Positions 1-64,000 of a DNA stretch of 64,000 bases are shown piece by piece. The DNA is from Porphyra umbilicalis (lineage: Eukaryota; Rhodophyta; Bangiophyceae; Bangiales; Bangiaceae): NCBI GenBank assembly GCA_002049455.2, contig KV918988.1, positions 1-64,000 on the forward strand. The letters run 5' to 3'. Numbering within the stretch: the stretch's first letter is position 1; each line of letters begins with the position of its first letter. Made by a program: the position numbers and the translations under genes. The notes beneath the pieces were generated by a model. It worked only from the letters and a program-made list of their open reading frames with translations. It did not search any database and had not been told where the DNA came from.

Positions 1-137
1 TCTTCGGACAGGTCCAAGAAATAACAATGTTGGACATGTACTAGCCCTGACTTATCCAGCGCACGGTGTCACTCGCAGCACACCCTCACGATGCGGCACG
101 CTCGGTTTGTCAACCCGGTGGCTGGTGCAGCGCGCCC

Positions 138-2370
138 TCACACCATCTTGGCAAACGACGGCCCGCGGGCGAGCACCACCCCGTACCCAACCAGCCGCAG
201 AATGCACACAATGCCCGCAATGGCGGCCACGTTCCCCCACACCCCCCCGCCGTGGCGCTGATGCCAAACGAGGCCATGGCCCGCTCCCCGTCGGGCAAAC
301 ACGTGCCACACTCGAGCGGGTTGGCAAACACCACGCCCGCCAGCTGCGCGCGCACCATCCCCGCAAAGGCGTAGCTCATAAACGAGGCGTAGTGGAGCCA
401 CCGCAGGGCGGCCGGCAGCCGGTCGGGTTGAATGAGGAAGCCCGAGTAGAGGAAGAGCGCCGAGTAGAGCGTCGGCGTCACCGACACGGCCGTCTGAATA
501 TCGTCAAAGGTGGCGGCGACGACGAGCGCGAGGGACTCGGCGGCAAACCACACGAGGGTGGCGGTGACCACAAAAGCGGGGAAGCCTCTGCCGCGGAGGC
601 CGACCAGGGCGCCGAGGACGACGGTCAGGAGCACCGCCTGGACAATGCCGCGGAGGAAGCCGCGGATGGTGTAGGCCAAAAAGAAGACGGACGTGCGGTA
701 CGAGCGCGCCGCACGCTCCCGCAGGAGGATGACGCGCTCCAGAGGAAAGTGGACGTGCATGGCAATCGGCGCGAGCGTCGCGACCATGACGCCAAACACA
801 CCGAGCAGCCGCACAATGGTGCTGATGCCCGCCGCGGAGCCGGTCGCGTAGGCCGCTGACCGGCCGACGCTGAGAAAGGTCAGGCCGAGCACAGACGCGA
901 TGGCGGTCACTTGGACGAGCGTCGCGACCATCGCGCGCGCCTCCCGCACCTCGAGCAGGTACGTGCGGTGGAGGAGCACCCCCAGCTGGTGCCACGGGGA
1001 GGTGGCAAAAGAGCCCGCCACCTCCGTCGCAACGCCGACGCTCCTGCCGTCCTCGGCGAGTGCCGACGCGATACTCTGAGAGGTCACGGGCAAGGCAAAG
1101 CGCACCCGGTGAGCGCCTCGCGTCTTGGACAGGGACGCCATGCCGCACGGAGACGCCTCTGCTGCGAGGTGCCGCCTGTATGCGTCTGCCAAAAACGCCA
1201 CGTGGTCGACAGGCGGCGCGCCCACGCCCTTACCCGTAACATCGCCGCTAGTGGCGGCCGCGTCCACCCCCAACCGCACATAGCTGTGCGTCGGCGAGCG
1301 CACTGGGTCCACCGCGGCGCCACCCGCGGTGGCCACGCCCAACCGTTGCAGCGCGGGCGCGCCGACGCGCGCCCACAGCCGCGCGGCGGCGCCCGCGCCG
1401 CCCCCGCCCCCGTCGGCGCCCGCCTTTCCCCCCCCGCCGACGCGGCGGCCGCCGCCGGCGTGACCGTGTCGAGCAAAAAGTCCGCCACGTTGGTCGCCCG
1501 CGGACATGGCCAGCCGAGGCCCGCAAAGTAGGCGACCGCCGCGCGCGGCGGCCCGCCGTACACGACGCGCCCGCCGCTCAGCAGCAGCACCACGTCAAAG
1601 GCGTCAAAGGCGTCGCCGCGGGGCTGGTGGATGGTCGTCACCACCGTCTTGCCGCCGGCGGCGGCGAGGGACCGCAGCGTCCGCACGACCGCCAGCGCGG
1701 CGGCCGCGTCGAGGCCCGCCGTCGGCTCGTCACACACGAGCAGCTGCGGGTCGGTGACGAGCTCCACGCCAATAGCGGTGCGCTTGCGCTCCCCGCCGCT
1801 GACGCCGCGGACGGCGCCGCCGCCGACGCGGCGGTCGGCAACGGCGGTCAAGCCGAGTTCGGTCAGCACCGCGTCGACGCGCGCCGCCCGCTGCACGGGG
1901 GGGGTGGACTGGGGGAGGCGCAAGCGCGCCGCAAAATCGATTTGCTCCCGCACCGTCAGCGCCGCGTGCATGGCGTCGTCTTGCTCCACGTACGCGGTCA
2001 TGTCTTTAAAGGCCGCCGGTGCGCGCGGCGCGCCATTGACCAGCACCGACCCGCGGATGGTGACGCCCGGGGAGGGCGCCAGCCGCCCCGCCAGCAGGTT
2101 GAGGAGCGTCGTTTTGCCAGCGCCAGACGGGCCCATGATGGCCATCAGCTGGCCGGGGCGGACGCACCCAGACACGCCCGAGAGGAGCGCCCGCTCCGTC
2201 GGGCCGAGCGCCGCCGGGGTGGTGCTTACGGGCGTCGGCCGGGGGCCAGAGAGCCGCGAGCGCAACGACACCGCTGCCCGTCTGGGCGCCGACAGCAGCT
2301 GCGAGGGCGCCGCGCTGTCCACCGACAGTTGGATGTCTCGCCATTCCAGGTGCACCGAGGGGCGCTCCAT
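138..2370 (-). CDS. ABCG (White/PDR-type) half-transporter, two apparent homopolymer frameshifts
   Basis: Half-size ABC transporter of the ABCG layout: N-terminal nucleotide-binding domain, then a membrane domain. It would export lipids or other hydrophobic compounds across a membrane as a dimer (family knowledge). The first part, from the ATG at 2368-2370, shows Walker A GPSGAGKTT, signature VSGGERKR, Walker B LLVCDEPTAGLD and H-loop TTIHQP. About five or six hydrophobic segments follow (for example near ATLVQVTAIASVLGLTFL and TLYSALFLYSGFLI). The reading frame changes at the C8 run 1428-1435 and again at the C7 run 242-248. The last frame ends in GVWGNVAAIAGIVCILRL, which fits the family C-terminus. 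The total is about 740 codons, a normal ABCG length. Either assembly indels or a decayed gene would explain the shifts; the first is likelier because each needs only one base. Confidence 0.9.
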
Positions 2371-3010
2371 CCGGCGGAGGGCGATGCGCCCGCCCGGAAA
2401 GGGTCAGTTCGTCGTCGGGTGGATGGTGTCGAGGAGGAAAAACACCATACGTCGACCAGGCCTTATCGTAGGACCACGATGAGGCAAGACAGCCAATAGA
2501 GCGGAGCGCGCAGGCAAACGGCAGCAGCCTCAGTGCCACCACGGGAGCGTCACTACGGACGAACCGGTGGAAGAGAGAGGTGCGAGGTGGGAGAAAACGA
2601 CACGGAGGGGGGTCACCAAGGAGGCAAGAGCAGCGTGCAGCGGCCCGGCGGCGCGTGGCGAGACCGTCGCACGGCCGAGGAGTGGCAGAGCACCGCCGGC
2701 AGCAGGCCGTTGGCGGTGACCCTTCCATCCCCCCATGCCTCTACCGGGCACCTTCCCTTTCCGGCCTACATTATTGCAACGTCATACGAGGTCATAGGAG
2801 AGGGCTTTGTCAGTCAGCACCAGACCAGTGGCCGTCATCCGCTCCCACCGTCCAGGATGCGGCGCATGCGCCGATGGTGCGGCAGAAGCCGAGTGATGGA
2901 GCACCCTTGAAATTGATAGCGATCGCGGTGAGAGCACTGAAACCAGCATCATGCTGGCTCTTCGATGATCGAAGAGCATGTCTATCGGTGCGCCAAATCG
3001 GCAAATTATA
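2371..3010. other. intergenic, upstream of the ABCG gene
   Basis: No convincing gene. The open frames here lack recognisable domains and composition drops from GC-rich to mixed after about 2750. It should contain the ABCG promoter, but I see no clear core motif. Confidence 0.4.
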
Positions 3011-3182
3011 TTGCTGTCTTCCCAATTTTGGCCGATGTGGTCGAAGTCAAGACAGGGTCTCGGTCAACTGCCCATTGGTCGAACGACTTTATCCGGCTGA
3101 ATGGATGGCTGAGAAACTGTTTCGCACAGTTGATTACCCCTCTTGACATCGACGGCATCGGCCAAAATTGGGAAGACAGCAA
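3011..3182. mobile_element. 172-bp MITE with TA target duplication
   Basis: Perfect terminal inverted repeats of about 26-27 bp start TTGCTGTCTTCCCAATTTTG and continue GCCGATG; the imperfect pairing extends to about 40 bp. TA dinucleotides flank both ends (3009-3010 and 3183-3184), as in Tc1/mariner-type insertions. The core CCCAATTTTGGCCGAT is shared with the TIRs of the 1.4-kb element at 45401-46843, so both belong to one family. There is no coding capacity. A second palindrome, GATGTCTAGACATC, lies just outside the right end. Confidence 0.8.
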
Positions 3183-3414
3183 TAGCTACGGGGATGTCTA
3201 GACATCCGTAGACGTCTATGGGGAAACCATTGGGCCATATCGGGGGCATTGAGCCATAGCCATCGCCATATTTGCACGGGATGGCTTTCTGTTTGGCGAT
3301 CGCCACAGCGATAGCCATATGCGAGAGCCAACCATATGCCTTCGATTTCACGAGATACGAGGAGTTCGCATGTGATCGGGTCGGACTTGTCATGCAGCAC
3401 ATTCACTGTGGCAA

Positions 3415-4183
3415 GTGTTGAATTCCACGCACGTGCGTGCAATACCCTGGCCTTGATGGCGGTGGCTCGCTCGGCAACGCATCGACTCCAGGCACGCCGG
3501 CCGGCCCCATAGCCGCGAGCGCGCTCGGGGGCACATACAGCCACGTTGCCGTGGTGGGGGGGGCGTGCGGCGAGGAAAGGGGTGCCGCTGCCGCCACCGC
3601 AGCGGCGGCGGCCCGCCAGCGTCGCGCAACGCCCACGGGAGGGGCCGTCACTCCGCCGCACAGCGCACCTGCGCACGGCGGGCGAGGCGGCTGACACGGC
3701 ACACAGGCGGGCGGATGAAACCGACCGCCGCGCGACAGGGCGCCTCTAACCGCGCCGCTAGATGGCGTCAGAAGGCTCCGATGAACCGCTGCAACAGAAG
3801 CCGGCGCGCAGGCACGATCACCTGCGGGTCATCGTGGGCGCGTCGAATCCCAGAAGTCGCTGCGCGCGGTCGCCGGGCGCAACTCGGGGCGGTGGCCACC
3901 GCCTCCCCTGGCCCCCCCTACGTCGGGGGGAGGAGGGGGGCTGGCGTCGTCCGGGCCCTGTGACCCCTGTGGCAGGACAGTCCTTCTCAGCCACGTAACT
4001 CCATTCGCTTTTAGCGTCATCGCCAACACTGACACGCCCTAGGGCAGGGCCCTGCCCTCAGATCCCTGAGGACACGAATGCAGACTGCCACCTCTGAAAC
4101 AAAGAGCAAGTCCCGTGATCTAAGTATATGTGCGCATCACTACGCTTTGAGAGCACCCTGTCCTAAAGGCCAGGGAATTCCTA
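3415..4183 (+). repeat. dispersed repeat R1, fullest copy
   Basis: Related sequence recurs at 21537-21843, at 24411-25600 (opposite strand, split by a MITE), at 25738-25872 (tail only), and as 5' and 3' parts on either side of the DIRS element (56390-56545 and 60780-60960). Markers are GGACAGTCCTTCTCAGCCAC near 3975 and CTTTGAGAGCACCCTGTCCT near 4150. It is GC-rich in its first 500 bp and has no long recognisable ORF. It could be a non-autonomous retroelement or DNA element; the ends are not resolved. Confidence 0.75.
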
Positions 4184-5300
4184 TTTTTCAGATATGAAAA
4201 AACAGTTCATGCCGATCCTGTCCACGCCGATCACGACGATTGGATGTCCCAGTGTTGCCTGACACTGGGTGTGCCGCGCAGACGATCCACAGAACCTCAT
4301 GATCAGGGATGCGTCCTCATCAGTAAGGACTCCTGACACACGTCCTGGCATGCTATGACTGCCTGACGGCGGCCATGAGCTGAGCCCACACGACCCCCAC
4401 CCCCCCCCCTCAAGTTCCTTTTCCGCCAGCCAAGCACTACCGACTCTGACAATGGTACGTTCCCTGGCAGTGCACCGTTCCGGCTCGGCCGGGACGCAGC
4501 GGTGGCGGCACACCGGCCGCGCCCGCCCGGTGTGGATCCCCCCTGCCCATTGACACGATGGCGACCGTCCCGGTCGGCGCTCTCCCCACCGGATGTGGCG
4601 GTGGCGGCGCGCCGTCTGCCGGGTGGGCCCCTGTCCCTGTGCGGCGGGGGCGGTTTTGGTTGGGGCGCCTGCCGGCCGGCTCGCGTCAGCAGGGAGCGGG
4701 GGGTCTCCTCAGTGCATCGGCGGCTTCTTTGCGTCGCGGACCACCTGCCCGCGATGCGTCTGCCAAACGCTGGCGACGCGATGCCCAATGCGTGCCGCGG
4801 CGGCTGCCCGCCCTTTTTGGCAGCGGTGGTGACCGCTTCGTTCTGGTGGGGGTCGCCCGTTTGGTGGGGGGGGGGTGCGCGTGTGAGCAGCGCCGGCGAG
4901 TAGGCGGCGTGACGGTGATGGACCGGCACCGAAGCGGACGGGTGGGGCGGCAGCGGCGGGCGGGCGGGCGGGCGGGCGGCATAGCGCCGGTGCGGGCCGG
5001 CAGCGCGGCTGTCGGGCGGGCGAGGTGCGGCTGCGGCTATGGGCGGCTTTGCCGATAGACGTTGCCGTCGGAGGTGTAGGCAGCTCCATAAGAGGGGCGG
5101 CTGGCGGCCCCTGTCTGACAACCACCCCCCGCCTTCCATCTCCTCATCCTCACGCGTCCAGGGTCCGGCTTGTCTGCCGACCAGAGAGGGGGGTGGTGCA
5201 CGCAGCCGCGACGAGCCCCAACAGCCGGCCGTCGCCACCCCGTCACCCAACCTCCTCTTGACTTCTCTCGAGCCGCTCCCCACCCCCCCTCCCCGCCGTC
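4184..5300. other. intergenic, GC-rich, no supported gene
   Basis: All frames are open by composition, and G/C runs such as a GCGG repeat near 4960-4980 are present. The last part is presumably promoter and 5' leader of the secreted-protein gene. I recognise nothing coding. Confidence 0.4.
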
Positions 5301-6503
5301 ATGGCGCCCAGGGTACGGTCGACCAAGGCCGCCGCCGTACTCCTCGCCGCCCTGACCGCCGCGCTGGCGGTCGCCGCCGCCGCGTCGGCGTTCAAGGTGC
5401 CCCCCGGCTCCCAGTGCAAGTGCGTGCAAGCGGCAACGGCCGGGCGGTGCGTGACGGACGTGCGCGCCGACGGGGCGGGCGGCCACACGTGCACGCGCGC
5501 CGCCGACGGTGCCGGCTGCACGCCGCCGTGGGAGTGCGTGACGGCGGGCGCGACGCACGTGTGCATGGCGGCCAACGTCGTCACGTCGTGGCAGTGCGTT
5601 GGGGGGAGCGGCGGCGCCGGCGGCGGCGTGTGCGCGTGCACCGAGGAAGCGGACGGCGGCGTGTCGCTGCACCCCGTGTCCAAGGTCGGGGGGGGTGGCG
5701 CGCGCTCGGGTGGGGGCGGCGCCAAGCCGCCGCCAACCACCCCAACGGTGAAGCCGACGCCGACGCCGTGGACGCCCGCGTCGGGGGCGGTGCCCGAGCC
5801 GCAGCCCGAGGCGTGCCTGGCGGCGGGCGTCAAAGTCGCCGTCAATGGCAAGCCGTGGGCGTGCGCCAAGTCGATGAACATTGGCCGCCGCACCGCCGCG
5901 CAGGCGTACGCGTTCAAGGACTACAAGCAGAATGGGTGGTCAACGCCCGACGATTGGGTCAACCTCGCCGTGCTCCGCGACGCAGCGTCCCGCCTGTACC
6001 TGTGCGTGACGCTCGGGAGCGCCCAGCGGACGGACGTGTCCACGTGGCGGGCGGCCAAGTCGACGCTCCGCAGCGCCACGCGCAACGCGTTTTACGTGCA
6101 GGACGACCGCGCGGCCAGCGGGCAGTACGACTCGTACGGGGTCAAGGAGGCCGGCGCGGGCTCGCGGCTCACCACCCAACACACGTGGGCAGACTACAAG
6201 ACGGACGGGTACTGCGTGGATGTGGGGGCGGGGCTGGACGCCACCTTTTATGACCTGTCGCTGGTCAAGGGGGTGGCGCTGGCCAACGTCAATGCCGCGG
6301 CCATGACGCCGTATGGCAAGGTGGCGAGCTGGAAGGGCAAGGCGCTCAAGCGCGAGCGCTCGACCGCGAGGCTGGCGTACGACAAGCAGCTGCGGGTGCT
6401 GCCGGCCAAGGAGCAGGCGGCGGCGTGGAAGAAGGGGCGCAAGTACGGGCAGCCGCCAAAGGCGGCAATCCAGGTGACGCTGACGCCGTCGTGCTCGTGC
6501 TAA
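5301..6503 (+). CDS. secreted cysteine-rich protein of unknown function
   Basis: A 400-residue protein starting at an ATG in good context (GCCGTCATGGCG). Residues 8-30 form an Ala/Leu-rich signal peptide with a likely cut after about residue 30, so it should enter the secretory pathway. A cysteine-rich module follows (Cys near 39, 41, 50, 64, 73, 79, 88, 99, 111, 113), then a Gly/Pro/Thr linker (about 128-165), then a basic C-terminal domain of about 230 residues with few cysteines, ending in CSC. The layout suggests an extracellular or cell-wall-associated protein with disulphide bonds. I do not recognise the family. The frame is intact, GC-rich at third positions and without introns. The adjacent genes give no functional hint. 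Confidence 0.8.
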   Translation: MAPRVRSTKAAAVLLAALTAALAVAAAASAFKVPPGSQCKCVQAATAGRCVTDVRADGAGGHTCTRAADGAGCTPPWECVTAGATHVCMAANVVTSWQCVGGSGGAGGGVCACTEEADGGVSLHPVSKVGGGGARSGGGGAKPPPTTPTVKPTPTPWTPASGAVPEPQPEACLAAGVKVAVNGKPWACAKSMNIGRRTAAQAYAFKDYKQNGWSTPDDWVNLAVLRDAASRLYLCVTLGSAQRTDVSTWRAAKSTLRSATRNAFYVQDDRAASGQYDSYGVKEAGAGSRLTTQHTWADYKTDGYCVDVGAGLDATFYDLSLVKGVALANVNAAAMTPYGKVASWKGKALKRERSTARLAYDKQLRVLPAKEQAAAWKKGRKYGQPPKAAIQVTLTPSCSC

Positions 6504-7416
6504 GGCGGCGGGCGGGGCAGGGTGGGGCAGGGCGGGGGGAGGGGTGGCATCAGCGACGGGAGTCGGGGTGGGCGTGTGCCCGGCCCGCGTGTGTGGCGGG
6601 AGAGGGCAGGAGGCGGCGCCGCCTTGCGGCTGCTGCCCGACCTTTTTCCTACACTTCTTTTTAATGTTTTCTGGATGGACGCGTCTGGGTGTCGGCGGCG
6701 CGGCTTTGGCGGGAGTCGGCGGCGCGTGTGGGGGGTGTTCTGGTCTTGCCGAATGCAAGCCCAGCGCTGCGCGACCAACCGAGAGCGGCACCTCGTTTTT
6801 CTGCAAGAGTGCTTGTTGACAACAGGTCTCGCCACAGGGGAGCAGGTGAACCCGCTGCGGACCGCCGGCCGGTCGCTGACGGTCTGCGAGCGGTCTTGTC
6901 GGGGCGTTGCCGCCTCAGACACACACGGGTGCCACGCACCGTAACGGCAACAATCAAGAGAAATAGGGCGCGTCGGCAACAGCCTCATGTCTGCCCGAGC
7001 GTTGGGGCAGCCGATACAGACACGGATCTGACGTCTGAATCGCAGGGTGGTGACGGCGACACCCGCCAGCGGCCTGCGTAGGGAGGTACGTACAGCTTCA
7101 CGGAAGACGAGCGAGAATCGGTCTGGACACGAGGAAACGGTAGCTCCTACAGTTAGACAGGCACGACGATGGGGTCGTTCTTGTCCTGTTTTTGGGACAG
7201 CTTGGCCGTTTTCTCCATCACGTGAAGTGTGATGACTCCAGACCAGAAGCTTCAAAGCGTACCGCATGCGCGTTGGCCGCCGCCGACTCGAGGGACGCCT
7301 CAACGATCGGCGCCACATCGCCCACCCTCAACCCCCCCCTCCACGACCGCGTCGGCCGTCGCTCCTCCCCCACCCCCCCCATCCCCATTGTGCCCGTCGC
7401 TCGCCCGACCTTGCCC
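6504..7416. other. intergenic
   Basis: 3' region of the secreted-protein gene and upstream region of the next one. It includes a short T-rich stretch at 6645-6670. No supported gene. Confidence 0.4.
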
Positions 7417-8679
7417 ATGGCGTGCATGATGTCGGCGACGTGGCCGTCCATCGCCACCCTCACCGGCGGGTCGACGGCCGAGGGCGGGGCGCCGCTGCCG
7501 GCGGGCGGCCCGCTCTGCTCCTTCTCCTCGGCGCTGTGGCCGCCGGGCGGCGGCGGGCCGCCGGCGGGGCCGTGGCCGACCGCGCCGCCGCGACCCGTGC
7601 CGCCAGCGGGAGCGCTGGCGGCGGCGGCCGCCGCGCCCGCGCCCGTGGCACCCGCGGGGGGCGGGGGCGGGGCGCCCGCACCGGCAGCGGCGCCGCCACC
7701 ACCAGCGGCGGCAGCAGTGCTGCCACCACCAGCCGCGGCAGCGGCGCCGCCACCACCTGCGGCGGCACCGGCACCAGCCGACGGGACCGACGCAGGGGGG
7801 CGGCCGCCAGAGCGGTCGCCGCTCGACTCGCCGTGGGCGCTTTGGGAGCGCAGGGGCTCCCCGCCGCCGACCGTGCTGACAATGGACGACGCGGCAGCCG
7901 CGCCGCCCCGACCACACGCACCCGCGGGCGCGCCGGCCGCCGTGTCACCGCCGCCGCAAGGAGCGTCACTCCCACCACCCGCCTACCCCGCGCTCACGTT
8001 GCCACCACCCGCGTCGCCGGCCGGCGCCGTGTCGCTGCACGCGCGCGACAAGGCCGCGGCGGCCATGGGAGCGCCCGACGCCCTCGCAATCGACGCTCGC
8101 CCATGGGCGGTGGGCGCCCCCCCCCCGGCGGTCCGGCCGCCGCGCCGGCCCACCCACTCGGTCCGTCCACCCGGGAATGCCCCCCCGCCGCAACCATTGT
8201 CACCATAGCGCCCGCACCCCCCCCCCCCCCCTCCCCCATCCCCCCCCGCCAGCGGCGTGCCCACCCCCCCCCCCCCCGCCGCGCCGTCACCACCACCAGC
8301 GACCATCGACGCGGCGGCCAGCCGCCTGTGGGCGGCGCTCTGTACCAACCCCCGCCGCCGGCGCGCGATGCTCGCCGTTGCCGTCGCCGCGGCGGCGGCC
8401 TTGAGCCTTGTGCGCGTCGTCGGTCCGGCCGCGACGGCGGCCGCCGCCGGCCGCTTGAGCCGCCGCCCGTCTGGGGCGCCAGCCGAGAAAGCGCCGTCGG
8501 CCGCCGCGGGCGGGCCCGCCGCCACCGCGGCTCCGGCGGCACCCGCCGGTGCCGACTACAGCGTCACCATGGAGGTCGGGGGCTTTGCCGACGGCGGCGC
8601 GGCGGCGGCGGAGCTCGCGCGGCGGTGGCGCGAGGGGAGCGGCCGCGGCGCCGGCGGCGGCGGAGGGGAGGCCCGCTAG
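7417..8679 (+). CDS. low-complexity protein with one membrane segment, frame disturbed
   Basis: From the ATG at 7417 the frame encodes an Ala/Pro/Gly-rich region of about 260 codons. A single in-frame TAG at 8206 and three long C runs (about 8216-8230, 8241-8247, 8263-8277) follow. The same frame then resumes with a basic stretch, a hydrophobic segment (AMLAVAVAAAAALSLVRVV) and a short C-terminal part containing YSVTMEVGGFADGGAAAAEL. That last piece loosely recalls the first strand-helix of SPOR domains, but it is too short to claim. I infer one gene for a single-pass protein with a disordered N-terminal region, its middle obscured by homopolymer errors. The alternative is that only the downstream half is real. 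Confidence 0.35.
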
Positions 8680-9223
8680 GTGCGGCGGCTGGGCGGTTCG
8701 CTGCCGCCCCGCGGGTGCGCCGCAAGGGGTAGCCGCGGGGGTCGGAGCGGTAGCCCGGCAGCACGAGGTGGCGGGCGGCGGCTCCTCGTGATGGGCGTGG
8801 CGGCGCCGCGTCTGCAGCGAGAGAGCTCGGTTGTCCTATGCTTTGAGAGGGGACCGTGCCTCGTGTGCGTGCACTTCTCCAACCCAAGGGCAACGCTGTT
8901 GCGCGCGGAAGCAGCGGGTGTCGACCACGAGCCAGCCAAGCCGCCACCCTGGCGCCGCACCGCCACATGCCTCACGCCCGCCCGCCGGGGCACGCCAAAG
9001 CAGCGCCGGCGCCGCCCGTCGGCGTCGCCGCCACGGCCACGACGCGCGCACGCCAAAGCCGTCCGCCGCGACGGCCGCCTCGCACCGACGCGCGTGCCGT
9101 GGCGCGGCACACACAGCCACTGCCGCTGCTGCGCGTGCCCACCGCCACCTCTGCTACGCTGGTGGCACCAGGGCGGCGGCGGGCGGGAGGGATGGACCCC
9201 CCCCCCCCCCCCCCCAACGCGGC
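8680..9223. other. intergenic between convergent genes
   Basis: Lies between the stop codons of two convergent frames. No gene seen. A C15 homopolymer is at about 9199-9213. Confidence 0.35.
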
Positions 9224-11017
9224 TCACCCGTCCCCCCCGTGGCGCCACCGCCACGCTTCCAGGCGGCACCGCAGGCGCGGCGCCGCCGCGTCGTACAAGG
9301 CCCGCAAATCCGCCGGGTGGGCGTACAAGAGGTCCGCCGTCGCCAACCGCCCGCCGCGGACGGCGAGCAGCGCCGGGGCGATCGGGTCGCCCCAAAAGGG
9401 CGTCCAAGAGTGGCGGCCGCCGCCTGGCACGGCCCGCGCGTGGGGGAAGGGGGGATTGGTGCGCCCCAACGCGGCGTCCGGGGGCCCCCACCAGCGGCCG
9501 CCGCCGGCGTACGAGGCTGGCGGCACGAGGGGTGGGGTGACCGTCGACCCGGGCGAGCCGCCAGCGTACCTGCCGGCGGGGGTGGGCGGCGTCCAGGGGG
9601 GCGGGTAGTGCGCGTCGGTGGTCAGAGGACCCCACGGGTCGTCCACGGCGGGGTGCCTCCACGAGTGGACCGCGGCAGCGGCGGGGGCGGCCGCCGCCAA
9701 TGGGTCGGCGCCCACCTCGTCCTCCTCCATCGACAGCACGTTCATGGCAGCAATGAGAAACGTGAGCAAGAGCTCCCGCGGCGGGCGGGGGTCGGGGGTG
9801 CCCACCCCCGCCCCTACCCCGCTCGCGGCGGTCCCCCCACACGACGGGCACTCCCCCAGCGGGTCACCCGGCGGCGACACGACGGCGGCGACGGCCGCAG
9901 CCGCATCCAACGGGTCGGACACCCCGACCAGCGCGCACAGCAGGTGGTCCGCGCGGTCGGCCGACAATGACGCGGCGACCATCCAGAAGTCCCACGCGCG
10001 GCACCAGGGGAGGAAGAGCGCCATTGGGTGCACCGTATCGACCGTGGCAGCGGCGGCGGCAGCCGCGAGTCGCCCGCACGTGCTCGCGCACGTCGGCGGT
10101 CCAGGGGTGGGGGCGCCCCCGTCAATGACGGCGGGGGCGACAGTGGGGAGCTTGTCGACCACCCCACCGCCGGCCTTGCCGCAGCCCCCACGGGCCGGCG
10201 CCCCGTCGCCGTCGGCGGCCGACGTCGACCACCGCGGCCGCCACGCGGGGCGCCCCCCCCCCCACCCACGCGCGAGCAGCGCGTGGACGACGTGGGCGCC
10301 CCACTGGGACACCCACACGGTCGCCACCGCCGGCGCGGTGACGGCAATGAGCGCGAGCGGCGGTGCCGCGCGCACGACGGCGGCGGCAACGGCCGAGCGC
10401 GCCACGCGGCCGGCGCGAAAGGCGGCGGCGGTGGCGGCCACGTCGGCCAAGTGCTCCCCGCCAATGCGCGCCCACACGTCGGGGTGCGGGGGGGACACGC
10501 CCGCAACGAGGCGGGCGCCCCAGGCGTGCCCCGGCGGGGGGGCACCGGTGCCCAGCGGCGGCGGCGGCGGCGGCGGCAGCGCGTCTGGCGCACCGCCGCC
10601 GCCGCCGTCCCCGGCCGGGCGCCGCCACGGCGCGTCGACGGTGGCAATCCAGGCGGCTTTGCGGTCACCGACGAGGACGACGAGGGACCAGCGCACGGCC
10701 GCGAGCAGCCCGCCGTCGGTCAAGACGGACGCGACGAGCGTCACGTGGCGCGCCGCCGGCCAGGAGGCCCCCCCCGCCAAAAACACGAGCCCCGCCACGT
10801 CCTCCACGCGCGCGCTCGCAACGCCAACGACCATGTCGCGGACGACGAGGCCGCCGTAGAGGAGCAGCCCCGCGTAGACGCCGAGAACTACGCCGGCGGT
10901 GTGGAGGGTGTAGAGGTAGGACGCGTCGCGGAGGAGGTACTCGAAGCTGCTAATGACAATCGCCACGACGGCGGCGTAAATGCCGACCGACTGGACGGGC
11001 TCGAGGCGGACGGTCAT
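9224..11017 (-). CDS. membrane protein of unknown function
   Basis: An uninterrupted 597-residue frame from an ATG at 11015-11017. The first 120 residues contain about four hydrophobic segments (SVGIYAAVVAIVISSFEYLL, HTAGVVLGVYAGLLLYGGLV and two weaker ones). Another lies near residue 225 (LALIAVTAPAVATVWVSQW) and one near TFLIAAMNVL. The middle and C-terminal parts are Pro/Gly-rich with scattered aromatic residues, and a CPSCGG motif is present. This suggests a multi-pass membrane protein with long cytoplasmic or lumenal loops. The complementary strand also carries long open frames, but those are compositional and lack hydrophobic periodicity. No family recognised. Confidence 0.65.
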   Translation of the reverse strand: MTVRLEPVQSVGIYAAVVAIVISSFEYLLRDASYLYTLHTAGVVLGVYAGLLLYGGLVVRDMVVGVASARVEDVAGLVFLAGGASWPAARHVTLVASVLTDGGLLAAVRWSLVVLVGDRKAAWIATVDAPWRRPAGDGGGGGAPDALPPPPPPPLGTGAPPPGHAWGARLVAGVSPPHPDVWARIGGEHLADVAATAAAFRAGRVARSAVAAAVVRAAPPLALIAVTAPAVATVWVSQWGAHVVHALLARGWGGGRPAWRPRWSTSAADGDGAPARGGCGKAGGGVVDKLPTVAPAVIDGGAPTPGPPTCASTCGRLAAAAAAATVDTVHPMALFLPWCRAWDFWMVAASLSADRADHLLCALVGVSDPLDAAAAVAAVVSPPGDPLGECPSCGGTAASGVGAGVGTPDPRPPRELLLTFLIAAMNVLSMEEDEVGADPLAAAAPAAAAVHSWRHPAVDDPWGPLTTDAHYPPPWTPPTPAGRYAGGSPGSTVTPPLVPPASYAGGGRWWGPPDAALGRTNPPFPHARAVPGGGRHSWTPFWGDPIAPALLAVRGGRLATADLLYAHPADLRALYDAAAPRLRCRLEAWRWRHGGDG

Positions 11018-11032
11018 GGCGCCGGTCGCGGT

Positions 11033-11170
11033 GGGGGGGGGGGGGGAGAAGACGGCGGGGGGGTGGAGGAGACGACCGGGGGGGGGAGGAGACGGCCGGC
11101 GGGGTGAAGGAGACGGCCGGCGGGGTGCAGGAGACGGCGGGGGGATGGAGGAGACGAGGTGGCGGGGGGC
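11033..11170. repeat. G-rich tandem repeat upstream of the membrane-protein gene
   Basis: About five or six copies of a 19-22-bp unit resembling GGAGGAGACGGCCGGCGGGG, with G runs of 4-10. It lies immediately upstream of the start codon of the minus-strand gene ending at 9224, so it may be in its promoter or leader. Potential G-quadruplex on the + strand. Confidence 0.7.
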
Positions 11171-12631
11171 GGGGGCACAAAACCGAGGGACAAAGCGCCC
11201 ATAAAGTCAGGAAGAGAGGGCAGAGGACGTAGCGGAAGGCGAGCTCAGCGCGTCACGTAGCGGAACGCCCGTCGCTGCCATGGCGGCCGTGCGGTAGTCA
11301 CATTGTCGGCGACGTGGGCCCCGACCGAGCACGGGCGGCCAACCACACTTGGCCTGGGCGCCCCCCCGTGGACTGCTCGCCGCCACGCAGTGTCAGACCG
11401 GCGGGTCTTGCGCGGACAGTACCGTAAACTGTGCAATCCGCGTTCCGAACCGTCACACACACGCGCCCCTCGATCAGACGTCGGGCGTTCGTCCCTTCGC
11501 CCGCACATACAGCCGCCCCTCGACCGTGTACGTCGGCTTCCGGGTAGAGCCACCTCGCCCCCGTGTGGCCGCGGCGGGGCGCCGTCTTGTGTATCCGCGC
11601 CACCGCGGCCTCGCGGCCGCTGCAGTGGAGCCCCTGGGCGCAAGGTTGGTGGGCGCCGTCGCCCTGCTCCAGTACCCACATGCCGACCCAGAGCGCCGCC
11701 CTGGTCCCGCCTACCAATGCTGGCCGCTTCACGGTGTCCCCCCAATCGACGGCGGGTCGGATGGGGAGGGAGCACGTTGGGAAAGCGGCCGTCGAGGCGG
11801 CCCCACGGCGGTAGTGAATGGGACCCGTGCGTGGGCCCCAGCGACCATCAGCCGCGTCGCACTGCGGGGGATGCAACGGCCTTGCACATGCGTGCAGTGC
11901 TCAACACCGCCCGTCCTCTGGGTGGCAGTTGTTGCCGGGGGGGGGATGCGCACCATGCCACGCGTCGGTCCATAGTGGTACGCTCTGGGCAGTGTTCCCC
12001 CCCCTCGTCTCCATGGGAAGGCCGTGCACCTCTGCTACCGCCGCGTGTGGCGTACAGCGGCCGCCGCCATCGTCCCATGCCACGACTGTCGGTCCTCCCT
12101 CCCACTTTTGCCGTCGGTACCGGGAGCGCGGACTCTGCCAACCCCCTGCCCTTTCGGCGGCGCCGCTGCCCCCGACCTCTCGTCGCGCCGTTTCCAGCCC
12201 CCTTCCGCCGCATCCCAATGTTCCACCAGACACCATATGCCCAGGCGCTCGGCGGAGAGCCTATCTCGAGGCAGGCCTGCCCGCACAGGTTGAGCGGGTG
12301 GGGGTCGCCACCACTCCGACCATCTCCACGGGCCCGCTTCTCCCCCGACCGTCGGGTCTCGCCCCCTCCTCCTCAGCACCTCCGTCGTCACTTCCATCAA
12401 GCTCGCCGCCACTGCCGTCGCCACCACCACCGCCCTGCCACTGCCGCCACCATTGCCACCCCCCCACCCCCCACCGCCCCTCCGCCCTTCCCAATGACGG
12501 GCGCCGCCTCGCCCCAGGGGGAGGTGGCACCCCCCGCCCCCCCCCCAATCGCTCGCCCCCCCCCCCCCCCCCCCCCAGCAGGCGGCGGTACCGTACCCCC
12601 CCCCACACGGCCGGTCGTCGCCGCCGCGGCC
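11171..12631. other. unassigned GC-rich stretch
   Basis: Long frames exist on both strands (for example 11303 onward on + and 11298-11876 on -), but none has a recognisable domain or consistent start. I cannot decide whether a diverged gene lies here. Confidence 0.3.
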
Positions 12632-12913
12632 ATGGCCACGAGCGGCATCCAAGCGGTCAAGATTTTCATGACGCCGAGCGACCCCCCCCCCTGCCGGTCA
12701 TGGCCGCCGACGTCGGCTCGTCGGTCGGGCACGCAAGGGGGCCCGCTCGCCGCGGGGGCACGCGCCGACGTGGCGCTGCTCGTCCCGGCGGCGTCCCTGT
12801 CGACGCTGCCGGGCCACGCGCGGGCGCCGCGGCGGTTGTGCGAGGCGGCGGCGGTGGACCCGCCGGCGCCACGCAGACGCGGTAGTGGCGGCGGCGGCGG
12901 CGGCGGCAGACGG

Positions 12914-12963
<50 letters not shown>

Positions 12964-13835
12964 CGGCGGGCGGGGAGGCGGGGACCCAACGGCCCCTCGC
13001 CGGCGCGGCCACCCCCGCGCTCGCCGCCGGCTTGCCGGCGCTCCGTTGTCGCCCCAGCCGCCCCCGTCGGGTCGCGCGCGTCGACGCGCGGCGGCAGCGA
13101 CGCGGCGCGCGCGGCGGCGCGGTCCCCCCCCGCCCCACTGCCGCGCTTGCCGCCCCGCCCCCGCCGCGTCGGCCGCCTCCCCCGGCTGCGACGACCCCGC
13201 CGGCCGCGCGCTCCTCCGCGCCTCCCGGTCGGCCACCACATCCCTGGCCGCCGCCGCCGGCGGGGCGCTTCCCCCCCCCCCCCGGCGGGTGGGGTTCCCA
13301 CGGCGGGAGAGCCACCGCCGCGGCGGGGGTGGCGACCCGGGGGGGGGGGGCGCGTGCCCCAACGGCTGTCGCGGGGCAGCCTGCGGTCGACGGGCTTGGC
13401 GACGGCGCGGCCACCGTCAGGGGGGGGGGGGGGTGTTGCCCGCGCCGCTGCGGCGGCCAGCGGGCGGGCGTACCCCCGTGGAGGAGGGAAGTGATGAGAG
13501 GGGGGGGGGGGGGCAAGTGATGGGGGGGGACGGGGGAAGTGCTGGGGGAGGGGGGGGGGGGGAGGGGGCCCGCCGGCGAGGAACCGCCGTCGGTCGTGTC
13601 GGTCGATTGGCTGCCGCCGCCGGCGTCACGCGCGCGGCGACGGCGGCGGCGGCGGCGCGGCGGCCGAGGAGGGCGCGCCGGCGCCGGCGGGGGGCTCGGA
13701 CCGGTGGCGGCGGCGTTGGTGGCGCGCGGCCTGCCGACAGCGGGCGTGGGGTTTACGCCCGTGTTGGACGCCGGTGCTGGGATGACGGCGGATGGTGCGA
13801 TGGCCGAGGCACAAGAGGCGGAGCCGGGGGGGTAG
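12632..13835 (+). CDS. possible low-complexity ORF, several frame changes
   Basis: Starts at ATG 12632 with an ordinary-looking stretch (ATSGIQAVKIFMTPSD) that ends at the C10-11 run near 12682-12693. The most protein-like continuation is then in another frame from about 12885: a poly-Ala/Gly tract, a basic Pro/Ala-rich region, and finally VDWLPPPASRARRR and AVMPF-free, Ala/Gly-rich sequence to a stop at 13835. Frames would have to switch at C runs, at the GGC trinucleotide repeat (12888-12963) and at G runs. No domain is recognised. It may be a real disordered protein read through sequencing errors, or simply open by composition. Confidence 0.2.
12888..12963 (+). repeat. GGC/GCG trinucleotide repeat
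   Basis: Nearly pure GGC repeat of about 25 units with one imperfect break near 12909. It would be poly-Gly, poly-Ala or poly-Arg depending on frame, and is a likely site of length variation. Confidence 0.85.
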
Positions 13836-14045
13836 GTGGCGGGCGCGGGGGGGCGGGCGGGCACAAGTGCGGAGCGGCGGGTGCAGAGGCTGGGGCGTCG
13901 CACCCGCTGTGCGTACACTGATAGAATGAAGAACGACACGTCCGAGCGGAGCCACCCGCCACGCCGCCCGCCGTGCCGCCCTCGCTGCCCGACCGCCACT
14001 ACGACCGGCTGCGCCGCGGGCGTACCCCCACCTCGCGCGAGGGCG

Positions 14046-16031
14046 TCACACAGCCGCTGCCCCCGCCGTGGACAAGGAGGACGGCCCGCCCGCCGTCGGT
14101 GGAGGGAGTGGCGACGCGGCGGCCGACGTTGGCGGTGCCGCCCGGCGCCGTGACGGCACCCGCTGCCAGCACCGCAGCGCGCCCGTCACGGCGAGTCGCA
14201 GGCGGGGCGCCTTCCGGCGGCGGCCGGTGGCGGTGGCCGCGGCCGTGGAAGCGGCGGCGGGGAACGTCGGCGGCGTCGCTTCACGGTTGTTCCGGTGGTT
14301 GGCGCGGCGGATGTTTAGCATCCACACGGCAGCGGCAACGACCGACGAAGCGACTACGTACGTGGCGCTCATGCCGAGGGTGATTTTGCGCAGCAGATCG
14401 ACGCGGTAGCCGGTGCGGGCGGTGAGGAAGAGGGTTTCGATGCGGGTGACCTCCTCGCCGACCATGGACGCGGCACCCGCTTCGCCTGGGAACGCCAGCG
14501 TCAACGTGTCTCGCACCCCAGCCGCCCGCCACACCGCGCCGCGCATTTCCCGGTGGAGCAACGCCCAAATGCCTGCCATGGACACGAGGCCCGTCCCAAA
14601 GACAAACGCCAGCACCACCAAGTCCCGCCGCCGCCACGTACTCGTGGTGATGAGCACGACGACCAAGGCGACGAGCTCGGGGGCAACCACAATGACAGCC
14701 AGCAACAACTCACTGTCGGTCGCCGGCGGGTCGGGCGGCGCCGTGGAAAACAGCGTCTGGTCATAGTCCTGGCTGAGGGCGATCGCCTTTGCCGACACGG
14801 GTTCCCGGTTCGCAAACGCCCGGTGCGTCGGCCAGTACCGGTGCGGGACCCACTTGACGCTGATGCGTTTGGCCAGGGCAATCTCGTCGGGGCTGTCGCG
14901 CGCGACTTCCCGGGAGCCCAACCCCGCCAGCCACTCGGGGCGCCGTATCAGTGTGGTCCCGGGGTCCAGGTCCGCCGGGTCCGCCGTGGGCGCATCATTG
15001 GCTTCGCCACGGGCAGCCCGGTACATCATCCAAGACGCCACTCGCCCCCGTCCCGTCACCCGACGACTCCTGTAGGCAAACGCCTGCTTCCCCTCGAACC
15101 ACGACGGGTCGGGCGGCTGGGAGAGCGGCGCGGGCATCCCCACGCAGAGCTGCGGGTCCCGCACGAATGACCCCACCGGCGGCGCGCACAGCACGTACGC
15201 GACGACTTGCGCCCAGCGACTGCGGGAGGGGGCGCGTACGACCGTCAAATTGCGCAGCATTGGAGGCAGCACGTCGCCTTCCCGCGACGACGGCGCTACT
15301 CTCAGTGACAGCCGAGACAACAAGGGCTCCTGGCCCCTGCCGGTGGGGTCTTGCCATGAAAGGTCCGCCATCACCGCCCGGCCGAGAGAAAGCAGGCCTG
15401 CGTCCATCATCGGCACAGGGCTGCGGCTGCCATTCGCGTGCGTCTGGAACATCACCAGCGAAATCGCATTCGTCGTTTCGTTGAAGCGCTTGTACGATGA
15501 CGCCGTCCTATCGACGGCTGCGACCACCTGGCACGCCCAGTCGAGGCACAGCCCGCTGGTCACGCGGAAAACCGCCGCCACGTCGTACGCGCCGGTTGCG
15601 CGAAGCAGCCCGCCTTGTATGGTGTTGCGTTGCAGGGCGAGCAGACGCGCAATGGACGCCTCGTGGAAGACAGAGCCCCCGCTGTCGTCTCCCGCGCTGA
15701 GCAATTGCTCAACGTTGGTCTTGACGGCAAAGATCTCTGAAGGATCGCCCCCCCCCTCGTACCGAAGGCCGCTCCCCCAAGCCCGCCTGCCGTCCACCAA
15801 GACATCGCCGGCAAAGTCCATCGCCTCCCGCCGTATGCTGCGTAGGGCGACCGCGTCCTCGACGGGCGCGCGGCAGGTGCCATTGCCGCGCGCGATAAAG
15901 ACCGGCGCCACCGTGGCGTCTGCCCGAAACTCCATCACCCGCCGCCCGTTCGAGTCCGCCTGGCCGCCCCTGTCGCACGCCCAAGAGCGTAGCGTGTGGA
16001 AGCGGCCAGCCGGGGGCCCGTCTCCGTCAAG
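14046..16031 (-). CDS. multi-pass membrane protein, C-terminal part of a gene split by a transposon
   Basis: About 661 codons of a protein with a large non-membrane region (with N-glycosylation-like sites such as NGT, NET, NGS), followed by three hydrophobic segments: ELLLAVIVVAPELVALVVVL, LVVLAFVFGTGLVSMAGIWA, and LGMSATYVVASSVVAAAVW. A basic, Ala/Pro-rich tail ends at the TGA at 14046. Reading continues rightward into the transposon at 16032, and the ATG inside the transposon end is not the true start. The N-terminus lies at 17399-17578. I infer a signal-anchored protein with a lumenal or extracellular domain, possibly a receptor or channel; the family is not recognised. Confidence 0.75.
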   Translation of the reverse strand, partial: LDGDGPPAGRFHTLRSWACDRGGQADSNGRRVMEFRADATVAPVFIARGNGTCRAPVEDAVALRSIRREAMDFAGDVLVDGRRAWGSGLRYEGGGDPSEIFAVKTNVEQLLSAGDDSGGSVFHEASIARLLALQRNTIQGGLLRATGAYDVAAVFRVTSGLCLDWACQVVAAVDRTASSYKRFNETTNAISLVMFQTHANGSRSPVPMMDAGLLSLGRAVMADLSWQDPTGRGQEPLLSRLSLRVAPSSREGDVLPPMLRNLTVVRAPSRSRWAQVVAYVLCAPPVGSFVRDPQLCVGMPAPLSQPPDPSWFEGKQAFAYRSRRVTGRGRVASWMMYRAARGEANDAPTADPADLDPGTTLIRRPEWLAGLGSREVARDSPDEIALAKRISVKWVPHRYWPTHRAFANREPVSAKAIALSQDYDQTLFSTAPPDPPATDSELLLAVIVVAPELVALVVVLITTSTWRRRDLVVLAFVFGTGLVSMAGIWALLHREMRGAVWRAAGVRDTLTLAFPGEAGAASMVGEEVTRIETLFLTARTGYRVDLLRKITLGMSATYVVASSVVAAAVWMLNIRRANHRNNREATPPTFPAAASTAAATATGRRRKAPRLRLAVTGALRCWQRVPSRRRAAPPTSAAASPLPPPTAGGPSSLSTAGAAAV

Positions 16032-17398
16032 CCCTACGGGAAAAATTTCCTGGATATCCAGCCACTTTGAAAAGCGCCGATCTGACACTCACAGGAGAAA
16101 TATTTCCGTCTGTAGGCTCCAAGTTGACCCGCCGTATTCCGGTCGCAGGGGCCCTCCCGTCGTCAAGGATCCAGGAAAAAAGCTGGATCAGATGGGACTT
16201 TGGTTGGCTCACAACGCTCCTCACTTCACTGTAAGCAGACACCTGATTGGTTCTCTGTGTCCTCTGACACTGTTGCTTATAGTAGTTGATTTGAATAGTA
16301 TGTATTAGTGCTGCCATGTGAATCTACAGTCAAGTGCAATCAAGCAAGTGGAAATCAACATGAGCCGGTGAAGCGAGCGGCACGAACGCACCGAGCCCCC
16401 GCCCGCTTCCCCCCCCTGCAAAGAAAAGGCAAGGCACAAGAAGAGCAGACAGATGTAGACAGAAAAAGTACAGGAACATACGGTAAACACCATAGCACAG
16501 AATAAGGTGCAGAAACAGAGCCAAGAGCAGAGCGGCGTGTACAGGTCAGTGGCCAGTTCAGACAAAACAACCCGGCATTCGGACACTCCCCACTTACTCG
16601 CCCCTCCAACGGAGAGGGATCTGGGTGGTCGTGAAGAGGGTGGTCGTGACAGCGGCGTCCAAATGGGCCAATCCAACGGGAGAGGTTGCGGGGGCGGCGT
16701 CCAGCTGTACGCCGATAGTGCGGACGCGGCGCAGCGAGAGATGCCCCCGTCCCCTGTCTCCATCCCCTCTCCTCTTCCACCTCCCTCGTACTCCTCCCGC
16801 GCCTCTCTCCCGTCCCCCCCTCCCGTCCCCCCGAGCATATCCAGCTGCAAGGTTGGCATAAAAAAAATCACAGCAAGACGTCTCACATGCGTCCACATAC
16901 CTTCACATAGGGCACGCTCCAAGGAAGCAAGGGGGGGGGGATACGTGCCTGGGACAACGGCAAGGACGGGAACAACAGGTGTGCGCGAGGGGGGGAGGGG
17001 ACGACCAAGATCCGTTGCAACGCCGCCGAAGCAGCCGATCTGGTTAAACGACGGGGGGGCGGGCGGCACACATCAGGAATGGGCGTCTGGGGGAGGGAAA
17101 GCTGCCCAAGCGCCGGCGATCTGGGCCACACACTGCGGCGCGGAAGATCGCCTCACGTGCAGCGCGCGTCGGGCGACAGACCGCCCGAGATCCTGGATTT
17201 TCTGACCAGCTGCAATTGTGGGGGCTCGCTCAGGTGGCTTGGAATGATGCTTGCTGTTTGGCCCGCTCCTGCGAGCCGCTGGATCAGTCGAACGGCCTCT
17301 GTTTCCGACCGAAATGGACTTCAAGGCCACCGGATCCGGCTTTTTCCGGGATCCCGGGGCCAAAAAAGCTGGATATCCAGCAGATTTTTCCCGTAGGG
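16032..17398. mobile_element. 1367-bp TIR transposon inserted in a membrane-protein gene, 3-bp duplication
   Basis: The ends are inverted repeats of about 31 bp beginning CCCTACGGGAAAAAT and ending CTGGATATCCAGC, with two mismatches. A direct AAG is present on both sides (16029-16031 and 17399-17401). Reading the host gene on the minus strand, the codon CTT is duplicated, and removing the element plus one copy restores the frame exactly. No transposase is recognised inside, so it is probably non-autonomous. A 3-bp duplication is seen in CACTA and PIF/Harbinger groups, but these termini match neither consensus that I know. Confidence 0.85.
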
Positions 17399-17578
17399 AA
17401 GGTCGGGTGGTGGCACCGGAAACGGAAGCACATCGCCGTTGCTGCCGGCAATGACGGCCAATGTGGCGCCAGCGAGCACCGCTGCGGTGGCTGCCGTCGC
17501 CACCGTGACGGCGCGCTGGCCGCGCCCGCCCCACAGGTCGGGCGGCCGCCGACGCCGCGGCGGCAGGTCGAAGGGCAT
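17399..17578 (-). CDS. N-terminal part of the split membrane-protein gene
   Basis: Sixty codons from the ATG at 17576-17578. A basic N-terminus (MPFDLPPRRRRPP) is followed by a hydrophobic helix (VTVATAATAAVLAGATLAV) acting as signal anchor, then FPVPPPDL, where the transposon interrupts. Joined to 14046-16031 without the element and one CTT copy, the product is about 720 residues. An upstream G15 run at about 17606-17620 separates this start from longer open sequence. Confidence 0.7.
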
Positions 17579-18084
17579 CACCGCAACGGCAGTAGTCGGG
17601 GCAAGGGGGGGGGGGGGGGGAGGGCGGACGACGCCGGGGAATCGTTGGGAGTGGTAGAGGAGGCAAGCGGATGGCCGCGTTCGTGGAAAGGGGATGGCCG
17701 CGTCACACGTGCGGCAGGCGCGCACTCGTGGCGGGCGCCCGAGGCTGGAGAGGGTGACAGAGATGGACTGCAGCCGCCACGGTGAGCGCGCGGTTCGACT
17801 CCGCCGGCGACACGGAGCGGAGTGCCCCGAGGGAATCTGCCGTTGCAGAGCGGCTCGATGCGGTTCGTGGCCGCGGCTCGCCCCAAGCTTGGGGCGAGTC
17901 GCGTATGCGGCGAGATGCTCCTTTGATGAACGGCGCTACGTATCCGCATACGACTGACTGGGTGCCTGACGGCTGACCACGCTGTATTCAGTCGATTGCA
18001 GCCTCCTGAGCCACCTTTCTGCCTGCTTCGGACCCAGTCAACGGCAACCAGGGGCAGAAATCTAGAGTTGCGCGGTCCAGACTA
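17579..18084. other. intergenic with a perfect 22-bp palindrome
   Basis: No gene seen. A perfect palindrome CTCGCCCCAAGCTTGGGG+CGAG lies at 17877-17898, followed by a second inverted pair (CGTATGCGG near 17902 and CCGCATACG near 17943). Function unknown; possibly a termini remnant of another small element. Confidence 0.5.
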
Positions 18085-18214
18085 CAGTGCGTTCTCCTTA
18101 TAAGAGACAGCTGATTCAGCTAAATACCAATAAAAGTGGCCCACACGGACTGGAATGGAAGACTCGCGACCCATATTCTCTTATACACGATTCTCTTATA
18201 ACGAGAACGCACTG
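18085..18214. mobile_element. 130-bp MITE with TA target duplication
   Basis: Terminal inverted repeats of 23 bp, beginning CAGTGCGTTCTC and ending TTATAAGAGA, with one mismatch. TA flanks both ends (18083-18084 and 18215-18216). The size, TA duplication and CAGT start fit a Tc1/mariner or pogo-type MITE. It lies 250 bp upstream of the NB-ARC gene and could affect its promoter. Confidence 0.75.
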
Positions 18215-18462
18215 TACAGCCGTTCTCTGAAAAATCCAGCACTGCAACTGTCCCAAAAGTGTTCCAAATCGGCCTCTGCGCGCAGACCCCGCATGCGGAG
18301 TCGCGGTGCGTGCGTGGCCCTGTCGCGGTGGCTCCTTCGTCATCAACGTAGCCGGGGCGTCACCTCTCCCAAGTCCAGGTGCAGACCCGGTCGTGCACGC
18401 GTTGGTGGGGAAGCTGGAGCGAACAGGACGGACGACGATTTGGCATACACGTAGGGGCCACC

Positions 18463-19785
18463 ATGAGTGCGTCCAGCCCGTCGTCCGGTGATAGCGGGCC
18501 CACGACCTCTGTGTTGGTGCTGCGGTGGCGCCCTCCACCACTTGACGTGGGCTATGTGCCTGGGGTGGACAGCCCATTTCGCGCGGAGCACGCGATCGTC
18601 GCCGCTTTGCGTTCGCTTCCGGCGGGGTCCGGCGAGCCACGACGGATTGGCGTCTGCGCAGTAGGTGGAAGCGGCAAGACGACCGCATGTTTGGGCGTGG
18701 CAGCCTGTGCCTGGGCGCGTGCGCACTTCTCAAAAGGCACGACATGGGTGCAGTTGGACACGTCGTCCACGCTGCCAACCGTCGCGGGAGCGGTTGTGGC
18801 GCTCGTAAACCTCTTTGGCGGGGACACCGCTGCTGAGCAGCTGGCAGACCTGACCGAGGGGAAAGACTTTGTGAACGTGGCGGCCAGCTACATGTGTTCC
18901 GTGCCCGAGGCGGTCGCGGCCATGTGCCTGGTTGTCATCGATGAAGTTCTCTACAAGACGCGCGAGTTACTTCGGCAGCTCCTCGCACTGATCCCTCCGG
19001 CAACCCCCGTCCTCTTTTCCGAGTCGGTTGTCGCGTTCCTGCCAGGCGCTACTCTACTGACCATTGACCCCTTGCCATCCGGAAATGCGCGGCTTGTGTT
19101 GGCAGCGGCGGCCGGCAAGGCGATGGCGCCAGGGGTATCCCCGTTTTCGGACGCTGAAGAGGCGAGCTGGGTGCGCCGCGTCTTGGAAAAGACGGAGTGC
19201 CACGCGCTGTCGCTGGCCATTGTCGGCTCGGTGATTGCTGACCGCGGTGGCGCATGGCGGGCGGTGGTGAAGGGGCTCGAACAGCGTTGGATGCAACCCA
19301 ACCTCGTGTTGGGATGTTTGGACATCGATTCTCCTCGACCGTCCGTCCGCGCGGCGTTGGACGTGAGCCTCGAGGTTCTCCTGGATGGTATGTGTCGCGA
19401 CGCGTTTGCGAAGATTGGCGTTCTCCATGTCCGCGTGCCACTACCTGTGCTATGGCGGTTGTGGCGGACCCCGCTAGGCGCGGTGACCGCGTCTGGCGAG
19501 CTGTCCGCTGGGCAATCGAGCGGGGTCATGCGCAGAACTGGCGTGGAGGAGCTGATCGCTGCATTCGTACGAGCGGGGCTTCTGCGCCGTGAGGTCCACG
19601 AGACCAGCGGGGATCTTGTCGGTGTCTTTGTACATCCGGTCATAGGCCAGTATGCGTTGAGCCTGCTCGGTGACGCGAGGAAACGAGCTGACCTCCACTT
19701 CTGTGAATTTTTTTGCCTCGCTTCTATTGTGTTCTGCTTGTGGCGCGCTTTTTTCTTGACTGTTTGTGTCTGCATGGGAACATAA
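18463..19785 (+). CDS. NB-ARC STAND ATPase, lacking recognisable sensor repeats
   Basis: A 440-residue protein from an ATG in strong context (GCCACCATGAGT). Motifs of the NB-ARC/AP-ATPase family appear in order: Walker A AVGGSGKTT (about 66-74), Walker B CLVVIDEV (about 155-162), an RNBS-B-like PVLFSESVV (182-190), a GLPL-like HALSLAIVGSVI (247-258), a winged-helix-like ALDVSLEVL, and an MHD-like VFVHPVIGQYAL near the C-terminus. Such proteins are nucleotide-switched immune or cell-death regulators in plants, fungi and animals (family knowledge). Normally LRR, TPR, WD40 or ankyrin repeats follow the MHD motif. Here the frame ends about 40 residues later in a hydrophobic Cys/Phe-rich tail, so it is truncated, spliced onward, or a short form. 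It is intact otherwise, and its GC is lower than neighbouring host genes. Confidence 0.8.
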   Translation: MSASSPSSGDSGPTTSVLVLRWRPPPLDVGYVPGVDSPFRAEHAIVAALRSLPAGSGEPRRIGVCAVGGSGKTTACLGVAACAWARAHFSKGTTWVQLDTSSTLPTVAGAVVALVNLFGGDTAAEQLADLTEGKDFVNVAASYMCSVPEAVAAMCLVVIDEVLYKTRELLRQLLALIPPATPVLFSESVVAFLPGATLLTIDPLPSGNARLVLAAAAGKAMAPGVSPFSDAEEASWVRRVLEKTECHALSLAIVGSVIADRGGAWRAVVKGLEQRWMQPNLVLGCLDIDSPRPSVRAALDVSLEVLLDGMCRDAFAKIGVLHVRVPLPVLWRLWRTPLGAVTASGELSAGQSSGVMRRTGVEELIAAFVRAGLLRREVHETSGDLVGVFVHPVIGQYALSLLGDARKRADLHFCEFFCLASIVFCLWRAFFLTVCVCMGT

Positions 19786-20429
19786 AGAGGATCGCACACT
19801 CAGCCTCTACCTCGAGGAGAACCACGACGGGGCGGGGCTGTCGAGCTAGCCAGCATGTGGGGCGGGGGGGGGAAGGAGATTGCTGCGTGGGAGGGTGGGG
19901 GGAGTGGGGCTTGAAGCATCCATGTTCATCATGTGGATATGGAGGAATTCGTGTCTACTCGTTATAGATGAACAAGCCAGATAATTCAGAACTATCCTGG
20001 CGAAGAAATACCGACCTGCAGTGTAATACAGCCGAGTGCGTCGGCTGCGTTCGCTTTCAGGGTCATCGTCCGAAAATGAGGGCGCATGCTGATTTGCTGT
20101 ACTGACGCCGGTACGCACAATCTTCAAGTTGCCTCCGAACGCCTCCAGTACAGGATAAAACGGCATGTACTAGGCCATATTCGACCCCCCTCCACACTGC
20201 AAAACTTCCAATATAGTATAGAAATGATATTCGCATTTTAGACCCCAGCGCAACTCTGCACTCTCGCAGTATAGACAAAAACTGCGTCCTACACATGCAA
20301 CGTAGACCCCTGTGACACCCATGTTGCCGTGGTTTCTGAATGTCGAGCGTGTCCTATGCGACGTTGCCTGGATCGATCACGTTGATGGCAAAATGGTGGT
20401 GTATAATGCGCTTCCTGGAGCTTCCAGGG
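19786..20429. other. repeat-containing intergenic DNA
   Basis: No gene. A segment at about 19962-20035 (GTTATAGAT...AACTATCC) is about 75-80% similar to 25650-25725, marking a second dispersed family. An AT-richer stretch follows. Confidence 0.5.
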
Positions 20430-21212
20430 CCTGCCCTCCACGACCCCGACCCTGCCGCCCCCCCAACATCCCTACCCCCCCCCCCATGCCTTTCCCTTCG
20501 CCCCCGACCACCCCACCCACCGGCTCCTATCACCGGCCCTCCCGCCCGCCACTTGCTCGCCTCCCGCTTGCGGCCAGCCCGCCACTTACCTGCCACTTGC
20601 CCGTCACTTGCACGCCAAAGGCCCTCCACTTGCCCCGCACTCGCGTGCCCCCCACTCGCCCACCTCCAACCGATCGCCCGCCCCCGACAAAACCGCCACC
20701 AGCCCACCGACTACTCATCACGGACGCCCTGCCTCCCCGCCGCCAGCCCGCCACCACTCGCCCGGCGCCGACTCCGCGCCTACCCGCCGTCGGCCCGCCG
20801 GCACTTGCGCACCGCCGATCCACCGCCTTGCCGCCGCTAGCCCGTCCCCACTTGCCCGCCGCGGCCGCCCCGCCCTGCCACCGCCGGCCCGCCTCCACTT
20901 GCGCGCCGCCGATCCACCGCTTTGCCACGGCCAGCCCGTCCCCACTTGCTCGGCAACACCCCACCGCCTACCAACGACTAGCCCACCGCCTACCTGCCAC
21001 CAGCCCACCGCCCGCCGCCCACTTGACAACCACCAGCCCACCGCCAACCAAACGCCCGCCCGCCACCAGCTCACCGCCTTGCCACCTCCTGGCCACCCTC
21101 TGCGCGCCGTCAGCGCCCTGCCATCAGCCCACCGCCTGCCAACCGCTCACCCACCACTACGTAGCCCGCTGCCCACCAACAGCCAGCTCGTCGCCAAGCC
21201 ACCACTGCCAAC
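20430..21212 (+). repeat. degenerate C-rich minisatellite
   Basis: Dominated by variations of CACTTGCCCGCC and CCGCCAGCCCGCCACC over about 780 bp. All + frames are open as Pro/Ala/His/Thr-rich sequence, which is expected of such a repeat, so I do not call the 305-codon frame a gene. Confidence 0.6.
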
Positions 21213-21227
21213 ATCAGCAAAGAATGT

Positions 21228-21400
21228 GATGTACGATCTTCAGAGCTTTTGCTTTTACGTGCTGAACGCTGGTGGATTTTGGCTGTCCAGGGACGACCCA
21301 CACATATTGATGTGTGACCCCCAGAGCTTTTGCATCTATGTGCTGAACGCTGGTCGCTTCTGGCAGTCCAAGGACGCCCGACACAGATTGATGTGTGACA
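21228..21400 (+). repeat. tandem duplication, unit about 78 bp
   Basis: Two diverged units beginning GATGTACGATCTTCAGAGCT and GATGTGTGACCCCCAGAGCT, plus a short third start (GATGTGTGACAAACC). Both code in one frame for (C/D)xQSFCxYVLNAG, hinting at a decayed coding repeat. Confidence 0.7.
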
Positions 21401-21536
21401 AACCATCCTGACTGGCCCTGGCACGATGCGAAATGACGAAGACACACCCGATTTTCTTGTGTGCGTGTCACTTGTAGCCTGCTTCAGCAGGGTCTACAAG
21501 CCCACGAATCTGACCCAATTTACCTGGTGCACCGGC

Positions 21537-21843
21537 GTGGCGCAACGCCTACGGGCTGGGCCGTCACCCCGCCGAGCAGCGCGCCTGCGCGCAGCGGGTG
21601 GGGCGGCCGACACGGCGCACAGGCGGGCGGGTGGGCGACCGCTGCTCGATGGGATGCCTCCGACCGCACAGGTAGATAGCGTCTGTAACCGCCAACGCGC
21701 CGCCGCAACAGAAGCCGGCGCGCAGGTATGATCACCTGCGGGTCATCGTTGGCGCTTCGAACCCCGGAAGACGCTGCACGCGGTCGCCGCGCGCAACTCG
21801 GGGCGGTCGGGGGGGGCAGGGGGGCAGGCGCCGTCCGGAGCCT
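21537..21843 (+). repeat. partial copy of dispersed repeat R1
   Basis: Matches about 3628-3925 of the fullest R1 copy (for example CACCTGCGGGTCATCGT). Its right end abuts the pogo-like element at 21848. Confidence 0.7.
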
Positions 21844-21847
21844 GTTA

Positions 21848-22570
21848 CCGTCATTATTCGGTTAAATCCGTCCCGGTTATATCCACAGTGTATATAACTG
21901 CGGTGAAGAACGCACCACAAGCGCCGAGAGACCGAGGAATGTGGACTTCACACACCTTTACGGCCGACCTGTTGAATTTATACTTAGACAGGACCAACTT
22001 ACACCAGTCCGAGTTCATCCTGAAGAAATGGAATGCAATGTTGCCCGTGCAGATTCGTGCCGGTTTCCCTGAACGCGGACTGCCTGCCCAACACAGCCAA
22101 TGCTGAGCTCAGTCGCCAGCCTGATGACGTTCAGCATGTTGCTGACAGCGACAAGTTGGACGCGTCTTCTCTAGTAGCTATGATGGCCAACACGACGCTG
22201 CAGCGCGAGTTTGAGAGCGAAGCGGTCAAGACCATGCGCAGGTGATGCGTTGCTGGGTGGTGGCTGAGACCGATTTTGAGGCCGTCGATGAGATGGTTGA
22301 CGTAGTTCTGGCTGGGACGGATGATGAAGAGTAAGGGGGCATGGTGGGCTTGTACAAGGCACACTCTTGCGTGATGAGGTTCTGCCAAGGCAAGTAAAAC
22401 TGTATCTCATCTCGTCCGAGTTCCCAGTAAATGTTATCTTTCGTACTTCTCTTTCTTCCGAGGAGTATTGAGATCACCTCACGGCAGCCGATCGCAAGTC
22501 GAGTCGGAAGACTCTAAGTACTATTATCAACTGTAAACAAATGGCGATGGAAGTAACCGAATAACGACTG
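21848..22570. mobile_element. non-autonomous pogo-like element (723 bp)
   Basis: Terminal inverted repeats CCGTCATTATTCGGTTAAAT (left) and CAGTCGTTATTCGGTTACTT (right, reversed), with TA on both sides (21846-21847, 22571-22572). Ends match those of the 2.2-kb element at 26059-28232. Inside, 22025-22335 keeps the last part of a pogo-type transposase. Confidence 0.8.
22025..22335 (+). pseudogene. C-terminal remnant of a pogo-type transposase
   Basis: Encodes in more than one frame the pieces LNADCLPNTANAEL, DASSLVAMMANTTLQREF and a terminal acidic end. They align with the C-terminus of the transposase at 26295-27907 (DVSHLVAMMANTSLEHEF). The catalytic domain is missing, so it is inactive. Confidence 0.7.
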
Positions 22571-22587
22571 TACCCTGGTGGTAGGAC

Positions 22588-23365
22588 TAGGGTTGTGCAA
22601 CCCGCCCGGGGCGTGCTAAATTGCACGCCTGGGGCGTGCAATTTCACGTGTTTTGGGCGTGTCACGCCCTGCACGCCCAGAATTTTAGGGGCGTGATTGG
22701 GGCGTGCTTGGCAAAAAAGTACATCATTTCAAATGCGCTCTTCAGGCGCCAGTCCACCAATTATTTTTCGGTGCAGTTCCGTGCCACCTTCGTTACTTTT
22801 TCAGGGCGCGGTGTCTTACTGCTCCGTTTAGCGTCCACAAACAAGGTGCTCGAGGCTATGAGGCGTGGGGACCATTTTTCCGTCATGTGCCCACAAACAA
22901 TGTGCTCGACGCCAAGATGCGCGGACGCCATCTGTGCGGGATGGGCACAGCAACGGCCACCTGCTGTCATCAGCCTGGGAGGACGCAGACGGGCTCCTCG
23001 ACACGGGCGCCAATGAGGACATTGAATGCGATACATCGCGCGCCGGCGACGACCAGGCCGACGGCAGTGATGGGGGGGGCGCCGGCGGCGAGCTACGCGC
23101 CTCCTGAACGAGAAGGTCGCCCGATGCGCCACGGCTGGCGCCGCCGTCCTTTGACAGGACGTTGGTCGTCCCGGCGACGAGGACGCCCTCGCGGCCATGA
23201 CCGAGAATGATTTGATGACCATCTGCTCTGGCTTTGTGCGCGGTGAGATGGGTGGGACTGCGGGCAAAAGGGCGGCGGGTGGAGGCAAGGGGAGCCGACG
23301 TCCCGTGATGCTGCAAAGTATCTTTGAGGCAGAGTGGCAGAGGCCAAGAGAGTGTATCGCATGCG
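22588..23365 (+). mobile_element. 5' fragment of an hAT-like element
   Basis: Begins TAGGGTTGTGCAACCCGCCC, an hAT-like terminus, followed by repeated GGGCGTG/CACGCCC motifs. A similar end is at 36980-37081. The last 200 bp (from 23162) match 61654-61860, where the opposite terminus survives. Overlapping copies share the reading AMTENDLMTICSGFVR, so a coding exon is likely. The region around 22855-22960 could hold part of a BED-finger-like segment, but I cannot confirm it. Confidence 0.6.
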
Positions 23366-24410
23366 CACATTGATCATGGGATCAAATTATGCCTTCTTTT
23401 CGTTGATCTGGGACACAGAGCCCTCAGTGGAGTTCAGAAGTACTCGAAGACTATCTGCACCGATATTCAGTGGGAATCATCCTCACATCAGCACCTGCAG
23501 ATTCGGCAACTGTCCGGCGAAGTTGCTGCCAAATGCTCATGAACGATCATTCCGATTCGCTGGCTCTGATCGTTCTGCGTATCGTGCTGAGAACTGTCCT
23601 GAAGTCGGAGTAAGATCATCCTGGGAATCGTGCTCAGGACTGTCCTGGCGTCGGAGTACAATCATCCTGGGGATCATCGCCATAGATTGAGTGAACGAGT
23701 GCGCAAGATTGATCTAGATTGCTGCCTCAAGGACTTGATCGTACATGATAACCTGGACTACTGCGAGTGACGTCGTGAGGAGGGTCTGCCGATCAGAGAG
23801 CAAGACCTGCCCATGGGGCGTTGCTCCTGCTCCACGAAACTTGTGCAGAGGGAGCCTCAATGTGACTTGATCGAGACTATCGGAAAGTCCCGGACGCACC
23901 CAGTCCCCATTTATACATCACTGGGTCTCCTCCACATGCAAACAATTCGTGCTCAGCTCATTGGCAATCTCGTCCACAACCGTCCTAGCACAGTATGTCC
24001 GGAACTCTCAATCCCCAGGTTCGATACATGTCAGACACACTCGCTCCAGAACACACAGTCGCATGAGTGATGTACAAGATTGAACGATGGGCATTGGTCT
24101 GGACGGAGGGAGTGACCAAAAGCTTTTGTTCATGCTGTTGACGGAATAGACAGACAATTTCTTTGCGGAAGAGGCAGTCAGACTATCAATCAGTTGAACA
24201 AGTCCTCACATTTTTTTCGAAGGACCTACCCAAGATGATCTGTGGGTCGAGATGACACTGCTTCTGGAACGATCCCAGAATCAGTCCCGAGGATGATCCC
24301 TAGAACGAGTCCAGAAACTGTAGGGATGAACTCCCCAATCACAGAGGTATCTCGAGTATCAGGCAATCTGAATTGTAGGATAATCTCCGATCCACGGAAC
24401 TGTTGTGCAC
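23366..24410. other. lower-GC repeat-rich stretch
   Basis: No gene. Near 23590-23675 a unit of about 55 bp (ACTGTCCTG...GGAGTA...ATCATCCTGGG) is repeated. GGATGATC-type words recur through 24300. Confidence 0.45.
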
Positions 24411-25600
24411 ATGATCATCCGAATTCCCTGACCTTTAGGACAGGGTGCTCTCAAAGTGTAGTGATGCACACATTTACTTAGATATTGGGACTTGATCTCC
24501 GCTTCAGAGGTGGCAGTCTGTATACGTGTCCTGCGGTCTCAGCGTTGGAAGGGTCGCGATGACGCTAAAAAGCGAATAGAGTTACGTGGCTGAGAAGGAC
24601 TGTCCTGCCACAAGGGTCACAAGGCCCGGACGGCGTCTGCCCCTCTGCCCCCCCCCACCGCCCCGAGTCGCGCGCGGCGACCGCGCGCAGCGACTTCTGG
24701 GGTTCGACGCGCCCACAATGACCCGCGGGTGATCGTGCCTGCGCGCCGTCTTCTGTTGCGGCGGCGCGTCGGCGGTTGCTGACGCCATCTAGCGGCGCGG
24801 TTAGAGGCGCCCCGTCGCGCGGCGATCGTCCCACCCGCCCGCCCGTGCGCCGTGTCGGCCGCCCTGCCCGCCGTGCGCAGGTGCGCTGCGCGGCGGAGTG
24901 ACGGCCCCTCCTGCGCAGCGGGCCCAAAACTGTCGTCAAGAGCACGTCTGCTTTTGCGTGTTTTTGGACGAACAGATAATATGCAAACCGCCCTGGGGCT
25001 CTTTCAAGGCTGCTTTTTCCCAGAAAGCGCGCCAAAATCATCTGTTCGCCGTGATAGATGCATCTCCACTTGTAAAAAGAGAGACACAGCACAAGACGTA
25101 TACACTTCACCCTTCCAGAAAGAGAGACAGACGGAGAAGCATCTATGGCCCTGCTAGCAGGCGCTATGTGTGGAGTAAGGAACGATTCCTGTTCTCGCAA
25201 ACACAGATATGCAAGGACCTCGCATGGGATGGCCTCTGAGAGCCTGTCAAGGGGGGTCGATCTGTTTTTTGCACAGGAATTCTGTTTCTTTAAACAGGAG
25301 CACGGGCCTCCAAGAGGCTCAAAACAGGCAAAAACAGACGTGCTGTTGACGACGGTTCTGGGCCCGCTGCGCTGTGGGCGTCGCGAGACGCCGGCGGGCC
25401 GCCGCCGCTGCGGTGGCGGCGGCGGAACCCCATTTCCCGCCCCGCGTTCTCCCCGCCACGGCAGCGTGGCTGTACGTGCCTCGTGCGCGCTCGCGGCTAT
25501 GGAGCCGGCCGGCGTGCCCGGTGACGATGCGTCACCGAGCGCGCTACCGCCCTTAAGTCCAGGATATTGCACGCACGTGCCTGGAATTATTCTGAGGCCA
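24411..25600 (-). repeat. R1 copy on the minus strand, split by a 458-bp MITE
   Basis: R1 sequence runs from about 25595 down to 24411, in the same order as 3415-4183. It is interrupted at 24914-25371 by a MITE. Joining the flanks (…CCCCTCCTG and TGGGCGTCGC…) restores the R1 order seen elsewhere. Confidence 0.75.
24914..25371. mobile_element. 458-bp MITE, copy 1, CTG target duplication
   Basis: Terminal inverted repeats of about 45 bp start CGCAGCGGGCCCAAAACTGT (left) and end in the reverse of CGCAGCGGGCCCAGAACCGT. CTG stands on both sides (24911-24913, 25372-25374). A copy of exactly the same length lies at 63432-63889. The internal sequence is well conserved between copies, yet no transposase is visible. 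Confidence 0.9.
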
Positions 25601-26058
25601 TCTCACAGGAACTTTGCATGGATATCTGAAAACATTCCTTCGCATCGACTGGTTATAGATTTATAAGCCGGCAAATTTAGAACTATCCCGGCGATGAAAT
25701 ACACACCCGCAGTGGGGCTGGTGTAAAATGACCCTGACACGTCTTCAAATCCCTGAGGACACGAAGGCAGACTGCCTTCTCTGAATTGGAAAGCAAGTTC
25801 CTTATTCAAGGTATATGTGTGCACCACTACACTTTGAGAGCACCCCGTCCTACTGGCCAGGGAAATTCCGCTTATGTGCGCTCCGGCTGTATGACACCCT
25901 GTCATAAATCTGGGAGAGCATTTCTTTTAAGAATCGGCCCTCCTGCCGATGTGGAGCAGGGGTCTTCAAGCATACCCATTTCAGAATAGTGTCTGCGTAA
26001 TCTGTCTTATTCATGGCAGCGTCTTCGTATGCCGACGCGAGAGGTCAGGTTCAACGTA
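25601..26058. other. repeat fragments
   Basis: 25650-25725 matches 19962-20035; 25738-25872 matches the tail of R1 (CTTTGAGAGCACCCCGTCCT). No gene. Confidence 0.5.
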
Positions 26059-28232
26059 CAGGCATTACTCAGTTATATGCACTGCCATTTGTTTACACTG
26101 TCAGGAGCGACTTAAGCGGGCATCTGCCGAATTGCGGATCCGCAGCAATCGTACGAATCCAGTACCCCAACATTGAGAAAAGAGTACTCCTGGTAGGATT
26201 TACAAGAATGTCGGCGAGAAAAAAATCTAATATTTAATTGACTTCGCACTAAACGTGATCACACTCACATGCCTCCCACCCCGCCTCTACGTTATCACTC
26301 TTCATCATCCCCCCCAGTCAAGACCATATGGAACGTCTGGTCAATGGCCTCAACCTCAGTCTCTGCCGTCAGCCAGCGCCGCACCGCCAGGACCTGTTCC
26401 TGGCCACTGAGGCCGTCAAACTCATGCTCCAGGGACGTATTGGCCATCATGGCCACCAAGTGGGACACATCCATGTGAGCCGGCTCGGCCACAACTTGGA
26501 TGTCGCCCAGCTGGAGCCTCAGACGAGCATCTGCATCAGTGGGCAGGCAATCCGCCTCCAACCAGCAGCGCACGATCTTGTCCCCAAGAATCTCATCCCA
26601 CTCCTCGACAATGAACTTGGCCGCATCTCCCCGGTGAGCTTGGCCCTTCTAGTCGAGGCCCCCACCGCGTGCAACTCGAGGGTCGGCGGCTCCATTGTAC
26701 AGAAGGGAGTCCAAGCTGCAGACAACGCGGTAAAGGAGCCGCTTCTTGTACCGGTTCTTCAGGAGCACGATGATGACGGCATCCAGCGGCTGGTACACAG
26801 CGGTCGTGTTCGGGAGCATCTCGATGATAGTGACCTGCGGGTGCGAGATGGAGCTATGGCAGCCAAGGTTAACCATAATCAAGTAAACATGATGCGCGGT
26901 GCGCGCTTGAACCGCCGGCACGAACACCTCTTCGAACCAGCGCTTGAAGACCGAAGCGTCAGTTCAAGCATACTTCTGCGAGAAGTACGGCAGCGGGCTC
27001 GCGTTGCCCTCGCCTTGGACGCACATCGGCTGGGCTGCCTCGCCAATCATCGTGACCGGCACCTTGTGGGTACCCGTTGCGTTGCAGCAGAGATTCAAGG
27101 TGACGCGGTCCTTGCTCTTCATCGCCATCGAGCCACGTGCAGTGCGGCGGTCCTCGGAGGTCACGTATGAACGCGACGGTAGCCCCCAGTAGACCGAGCC
27201 GGTCTCGTCGACGTTGTAGATCAGGTCGACATCATCACCCTTACGCTGCTGGCGGATGGCTGCTATTCGCTCAGCCGCCTCCTCCACGTTGGCCGAAGCG
27301 CCGCTGCCATGCAGAGCAACGTTCACAAGCCCATGACGCAACGTTGAATGAAGCCGTTGGAAGCCGCAAAGTCAGTGATGCCAAGGTGCTCCGCAACCTG
27401 CAAATCCTTCTGCCGAAGAATGGCAAGAGACAAAGGCACACGCTTGCGGCCCCTCGCACGCACAGCCAGAAACAACTCCAAGAGGGCTTTGTCAACCTGG
27501 GGATACTGCCCCGCTCGCGACGACGCTCGGCCGCCAGCCGCGCCCTCCGCGGCCCGAGAAAAGAGGCTGCCCTGTTGCTTAGTGATCTTGTAGAGCCCAT
27601 TGCGCTCGTACTGGATATCCAGCTGCCGGCTGATGTAGTCGATGGTCGGGCCCGCCGCATGCCAGCCCATAACACGCATTTTCTTGTCCGACGTCATCGG
27701 CGAGCGGCGCCGGCGAGCGCCTCCGATGCGCCGGGCCGGCGCGCGCGCCGCTGACGGGGATGCCAAGACAGCATTGGCCGTCACGGCCGCGGCCCGCGCG
27801 GCCGCCCTCACGCTCTCGGCGTGCTCCGCAGCCAATGCCTGGCTATGGTCCGCCAAGACCGCCTCAGCCGCGGCAGCGGCGGCATCAATAGCATTGAAGA
27901 GTGTCATGGTGGTGTGAGGATCGCCGTAGGTACGAGTGGTGCGGTACGGTGGGTAGGGAGAAGAGCATAGGTGTGGTCGGTGCAGAGGAATCACGCCGAA
28001 GTCGTCTGGATCGGCTTGGCCGTCAGCGGAGCTCCGATCGCAAACGGCAGGGGTTATATTCTGATCCGTGGAGTTCAAGTAAATCGTCTTGTGTTAAATC
28101 AAGTACAAAAACCGGGCGGCAAGTGCGTTTTAATTTCACATTCCTCGATCTCTCGGGCTCTGTGGTGCCTCCGTGGTCCCGGTTATGTCCACTGTGGATA
28201 TGACCGGGACGGATATAACTGAATAATGATTG
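26059..28232 (-). mobile_element. pogo-like DNA transposon (2174 bp)
   Basis: Termini CAGGCATTACTCAGTTATAT (left) and, reversed, CAATCATTATTCAGTTATAT (right), with TA duplications at 26057-26058 and 28233-28234. It carries a minus-strand CENP-B/pogo-type transposase with damage. It is the likely source family of the 723-bp derivative at 21848. Confidence 0.85.
26295..27907 (-). pseudogene. pogo/CENP-B-type (DDE_1) transposase, inactivated
   Basis: Starts at ATG 27907. The N-terminal half has the CENP-B-type helix-turn-helix region (LSLAILRQKDLQVAEHLG, FAASNGFIQR). A one-base loss near 27340 separates it from RHGLVNVALHGSG. The DDE domain follows: first aspartate in YNVDETGSVYWG, RVTLNLCCNATGTHK, then LIMVNLGCH where the usual second aspartate (LxxDNxxxH) is replaced by Val, and TTAVYQPLDAVII for the third. 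Further frame changes lie between about 26925 and 26965 and near 26600. The gene is therefore dead by both frameshifts and loss of a catalytic residue. Confidence 0.85.
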
Positions 28233-29624
28233 TACCTTCCAGCAAGCATGGGACAAGCGCACATTTTCCGCTTATTTGTTGAGCTGTATCTTGACCAAGC
28301 ATATTGGCGAATGTGGCTCCTGTTCGAAAACCAGAGGTAGTTGACGATTGGCAGAATGGACTTGTAGTGAAAACACAGATGAAAAGTGTTACCTATTTTG
28401 ATCGGCTGTTAGATAAGTCGGCCTTTTGTAGGACTGTGCGTGAGCAATCACGCGCTCAAAGGTCACAGGCGTGCATATCATCCTTGTCGACACTCGGGTG
28501 AGCGTATGTCGGACCAAACCCGATTGATATCAGCTCAAGCGTACCTTCTATCGGGCGAAATCAGCGGGTAGCGTTCATCCTTGTGTCCTGCGAAAGTCAA
28601 GCGTTCGGGTATATACCCGAAAAAAAGTACGCACAAATACGCTTGAGGAAAAGCACGCTTTCTGCTGCGGAGCAAAAGAGAAGTTAGATCTGGTCGCGGC
28701 GCGGACCTTTTTAGCCCACCTTTTCCTGCATGGCTGTGCGTGCGTGGCGGTGTTACATCAGCGGATATTGTCGGTACCCTCCTGCACGATCCAGAGACGC
28801 AACTCATTTCAGAAACGATCTTCTGGCCGGCGATCTGACAGAGGGCAATCACTCTATCGACAGCGTCATGATCTGACTTTGCATGTGGATGTTTGCTCAG
28901 CTCGTTGACAAAGAGAGGTGAAAGCCTCTCTCAGCGCGTGAAGGGGACTCGAGTCTGGTCGACACTTCTGATACTCGTCGACAATCGGCCCAAATAGGCT
29001 ATGGGCTCGACCGGTCCAGACACGGGCTCCTGCTGGCGCTCCCCCCCTCCCATACCCCCATCCCCCCTGACCACGTCATTATCCACACCTCTGCGATCCT
29101 CCAATGGCCAGGTGCTCTGTTGCGGGTCTGGGACCTCGCCCACGCCTCGGTAAGCACGTACACCCAAAAGCCGTCTGCCTGCGCCCTCCCGTGGCGCAAG
29201 ACGACGCCGAGGTGGGCTCTCTCGGTATTGCCAAGTGTTTGATGCTGTGAGGCTCGATCCACAGCGATCCGCACACGGAAAATCAGTGTCACGAACTGGT
29301 CTCGGCCTTCTCTGACGTGCGTGTGCAGCGGGACAACGCAAGCGCGCCCCAGCAGAGACGGACAGATCGCTCGTCTCGTGAGATGCTCCTGGGACGAGGC
29401 ATACTCTTTTCTTTCTGGAGAGGGCGATCTGAACCCCTAGCCAGCGGCCCGCCACCATGAATTGGGTCTGTCCAACAGCTGTCGCTCGAGGCCGCACGAG
29501 AGGTTGCGTGCAGACGGGCAGGGAAAGTGGCCTTCAACATCATGAGATTTATACGTGGAACCGAGGGTAGGCTACCGATCGCCCGAGGGGGGATACACAA
29601 GCGCGTGCATCCCGAAGGTTGTCG
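28233..29624. other. intergenic, lower GC
   Basis: About 1.4 kb without a recognisable gene. Short frames on the minus strand around 28931-29497 have no domain. Composition rises towards GC-rich after 29600. Confidence 0.4.
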
Positions 29625-30451
29625 ATGCATCCCCCGCCGCGCCCGTTTCTCACGCGCACCTCGGCTCACGAAGCGCCGCCGCCGCCCGCCAGACCCCAAT
29701 CGTCTGCTGATCCCGGCCCTGGGCGGGCGCCGCCGCCTCCCGTCCGCCTGGTTCCGCAGAGCGCACCGGAAGGGCGGCGCCCCGAGACTGTCCGTCGCGT
29801 CATTGCCGCCGTCCACGGGGGTGGGGGAGCTACGGTGGGGATGCGAGCCGACGACGACCTAGCAGGCGGGGGGGGGGGGGGGGCATCGGGGGGACGGTGC
29901 ACGCACGTGGGGTCCGTGCCACCCGTGCCCTCGCGCGCAACGCCCGCCGCCTTTTTTCCGTCCCGTTTTTTTGGATCTGCCCCCGCGTGCGGCGCGGGCG
30001 CCGACGCCCCGACCCCCTCCCCCCCCCCCCCCCACCCGCTTCGCCGTGAAGCGGCCCGCCCGCGCGTGGTCCCACCGTTTGAACGCGGGCCCGATTTGCA
30101 ACGTTGGGGGGTGGGCGGCGGCAGCGACGCGGTGCTGTGGCCATCCTGCCCTCGCGGTGAGCCGCGGCGGCCGTCACCTGCGGGGGGTTGCAGGGGTGGG
30201 GGGACCACCCCCCCCCCCTCCCCCCCCCCCCCTGCCCCACCACTCGCCCGACTCCCCGGGCGACCGCCACCGCCGCGGCTCGTTGCACTGCCGTGCGAGG
30301 ACCGCCGCGGGCGCAGCGTGTCGCAGCGCGCGCCGCGTGTCGCTGCGGCCGCCGCGGGTCGTGCCACCGCCGTGCGGGGACCGCCGCGGCGGCGGCCGGC
30401 CGGCGCCGGCGCTTGCCATTTGCATTTGAACGTCGGGCGGCGTGTGCCGAC

Positions 30452-30487
<36 letters not shown>

Positions 30488-30497
30488 GCGCGCGTGA
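29625..30497 (+). CDS. possible low-complexity ORF
   Basis: A frame from ATG 29625 with a Pro/Ala-rich start and an ordinary-looking stretch (PETVRRVIAAVHGGGGATVG). It then passes into Pro/Gly/Arg-rich sequence and the 33-base G run at 30454-30486. An overlapping minus-strand frame (29666-31081) is similar in quality. No domain seen; the first 80 codons are the most protein-like. Confidence 0.2.
30454..30486 (+). repeat. uninterrupted run of 33 G
   Basis: The longest homopolymer in the window. It is a strong G-quadruplex candidate and a place where the assembled length is unreliable. Confidence 0.95.
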
Positions 30498-31123
30498 GGA
30501 TAGTAGCGGTGCGGCCGCGTCGCTCTGGGTAAGGGTGCGGAGGAGCGCCGCCGCCGAGGACGCTGCCACGGGGGTGATTGCATCGCACCGCCGCCGCGCC
30601 GGGCGGCCGCCACCCGCCGCCGCGGCATCGACCACTGCGGCGGCCGTGCCGCCAATTGTGCGGTGCGCGGGGGCACTGCCGGCCGCCGCCGCCGCCTGCC
30701 GACTGCCGCCGCCGCCGCCTGCCGACTGCCGCCGCCGCCGCCACGACCGCGACCGCGACTGGCGCCCCGGTGCAGGCCCGCCTCGGCGCCCGCCGCTGCC
30801 ACGCCGCTGCTGCCGCCGACGCTAAAGCTGCTGCAGCCACGGCAGTCACGCGGGCGGGGCCGGGCCTTGTCACTTGGCGGCGACCCCTTCCTCCCCCGGT
30901 GCGCGCCGTCCGCGCCACGGGCGGCTTGCGGTCGCCAGCGCTCGCGGCGCTCCTCCCCCAACGTCGACGACACGCTCGAGGGCGGCCACTGGGTGAGGCG
31001 CGTTGGCCACCCCTTCGCACCTCGCCCCTTCCCCCTCGCCGCCTTTTGCGTGGGTGGCGTCCCCCCGATCAACGTGCACACTGCCAGCCCCCGGCGCTCA
31101 ACCCCGCGTCTCCACTGCCGGCC

Positions 31124-34100
31124 ATGTCGACGCCCGGCGGCGGCGGGTCGTCGCCGCCGCCGTCACCGGCGCACCCCCCCGTCGGCGAAGAGGGTGTGGG
31201 CGCTGTGGCGGCGGCGGCGGCGGCGACGGCGGCGGTGTCGCCCCCGCCGCCGTCCCTGTCGCCGCCGCCCAGTGGACATCCGCGGCGCGAGGACGCGGCG
31301 GCGTCGTTACCCCAACCGCGCGACGGCGGCCGCCCCTCTCCGCACGCGGTGGCCGTACCCGCTGGGCCATCGGTCATCGTCGGCGGCGATGGTGAGCCGT
31401 CTGCCGGCGCCCAAGGCGGCGACGGAGACGGCGGAGGTGGCGGCACGCCAAGCGACAGCCTGCCAGTCACGTCGGCGGTGCGTCTGCTGCGGCGGGGCTC
31501 GCGGCCGCCTGGCGACGCCGGTGGGTCGTCGACGCCGCGGGGCTCTGCGGCCGCCTCATCGAGCCGCTCCGACGGGGATGACCCCGTGTCGCCGGCGACG
31601 GTGGCGGGTGCGGTACCGCCGTCCCGGCGGTCGCCACCCCATGACCAGCCGCAGAGACCGCCAGAGGCTTCCCCCTCCCCCCCAAGCGCCGGCCGCTCCC
31701 CCTCTCCTGCTGCTGCGTCCGAGGCGGTGTCCCCGTCAGTCGGCAGCGGCGCCAGCGGTGCCCCGCCTGGCTACCGTCAGCCAAGCGCAACGGTGGTGCG
31801 CCTGCTGCGGCGGGGACTCGGGCCGCCCGCCCGTGGCGACGGGCCGCCGGGCAGCAGCCCCGCGGGCGTGCTGCGTTCCGATGCCACCCCACCACCACCC
31901 GCCAGCGCTGCAGGCGCCGCAGCTGCCACCCCCGCCCGGTCCCCTGGCAGCGGCGGCCTCGTCGTCAACGTCCCCCCCGGCCCGTTTAACGCGGGCACGC
32001 TGGCAAGTCTCCGCGGCGCCGCCGCCGAGACGGTCATTGGGGTACTCGTGCGGGTGCTGTACGGCCCCCACGGGGGCGGTGGGCCGGCGGCCGTCGGCAA
32101 CCCGTGGTGGGCCCCCCGCGGCGCGCCCGTGTGGGCCAATCTCGACAAGGCGCTGCGCGTCTGGGGCGCCCACGCCGCCCATGACGAGGCGGTCGCGGCG
32201 GGCCAAGCCGCCGAGGCGGCGGGTGAGGCGGGCGGCGTGTCCGCCGCCCTGGCCACCGCAGCGGCACAGCGTGCCGCCGCCGCCCGCTCGGCGGCCCGCC
32301 GCACGGCCCGCTACGCCGACGCCGTCACCGCCGTGCCATGCATGCTCGTCACCGCCCCCCCGGCCGGCCAGCCACAGGTGCCGCCGACCACCGACGTGGC
32401 GCACGTCTTTTTCAACGGCGGGCGCCCCGTGCGCACATCACTCCGCCACTTTCTTGCGGCGCTCCTCTACCGCGGACGCGGCCACGCCGATGAGCCGCGG
32501 GGGGCCACCCTCCTCGCGGCGGGGCACCTCCTGTTCCGGCTGGTGCTCGTCGACGCTCGGCTGGTGCTCGCCCCGTTGACGGTGCACCGGCTGTGGGTGG
32601 CGGCGGTGCTCACCGTCGGCGGTGTCTCTGCGGCCGACGTGGTTGGGATGGCAGGCATTGAAGACAGGGCAGAGGCGGCCCGCCTCGAGGCCACCGTGCG
32701 GGCTTTGCTGAACGGCCACGTGGATGTGCCCGACGGGATGGCCGACGCGTTTGGGTGGCTGCTCCTCGTGCGCTATCGGGTGGCCACGGGGTGGCCTGGC
32801 GCCGTGACGGGGCCGCCGGTGGGGGCGGGCGACGCCTTCGATGGGGAAAGAGGGGACGCGGAGGGCGACTCGAGTGACAGCGACGGCGGCGCGGCAGACG
32901 GGGCGGGGGGTGGGGACGACGGTGCGCCTACGGAGGCGACCTTGGCCCCCAGCGTCGTGGCGCTGCTAGGGTTGCCTGCCGGGGGCGAGGTGCGTGCAGG
33001 CCGCCCCGGCGGCCGTCCCCGAGCCGCCCACGCCGGCAGCTTCACTGGTGACACCGGCGGCAGTGTCTACAGGGCACTGGCAGGTACACCGTCGGTGGGC
33101 TCCTCCTCGTCCCGCCCGGCAGCCTCTCTGGATGGCGCTACGACCGATGCCGGGACACCCGTCCCCGGTTCTGGCGCGCCCGATCTGGCCGACTTTTTGC
33201 CGCCGCAGCTGCAGCAAGTACGGGACGGCGGCAGCCGCAGGGGCGCCGCCCGCAAGAGTCGTCCACCCCAGCGGGGACGTGGGGGTAGCGGCCGCGGTGG
33301 CCGCGGCGCCACCTCGGCGCCGTCGGCGCCAGTCGCCCAGACGGCCATCTCGACCGACAGGCCGTCGGGCGGTGGACGGCGTGGCGCCAGTGATCCACGG
33401 TTGCCGCCGGCGGCTGTTGCCGCGCCGCGATCGACGGCCGCCGCTCGGGGGACGCCACCACCCCCCACCCCCGCGACGGCGCACGCCGCCAGGCCGCCCG
33501 TCGGCGACGGTGACAATGACAAAGATGGCGACGGAGACGGCGAAGGCGACGGCGACGGTGACGCAGCGCCCGCTGAGGCCGACGGGGGCGACGGGGCAAG
33601 TACGGCAGCTCCTTCAAGACGGCCATCCCCACCGCCAGTGGAGCCCCCACAATCGAGCCCCTTGCCAAGACGGGACTCTGACGACGCCGACGCCGACACT
33701 GTCGACGGCAGCACCGCCGCGCCTGCCCCTCGGGTGCTCGCACCACCATCGGCGGCGCCGTCCGGACCGAGACTTCCAACGAGCCATGCCACCTCAACCG
33801 ACGGTGCCGACGGCACAGAAGCTACCTCCCCGCAGCTGTCACCGTCGCCGTCAGCCCCCCCCCCGCCATCTCCCCCTATGAGCACCATGGCTGGTGACGG
33901 GGTGGCGGCCTCCGCCGCTGCCGCCGCCGTGCCCCCACCGCTGGCCGCCGCCGCGCAGACGGGCGGCGGCGGCCGCTCCACCACCGCCCGCGGCGGCGCG
34001 CGCGGATGGCAGTGGCGGCGGCCGGCGCATCGGACGCTGCCGGCCGCCGCCGCATCGGCGTCCGTTGCCGCGGCCGCATCGCCGACGCCACCAGCGGCCG

Positions 34101-36003
34101 CCCCCGGACCGTCGGGAGGTGGCGCCCGCCCCACCCCCAGTCGAGGCGGTGGGGGGCGTGGGTTGCACTGGCGGCGGCGGCAGCCACCGCAGCACACGCC
34201 GCCGCCTCCGACGCTTCCGCCGCGCATCGTGGCGGCGGGTGAAAGCTCGGCCACCGTCGGCTCGGCGGGCGGCGGCGGCCGACCGGCGCTGCCAGTCGCT
34301 TCCGACGCAGATGTGGGGGCGTCGGGCATCCATCCGCCTCTGCCCAAAGCGGTGGACGCGGCAGCGACGCCACCGTCCAGGTCGCCGCCGTCTCCTGCGG
34401 GCACCGTCGTCGTTGGCAGCGGCAGCGGGGGCAGCGGCGACGACGGCGGTGGCGCGGCCCCATCGCCGTCGTTGCTGCCACGATCGCCGACGCGATTGCC
34501 AGCGGCGGCTGCACCCGCGCGCTCCGCCGACACCTCTGGCGGCAGCCGGCCGCCGCCGCCGCCGCAGCCGCCTCCACCGAGTCGCGGCGGCGGCCGCGGC
34601 TGGCAACGGCGGCGGCATCAGCAGCCGCAGCCGCCAACGCTGTCGCCGCGCGCCGCGCCGTCCGCGGCTGCGGGCGGCCGACCAACCGACCCGGCCGCGG
34701 CGGGCGGGGGCGTTCGACCGCCCCTGCCGTCGGCGGCGGACAGGACGGCACATCCGCTATCCCCGCAACCGCCGTCGCCTGTGCGCGCCGACGCTGCCGG
34801 CAGCGGCGGCGGCGGCAGCGTCGCCGCCAGTACCACGGCCGCGTCGCCCCCGGCGCGGCCGTCGCGGCACCCACAGGCCGCGTCTGGTGGCGGCGCTGCC
34901 GACGCAGCTGCGGCAGGGGGGGGCACCCGACCTCCGCTGTTGACGGCCGTCGCGTCGACGGTGCCCCCGGAGTCCAAGCCACCGACGACACACGCGGGCG
35001 CCGCCGCCGCCGCCGCGGGCAATGACGGCAGCAACGCGGCCGCGTCGCCGCCGCCGCCACCGCCGCCGCCGCCGCAGCCGCCACCCACGCGGCCCCGTCG
35101 GACGCCCCCCCCCGTGCTCATCATTGGCACCCGCGGCGGTGGGCGGCCGCAACCCCCGCCATCGTCGACCGCCCCCGCGCGGGCGCCCGCTCGGCGACCG
35201 CCTGCCAGTGGCGGCGGCGCTGGGTGGCCCACGGCCCCCTCCTCTTCGCCACCGCGACCGCGCGGGCGCCTGCCGACGCGCGGTGGCTCGGCGCCGCGGA
35301 CGCTGCCTGCCACCCGCGGTCGCGCCGCGCACGCCGCCGGCCACACGACACGGTCGGCCTTGCCGCTGCGCGCGGCCGCTGGCGATGCGGCCGCCGCGAG
35401 CAGTGGCCGAGGCGCGGCCGTCGACGCGGCTGCCGCGGGCACCGCCCGCGGGCGCCGTGCCCCCCCGTTAGGTGCGTACGTACCCCCATTGGAGGCTGCC
35501 GCGGCCCCAGCCCCCCCCTTCCCTCCCCCTCTGCCTGTCGACACGCCCGTGGTGGTCGGCCCCGCCCTGCCGCTCCCCCCCACGGCGGCTCCCCGCCTCA
35601 CCTCCTCCACGGTCGTCGATGTGGTGGCAACGGTCCTCGAAGGTGTCACGCTCGCCGACGCGGCCACCATCCCATGGTCGTCCACCGCCTCCACCGCCAC
35701 CGACGCGGGGTGGGCGGCGTGGTATGAAAAAACGGCGGCGCTTGCGCATCTCGCCGCCGTCGCGGTGCGCTTCCGCGCGGCCGCCGACGAGGCCGCCGCC
35801 GCCGCCGCGCGCTTCCCGTCGCCCGCGGCGGCGGGGATTGCGGCCAACGCGCGTGCCGGCGCCGCAATAGTCGAGCGCGCCACGGCGGCGGCGGCGGCGG
35901 TGTGGGGCGGCGGCGGCCCGGTGGCCGTTGTCCCCGTCGACTACCGGTGGGCCGAGCTGCGGCCGCTGCCAATGCCCGCCCTCGCCTCGTTTTTTTACCT
36001 GCG

Positions 36004-36034
<31 letters not shown>

Positions 36035-36491
36035 GTGGGCGGCGGCGGCGGCGGCGGCCTCATTGCCGTGCGCGCGGACTTGGCGGCGCTCGTCGACCGC
36101 GGCGGCCTGCCGCCGTCCACCGTCTTGGCGGCGCTCGTGCTCACCCGCCGCGCGTCGGCCGTGACGGGGGCGGCGGCGCTCAACGCGCTCAATGTGGGGC
36201 GGCTGTTGCCGGCGGCGGTGGTGTTGGCTGCCTCTGTGGGGGGGGGGGGGGGGCGGGGGAGGCGGAGGAGGGGGGGGGGGCCGCCCCTGGCGATGGACGC
36301 GGGCGCCTGTCGCTGGCCGACTTGACGGGCGTCGGTGGGGTGACCGACGAGCTCCATGCGTCGCAGCTGGCGGGCGCGCTGTGGGAGCTCCTCGGCGGCC
36401 ACGTGCGGGTGGAGGCGGCCGAGGTGGCGGCGCTCGAATTGCTCCTCACCCACCGCTTTGCGGTATTGACGGGCGCGCCGCCTCCGCCACC

Positions 36492-36522
<31 letters not shown>

Positions 36523-36543
36523 CCGCCACCTCCGTCAGTCTGA
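31124..36543 (+). CDS. giant protein with two Pho80-like cyclin domains
   Basis: About 1,806 codons from ATG 31124 (GGCCATGTCG). Residues about 395-555 resemble a P-type/Pho80 cyclin box: FFNGGRPVRTSLRHFLAALL, then LAPLTVHRLWVAAVLTV, then GMAGIEDRAEAARLEATVRA. The middle (about 560-1480) is disordered: an acidic GDGDGEGDGDGD tract near 790 and three RGG-tryptophan motifs (ARGGARGWQWRR, GGGGRGLHWRRR, RGGGRGWQRRR). A second cyclin-like fold spans about 1490-1785 (LPPSTVLAALVLTRRASAV, LNVGRLLPAAVVLAAS, then LADLTGVGGVTDELHASQLA). The frame changes once in the G runs at 36238-36280 and closes after poly-Pro at 36543. Pho80-type cyclins bind CDKs in phosphate or stress signalling (family knowledge); a partner is not known here. 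Confidence 0.65.
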
Positions 36544-36979
36544 ACTAAAGTCTGTCTCACTCTATTAGTCCTTTAGGGCGCGTGTTGGCTGGGAGGGAGA
36601 GGAAGAGGCCGCTCGTGGGGCGCCCAACCATGCCCGCGCCGTGGTGTTCCTGTGCTGCGCCGTGTTTGGCGGCACGCTTCTGGCCACAACCGTGCGGCGT
36701 GCTGTTGTCGTCACCAGGCTCCCCGTCCGTCCCTCGGGCGGGGCTCCCCTTCTTCCAGCCTCGTTTTCTCCCCTCCCTTGTCCCCCGGGGGGAGGCACGG
36801 CCTCCTTTTCGGGCGGCAACGTCGGCGGGGGCACCTCAGACGTCGTCATCAGCGGCGCGGCCGCCGGCGCGGGGGATAGACACCCCGGTCATAGGTGCCC
36901 TCCAGCGGCACGTGCGGGCGGCTGCAGCGGAGGGGCGGCTCGGGCGCCTTCTGACACCGATTCTCTTTGGACTGTGCTG
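36544..36979. other. 3' region of the cyclin gene
   Basis: GC-rich, without a supported gene. Short open frames lack ATG starts. Confidence 0.4.
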
Positions 36980-37081
36980 TAGAGTTGTGCAACACGCCCG
37001 GGGCGTGCTAAATTGCACGCTTCTGGCGTGCAACTTCACGTGTTTTGGGCGTGTCACGCCCTGCACGCCTAGAATTTTAGA
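36980..37081 (+). mobile_element. hAT-like terminus, fragment
   Basis: About 100 bp nearly identical to the hAT-like end at 22588 (TTGTGCAACACGCCCGGGGC, TGTTTTGGGCGTGTCACGCC). It is broken off where the sequence changes to GAGCGTCTCCACCAATG, a phrase found also at 62293-62309. A solo end or recombined remnant. Confidence 0.65.
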
Positions 37082-38446
37082 GCGTCTCCACCAATGCAGC
37101 CAAAAGCCAAAGCCAAACGTCACGAGTGCCCAACGTGTGGCCCTGTCACTGGCTCTCCAAACCTCGCTCCAAAAAAAAACAGGTCACGTCTCAATCTTGG
37201 GCTCCCCTGGATGCTCACTATGGGTGGGCCTCTTTTGTGGCCGCCACGAATGCCCGACAAAGAATCTCGGTGGATGGCCGATCGCCATATCACTGTTTGT
37301 ATGCCACACGCCTAGTTAAGGGCCAGTGTACCTGCTCTTCTGGGTTTTCAACAGGGTTGTCGCACCGGGTTGGCTGGTGCTTCAAATGGGACAGCTCATT
37401 GGCCGAAAGGGTAAGTGTCAGATCAGGCTTCCACTTTCCCGCGCAGAATGCAACGTGGACAATGACCTGGTGCCAGAAGCAAGGAACGTCGGACCGGCTC
37501 CACCTGACCCCTGCTCAGGCGTAAGGGGGAGTCGCCGGCTCCCGAGAGAAGCAAGACTGGGAGCTCCCCTTATACCAGCCCACTTAAACAGGGTGTGCAG
37601 AGCACGATTCTGCCGAAAAAAAGTAGGCCTTGACCACTTCCTACCCACATGCCGGCCCGTTATAGGCAGAAAAGCTCACCAGGTAGAGCTCGTGGACTAT
37701 CTTCTCTCTCGCCAGCGTTTTTGCTACTCCGTCTCCAGAATACTCTAGAGGCACCCCGTAGCTGCCATTTTTCCGCACAAGCGCCCCAAACTGACACCTA
37801 CAGTCGTCGCTATGAGGATTCCTCTTCGGACCTTCTTGACACATCTCCGATGCAAGTGGTATGGGGTTGCATGGGCCATTTCAGTGGACATGTGCGGCCG
37901 TGGCGGAGGGGGGAGGGGCGAGTACGTTTTTCTCATGATGACATTTATCGAGGATGTCTTCTCCCAACACCCCTTCCCCACCTGTATTGCGCCCTACTGA
38001 ACTTGCAACACACCTAGACCTAACTTACGTCTGGCCTTCATCAGCTTCCGCCATATTGTGTCCCCCCACAGAAAGACAACAACCGCACGGTGATGACAAA
38101 GGCGTCATGCAAGTGCCTGCAGGCAACAGGATCGACGAAGCACGAGCAAGACGTGATCCGCCCCGGATCACGTTTTTGACCGCTGCTGATCCATTCGGAT
38201 CAACAGGCCCTCTCACAGAGCCTGCACAGGCCTCTGAAAATTGGGTCGCGACCCGTCGCTTGCACGACTCACGTCTTCGGAGATCTGCTGATCCACTGGC
38301 GTCAGAAGGTGCTCTCGCAGAGGCTACGGAGGCCTCCGAAAGTTGGGTCGCGACCCAATTTTCTACGGACCACTGGATTTCTAACACGTCGCTCTGGAGC
38401 TTTCGAAACGACCGCGTAATGCTCATACCCAGAAGAGCAGGCTCAA
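37082..38446. other. intergenic with a local duplication
   Basis: No gene recognised. At 38181-38254 and 38286-38365 a segment ending in GGGTCGCGACCC is duplicated with divergence. It forms the left flank of the large transposon. Confidence 0.45.
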
Positions 38447-38449
38447 CTA

Positions 38450-39845
38450 GTGTCCATTCTACTGCACGCGAGGCTCAAATGAGCCTCAGATGAGGCTCAA
38501 ATGAGACTCCCTCTCATATGGCCTGGAAACGCGGCCTTTTGGGGGTGTCTGAGGCACCCCCTCCGAGTTTTCATCGTACACAGCCGCCGAGTTGGCCCAT
38601 AGGTAAGTGGACTGCGCTGAGTCCAGATCTATTGCTGATCCCCGAATTTTGTCCTGGGGGACAGAGACGGGGACTGACTCTGAACAAGAGCACTCTATTG
38701 GTTTGAAACGACAGTAAGAAGGCATCGAAGCCAATAGAAAGCCCGCGTTCGGAGCCGGGACCTTGCATCCGTCAGAACTCACTGTTTGTTGCCGCTTGAT
38801 TCGCATTTCTTGGCACGGAGCAACACTGTGGGCCGGAATATGAAATTTAGAGCAGTACGACAGAAAAAGATCTCCAAATATTAAGGAAGTATCTTTCGAA
38901 AGTGTAGACGGATATCCCAGAAGATGTACTGAAGAACTTCTTTCATTTGATCTGGTACACGTCCGCCGGATTGTCCCGGCGCCCATGAAATACGGTTCCA
39001 TGAGCTATCCCAGGGATCGTCCTGACGAGAGAGAAGAACGATTCCGAGGAAAACACAAGATACTATCATCGGCGCGATCCTCAAGAAAGATATCTGGAAA
39101 ACGTACCATCGTGTTTCCCCGCATGTTGTGCGGCATGCTTTCTGCGGCCATTTTGTGACAGGAATGAAGGACACACACGGAAACAGCTCCTGCGCACATG
39201 TAGCGGATGGCTCCCAGACTGTTACGCATATTGTTTTTTGGGGATTATTTTCTGTCTGGTACGTGCGGTCTTCTCCAGAGACGATACGGCGGACAGCCTG
39301 ATTTCTGGGATGCCAATCGCCCGCGATGGCTTCTCTATGTAATGTTGTTCGGTCCTCCTCCCGTATTTGCTGTAAAATCACACTGCAGGTAATTTCTGCG
39401 GCCAACCTACACGACTGCGTGCGGCATATTCTCTGATTTATAAGCCGTACGACCTATTGAGCATGCCTTTCAGCAGTGCCGTGGGGTCGTACCGCGAGTG
39501 ACACACTGGAAAGCCTTGCTATGTTTTGCTCGGTTTTTTCCATACACGAGCCGTGCGGTTTCCTCGGAAATCTTCTGGGGTGCGCTCGCGAAGAACATTG
39601 GAGAGATGGCCTTGGGACCTATTCTTTGTTTTTTCTTGGAGCGCATCGTACCAGATGCGCCTCCAACATTTAAGAAGGAAAGAAAACGCGGAGACGTGGA
39701 ACAATGGTTTTACCTCTCAGCGCGGAAAGCAGTGAAAAGAAACAAACGCACACTATAGGAACAATCAACAATCAAAAGAGACCGCCTTCCCAGAGGGTGG
39801 TCGCCAATAACTGCTGCACGCCAGTCGGCACATCAATAGGCACGT
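38450..39845. other. left subterminal region of the 17.6-kb element
   Basis: Contains the outer and inner inverted repeats. Two minus-strand frames (38486-39001, 38881-39405) are open for 170 codons each but have no recognisable domain and overlap, so I do not call them genes. Confidence 0.5.
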
Positions 39846-40889
39846 TCAGTCGGCCTCTTCGTCAGACAAGTCAACGTCCCGCACTTCGAGGTCCTTCAGT
39901 TCATTGTGCATGGACTGAACTATGGCCTTGCGTGCTTCTGCGCTTTCGGGTCGCAGGTACTTGGGATAATCATTCGCTTCGATGTAGCCCTTCAGGCACA
40001 GCGCACCCGCCGTCCGTACTGAGGTCCACACCTCGCTTGGCTCCATCAGGAGCAGCTCGGCAATGATCCCAGCCGCTGTCCGAGAAAGGTCCAAACGACG
40101 CTTCGTCCTTGTGTCGCCCTCCTTGAGAATCAACTGGTAGCCGATGGTACTGTCCTGTGCGAGTGGGTCGGAGAAGCCATCGTCTGCCCCTCCCCCAGCA
40201 GTGGATGCTGGCGTCGACACAACGCGCTCGATCGAGGCACGCTCCACTTCCGAGTCCATGTAGACACCCAGAGTTCTGTAACCAAGCAGTCGGGCAGAGT
40301 TTCGGCGGCGGTTCACCTTGTACCGAATAGACTTTAGAAGGGACGTGGTGACTTCGCGTCGCTTACTGGACAGATTGGCTGCTTCGTAGTTGATCTGAGA
40401 AGCCGCCTTCTCCACGGTCCTCTGTATCAGCATGCGTAGGTAGCGATTCCCGTCCTTGTTAGGGCCGTGCAAGTGCCCAGTGGGCACCATCCAGGAGATG
40501 CAGTCGAGTTCGCAGGCGCCCCCATTGGGTGCAGTACTGGCAGAGTCGGATGCATTGGCAGGGGTGGCGCCCATCCTACTGATCTTGCGCAGCTGTGCCT
40601 GCCCGTACTTCATGAAAATGGAGCATACTGCGTCCTGTGCTCAAGCCACATGGACGATGGTCAATCAGGTAACCACGAGGAGCGTTAGAAGCCGCGTGGA
40701 AGTAAAAGACGCTTCACATCGTTCGTCTTCATCTCAAGCGCCCCACTTTTCCTCGTGACTGCCTCGCTCCGGCCACCAACGTACCCCGTAATCGTTCCAC
40801 ATTGACGCATGAAAAGCGCGTGCCGTACCGTCCCTGTCGGGAGTGGATGTAGGCGTCACCAAACTGGCTCCACTGTCATCGCTCGCCAT
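39846..40889 (-). CDS. two-exon accessory gene of the large transposon, function unknown
   Basis: Exon 1 is 40785-40889, from ATG 40887-40889. Exon 2 is 39846-40634. The 150-nt intron 40635-40784 has GTACGT at the donor and GCACAG at the acceptor, and splicing joins the frames (FHASMWNDYG to DAVCSIFMKYG). The product is about 297 residues with a Ser/Thr-rich N-terminus, a basic helical region (SSKRREVTTSLLKSIRYKVN), a Leu-rich segment (TAAGIIAELLLM) and an acidic C-terminus (DLEVRDVDLSDEEAD). I do not recognise the family. By position it could play the role that TNPA-like DNA-binding proteins play in CACTA elements; that is inference. Confidence 0.55.
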
Positions 40890-41639
40890 ACTGGACGCAG
40901 TGAGTGCGAATTTTTGCACAGAGCAAGGAGAACGATGAGCACAGGGGGGTTGATAGTCTACTGATCCCCGATCGGTGTGACGCACCGCATGTCGATGGCC
41001 GGCATGCTGCAGCAGAGGCATGCCTGCAGAGACATCCCACAGCGAGGGAGGAACGAGAATGAATGAGAGATTGTCTGCCGGATAAGCGAGATCAGACGGG
41101 TTGATCGAGTAATGTACTTCCTACATCATCGAGGGAGCTGAGTGACATGTACTGAATTCCTAGACTATGATGGCCCCACACGACAACTGTGGAGCTTCTA
41201 TTTCGTGTACCTTTCGGATGCCTGTTACGAGCAGCGGAGGGGTAAAGACGCGGGTGCCACTTGAATTCAAATGTAAGAGAAAGAAGTACTGAGGACAAGT
41301 CGTCATCGGTTTGCTCGCAGAATTGTACTTATTCCACCCTCCAGCAGCAGCTGTCAGTCCGGCTGCAATGCACGTCCAACTGGATCTCCTGGTATCCGGT
41401 CAGATCCTGCGGCCGACGACTGCAGTGGTCGCGGCCGGTTGAGGCGGCGTTCGCCGCACACCTCGGCCGCACCCTTGCTGACCCCTACATCTGCAGGTCT
41501 GTGGCACGCGGTGGGGTGAACGGGCGCGGCACCGACGGAGCGCCCAGCGTGCTGACGCCGTCCTCTTCCCGCGTGCGCGCTTCCTCCCCCAGACGCACCT
41601 GCCTACCTGAACGCCGGTCACTGCAGCCCGGTGCCCTCG
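40890..41639. other. noncoding stretch inside the large transposon
   Basis: Probable promoter of the minus-strand gene, then sequence grading into the satellite. No supported gene. Confidence 0.4.
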
Positions 41640-43400
41640 AGGACCCCCGTGCTCATTTCTTCACACATCGTGCCCTGCAGCCGCCCACGCTCTTTGCACG
41701 CAGCGGGATCCCCGCTAGGGGTTCCCAGCTCGACACTGCAGCGAGGCGGGCAGGCCCTTGCGCGCCGACGCGGTCCGCAGCTGACCGCCCGACTCGGATG
41801 GTCGTCGCTCGGCGGCGGGGGTAACTACGGTGCGCGCGGCCGTCGCCCTCGCTCTTTTGCACGCAGCGGGTTCCCCGACCGGGGTTCCCAGCTCTGCACT
41901 GCAGCGGGGCGGGCAGGCCCTTGCGCGCTGCGGCCGCTCGCAGCGGACCGCCCCACGCGGGCGGTTGACGCTCGGCGGTGGGGGTGACTGTGGTGCGCCC
42001 AGTCCGTGCCCCCGCTCTTGGCACGCAGCGGGAGCGCCGATCCGGGCTCCTTGCTCGTCCCTGCAGCGGGGCGTACAGGCGCTGGTGCGCTGACGCGGCC
42101 CGCAGCGGACCGCCAAACTCGGGCGGTCGTCGCTCAGCGGCGGGGGTGACTGTGGTGCGTGCGGCCGCCGCCCCCGATCTTTGCACGCAGCGGGTTCCCC
42201 GATCGGGGTTCCAAGCTCTGCACTGGAGCGGGGCGGGCAGGCCCCAGCGCGCTGCGCCCGCTCGCAGCGGATCGTCCAACTCGCGCGGTTGACGCTTGGC
42301 GGTGGGGGTGCCTGTGGTGCGCCCGGTCGTTGCCCCGGCTCCTGGCACACAGCGGAAGCGCCGATCAGGGCTTCCTGCTCGACCCTGCAGCGGGGCAGGC
42401 AGGCGCTGGTGCGCTGAAGCCGCTCGCAGCGGACCGCCCTACTCGGGCGGTTGACGCTCGGCGGTGGGGGTGACTGTGGTGCGCCCAGTCCGTGCCCCTG
42501 CTCTTGGCACGCAGCGGGAGCGCCGATCCGGGCTCCTTGCTCGTCCCTGCAGCGGGGCGGACAGGTGCTGGCGCGCTGACGCCGCCCTCAGGGGGCCACC
42601 GAACTCAGACGAATGACGGTGGGCAGCGGACGTGTCTGTGACGCGTCCGGCCGTTTCCCCGGCCCTTTGCACGCAGCGGGTTCCCCGTTTGGGGTTCCCA
42701 GCTCTGCACTTCAGCGGGGCGGTCAGGCCGTTGCGTGCTGCGGCCGCTGGCGGCGCTGTTATCGGCGCTGCAGAGGGGCGTAAAGGCTTTGGCGCGCCGC
42801 CGCCGCCCGTAGCGGACCCTCAGACTCGGGGAGGTCACCGCTCGGCGGCGAGGTGAACGGTGGCGCTTCTGGCCGTCGCCCCTGCTCTGCGCCCGCAGCC
42901 GGTTCCCCGGGAGGGGTTGCGAGCTCGGCGCTGCAGCGGGGCGAAAAGGCCTTGGCGCGCCGCCGCCGCCCGCAGCGAACCCCCCAACTCGGAGGGGTCA
43001 CCGCTCGGCGGCGAGGCCGACTGTGGCGTGTTCGGCCGTCGCCCCTGCTCTGCGCCCGCAGCCGGTTCCCCGGTAGGGGTTCCGAGCTCGGCGTTGCAGC
43101 GGGGCGAAAAGGCCTTGGCGCGCCGCCGCCGCCCGCAGCGGACCCCCCAACTCGGAGGGGTCACCGCTCGGCGGCGAGGCCGACTGTGGCGTGTCCGGCC
43201 GTCGCCCCTGCTCTGCGCCCGCAGCCGGTTCCCCGGGAGGGGTTCCGAGCTCGGCGCTGCAGCGAGGCGAAAAGGCCTTGGCGCGCCGCCGCCGCCCGCA
43301 GCGGACCCCCCAACTCGGAGGGGTCACCGCTCGGCGGCGAGGCCGACTGCAGTGCTTTTTTCCGTCGCCTCTGCTATTCACGTGCACCGGGCTTCGCGAC
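41640..43400. repeat. satellite of about 160-163-bp units, about 11 copies
   Basis: Each unit contains a block like CTCTGCACGCAGCGGGTTCCCCG followed by CTGCAGCGGGGCG. The block begins near 41690, 41857, 42013, 42179, 42337, 42501, 42661, 42885, 43045 and 43206. The last three units start CTCGGCGGCGAG at 42841, 43004, 43167 and 43330, exactly 163 bp apart, and are nearly identical. 163 is not a multiple of three, and both strands are open by composition, so the long frames across it are not genes. Confidence 0.85.
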
Positions 43401-44089
43401 CGTGGCTTTTTGTGTGTTACTGCAGCGGGTGTAGCTCCTTCTCGGGCGCTTTGGGGGGCGGAACGACGTTGCTGGATCCCCTTGGTGAGCAATTAGCGGC
43501 GCAACGGCATATTGTGGCGCTGGCGCTGTCCACCCGTGTTGCACCCAGCAGACCTGCCACAGGAAGCGGCCTGGTCGGTAGCACGGCGGTCCCGGTCGGT
43601 CCACCATCCCGGCTGCGCCACGCGAGGGGCCACTTCAATCGGAGGACTTTCATTTGGAGCGCGGCTGGCTGTGGAATTACCAGCCGCCGGCGCGGTCATT
43701 GCACGCGGCCAGCGCGCCCCACGTCCTTACTGGCTCGACTTTGCAGCAGCCCGCGGCGCGAGTGCTACAGGTACTGGGGAACGAAAATTGGGGCCCATTC
43801 TTGGCAGCGCCGCTGGAGCCGGGGCGACGAGTGGCGCATCTGCGTTTTGCACGCTGCCGGTCACTTGCACGTGGCCTCTCTCCTTTTTTTGCAGCGGTCA
43901 GGGCACGCGCTCCACGCGACTGAGAGACGCAGAGAGCCACCCGGGCTAGGCGGCCAGGGTGGGAGACGCCGTTTGTGGCGCCCAAGCGCCCTTCATCTGA
44001 AGGGTCCCTGAACACTCCGTCGGCTGAATTAGAACGCAGTGGTCAGCTCTCACGGGCGACGCCCGTGTCGTTGCGCCCCCTTCAGAGCT
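43401..44089 (+). other. leader region of the Ulp1-like/JmjC frame, splice-acceptor-like sites
   Basis: No clear exon. Strong acceptor-like sequences occur at about 43410-43428 (TTTTTGTGTGTTACTGCAG) and 43878-43893 (CTCCTTTTTTTGCAG). A protein-like patch (WLWNYQPPARSLHAAS) lies at about 43660. Upstream exons of the large gene could sit here. Confidence 0.3.
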
Positions 44090-47000
44090 ATGCGGCGCAA
44101 GCACGGGTCTGGTCGCGGCGGCGCGAACGCGCCCGGTGGAGGGCCAGTATCCCGCGTGGTAGCCTCTTCCCCCGTGCCCCTCTCACCAGCGGCCGTGCTT
44201 GCCGCGGCACTTCATGCCACACGCATGGCAACGACGGCGCATGGGCCGTCACCGGCGCAGGTTGAAATGGTGCTAGCGGCTCTTGAGTTTTCTGCCCACG
44301 TGCCATCTCCCCCTGCTGATGTCCGTGACAGGCTTCTGGCTTGCCGACGCTCATGCGGCAGCTCGTCACTATTGGATGGCGTCCTTGCCGCTGCTGTAAG
44401 CAGCCTTGCCGGAGGCGTCGTGGACGCTGTCAAGAGGGAGGGAAAATTTGTGGTCATGGGGCTCAAGGCCCACGGATGCCGGGGCCACGACGACTCGCAG
44501 GTGGCGACGGCGCCTGTCACTATCGGCTCCCTTCCACGCGACGATATTGCCTCGTCAGCATGTTGTCCCGCTAAGCACGGGCCACCGCTGCATTGTGCCG
44601 AGTCACCCCCCCCCCCCAACCTTCGGAGTCCAACTTCTTTGGCAAAGGCAAAGGTGCTGCCCGTCCCCAAGCGTGGCGGATTGAGCTCCGACGGCCACGG
44701 TCGCCGTCTGAGCTCCGACGGCCGCAGTCGCCCTCTGAGCTCCGACGGCCGCGGTCGCCCTCTCCGCGGCGTCTGGGATGTCCCGACCGGCAGGTACCTC
44801 GGTTTTCTCGCCGCACACGGGACTACCCCACTTCCGGGGGGGCATCGAGACGTAGCCGCTCCTCATCCCCAGCACGGTCCCGGCAGCGAACGCGCTCCCC
44901 CGCTCGTCCTGACGGAGGCGCCAACATCTTGTGGTTTCCTTGTCGAACACTCGGGCACTTCAAGGCGCTGCCTTTGGACGGACAGGATATTGCATCGCTA
45001 GATGATGGCGCGCGTCTGTCGAGGAGGTTGGTCGACGGTGTTTTCCATTGGTTGCTGACACGTTTACGGGGAGCGTTGCCGACTGACGGTGGGCTGCGGG
45101 TAATGGCATCGACCGTGGCAGATTACGCGCCCCGCGCGGCGAGGGGGGACTTTGACAGCGCCAACCGGGGCGTCGAGGCCATGCGCCGGCACTCCGTCTT
45201 CTTTGCTGGCACGACCATTCTTCCCTTCATCCCAGGGTCATCATGGTCGGCTGTGATCATTCACGGCCTCAACGCCATCTTGCCGCGCATCCGGCATGCG
45301 ATGGGATTGGCGGTTGCGAATCCCAAGTCGACCGCCACGGCTGAAATGGTGGTCATTGTGTCGCAGCAGGACGAGGAAGCGTCGTACGACGAGGCCTGTA
45401 TTGCAGACCGCCCAATTTTGGCCGATCCGAACAGGAACACAAGCACAAGGGGGACGAGGACAAGAGTGCGAAGTACGGACTGACAGCCTTTAAGGACCAA
45501 ATCACAGTACATCTCAGGCTCTATTTTTGGAAACATCTGAGTGAGAATAGAGCTGTCAGAGAATTGATGAACGGGGGGCTGCCCTGGCTCCCCTTCTACG
45601 GGTGATTTGGTCCGAACATGACTCGAAAAGATCTGAAGGTCGCACAAGGTGCACCGCACTATTGTCGCAGTGCACGTCTCTCAGGCGATTCTGCCTGGAT
45701 CTGGCCTGTCTTGCGAGCTTCGGGGCCCCGGAGCCCGCATCTGATGCGGATCCGAGGCGGAACGCCCGACAAACGACGAGAAACGACGAGAAACGAAGGG
45801 AAACGACGGGACTGCGAGGGGGCCCGAATGACCTGGGTCGGGCCGCAGCACACGCCGACTGTCGGAAGGGGACCCTCTTTACAGCTCCACACCTGCTGAT
45901 TGGCTGGGACGCAAGATCCTTGCACATTTAATTCGGTCGCTGATTGGCTGTCCGTTGCTGCTCGCGCGTTGTCGTCTTCGTCTTCGCCGCGCTGCTGTCC
46001 CCCCCCCCAAGTGGCGCAACAGTTGGGATCATTGCTCACGCCCGGGCAAAAGAGGGGGAAAGACTACCCACGTAGCGGGAGAGTGACCAAAGAGGAAAAA
46101 AATGACGGCGCGTCTGCCTGTGTTGTTTTTGAGTGCGATCCAGTGCATGCGCAGATTTGACTCTTCACGCCCTCCCACCCCCACCGCCGCTGTCCACGCC
46201 GCCCGCCAGAACCCCCCACTGAGCGTGAACCAGAATGCCCCATGTTTCCCAGACGCGCCTACATGGACGGCGGACACAAACAAGGGAGGGGGGGGGGCAC
46301 ATGGACGACTCAAGCAGAGAGTACAGGCTGATGACACACCATGTTCACCACCGATGTCGCGCGCTACAGGGAAGGGGCAAAAATTTTCAACAAAAGCACA
46401 CAGAGACAAGCAGCACAGCATCAACGATCGCGCCTGTCGCCATGCAATGAGCACCCGTGCGCCCCCCCCCCCCTCCCCGCCCCCCCCCGAAAAGAGAAGC
46501 GGACCCCCTGGAGTGTGCGCGACCGACGCATACCTCCGTGAGACACCCTGTCCCAGCAAAAGGGCGACAGCTGCCCGCGATCGGCGGAGCGACGGGGGCG
46601 CCGGCGATAGTGACGGGCGGGGGCAAGCGGGGGGGGGGGTGGGGGGGTGCGGCGCAGCTGTCGGCACGACGGCGGCCGGGTCCGGCTCTTGTACCGGCTC
46701 CAGATTCAATTTAATTTACTCGCCGACTTGCTGTGAAACATGCCTGGATAAATGCGATATAAGTGCGGAGTTATCAAAAATGTTTGAAAACACATGAGTG
46801 CTTGTGTTCTTGTTCGGATCGGCCAAAATTGGGCGGTCTGCAATATCAATGGCATCTATCGCATCCTGGCAACAACGTTTGCCTATGTGCACATGAAGGG
46901 TAGGGGGGCTCGAAAGAACACGCTGGCGGTCGAGCGCATTCTTCGCGAGCTGCTCCCCATCGTGGAGCGCCGTCTTCCATACCCCACTAGCGCCTTCCGT

Positions 47001-48815
47001 GGGGGGGAGAACATCATTTCCTACCTTGCCTTTTATATTTCTGCGCATCCGACCGCAGCGGCCCGCTTGCGTTCGGCCGACAAGCTGTGGACGTTATCGG
47101 CAACCCTACCTGACGCGCGACAAGCAGTCCGCGACTTGGTGGCAGCGCAACGGCGGTTGGATCATGCAGCCGAGAACGAAGTCGCGGCAACATTGCTCTG
47201 CGGGGCCAAACTATTACGACAACGATCTACGTCTGACGACCATGGCGCCTCGGGCGGTACCCCACCAGCACCTCCAGGACCGGATGGTGGGGACCACCCC
47301 GAAAACAACCGGGCTGGTGATGGCGGCAGCGGCTCTGGCTCGCCGCCATGTGGCGGCGACAACCCACAAGACAGAGGCAGCGCCAAACAAGGCGTGCCCT
47401 CGATGAGAGCGTCGTCAGAAGGAGGACGCAGCGCGAAGGAAGCAGCTGGGTGTCGGCAAGGGCGCGAGGGCACGCCGCGCTCTGCTGGAATCGGTTCCGC
47501 GACTTGGTGCACGGAGGCCAGGAACGCGATCCCTCTGCTACGATCGACGGCCGACTCGCTACCTGGGGACCAGTGGTCCTGCATCCCTCATTGCTCACCA
47601 ACGGCATCGCGCAACGTGCCGCCCCGCACCGCCCGTCACACTCTGCTCCAACCGCGGCAGGCAGCTGACGGTTTCAAGGACGCCGGCGTCTGTCGGCGAG
47701 CAGGGGACAGTGGCGGCGTGACCGCTCACATTTCCGCCGTTGGTGTCATCGACGGCTCTTGCGGATGCAGCGGCAGCCGCAACGGCGTTGCGGTGCAGCG
47801 CAGGCCTCGCAGCCAACACCTTTCCAGGGACGTACAACAGCGCGTCCCCATCAACGCTTCGACGGCGAGTCCACGGTCAATTGCCCGGGTCCGCATGCTT
47901 CTTCCACGCCGCTCCCCCGTCCCGCCGGCATGTCCTCCACGCTCTTCAAGTCGAATCGCTCGCGGAGCGCCTCTGCTCAGCAAGGGATTCAGGTGCGTCC
48001 GCGCCTCGCGGAACGCCATGCTTGAAGATGCTGCATTCAAAGATGCGACCTCTGTCGCAGATGTAGTGCCGCAAGTCACGTGCTCGTGGAGACGATTAAA
48101 GCCGCATGACGGAGGTCATCCGTGTGATGTAGACAAGCACGTCGACTCTCAGCGTCGTGGAGAGTGGTATGTGCCGGATCCACAAGAGCTGGTGGACGAG
48201 CACAATCGACGGCAAGATCATGACGTCGACGACGTGCGCGGCAGTGCTGATGACAATGACCAGAATCAAGCATCTGTGAGTGGCAGATGGGGCGATAAAG
48301 CGGCCACGTATGTGGTGGATGCCGACAATAGCTACGTGGTGGAGATCAGTGACAGCGGGACGACGACAACCAGCATGAGCGTTGCCGCCTCGACGAGCAC
48401 CAACATCTACGATGGCGGCGTGGCCAGCGACTGCGAGGAAGACAGCCACAGCGACAGCATCGGATCTGACCGTTCCGCTGCCAGTGACACAACAAGGAGC
48501 ACTAGGACCGAAGACTCATCAAGCACCACCGGAAGCGGCGCCGCGACGGGGTATACGAGGAAGGACGGCTTGTACGTCCGGGGCGGTCGATCCGCCGCCG
48601 CCCTTCGCCAACGCTTGCGGACGCTCCGGTCATTCAGACCCTTTCCTCATCTTTTTTGCCAGGAAGCACAATCCAAAAGCACTGGGGTGCTCAGCGTCAC
48701 GGCGGGCAAGGTGTTCCCCGACGGCGACGTGTGTGAGGCTGTAAGGTCCGATGGCGAAGGCCGCTCGGATGAGTCGGTGGTGCTGGCGCATGGGGACGCC
48801 CACAAGGACGCCTGA
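44090..48815 (+). CDS. Ulp1-like (degenerate) region and Ser/Asp-rich region, interrupted by a transposon
   Basis: From ATG 44090 the frame runs to the C12 run at 44606-44617. After a one-base shift it continues with Arg-Ser repeats (RRPRSPSELRRPQSP). Then comes a domain resembling Ulp1/SENP cysteine proteases: LDGQDIASLDDGARLSRRLV, then TTILPFIPGSSWSAVIIHG. The usual catalytic His before Trp is Ser, and I see no DCG motif, so peptidase activity is doubtful. At 45401 a TA-flanked element interrupts; removing it and one TA joins SYDEAC to INGIYRILATTFAY in frame. The rest is Pro/Gly-, then Ser/Asp/Thr-rich. It ends at TGA 48813-48815, yet the same frame continues directly into the JmjC region, so both may be one protein of about 2,000 residues. 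Confidence 0.5.
45401..46843. mobile_element. 1443-bp TIR element nested in the Ulp1-like frame, TA duplication
   Basis: Terminal inverted repeats of about 46 bp start TTGCAGACCGCCCAATTTTG, with one or two mismatches. TA is at 45399-45400 and 46844-46845. The host reading frame is restored by removal. The core CCCAATTTTGGCCGAT is shared with the MITE at 3011-3182. Internal frames have no transposase signature; a short AAACGACGAG repeat lies near 45772-45812. Confidence 0.9.
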
Positions 48816-48929
48816 GAAAAGGCCGAGGAGTCTTCAGGTGTCGATACGGAAGAGGCAGTGCGAATTATTGCACGCGTGCCTCCTCCAGGGACGGCGGTAA
48901 CTACGACAGCGAAGGCCGCAAAGACCGTC

Positions 48930-51557
48930 ATGGTCAACAGTATCCGAGGCCGCTGGCGCCGGAATGGACGCACAACCTGTGAACCAACGGCTGAGGTGGC
49001 TGGCAGGAAGACACAACTTCCCTTCGAACGCTCTCGTTGCTGGGCGCGCCGACGCCGTCGCCAGATCACAGAATCACCTAGCGAAGAGTACCCCGACTTT
49101 ACTTTGGGACTTGCTTCTCTGGCGCCACATTCACATGGTGTCAAAGAGCATCACGTACGCGACCCCGAGCAGAGAGGTGGTGGTCGTGGGCGTCAAGGAA
49201 GCGCGCGGCTGGCGGCGGCCGACAAACCCGTGCTCGACGACCAGCGAGGTGGCGCGGCCGTGAACTTGGGCGTCAAGGGTGCGCGACAAGCCGGTCGCCT
49301 GCCTGCGTCCACCGACAATGCCGACACCAACGACGAGACTCTTGGCAGGGCGGTGCACTTGGGCGGCGATGGTGCGCGTCACGCCGGTCGCCTGCCGAAT
49401 ACGACCGACAATGCAAAGCTGAAGGACGTTCACGTCGGTGGGGGCGCGCATGGAGGCGGCAACGGTAGGCGTCGGGCCGGTCGGCAGCCGGCGGCGACCG
49501 CCAATGCCGACGTCGTCGACACGCAGTTCGTTCGTGGTGGGCATAGAGGCAGCAACTGTGGGCATCGGACCGGTCTGCAGCCGGCGGCGACCGCCACTGG
49601 TGGGATGCTCAACCGGGAGGTTGATAGTTCCGGCCAACGGGGTGGTGATGGTGGTCGCCAGGGGTGTGAACCGGAGCCAGCGTCCGTCAAGGGCAAGGAG
49701 GCCGGTGGCGAGCAACAGTGGTGCGGTGGCCAAGGTGAGCGTGATGCAGGTGATGGACGCCGAACTGGCGGTTCCAAGAGGCCTCGGGAGCGTCCCGTGC
49801 GATCCAAGTCCCCGGCGCCACCAGCGATGCAAGTGTCTGTCACGGATGTAAATTCCATTCCCACTTACGGCCTGCCGTACTTAATTCGCACAAATATGCC
49901 ATCGATAAAAAACTGCGGTGCTTACGTGTTCCGGATTGCTCCAAGCATTCAACCCCGCCCAAGTTCAATCCCGAATCGAACAAAAGTTGGGGTCGGAGTG
50001 CAGAGCTACCCTCAGCGACCCACTTGCGTTAGTTCGCAATTTATGGGCCGCCATGTGGCCCCGAAGTGCCCCGCCATGGATCTCGCTCAGGTCCTGCCAC
50101 AAGTTGGTGGTAAGTGGATGTCATTCGGACAGCTGAATAGAAAATCCCGCGCCAGCGCGAGAGCCCATCAGCAAGCGTATTCCGAATTGACACCACCACG
50201 CTTCCTGGCGACGATAAACGACCACAGTGCCACGAGACGGAAAGTGCGCGACTTGGAAGGGAGGGTAACATGGATGATGCCCCGATCGACGTCCAATCCC
50301 ATTGAGGTGTATTACGCAACTGATGTGGCCCCAGAGGACCTCGACGGCCTCGGAAGGAGCCGGGGGGACCCCGCCTGGACAGGTCAAGGGCAGTCACCAG
50401 CGGCCGGTGACCGTCTCGAAAGTCCTAGATTCCTCAACACGGGAGGCATGGCTCGCAGCATATCGAATTACGTGGGTATCAACACCAATCTGTGCTACCT
50501 GGGAACTGTTGGGTCCGTCTTTAACTGGCACAAGGAGGACAGCAACTTGCTCTCCGTCTCCTTCCTGGAGAGTGGTGCCAATAAGGTGTGGTGGTTTGTT
50601 CCCGAGAGTGAACACGACGCAGTTGAGAGGCCGTTGCTGGCCTTTATGGATCCTTGCGTCCTGAAGGCAGCCGGCATGAATGTCTGGAAGGTCCTCGAGC
50701 AGAAAGCCAGCAGTTTTCCTGCAACACTCTTCCTCAAGAACGGCATCCGCGTCTACTTCCACGAAATGCGCGTTGGGGACATGGTTGTCACAGGACCAGG
50801 GGGACTGCATGGCGGGTTCAATCGAGGAGTGAACCGAGCCTCAGCTGTCAGCAACGCATGCCTGGCGTGGTCCGAATTTGGGATAGCCCACGCGGCGGAG
50901 GCGCGAAGGAACCAGTGTCAAGTTCCGTTCCCGCTTGAGAAGCTGAGTGTGCTCTCGTGCCAGCTGCCTGTGGACGGTCGGTGGTGGTGGGGAAGCCCCG
51001 CTGTCTGGAGGGCATGCGATCCTGACGCATTTGCGAAAGACTTGCGCGTGCTTGTCACCTACCTATCTGAGCACGTCGCGGAAGTACTTTCGTGGCGAGC
51101 CTCGCCTGTGTCACACAGCTGGTTTGGATCCAGCTTGGAAGCCGTGAGCCTATCGGAAGCGTCAGTTCCCGTTAAGGAGTTCGTTGCGTCTCGGGCCGCA
51201 CAGACGGACTCTGAAGACCATCCCGATGGCAACCACACGGACACAACTGGAGACGGCGCGCTGTGCTTCTGCTGCGGCGCTGCAGCCTGGCTAACCGTTG
51301 TTGTGTGCCCTCGATGCATTGAGACGTACGAGCCAAGCAGCATAGCCCTTGCGCCCCTCTGCTGTTGGCGTTGCGCGTCCGACCAGTACTGGTCCGGCGA
51401 TTGGAACCTCACGGAGACTCCCTCCGCTGAGGAAAGGGACCAACACAGTCCATTGATGGTGTACCGCCTATTCGGGCGGGCGGCTCATGCTCTGCTCTCG
51501 AGGTTGAAGCTCCTTTTGCCAGGTGCAGGGCAAGAGCAGTGGCGGTATGGCGCATGA
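48930..51557 (+). CDS. JmjC-domain dioxygenase with N-terminal repeats and zinc-finger-like tail
   Basis: 875 codons from the first in-frame ATG at 48930. About 49200-49680 encodes five or six diverged 31-residue repeats (GVKGARQAGRLPASTDNA and relatives). The JmjC domain shows the iron-binding H-x-E in FNWHKEDSNLLSVSFLE (His codon 50529-50531) and the distal His in GPGGLHGGFNRGVNRA (50808-50810), with the expected WWFVPESEHDAVE and FHEMRVGDMVVTGPGG between. This matches Fe(II)/2-oxoglutarate demethylases of the KDM4/KDM5 kind (family knowledge). A Cys-rich tail (CFCCGAAAW, CPRCIE, CCWRC) resembles a C5HC2-type finger. The upstream TGA at 48813 is in the same frame with no other stop between, so the start could lie in the preceding gene. 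Convergent with the transposase gene. Confidence 0.85.
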   Translation: MVNSIRGRWRRNGRTTCEPTAEVAGRKTQLPFERSRCWARRRRRQITESPSEEYPDFTLGLASLAPHSHGVKEHHVRDPEQRGGGRGRQGSARLAAADKPVLDDQRGGAAVNLGVKGARQAGRLPASTDNADTNDETLGRAVHLGGDGARHAGRLPNTTDNAKLKDVHVGGGAHGGGNGRRRAGRQPAATANADVVDTQFVRGGHRGSNCGHRTGLQPAATATGGMLNREVDSSGQRGGDGGRQGCEPEPASVKGKEAGGEQQWCGGQGERDAGDGRRTGGSKRPRERPVRSKSPAPPAMQVSVTDVNSIPTYGLPYLIRTNMPSIKNCGAYVFRIAPSIQPRPSSIPNRTKVGVGVQSYPQRPTCVSSQFMGRHVAPKCPAMDLAQVLPQVGGKWMSFGQLNRKSRASARAHQQAYSELTPPRFLATINDHSATRRKVRDLEGRVTWMMPRSTSNPIEVYYATDVAPEDLDGLGRSRGDPAWTGQGQSPAAGDRLESPRFLNTGGMARSISNYVGINTNLCYLGTVGSVFNWHKEDSNLLSVSFLESGANKVWWFVPESEHDAVERPLLAFMDPCVLKAAGMNVWKVLEQKASSFPATLFLKNGIRVYFHEMRVGDMVVTGPGGLHGGFNRGVNRASAVSNACLAWSEFGIAHAAEARRNQCQVPFPLEKLSVLSCQLPVDGRWWWGSPAVWRACDPDAFAKDLRVLVTYLSEHVAEVLSWRASPVSHSWFGSSLEAVSLSEASVPVKEFVASRAAQTDSEDHPDGNHTDTTGDGALCFCCGAAAWLTVVVCPRCIETYEPSSIALAPLCCWRCASDQYWSGDWNLTETPSAEERDQHSPLMVYRLFGRAAHALLSRLKLLLPGAGQEQWRYGA

Positions 51558-51865
51558 GGTGGAACAGAATTGCTTTTGAAGCTATTGTTTTTCTTGTCTA
51601 CCTGCTTTTTTTTCAGGGAGCCGCTTCTTTCCTTGCATGTTGATCAATAGCTCTCTTGGAAGCCCATTATGCGGAACTCTTTAGCACCTCTTCTTTTCTG
51701 CCCCTCGCAAAGGGGTGTTGTGTGTTCAAGCATATGATATCGTTGGCCTCCTTGCGACAACCACACAAGAATAGTGTTTAACTACTACTGCTAGAAGATC
51801 CAATCTAGACAACAGGGCAAACATCGTACCAGCGCTGGTGTTGTCTGCCTGCAAATCCCTCGTCG
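51558..51865. other. gap between convergent JmjC and transposase genes
   Basis: About 300 bp of AT-richer sequence, presumably both 3' ends. A T-rich run is at 51608-51615. Confidence 0.5.
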
Positions 51866-54800
51866 CTAGCCGCACTTGAAGAGGAAGCCGGAGCGCTTGG
51901 AAAATAAGAGCCGGAGAGTTCCAATGGGCAAGACACATGCCAGCTCCGTGACTGCCTCCGCAGAAATGAGCTCCAAAACCTCTGGCGTGGCATTCAACAC
52001 CTCGGATGGTTGGCCGTTTGGTTCTGTGGTGTTCGTGTTTTGAAGGACCAAGCCGCACAGCAGAAGTGCAGCTTGTCATCAATAGACCCAATGAAGCGTA
52101 CGTGAAAGAAGCGCCCCTGTTGGTCACAAGCACCAATGTTCTCTTCTGTTGGCCGCACGTACACTGTACTTCCCGAGCGCACAGTGAACCTCTTCTTCTG
52201 GTTCCTCGCTGTCTTCCAGAAACGGAGGTCCACCCCAGCCCTGACATCCATCCACATTGACTCAGGAGCCTGTCCTTGAATCTGACGGCCTGCTCTCCAT
52301 AAAATGGCTTGCTCTGCTGCAGCAAACACACCGGCAGCCAGGCGATGCTGACTTACTGCCTTCATCAACGATCCCTTCTGATTGAGGAACCACGACCTGC
52401 ATAGGCCGTGCTTTTCGGGCTGTGACACGGCACGCGAGATGAGCTCTGCGTCTCGCCAATATTTCATCGAGTAGTCCGCGGAGTTGTGGCCATTGCTACG
52501 CAGAACTGCGTGCTTTGATACCTGATGGAACTTCTCAAGTATGAGCTCGCACATGGATGGCCCAAGCTGTATGAGGGAAAGAGACCGATAGATGAGCTCG
52601 AGGAAACGATGAACGGTCGGCTTCTCCCAACTTTTCCCAAACACTGAGAGTGATCTAATATCTTTCATCACCTGCTCTCCTAGGCGCTGCAGATCCTGCA
52701 CAGTTCACTTTGTCTTAACGGCATGCTCTCCGTCAGAGGCTATGCTAGGGTGGTAGAACAGAGTCGACGCAAATCCTCGTAGCGACAACAGTGCCCGGAG
52801 AAGTGCCGCTTGGTGCGGCACTGTAGTGCCGCCCCTGAATATGGATTCCAGCACTTTCGGAGTCACAGTAAGTAGGACGGCGTAGTCTGACATTGAGAGT
52901 GTCGTTCCCCCCATCTTCTCGGGCTCGAAGGTGGTCAAAACAGTGTACGTGGGTACATGTGCGGCACACGCTCGCACCTGTCGCACCAGGAGGTCCCGCT
53001 GGTCAACTGAGAGCGCGCCATAAGCCTCCTCGAGAAGCTGTGACGCCATGCCGTAGTATATGAGATGGGAAGGCGCTGCGATGACATGCTCATGTACATC
53101 AAAAGACCCAGGCCCTCTCCCCTCCGTCAACCGTGAAAAATCGTCACCAGCACCAACTGTCACGCCATTTAGCAGGAGGGCGCACTTCATAGCCGCTGTA
53201 GAAAGGTTCGGAGTTCCCTTGACTCTCGAAATGATGGCGGACGTGCGCTCCTGTATGCGAGCGAAGCGGACGTCTCTGACGTCGAACGTATCCACACTGC
53301 TCTTGGCCTGATCCCGTCGCTCCGTCCTCGTCTTTGGCTGGACAATGTCACAGCTAGTGCAGTGCTTGGTACCACTCGCTCCAACAGAGCTAGAGTACGT
53401 TGCAGCCATTGGAAAGTCAAACACTCCCATGCACGGAAAAACGTGTACAAGAACATCTTGCTTAGTGACAGCGTCATACACAACGACACCTTCTTTTGCG
53501 AGAGATATCAAGTCTTCAACAATGGCCTTAACGACTGGGCCGGCATCTGCTCGGGGAGGAAGGTATGCCAAAGGCCGCACGGAGTGCCTCCTGTTCTCCA
53601 GAGTAATGGACGCGTACGCACCTTACAGGCCCATGACGTTTCCTCGTCGGCGCTTGTGGACCGCGTACTCGTCACCATTCAACGATACATACACGGCGTA
53701 CGGATCCTTTTCCGGTACAGACAGTGACGGCTTCTCTGCCGCTTGTAGCAGCTTGAGAGGCTCTGACCCTGGCAGCAGGAACCACGCGCTGGGCTCTTCG
53801 CCATCAGGCTCCATTGGAGTTGCAGTGTACACACTTCCTGCCCGCACAAATCGGAGAGTGAATAAACCGCCCTCCGAGAAGCATTCCCGCAGATCAGGAG
53901 GGATCACAGAGTTCTCGCTCACCGTGAAAGATGCCATGAAGTCACCAACTCGAAGCGCGTCTGGTGGAGCATACGAGCCCGGGCTGATAGTGATTTGACC
54001 AAGCTCCGCGATGCCAGTGCTCTGCAGCGTTGCAGTGATCTGCTGCGATGCTGTGCAGTCGACAGTCGCAACACAACCGATCGTATACAGAGTGCCACCT
54101 AGCCGGAAGCCATTCCTAGCGTTAAAGTGTGATGGGCCCCGTGCGACAACTGTTTGAAAGAACTCCGTTGGGCGCTCGAGCGTTCCAAGTCGCGCGTCCC
54201 CAGACTGGTGGAAGAATGATGCGGTGGCACCGTCAGCGAAGTCTCTTTTCATGTGGTCGGAAAAAGGAGTGCAGAAGACGCTGCAATCTGGTCATCTGCG
54301 GGGCTCTTTGCCTTTTCCTTTAGGTACGTAGCGAGAGGTTCTCACCTCTTTAACGGGTGCAGCGAAAAGCATCATCTCCTTTCGGATCTTGTGGAGGCGG
54401 AAGCGTGAAGGCCACGGTTGCACGGGCTCGAAAGCGTTCTCTGCTTCACGCATGACGTCGTACTGTCTTTTAGAAACGCGGGAGCGACCAAAGAGATACC
54501 CGAAGCAGACAAACTCGCGACGCGAGTAGAAGCCGCCCGCGGGCTCCTCCTCGTCAGAAGAAAAGGCCATGTCTTCAGCTCCGCTCCAATCAGCCACGCC
54601 GTCCGACAAAGCCGATGTGTCTGAATCATCACCGCCCTCAGAGTCCGAATCGCTGCCACCCGATAAGGGGACGCCAACGGGGGTATGAAGGCCTGGGGCA
54701 TTCGTCGGATCTGTCCTGTATTCTTCGGCTGTACGAGTCTGGCGCGAACGACTGACTGCAGCACCACTATGCCCAGTAACCGCTCCCGCACCACGTTCTA

Positions 54801-54885
54801 AAGCTATGGGAGCGACATGAGGTAGAAGCGCATCACTGAAGTTGAAGTAGGCCGGTAGACGCTTTCGTCGCATATGGCTAGGCAT
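51866..54885 (-). pseudogene. TNP2/Plavaka-like DDE transposase with in-frame stops
   Basis: One reading frame from ATG 54885 to about 52040, then a one-base shift and a C-terminal piece to 51866; about 1,000 codons. In order: acidic Ser/Asp/Glu region; FGRSRVSKRQYDVMREAENA; the core VYVSLNGDEYAVHKRRRGNV, LAYLPPRADAGPVVKAIVED, KEGVVVYDAVTKQ, FDFPMAATYSSSVGASG then KHCTSCD, VHEHVIAAPSHLIYYGMA; and a C-terminal GPSMCELILEKFHQVSKHAV. These resemble CACTA/Plavaka TNP2-type transposases (recognition by pattern, moderate certainty). Stops interrupt the frame: TGA 54292, TAA 53623, TGA 52705. The TAA could be removed by a 36-nt GT-AG intron (53591-53626). Two TGAs are explicable as CpG decay of CGA. 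No indels occur over most of the gene, so it decayed recently or is recoded. Confidence 0.65.
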
Positions 54886-56094
54886 GGTGCCCTGGCGAGT
54901 GACTGAGTGGTAAGGAGGTACCTGGAGACGGTCGCAGGCGCAGGCAAGCGCACTGGCCTTAGCAGACCTCGAAACTGGGTAAGGCGACTTGGGACATCGC
55001 AAGCGAGGTGTGGTCGCTGCTCTACCGTGGCCATCTCCCGCTATAAGGTGCTGCCACCACCAGCACGCAAGAGATACTGTTCCCGGCTTTTGTTGAGGAA
55101 CATTCCAGTTGCAATATTTTTGTACTTGCCTAGCTCTCAGGTGCCTATATGTCTCTGAAGACACTTCGACGATCACTTCAGATGTTCACGTTTACGCCGC
55201 TACGTGAGCATGCTCGGGGATTGTGTCCAAGGGTATCCGACAGTACGCTTTGTTTTCATTTCTTTTAACAGTCGGCGAGACTGTCTCTTTTGTTCGCACA
55301 CTTACCGTCGCACAGGATTTCTCCGAGAGCACGACAGAGGCTCATTCTTGGGCCTACAACGGAAATATTCCGGAAAATATCTGGCGTTTTATCCTGCAGC
55401 CTGCCGCACGTTTATCCCGCAATCCTTCTCGGCGGCCATCCCAAGGCCTGTTTTCTTACCTTCGCGCAATCAGGCCTGTGGATGATTCGCTCGTCTATCC
55501 AACATGCGGCAAATGAGCGCTTCCGTGCGTCATCCGCAAATCCATTGGGAGAATGACCTGGCAATCGCGTCATCCCTAGTTTGGAATCTTCCAAGGGACT
55601 TCTCATTTGAACGATCCCATGCTTGTCTCAAACTCATCCAGGGATTTTTTCGAGGATGTCTCCCATCCCATCCTGACGTGAACCTGAGATCAACCTGGCC
55701 AAATCGTTCGGATGATCCCTCACCTATTTCAAAACGGGCTCCAGAACATTTTAAGGAAGAGGCCCCGTCCCACTGTGAAGCTGCCCACGCGAGATCTTGA
55801 GATTTTCTACTGTCTCCTCGACAGAAGTGCAGAAAAGAAGAGGAGCTGATGTTGATTTCCAGGCTGTATGGGCACATGTAAGCAATCAGGAGCACCAAGT
55901 CAGTCACAGGGGCGCATCTGATTGGTGGAGAGAGTCGGCCCACTAGTCAATCTCTGTCCACCAGGACAAAATTCGGGGATCAGCAATATTCCCAGAAAGA
56001 GCAGCCGAGGCCGGAACCTGGTCACAGAGAGGCATCAAAAATAGGCTCAAACGAGCCTGAGAGGCTCAAATGAGGCGGTTAGTAGAATGGACAC
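54886..56094. other. right subterminal region of the large transposon
   Basis: Transposase promoter side plus right-end inverted repeats (inner 55951-55987, outer 56081-56097). No other gene recognised. Confidence 0.5.
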
Positions 56095-56234
56095 TAGGCG
56101 TGGCCACGGGTCACGCTTTCCATTGGCGTAGGTTGGCTCAAAATGGAACCAGGGGATTGCCAAACGGTTGGGGGCGCATCCAAACAGGTCTGTTTGGAGT
56201 GGCGCGCTTCTAAACGGGCGCTTTTGGAGTGGCC

Positions 56235-56390
56235 CTGCCGTCGAAGATCCAAAACTAGAACAATCGCGTGTCACGGACACGAGGTCGATTAGGCGCCTAG
56301 AATATGTGAGGATGGTCAATTTTTGGACCGTCACACCCTAGTTTTGGATCGCATCCCAGCCACAAATGCCCATTTGGCAATTCCAGGCAT
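56235..56390 (-). repeat. dispersed repeat R3, copy 1 (inverted relative to 62340-62490)
   Basis: Shares ATCGCGTGTC-like and GATGGTC...TTTTTGGACCGTCACACC with the reverse strand of about 62340-62490, at roughly 85% similarity. No coding capacity. Confidence 0.7.
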
Positions 56391-56545
56391 GTGCATGCAA
56401 TACCCTGGCCTTCAGGGCGGTGGCGCGCTTGGAAACGCATCGACACCAGGCACGCCGGCCGGTTCCATAGCCCCGAGCGCGCACGAGGGCACATACAGCC
56501 ACGTTGCCGTGGCGGGGGGGGCGTGTGGCGGGGAAAGAGGTGCCG
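56390..56545 (+). repeat. R1 5' fragment at the left edge of the DIRS element
   Basis: Matches 3435-3590 of R1 (CAATACCCTGGCCTT, GGCACATACAGCCACGTTGC). It stops abruptly at GGTGCCGC, where gag-like coding begins. Confidence 0.75.
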
Positions 56546-57055
56546 CAGAGCGCCTTTGACGTGTCCGAGGTCCGGCGCGTGCATCGAGGCCGTCTGGTCA
56601 TCCGCAGACTTTACCACCCGCCGGTCGGCGACGCTCGCTCCCGCAACGCCGCGCCCTTTGACGTCGTTGGCGACACCCGCTACGCCAAGGTGCAGGCCAA
56701 GGTGTCCGGCAAGGCCGCACACCAGTTGGAGCTCGTCTACAACGTGGTGGCGTGGATCCAACGGCTGCACAACCGCCAGCTCGAGCACAAGGAGGCGGCG
56801 GTGCGTGCCGGGAGCGCGCAGTCGGCTTTCGACGTCAACTCGTGTGTGGTGCTACACCAGCTGTTCACGCTCGTGAGCGCCCGCTACAAGGTGCTCACGT
56901 TGGCAACATACGACACGGCGGCGTCCGAGACTCTGCGGACGTTGGTCTTTGGCCACAACGAGCAGGAAGTGTACTGCCCGGCGTACAACTTCCTGGCGAC
57001 GGCGCAGAAAGCCAGCCTCGTCCGGGTGGCGGCCCAGCGCCACAGGGATCGCTAG
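56546..57055 (+). CDS. DIRS gag-like ORF, 5' truncated
   Basis: About 170 codons ending in AAQRHRDR and TAG 57053-57055. The start is lost at the R1 junction. Visible patches are QSAFDVSEVRRVHRGRLVIR, HQLELVYNVVAWIQRLHNRQ and YCPAYNFLATAQKASLVRVA. It lies directly before the RT ORF in the place where DIRS elements encode a capsid-like protein; identification is by position, not motif. Confidence 0.5.
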   Translation, partial: QSAFDVSEVRRVHRGRLVIRRLYHPPVGDARSRNAAPFDVVGDTRYAKVQAKVSGKAAHQLELVYNVVAWIQRLHNRQLEHKEAAVRAGSAQSAFDVNSCVVLHQLFTLVSARYKVLTLATYDTAASETLRTLVFGHNEQEVYCPAYNFLATAQKASLVRVAAQRHRDR

Positions 57056-57080
57056 GCGGCGGGCGTCCGTGACGACAAGG

Positions 57081-59248
57081 ATGGCTGGCCGTTCAAGGGG
57101 GGGCGCCCCAACCGGGGCGTCTAAGCCTAGCGGCTCGCCGGCGACGCAGACCCCCCGCCGTACCGGGGGGTCGGGCGCGTCCCCTCGCTTGCCGGGGGGC
57201 GCCGCAAGCAATAAGGCACGCAAGAGCCGCTGGCCCGACGCCCGGCGTCTGCGGCAGGTGTGGCGACAGCAACAGGACGACGAGGCGGCGGGCGCCGCCC
57301 CGCCCTACTCGACGCTGCTCGCCGCCCTGGCAGCATGGACCGCTCTGGGGGCGGCCTACTGGGTCTTGAGGACGATTCAGTACGGCTTCCGTGTCCCTTG
57401 GGAGCGGCGGCCGCCCCCAACAAGGTCGGTGGGCTACGCGCTCACCGACGACGAGCTGGGCTGGAGCAGAATCGAGGTCGGACGCTGGGTGCTAGCTGGG
57501 TACGTGCGGCGGCTGTCCCAGGCCGCCGGCACCGGCTTGCCGTGGGTGTCGCAGACGCTTGTGGCGCACGGTGGCAAGGCGCGGCTGGTGATCGACCACC
57601 GCGCCATCAACCGCCACATCCGCAAGCGTGTCTTCCAGTACCAGCGCCTGCAATCTTTTTTGCGACCCTAGTGCCGGTCGAGCACCTCGTCTCGTGGGAC
57701 GTCAAAGACGCGTTCTACCACGTCCGCATCCTCCCCGCGCACTGGAAGTCCTTCCGTTTCGTTGTGGCAGGGGTCGTTGTCGAGCCGCGGGTGCTTTCGT
57801 TTGGGATGAAGCTCAGCTTCTAGGTTTGGACCAAGGTGATGCGGCTGGTCGTGGCCGCATTGCGGTTGCTGGGCTACCGGGTCAACGCCTACGTCGACGA
57901 CTTTGCGTCGACAGGCCGCGGCCCGCAACCCAGCACCGCCGCGGCAGCGACAGCGGGGCGCCGCGACATCCTGCAGCTGTTCCGGCGGCTGGTGCTGCAG
58001 GTGCACCCGACCAAAGGAGAGGCCGTCGGCACGACGCGACTGCCTCTCCTCGGGTTCCTTATCGACACGACGCGGCAGGTGGTCGTGCTGCCGGCGGCGC
58101 GGCTGACCAAGCTCGTGACGGGCGCCAAGGTGCTGCTTTCGGAGGTGACCCGACGCTCCTGGCGGGTTTCCTCCTGGAGCTTGCAGCAGTTTTCAGGGAT
58201 GACCGTGTCGTGCTACCTGGCCATCCCGTCGGCGCTTTTCCGCCGGCGGCGGCTGTACGACGTGACGCGACCGAAGATACGGGTGTCCCGACTGTCGCAC
58301 GGGGCGGCCCGGGACCTGCGATGGTTCACCATGCTGGAGCAGGAGCCGGGCGTCGGCCGCGCCCTGTGGCCGTCCACGCTTGGGACGCTAACCACCGACG
58401 CCTCACCCTACGGCTGGGGGGGGCACTGGCAGCACCTGCTGCCGGCGGCGGGCTTCTTCTCGGCGGCGCAGCGGGACTTACACATCAACGTCAAAGAAGT
58501 GGCGGCCGTGCGGTTCTGCCTGCTCGCCTTTGGGTCCCAGCTGCTGGGCGAGGAGGGCCTGCTGCAGTTGCGGGTCGACAGCCGGGTGGCGATGCACGTC
58601 ATCATCGGCTTCTCGAGCCGCTCGCCGGTGCTCATGGCCGGGCTCCGAAACTTGCACGAGGTGGCGTTGCTGTACCGGGTGGCGCTGCGCGCGTCGTGGC
58701 TGCCCTCGATGGCCAACGTTTGGGCGGACACCCTGTCGCGGAAAGGCGACCGCGGCGACTGGCGCTTGTCGGACGAGATGTTTACCCGACTGCAGCTGCG
58801 GTACGGATGCCACACAGTCGATCGGTTTGCCACGCCGCTCAACGCCCTCTGCCCGCGTTTCAATACCAAGATGCACGCGCCGGTAAGGGAGTTTAACTGG
58901 GTCAACCCGCCCTTCTCCCAGGCCGCGCGCGTTCTGAACAAGGTGTACGCGGACAAGGCCACGGAAACCGTGATCCTCCCAGTCTGCATGGAGCAGGAGT
59001 GTTGGGCGCCCGCCGTGGCGTCCGCCACCGAGGCGTACCTGCTGCAACGATCGGCCGGCCTCTTGGAGTCCGGGCGTTGCCACCGCCCCGCGCCGCCCCC
59101 CCGCTGGCGGTTGGCGGTGCTGCGGTTTTTTCAAGGCGGCCGCTCGCCGTCGACACGGGCCGAGGACGCGGCGGTGGCGCGGCGCGCCGATTATTGGCGT
59201 GTGCCCCACGGCGCTCGACGGCGGCGACAACGTGGCGCCGCGACCTAG
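57081..59248 (+). pseudogene. DIRS reverse transcriptase-RNase H-methyltransferase-like polyprotein, broken
   Basis: From ATG 57081. RT motifs: KARLVIDHRAINRHIRK, then a frame change in the T6 run 57656-57661, LVSWDVKDAFYHVRI, and SFGMKLS followed by an in-frame TAG at 57821-57823. Catalytic YVDDFAS comes next. RNase H follows (LTTDASPYGWGG, INVKEVAAVRFCLLAF, RVDSRVAMHVI). A methyltransferase-like module typical of DIRS elements is next: HTVDRFATPLNALCPRFNTK and FNWVNPPFSQA. The T-run shift may be an assembly error; the TAG (from CAG or similar) is a point mutation. The C-terminus overlaps the recombinase frame. Confidence 0.85.
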
Positions 59249-60237
59249 GTCGGGCACTGGCGGGTGCCTGCCCCGTCCGCGGCGCTGACGCTGCTGCCGC
59301 CCGCTTCCTCTGGAACAACAGCATCAAGGAATCGACGGCCGACCGGTACGACGGCCAGTGGCGGGGCTTTGTCGCGTACTTCGGCGCGTGGGGCGTCTCC
59401 GCGCTCCCCGCCTCGACCGCCATGATCGTGACCTTCGTTGGCCGCCTGTATCGGAGCCGGCGCATCGCGGCCATCTCTCTCAAGCCGATCATGGCGGCCA
59501 TGCGCATGCGGCACGTGGCCGCGGGAGTTTCTAACCCGTGCGACGACGAGGAGGTCCGGGAGGCCCAAGCTGGCTTCTGGCGAGCCGGCCTTGACCTTCG
59601 ACCTGTCCACAAGCTTCAGCGGCTGCCATTGCCGGCCGCCGTGGCCTGGCGACTCGCCGACTTGACGTCTCGCTCACCGTCCGCCCGGCGGCGGCACCTG
59701 ACGGCAGTGGTAATGCAGTTTTGGTGGATGCGTCGAGCGGGTGACATCACCCGCCTCACGTTCGGTGACGTCGACGCCCGCGTCGACGGCTCCACCCACT
59801 ACAAGGTGGCTCGTCACAAGACGGAGGTGACCACCGGTTTGCTCGCGCGCTCCCTGCCGCGGGACCCCGGCCCCCACCTCGACCTCCCCCATGTTCTCCT
59901 CGGACGCTTCGTCATCGAGCTGCGCGCCGCTGGTCGCGCGCCCTCTGCTCGGTTCTTCACCTCCTGCGCGCCCGCTACCGCGTCGGCGGTGATGACCGGC
60001 TGGCTGCGCGACGGCCTGCGTTGCCTTGGCGTTACGCCGCCTGTCGGGCCGTGCTACTCCTCGCACTCCCTCAAGTCGGGCGGCGCCACCGCGGCCAACG
60101 CCATTGGCATCAACCGCGGCGCCATCGCGGCGCTTAGCGCCACGACGGAGGTGACGTTGGCCGCCAACTACATCTCCGCCTTGTGCATCCAGTCTGTTTT
60201 TGATGGGTATTTTTTCACCAGCCTTCTTCCTCGATAG
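58999..60237 (+). CDS. DIRS tyrosine recombinase
   Basis: Frame overlapping the end of the polyprotein by about 250 bases; the true start is unclear because no ATG precedes the core domain. The core begins near 59280 (SIKESTADRYDGQWRGFVAY). Catalytic landmarks: Arg in WMRRAGDITRL, SSHSLKSGGATAA in place of the HxxR box (Lys where Arg is usual), and the nucleophile-like Tyr in AANYISALCI. It would integrate circular cDNA without the end-cleavage of integrases (family knowledge). The frame is intact, unlike the RT. Confidence 0.85.
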   Translation: MLGARRGVRHRGVPAATIGRPLGVRALPPPRAAPPLAVGGAAVFSRRPLAVDTGRGRGGGAARRLLACAPRRSTAATTWRRDLGRALAGACPVRGADAAAARFLWNNSIKESTADRYDGQWRGFVAYFGAWGVSALPASTAMIVTFVGRLYRSRRIAAISLKPIMAAMRMRHVAAGVSNPCDDEEVREAQAGFWRAGLDLRPVHKLQRLPLPAAVAWRLADLTSRSPSARRRHLTAVVMQFWWMRRAGDITRLTFGDVDARVDGSTHYKVARHKTEVTTGLLARSLPRDPGPHLDLPHVLLGRFVIELRAAGRAPSARFFTSCAPATASAVMTGWLRDGLRCLGVTPPVGPCYSSHSLKSGGATAANAIGINRGAIAALSATTEVTLAANYISALCIQSVFDGYFFTSLLPR

Positions 60238-60263
60238 CGGCGGCGGGCGTACTCCATCTTGGT

Positions 60264-60777
60264 TGGCACACGCGGGCTCTCTCACTCTTGGTAACCCCTC
60301 CGTATAGCTTGTCCGTCGGTTATTGTACCTTGGGCGGCGATTTAGGGGGGTTGGGGCGAAGAAGCTTTCGGCGTGTTCGGGGAATGGGCCTGTTTCCATT
60401 CCCCACCGGGGGAAGTCTGCGAGGATTCGGATCCCGCCTGAGATTTTCTCACCGGCGGCACCCGCGGTTCCGAGCCGCAGCGCGCTCTGTAGCCACACAG
60501 ACGCGCCGTCCCGATCCGTCCCCAGCACCCTCAAGGAGCCGCCGCTTGCGGCTCCCTCCTGGTCCCCCGGATCCCCACGTCCGCTGTTTTTCTGCTGCAC
60601 GCCGTCCCACCCTGCCCGCACTCCGTGCCCGACCACTGCTTATCTCATTTTCGAGGGGGCGTCTCTTGAGTGGCTCATTTTCTTTTCCGAACTGTTCTGG
60701 TTCATTTTTTCGTCTGCAGCTCGACTAATATATAGAAACATCACATGGCACACGCGGGCTCTCTCTCTCTTGGTAAC
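60264..60777 (+). repeat. 32-bp direct repeats at the DIRS 3' end
   Basis: TGGCACACGCGGGCTCTCTC plus ACTCTTGGTAAC at 60264-60295 recurs at 60746-60777 with one difference. The 450 bp between hold no gene. Likely part of the element's split terminal repeats. Confidence 0.75.
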
Positions 60778-60779
60778 TT

Positions 60780-60960
60780 GGAAGTCGCTGCGCGTGGTCG
60801 CCGGGCGCAACTCAGGGCGGTGGCCACCGCCCCCCTGCCCCCCCCTATGTGGGGGAGGGCCGGGGGGCAGGGGCCGTCCGGGCCCTGTGATCCCTGTGGC
60901 AGGACAGTCCTTCTCAGCCACGTAACTTCATTCGCTTTTAGCGTCATCGCGACCCGTCCA
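60780..60960 (+). repeat. R1 3' fragment at the right edge of the DIRS element
   Basis: Matches about 3850-4022 of R1 (GGACAGTCCTTCTCAGCCAC, TTCGCTTTTAGCGTCATCGC). About 260 bp of R1 middle present elsewhere are absent between this and the 56390-56545 fragment. Confidence 0.75.
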
Positions 60961-61650
60961 ACACTGAAAGCATTGTTAAAAATAAGAAGCTATCGCAATA
61001 TTCATGCCACGTTGCACAACGTGTCTCATTGAGCACCTGAAGTCCGACGTAACACCACTGTTTTGATGAAGAAGCCCTCTTTTTGTTCGGGTCACGGAAA
61101 TCAAACTACCTACTTGATTCTGGCTTCTGCTCACAAAGAATAGCCGTGCGGCTATCGCTTTTCTATTTCGAGTCGAGGCTATCTCACGGGAGCCTCTGAT
61201 TGGCCCATATGATGGACTGCAAGTTCCTTCTGGGCAGTGATGGTCGCCGTTCCGGAACTTCCGCATGAGCTGTCGTACATGGCAATCGTCCTACAGCGAC
61301 GCCCTTCTGGGCGTGGACGTCATCAAGCGCTGCACATTTTGACCTGTTTCTCTGTCCGTCGGCCGACGAGCGTCCTCTGCGCCTTCGTTATGGTTGATAC
61401 GGCCGCTCACCACAGTTGTCAACTGCCGCTGCAGTGAATCAAGTCCTTGTGGAAAACATCGTCTTTATCGGGCCCAGAAAGGACGTGGTGATAGGAATCC
61501 TGCAGGTCCTTAGGCTGATGATAGCAAAGCAGCCAACCGCCGACGTACACGTGGCTGTCTGAGGACGCGGACTTGGTTCTAGAATGGAATAGCCGATAGA
61601 GGAAGCCTGAGATGTTGACAATGCTCTGACACGCCCTCAGATCCCAGAGG
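60961..61650. other. intergenic repeat DNA
   Basis: 60975-61045 (GCTATCGCAATATTCATGCC) recurs at 62158-62230. No gene recognised; a small inverted pair lies near 61280. Confidence 0.5.
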
Positions 61651-62084
61651 ACACGAATTTGGTCGTCTCGGCGGCGAGGACGCCCCCGAGGCCATGACCG
61701 AGAATGATTTGATGACCATTTGCTCTGGCTTTGTGCGCCGTGAGATGGGTGGGACTGTGGCCGGTGGGGGGGCCGATGGAGGCCAGGCGAGCCGACGTCC
61801 CGTGATGCTGCGAATCCTTTTCGACGCAGGGTGGCAGAGGCCAAGAGAGTGTGTCGCATGCAGCTGTTTCCTCCATGTTTTCTGGCATTTTTGTGGTCTT
61901 TGGAACCGCCTAAACTACAAAAGTCTTCGGTACTTGGAATTGCCTACCAAGTATGTGTCAAAACACGGGGGCCTCATTTGGGGCGTGAAGAGAGGCGTGT
62001 CAGTGTTGGCAGCGTGCAGAAGGGCGTGATAAGGCGTGCATCGCCCACCCCGCCACCCAAAAACGGGTGTGATGCACACCCCTA
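61651..62084 (+). mobile_element. 3' fragment of the hAT-like element
   Basis: 61654-61860 matches 23162-23365 (ATGACCGAGAATGATTTGAT). The fragment ends GATGCACACCCCTA, the inverted counterpart of the TAGGGTTGTGC terminus at 22588. The shared coding patch is TENDLMTICSGFVRREMGG. Confidence 0.65.
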
Positions 62085-62619
62085 CTCTGCTGTACGCTCC
62101 CATCGGGGGGTAAGGTAGACGCGTCACGCCCAATCAGAGCATTGTTACTAATGAGATGCTATCGCCATATTCACGCCACGTTTCACAACGTGTCCCATTA
62201 AGCACCTAAAGCCCGACGCAACAACACTTTCTAGACTGTCAGATTTGATTCAGTTGCCCAACGGACGCCCTCTCCATTGGGGAACCGTTTGAGCGTCTCC
62301 ACCAATGGATCCAAACACCCAAACGCCTAAACGTGGCACGGTTTCGCCAAACGGGCATTGATGGCTGGGATGCGATCCAAAACTCGGGTGTGACGGTCCA
62401 AAAATAGACCATCCTCACATATTCTATTCGTTTGATCGACCTCGTGTCCATGACACGCGATTACTCTAGTTTGGGATCTTCAACGGCAGGGCCACTCCAA
62501 ACGGGCCTGCTTGGAGGCGCGCCACTCCAAATGTTAATATGTCGAAGAAGGTTGGCTGCCGCAGACGGTGGTGGACCGGCGGCGGCGGCGGGTTTACAGG
62601 TAAAGTGAGATCAGTCGGG
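62085..62619. repeat. repeat-rich gap including R3 copy 2
   Basis: 62158-62230 matches 60975-61045; 62293-62309 matches the end of the 37081 fragment; 62340-62490 is the inverted counterpart of 56235-56390. No gene. Confidence 0.6.
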
Positions 62620-64000
62620 TTATTTGGGCGAATCATTAACGAGACAACAATGCGGTGAAATGAATGCGAGGGGGATGTGGGCCGATCGTTTTAAACTCCC
62701 CGGTCGTGGGCGAGACGAGGGGGGGGGGGCGTCACCGCGGACAAGTCCATGTCGTGTCGTCGAGGTCACGGGAAGGAGTGTGTCAAGGGGGGGTGGGGGG
62801 CAGGCGTGGCAGGCGAAGCGCGGGGAAGGGCGAGAGGCGTTCCGGTAGGTGGCCGAGGTCGTGTGGGCGCGGACGAGCGCGCGCAGGATGCCGGACGAGA
62901 GCGCAATGTCGAGGGCGTCGTTAGGGGCAGTGGGAGCGTACGTGGGCTTGGACAGCGCGTCAGAGGAGTTGTGGTCGACGTGGACTGGGTGCAGTGCGCG
63001 GAGGGTGCCATTCAGCAGCGCGTGTCGTAGCATAAAATGGTCATTCTTGCACGTCATGTCGGTGGGGTCCTTGAAGGACGTGATTAGGTCGTAGGCAGCG
63101 GACGAGTCCGTGTCAGCAGCCATGGGCACTCGGCGGGCGAGGAGCTCTTGCAGAAGGAGGCGGACATCGAGGGCGGCGGCCACGGCGTCGGCGTGGGCGA
63201 GGAGTTCGCCGGCGCAGGAGCCGAGTTACTTGCGGTCGGGGTGGTGGGATCCCAGTGCAGGAGAGAGAAGCGGAGGGAGGAATCGACGAGGGCAACGAGG
63301 TGGCCAATTTTGCGCTTGAAGAGAGGTGAGACGGCCGAGCCGGAGTAGTCGGCGAAGACCGCGACTTGCAGGGAGGCTAGGTCCAGCTTGGGGTAGTGGA
63401 GGGCAATGGGCCGGCGGGCGAGCATGGCCAGCGCAGCGGGCCCAAAACCGTCGTAAAGAGTACGTCTGCTTTTGCGTGTTTTGGGACAAACGAATTCTCT
63501 GCAAACCGCCCTGGGGCTCTGTCAAGGCTGGTTTTTTGCAGAAAGGGCGCCAAAATCATCTGTTCGCCGGGATAGATGCATCTCCACTCGTACAAAGAGA
63601 GACACAGCATAAGACGTTTACACTTCACCCTTCCAGAAAGAGAGAGAAACGGAGAAGCATCTATGGCTATGCTAGCAGGCGCAAGGTGTGGAGTAAGGAA
63701 CGATTTCTGTTCTCTCAAGTACAAATATGCAACGACCTCGCATGAAATGGCCTCTGAGAGCCTGTCAAGGGGGGTCGATCTGTTTTTTGCACAGGAATTC
63801 TGTTTCTTTAAACAGAAACACCGGCCTCCAAGAGGCTCAAAACAGGCGACAACAGACGTGCTTTTGACGACGGTTCTGGGCCCGCTGCGCAGGGTGTTGT
63901 TGGCATGGCGGGCGTCGGCGCCGGTGGGGCCGGGCAAGTTGGCGAGTTGCGTGGCATTGGTGAGCCCGTCGGGGCGGGCGACGCGGCCGACCCAGAGGAG
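62620..64000 (-). pseudogene. copia-like pol fragment (end of RT and RNase H), runs off the window
   Basis: Read on the minus strand from the window edge: LLWVGRVARPDGLTNATQLA (the RPD region after RT), interrupted by a MITE at 63432-63889, then LHYPKLDLASLQVAVFADYS, FKRKIGHLVALVDSSLRFSL and HWDP. A frameshift near 63215-63230 leads to AGELLAHADAVAAALDVRLL, AADTDSSAAYDLI and VHVDHNSSDALSKP, which follow the Ty1/copia RNase H pattern including the final ADxLTKP-like box. The frame ends at 62620. The element is inactive because of the insertion and the frameshift. The long terminal repeat was not identified. Confidence 0.75.
63432..63889. mobile_element. 458-bp MITE, copy 2, CAG target duplication
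   Basis: Same termini and same length as the copy at 24914-25371, flanked by CAG at 63429-63431 and 63890-63892. Removing it restores the copia-like reading. Confidence 0.9.

Follow-up and report, generated by a model that had tools for sequence, protein, structure and literature searches.

The red alga Porphyra umbilicalis harbors a family of DNA transposons, with about a hundred copies in the genome, many of them broken, in which a JmjC gene recurs as part of the element. We consider it fairly probable that this three-gene CACTA-type family captured a host KDM4-like JmjC gene once, and that the encoded putative demethylase licenses its own element. One copy lies in the window, which is the whole stretch of 64,000 nucleotides of contig KV918988.1 that was analyzed. 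Light-harvesting proteins gave their best PDB match to entry 7y5e, from the red alga Porphyridium, in keeping with a red alga or another alga with a red-type plastid. An earlier note on the window had described a DNA transposon that encodes a TNP2/Plavaka-like transposase and carries a JmjC gene. Both a tnp2-like transposase of CACTA/Plavaka type and the JmjC gene as part of the element are now supported far beyond one locus. The interpretation as a whole, which also included particular ends, an Ulp1-like frame, and a possible anti-silencing role, was supported in part.

The existence of the element as originally described was partly confirmed, its core being larger than first described and its boundaries wrong. 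The outer 17-bp inverted repeat was found where the earlier note had placed it, and the inner 37/38-bp inverted repeat was recovered as two arms (38630-38667 and 55951-55988) that are 97% complementary. Both repeats are real and near-perfect, which favors an element that extends from 38450 to 56094 with these repeats as its ends. However, this version deserves practically no credence because the end sequences exist without the genes and empty sites give another boundary, the two outcomes that the earlier note itself had named as refuting it. The 17-bp repeat is the terminus of an outer 288-bp repeat and not of the transposon. The left half of this outer repeat (38450..38631, outside the transposon, with the TA target as its final two bases) was joined directly to the equivalent of its right half (55989..56094), with nothing between, in all seven other loci read (L002-L008), and the junction GATCTATTC is displayed for six of these. 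The 37-bp repeat is the terminus of a second short repeat of about 400 bp; of the 19 loci common to both end searches, 17 show its two halves coming together with an overlap of exactly 2 bp. In the window, the left half of this second repeat (TTGCTGATCC end) occupies 38632..38823, with the AA target as its final two bases, and the right half occupies 55780..55986; the AA duplicate is located at 55778-55779 and the TA duplicate at 55987-55988. The transposon is nested inside the second repeat as GAGC-AA-[CACTGTGGG...CCCACTGTG]-AA-GCTG, whereas an empty copy of the same repeat in L004 reads GAGCAAGCTG. The transposon proper extends over 38824..55777 (16,954 bp, CACTGTGGG...CCCACTGTG, AA duplication), and other copies of the transposon terminate at the equivalent positions. 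On these empty sites, the 17-bp and 37-bp repeats were rejected as transposon ends, and the transposon idea survives once the ends are corrected to 38824/55777.

Gene A (39849..40640, minus strand, 264 aa) lies to the left of the satellite and reads towards the left end of the transposon; of the two-exon gene named in the earlier note, this conserved frame, with 145 matches in the genome, was confirmed. The satellite is a tandem array of 162/163-bp units (41683..43349) that separates gene A from the JmjC gene. The JmjC gene (44090..51557, plus strand), which presumably starts at the first ATG of a frame like that of copy C288, is degenerate in the window. It contains a remnant of an N-terminal conserved domain (44980..45336, plus strand, from the domain alignment), the JmjC domain with its WHKED ... 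LHGG iron-ligand motifs (50493..50849, plus strand; PF02373, 60.2 bits vs. a cut-off of 24), and a C-terminal cysteine-rich stretch (51264..51374, plus strand). This stretch is a possible zinc site, and eight cysteines in it are kept in at least 22 of the 24 stop-free JmjC copies. A nested 1,443-bp element with inverted-repeat ends and a TA duplication (45401..46843) is foreign to the transposon and missing from C288. Comparison of the window frames with the open frames of C288 (JmjC gene of 2,018 aa, transposase of 1,058 aa) showed that the JmjC gene is damaged by this nested insertion, by a frameshift near 44.6 kb, and by a single in-frame stop (48813-48815). The transposase frame (51994..55185, minus strand) contains three in-frame stops (54292, 53623, and 52705), and its tnp2-type character was borne out by the piece at 52705-53622, which scored 25.8 bits, just below the cut-off of 28.6. 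The window copy is broken, and other copies with open frames exist. An Ulp1/C48 protease was rejected on sequence, as the part once read as Ulp1-like had no C48 or other Pfam match and no PDB match.

The ends of the window copy are of the CACTG..CAGTG type with a 2-bp duplication. CACTG/CTGTG ends were found in the window, C288, and C297, and the right ends of C6, C8, C27, and C254 read CGCTGTG, C6/C8 and C27/C254 each showing one common terminus followed by differing flanks. Deviations included the left end of C204 (CTCTG) and the right end of C53, which lacked the last G. All four copies with both flanks read had a 2-bp target-site duplication (AA, TC, AA, and GT), and that of the window (AA) is proved by the empty site. 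C6 is truncated on the left, inside the JmjC gene, and C288 bears an extra partial JmjC-type gene at the left and therefore differs there from the window, the shared left end excepted. C16 and C391 were still 99.9% identical at the far edge of the compared stretch, and thus may be haplotypes or a portion of a larger duplication.

The transposase of L076 matched PF02992 above the cut-off of 28.6 (33.7 bits), and those of C16 (26.6), L074 (24.0), C288 (24.6), and the window piece matched below it (E 4e-6 to 2.5e-5); the match of L075 was confined to E values from 0.01 to 1. The signature of the CMCT clade consists of a DDE triad with C(2)C and H(3-4)H motifs between the second D and the last E. 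In the transposase alignment, CTSC was invariant in five of five rows and the histidines were present, the H(3-4)H spacing occurring in only some rows. The tnp2-type transposase, the CA..TG termini (CAC..GTG), and a target-site duplication within 2-5 bp are those of the CMCT clade. EnSpm/CACTA and Plavaka share the tnp2-like transposase and probably the C(2)C motif with this family, which also resembles EnSpm in its CAC..GTG ends and Plavaka in its 2-bp duplication (2 or 3 bp in Plavaka). On the other hand, Plavaka ends are TGT..ACA or CATCA..TGATG, unlike the CAC..GTG ends here, and EnSpm proper has 3-bp duplications in the families treated in the relevant part of PMC12730594, in contrast to 2 bp here. 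A search of IMG/VR contigs with two short patterns (20 stretches) yielded no confirmed relative of the transposase.

The JmjC gene is no accidental passenger of the element. A convergent transposase was located within 4 kb, 1,071-3,150 bp downstream, at 79 of the 85 loci that matched the JmjC query, with a chance expectation of about 0.3% per locus. A genome search with Pfam JmjC returned 105 matches, all over the cut-off; in the wider set, 96 of 106 JmjC loci in the 84-Mb genome had a convergent tnp2-like transposase at most 16 kb downstream, and gene A was divergent and upstream at 71 of these 96. The recurring order is gene A (divergent), tandem array, a gene encoding the N-domain, a repeat-rich linker, JmjC and the cysteine-rich end, and the convergent transposase, such that the third gene (gene A) and subfamily-specific tandem arrays also recur across copies. 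In three subfamilies, the stretch that separates gene A from the JmjC gene contains such an array, with units unlike each other (163 bp in C288, 164 bp in C16 and C391, and 197 bp in C8). Linker repeats were clear in C16/C391 and C8 and weak in the window/C288 subfamily. The linkers of C288 and C16 had no BLASTP match at E 0.01, which is a weak comparison, and the C8 frame (15 stops) was uninformative. No JmjC gene was found within 16 kb at 23 of 119 transposase loci or within 25 kb at 16 of 88 N-domain loci, and the C297 copy, which contains both ends, gene A, and the transposase, gave no match in the JmjC searches.

The JmjC gene is under purifying selection (median dN/dS of 0.19 in 81 pairs with dS of 0.02-1.5), with higher values (0.43-0.47) in the three closest pairs displayed. 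It has diverged together with the transposase (r = 0.94 in 24 loci; 0.93 without the window). Among the 24 stop-free copies of the 30 read, the first iron-binding histidine, the glutamate, the 2-oxoglutarate lysine, and the tyrosine were each kept in 24/24, and the distal histidine in 22/24; the Fe(II) and 2-oxoglutarate residues are complete in 22 copies, and two are without the distal iron ligand. This Fe(II) triad, the 2-oxoglutarate-binding residues, and the Pfam JmjC matches over the cut-off are characteristic of JmjC oxygenases, and KDM4 and Arabidopsis JMJ13 share the JmjC core, HxE...H, and the 2-oxoglutarate lysine with the transposon protein. In contrast to KDM4/JMJ13, all 24 copies have a serine at the KDM4 Asn position (which we take to be residue 198 of KDM4A), the frames of the window, C288, and C16 had no Pfam match to JmjN, and the protein has an added N-terminal domain, a linker, and a cysteine-rich end. 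Pfam scans of the same three frames did not report a TET/JBP domain. By eye, the host gene C344 has the same serine. Phylogenetic analysis placed the transposon JmjC copies in a single clade (support 100/100), and the split that positions the KDM4-like C344 beside this clade had support of 95.8/94, which indicates a single, monophyletic origin of the transposon JmjC genes beside the host gene. The N-terminal domain and gene A are without known relatives.

Chromatin marks keep transposons in check. According to the explanation that we favor, a host KDM4-like JmjC gene would have been taken up once by a CACTA-type (CMCT-clade) three-gene transposon family before the present subfamilies split, and would since have been retained as a functional component of the transposon. 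Its product would act as a histone lysine demethylase on the very element that encodes it, perhaps directed there by the tandem array of the divergent promoter region. By stripping a repressive mark (H3K27me or H3K9me), it would allow the transposon genes to be expressed and the element to move. These data suggest that the element-borne JmjC genes are the family's own tool against chromatin silencing, and such a role of the protein is plausible. Recognition of the array is putative and argued from its position and by analogy with VANC, for which paired repeats in the target DNA and in the protein are reported in the relevant part of PMC5735166. The full anti-silencing system, in which each subfamily's repeat-bearing JmjC protein is drawn to its own array, strips H3K27/H3K9 methylation, and licenses mobilisation, is a more tentative proposal that we regard as possible but doubtful. 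The CpG observed/expected ratio in the element is 1.01, which gives no hint of 5mC decay; H3K27me3 was found on about 50% of repeats in another red alga, C. merolae (section of PMC5405695). Counted against the favored explanation were the transposase and N-domain loci that lack JmjC nearby, C297, the two lost iron ligands, the serine for Asn, the absence of JmjN, the weak linker repeats of the window/C288 subfamily, the higher dN/dS of the closest pairs, and the relative-less N-domain and gene A.

It is unlikely that the JmjC protein acts without histone demethylation, either by hydroxylating another protein (e.g., the transposase) or as a non-enzymatic antagonist of silencing. Such a role would agree with the serine in 24/24 copies, the iron ligand lost in two, and the non-enzymatic anti-silencing role of the JmjC protein Epe1 (part of PMC7192584), but the iron and 2-oxoglutarate residues are kept in 22/24 copies and C344, a host gene, has the same serine by eye. 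That the enzyme erases an activating mark (H3K4me or H3K36me) and thereby damps the element or its neighbourhood, as a self-limiting device, appears quite improbable. No feature of the sequence singles out a substrate, and H3K36 is also among the targets of KDM4-type enzymes and H3K4 among those of related enzymes; however, retention across high-copy subfamilies is less easily reconciled with a brake. A passive passenger or a host-useful cargo with no role in the life of the element would account for the transposase loci without the gene (23/119) and for the otherwise complete C297, whereas the median dN/dS, the fixed arrangement at 79/85 loci, and the co-divergence with the transposase render this reading highly improbable.

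Transposons encoding TET enzymes, SET enzymes, or VANC proteins are already on record. The suggestion that JmjC is undescribed as transposon cargo has held so far, in that searches of titles and abstract openings of open-access papers showed no JmjC-coding transposon, and "JmjC" and "Jumonji" have no occurrences in the main text of PMC12730594. Fungal DNA transposons, including CMCT lineages, encode TET/JBP proteins that, like the present one, are 2-oxoglutarate/Fe(II) dioxygenases thought to undo silencing (Kojima, 2025; PMC12730594, main text). TET/JBP proteins act on 5-methylcytosine in fungal hosts (same text), whereas the enzyme here is a JmjC protein (KDM4/JMJ13-like) of a red alga. The VANDAL elements of Arabidopsis resemble this family in that an element-encoded protein, VANC, keeps its own family open, and in the combination of tandem repeats in element DNA with tandem peptide motifs in variable protein parts. 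In contrast, VANC acts on the DNA-methylation state, VANDAL is a MuDR-type element whereas the transposase here yields tnp2-type matches only, and repeat recognition is shown for VANC but putative for the JmjC family (VANDAL data from portions of PMC5735166). HarbingerS and MuDR elements of Phytophthora with SET histone methyltransferase genes similarly captured a histone-modifying enzyme, although a writer rather than an eraser and in other superfamilies (cited in the main text of PMC12730594). In the P. umbilicalis genome, an E(z)-type CXC domain occurs at 76 dispersed loci, and the single one read encodes CXC and an EZH-like SET domain; therefore, mobile DNA may have captured both the writer and the eraser of a silencing mark. 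With a multi-copy, selected, and single-origin JmjC gene in a mobile element, self-erasure of histone silencing marks by transposons would become directly testable, and this in a lineage from which H3K27me3 on repeats has already been reported (PMC5405695, in part).

The transposon occupied positions 38824 to 55777 (16,954 bp) and was flanked by an AA duplication, limits that follow from comparing the window with an empty copy in locus L004. The empty copy reads GAGCAAGCTGCC, and its window counterpart reads GAGCAA, then CACTGTGGG at the left end, and CCCACTGTG, then AAGCTGCC at the right end. The earlier note had placed the ends at 38450 and 56094, on a 17-bp outer and a 37-bp inner inverted repeat; the empty copy moves both boundaries inward, and neither repeat belongs to the transposon. 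In the genome (83.8 Mb, 665 contigs; the window being bases 1–64000 of contig C228), the outer end was part of a 288-bp repeat (best 40 of 115 candidates scored, the window's own included). Its left and right halves were contiguous, with nothing inside, in all seven other loci read (L002–L008), six of which shared the junction GATCTATTC. The inner repeat belonged to another repeat, ~400 bp long (two one-sided genome searches, best 40 of more than 500 candidates each), the halves of which overlapped by exactly 2 bp in 17 of the 19 loci common to both searches and by 10 and −1 bp in the remaining two. Two unlike short repeats, one within the other, surround the transposon at 38450–38823 and 55778–56094; this one spot took three successive insertions, and the short repeats there had TA-type targets.

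In genome searches, nine loci matched the left 1 kb of the transposon and seven matched the right 478 bp (both counts include the window). The four copies with both flanks read carried 2-bp duplications (AA in the window, TC in C288, AA in C297, and GT in C204, the left end of which was degenerate). In pairwise comparisons, the other-subfamily pairs C6/C8 and C27/C254 shared a terminus, ...AATCGCTGTG, followed by unlike flanks. The C6 copy (L049, C6:26400–33900) matched C8 only from within the JmjC gene rightward and was left-truncated. The JmjC gene of the window contained a nested element of 1,443 bp (45401–46843) that was missing from C288; it had a TA duplication and 48-bp inverted-repeat ends starting TTGCAGACC, which were similar to those of the ~400-bp repeat.

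The transposase frame (51994–55185, minus strand) contained three in-frame stops in the window copy, and open frames of 1,058 and 986 aa were found in C288 and C16, respectively. Only one transposase (L076) exceeded the Pfam tnp2 cut-off, the others scoring below it. The JmjC protein (stop-to-stop frames: C288, 2,018 aa; C16, 2,570 aa) consisted of a 260-aa N-terminal domain with no relative in Pfam or PDB, a long linker, the JmjC domain, and a Cys-rich end. Upstream of its main JmjC gene, C288 carried an additional JmjC-type gene (~73.2–77.2 kb; L042, L051), which was incomplete but included a separate N-terminal domain. On the left side, gene A (39849–40640, minus strand) encoded 264 aa, was oriented outward, and had no Pfam match and only PDB matches of E 0.56 or worse.

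The JmjC query gave at least 86 matches, 85 loci after merging (counts for large families are lower bounds). A convergent transposase lay 1,071–3,150 bp downstream (median 1,136) at 79 of the 85 listed loci, an arrangement with a chance of about 0.3% per locus; four others were convergent at 6.5–11.5 kb, and two were otherwise arranged. All Pfam JmjC matches comprised at least 106 loci: 68 with N-terminal domain and transposase, 28 with transposase only, two with N-terminal domain only, and eight with neither. Three of these eight (C263, C30, and C344, the last with only ~4.8 kb of contig downstream of the gene) had the top Pfam scores and look like host genes. Against JmjC as part of the element, no JmjC lay within 16 kb at 23 of 119 listed transposase loci or within 25 kb at 16 of 88 listed N-terminal domain loci, and neither of two genome JmjC searches gave a match for C297, a copy that has gene A, the transposase, and both ends. 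Gene A was upstream and divergent at 71 of 96 loci with JmjC and transposase (orientation controls, 7 and 3), and a JmjC locus was present at just 75 of 132 listed gene A loci. Gene A loci without JmjC, either A-only elements or fragments, may represent further subfamilies.

No stop interrupted 51 of the 86 listed JmjC matches, and residues and selection were analyzed in 30 loci read, 24 of them stop-free across the match. All 24 retained the first Fe-binding His, the Glu, the 2OG-binding Lys, and the Tyr, and had Ser at the position of KDM4 Asn198; the distal Fe-binding His was kept in 22, with Asp and Tyr in the other two. The median dN/dS was 0.19 (81 pairs), with 0.43–0.47 in the three closest pairs among those listed, and JmjC and transposase distances were correlated (Mantel test, p 1e-4; r 0.94 across 24 loci and 0.93 when the window was left out). 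The solved structures closest to the C288 protein were Arabidopsis JMJ13 (5e-19) and KDM4D (4.4e-18). A tree of the 24 copies, three host genes, and the JMJ13 and KDM4D segments supported the transposon clade at 100/100, and the split leaving C344 beside it at 95.8/94. Judged by eye, C344 shares both the Ser and the Cys-rich end. These sequence relationships fit one capture of the JmjC gene from the host, followed by long retention; that C344 is instead a domesticated transposon copy is less likely because it falls outside the transposon clade.

The silencing-related transposon genes named by Kojima include TET/JBP, SET, and VANC, and the terms "JmjC" and "Jumonji" are absent from the main text of that paper (PMC12730594). 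Titles and abstract openings in the open-access journal literature yielded no report of a JmjC-coding transposon, although JmjC, CACTA, and transposase occur together in four papers.

A preSET_CXC profile search of the genome, aimed at Polycomb machinery, gave at least 76 E(z)-type matches above the Pfam cut-off, dispersed across 69 contigs; none had any of the transposon family's listed JmjC or transposase matches closer than 10 kb. The one copy read (L082, C228:112800–115700, beyond the window) encoded CXC and SET and was closest to EZH1 and EZH2 (7.2e-41). Seventy-six such loci are far above the usual host need; therefore, they may constitute another mobile family, one that carries a histone methyltransferase.

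Base composition and substitutions make it unlikely that the JmjC protein targets DNA methylation: the CpG observed/expected ratio of the transposon was 1.01, i.e., without CpG loss, and the window and C288 differed by 130 transitions (39 in CpG-type context) and 145 transversions. The ratios in the two short repeats, both small, were 0.60 and 0.68. In C. merolae, ~50% of repetitive elements are under H3K27me3 (PMC5405695). The genome studied here is likely that of a red alga, as two of its light-harvesting proteins had their best match in PDB entry 7y5e, from the red alga Porphyridium. A tandem array lay between gene A and the JmjC gene. Its units measured 162/163 bp (window), 163 bp (C288), 164 bp (C16 and C391), and 197 bp (C8), and matches between units of the three subfamilies had E values of 0.077 or worse. 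Strong repeats (162 and 174 nt, and other periods) were present within the JmjC genes of C16/C391 and C8, and the JmjC genes of the window and C288 showed weak self-similarity only (~70% over 257–297 bp) and a 27-bp unit in three copies. For VANC, too, tandem repeats in the target are reported along with repeat motifs in the protein (PMC5735166). This analogy suggests that the JmjC protein may target its own element via repeats. Its putative role is to strip repressive histone methylation from that element.
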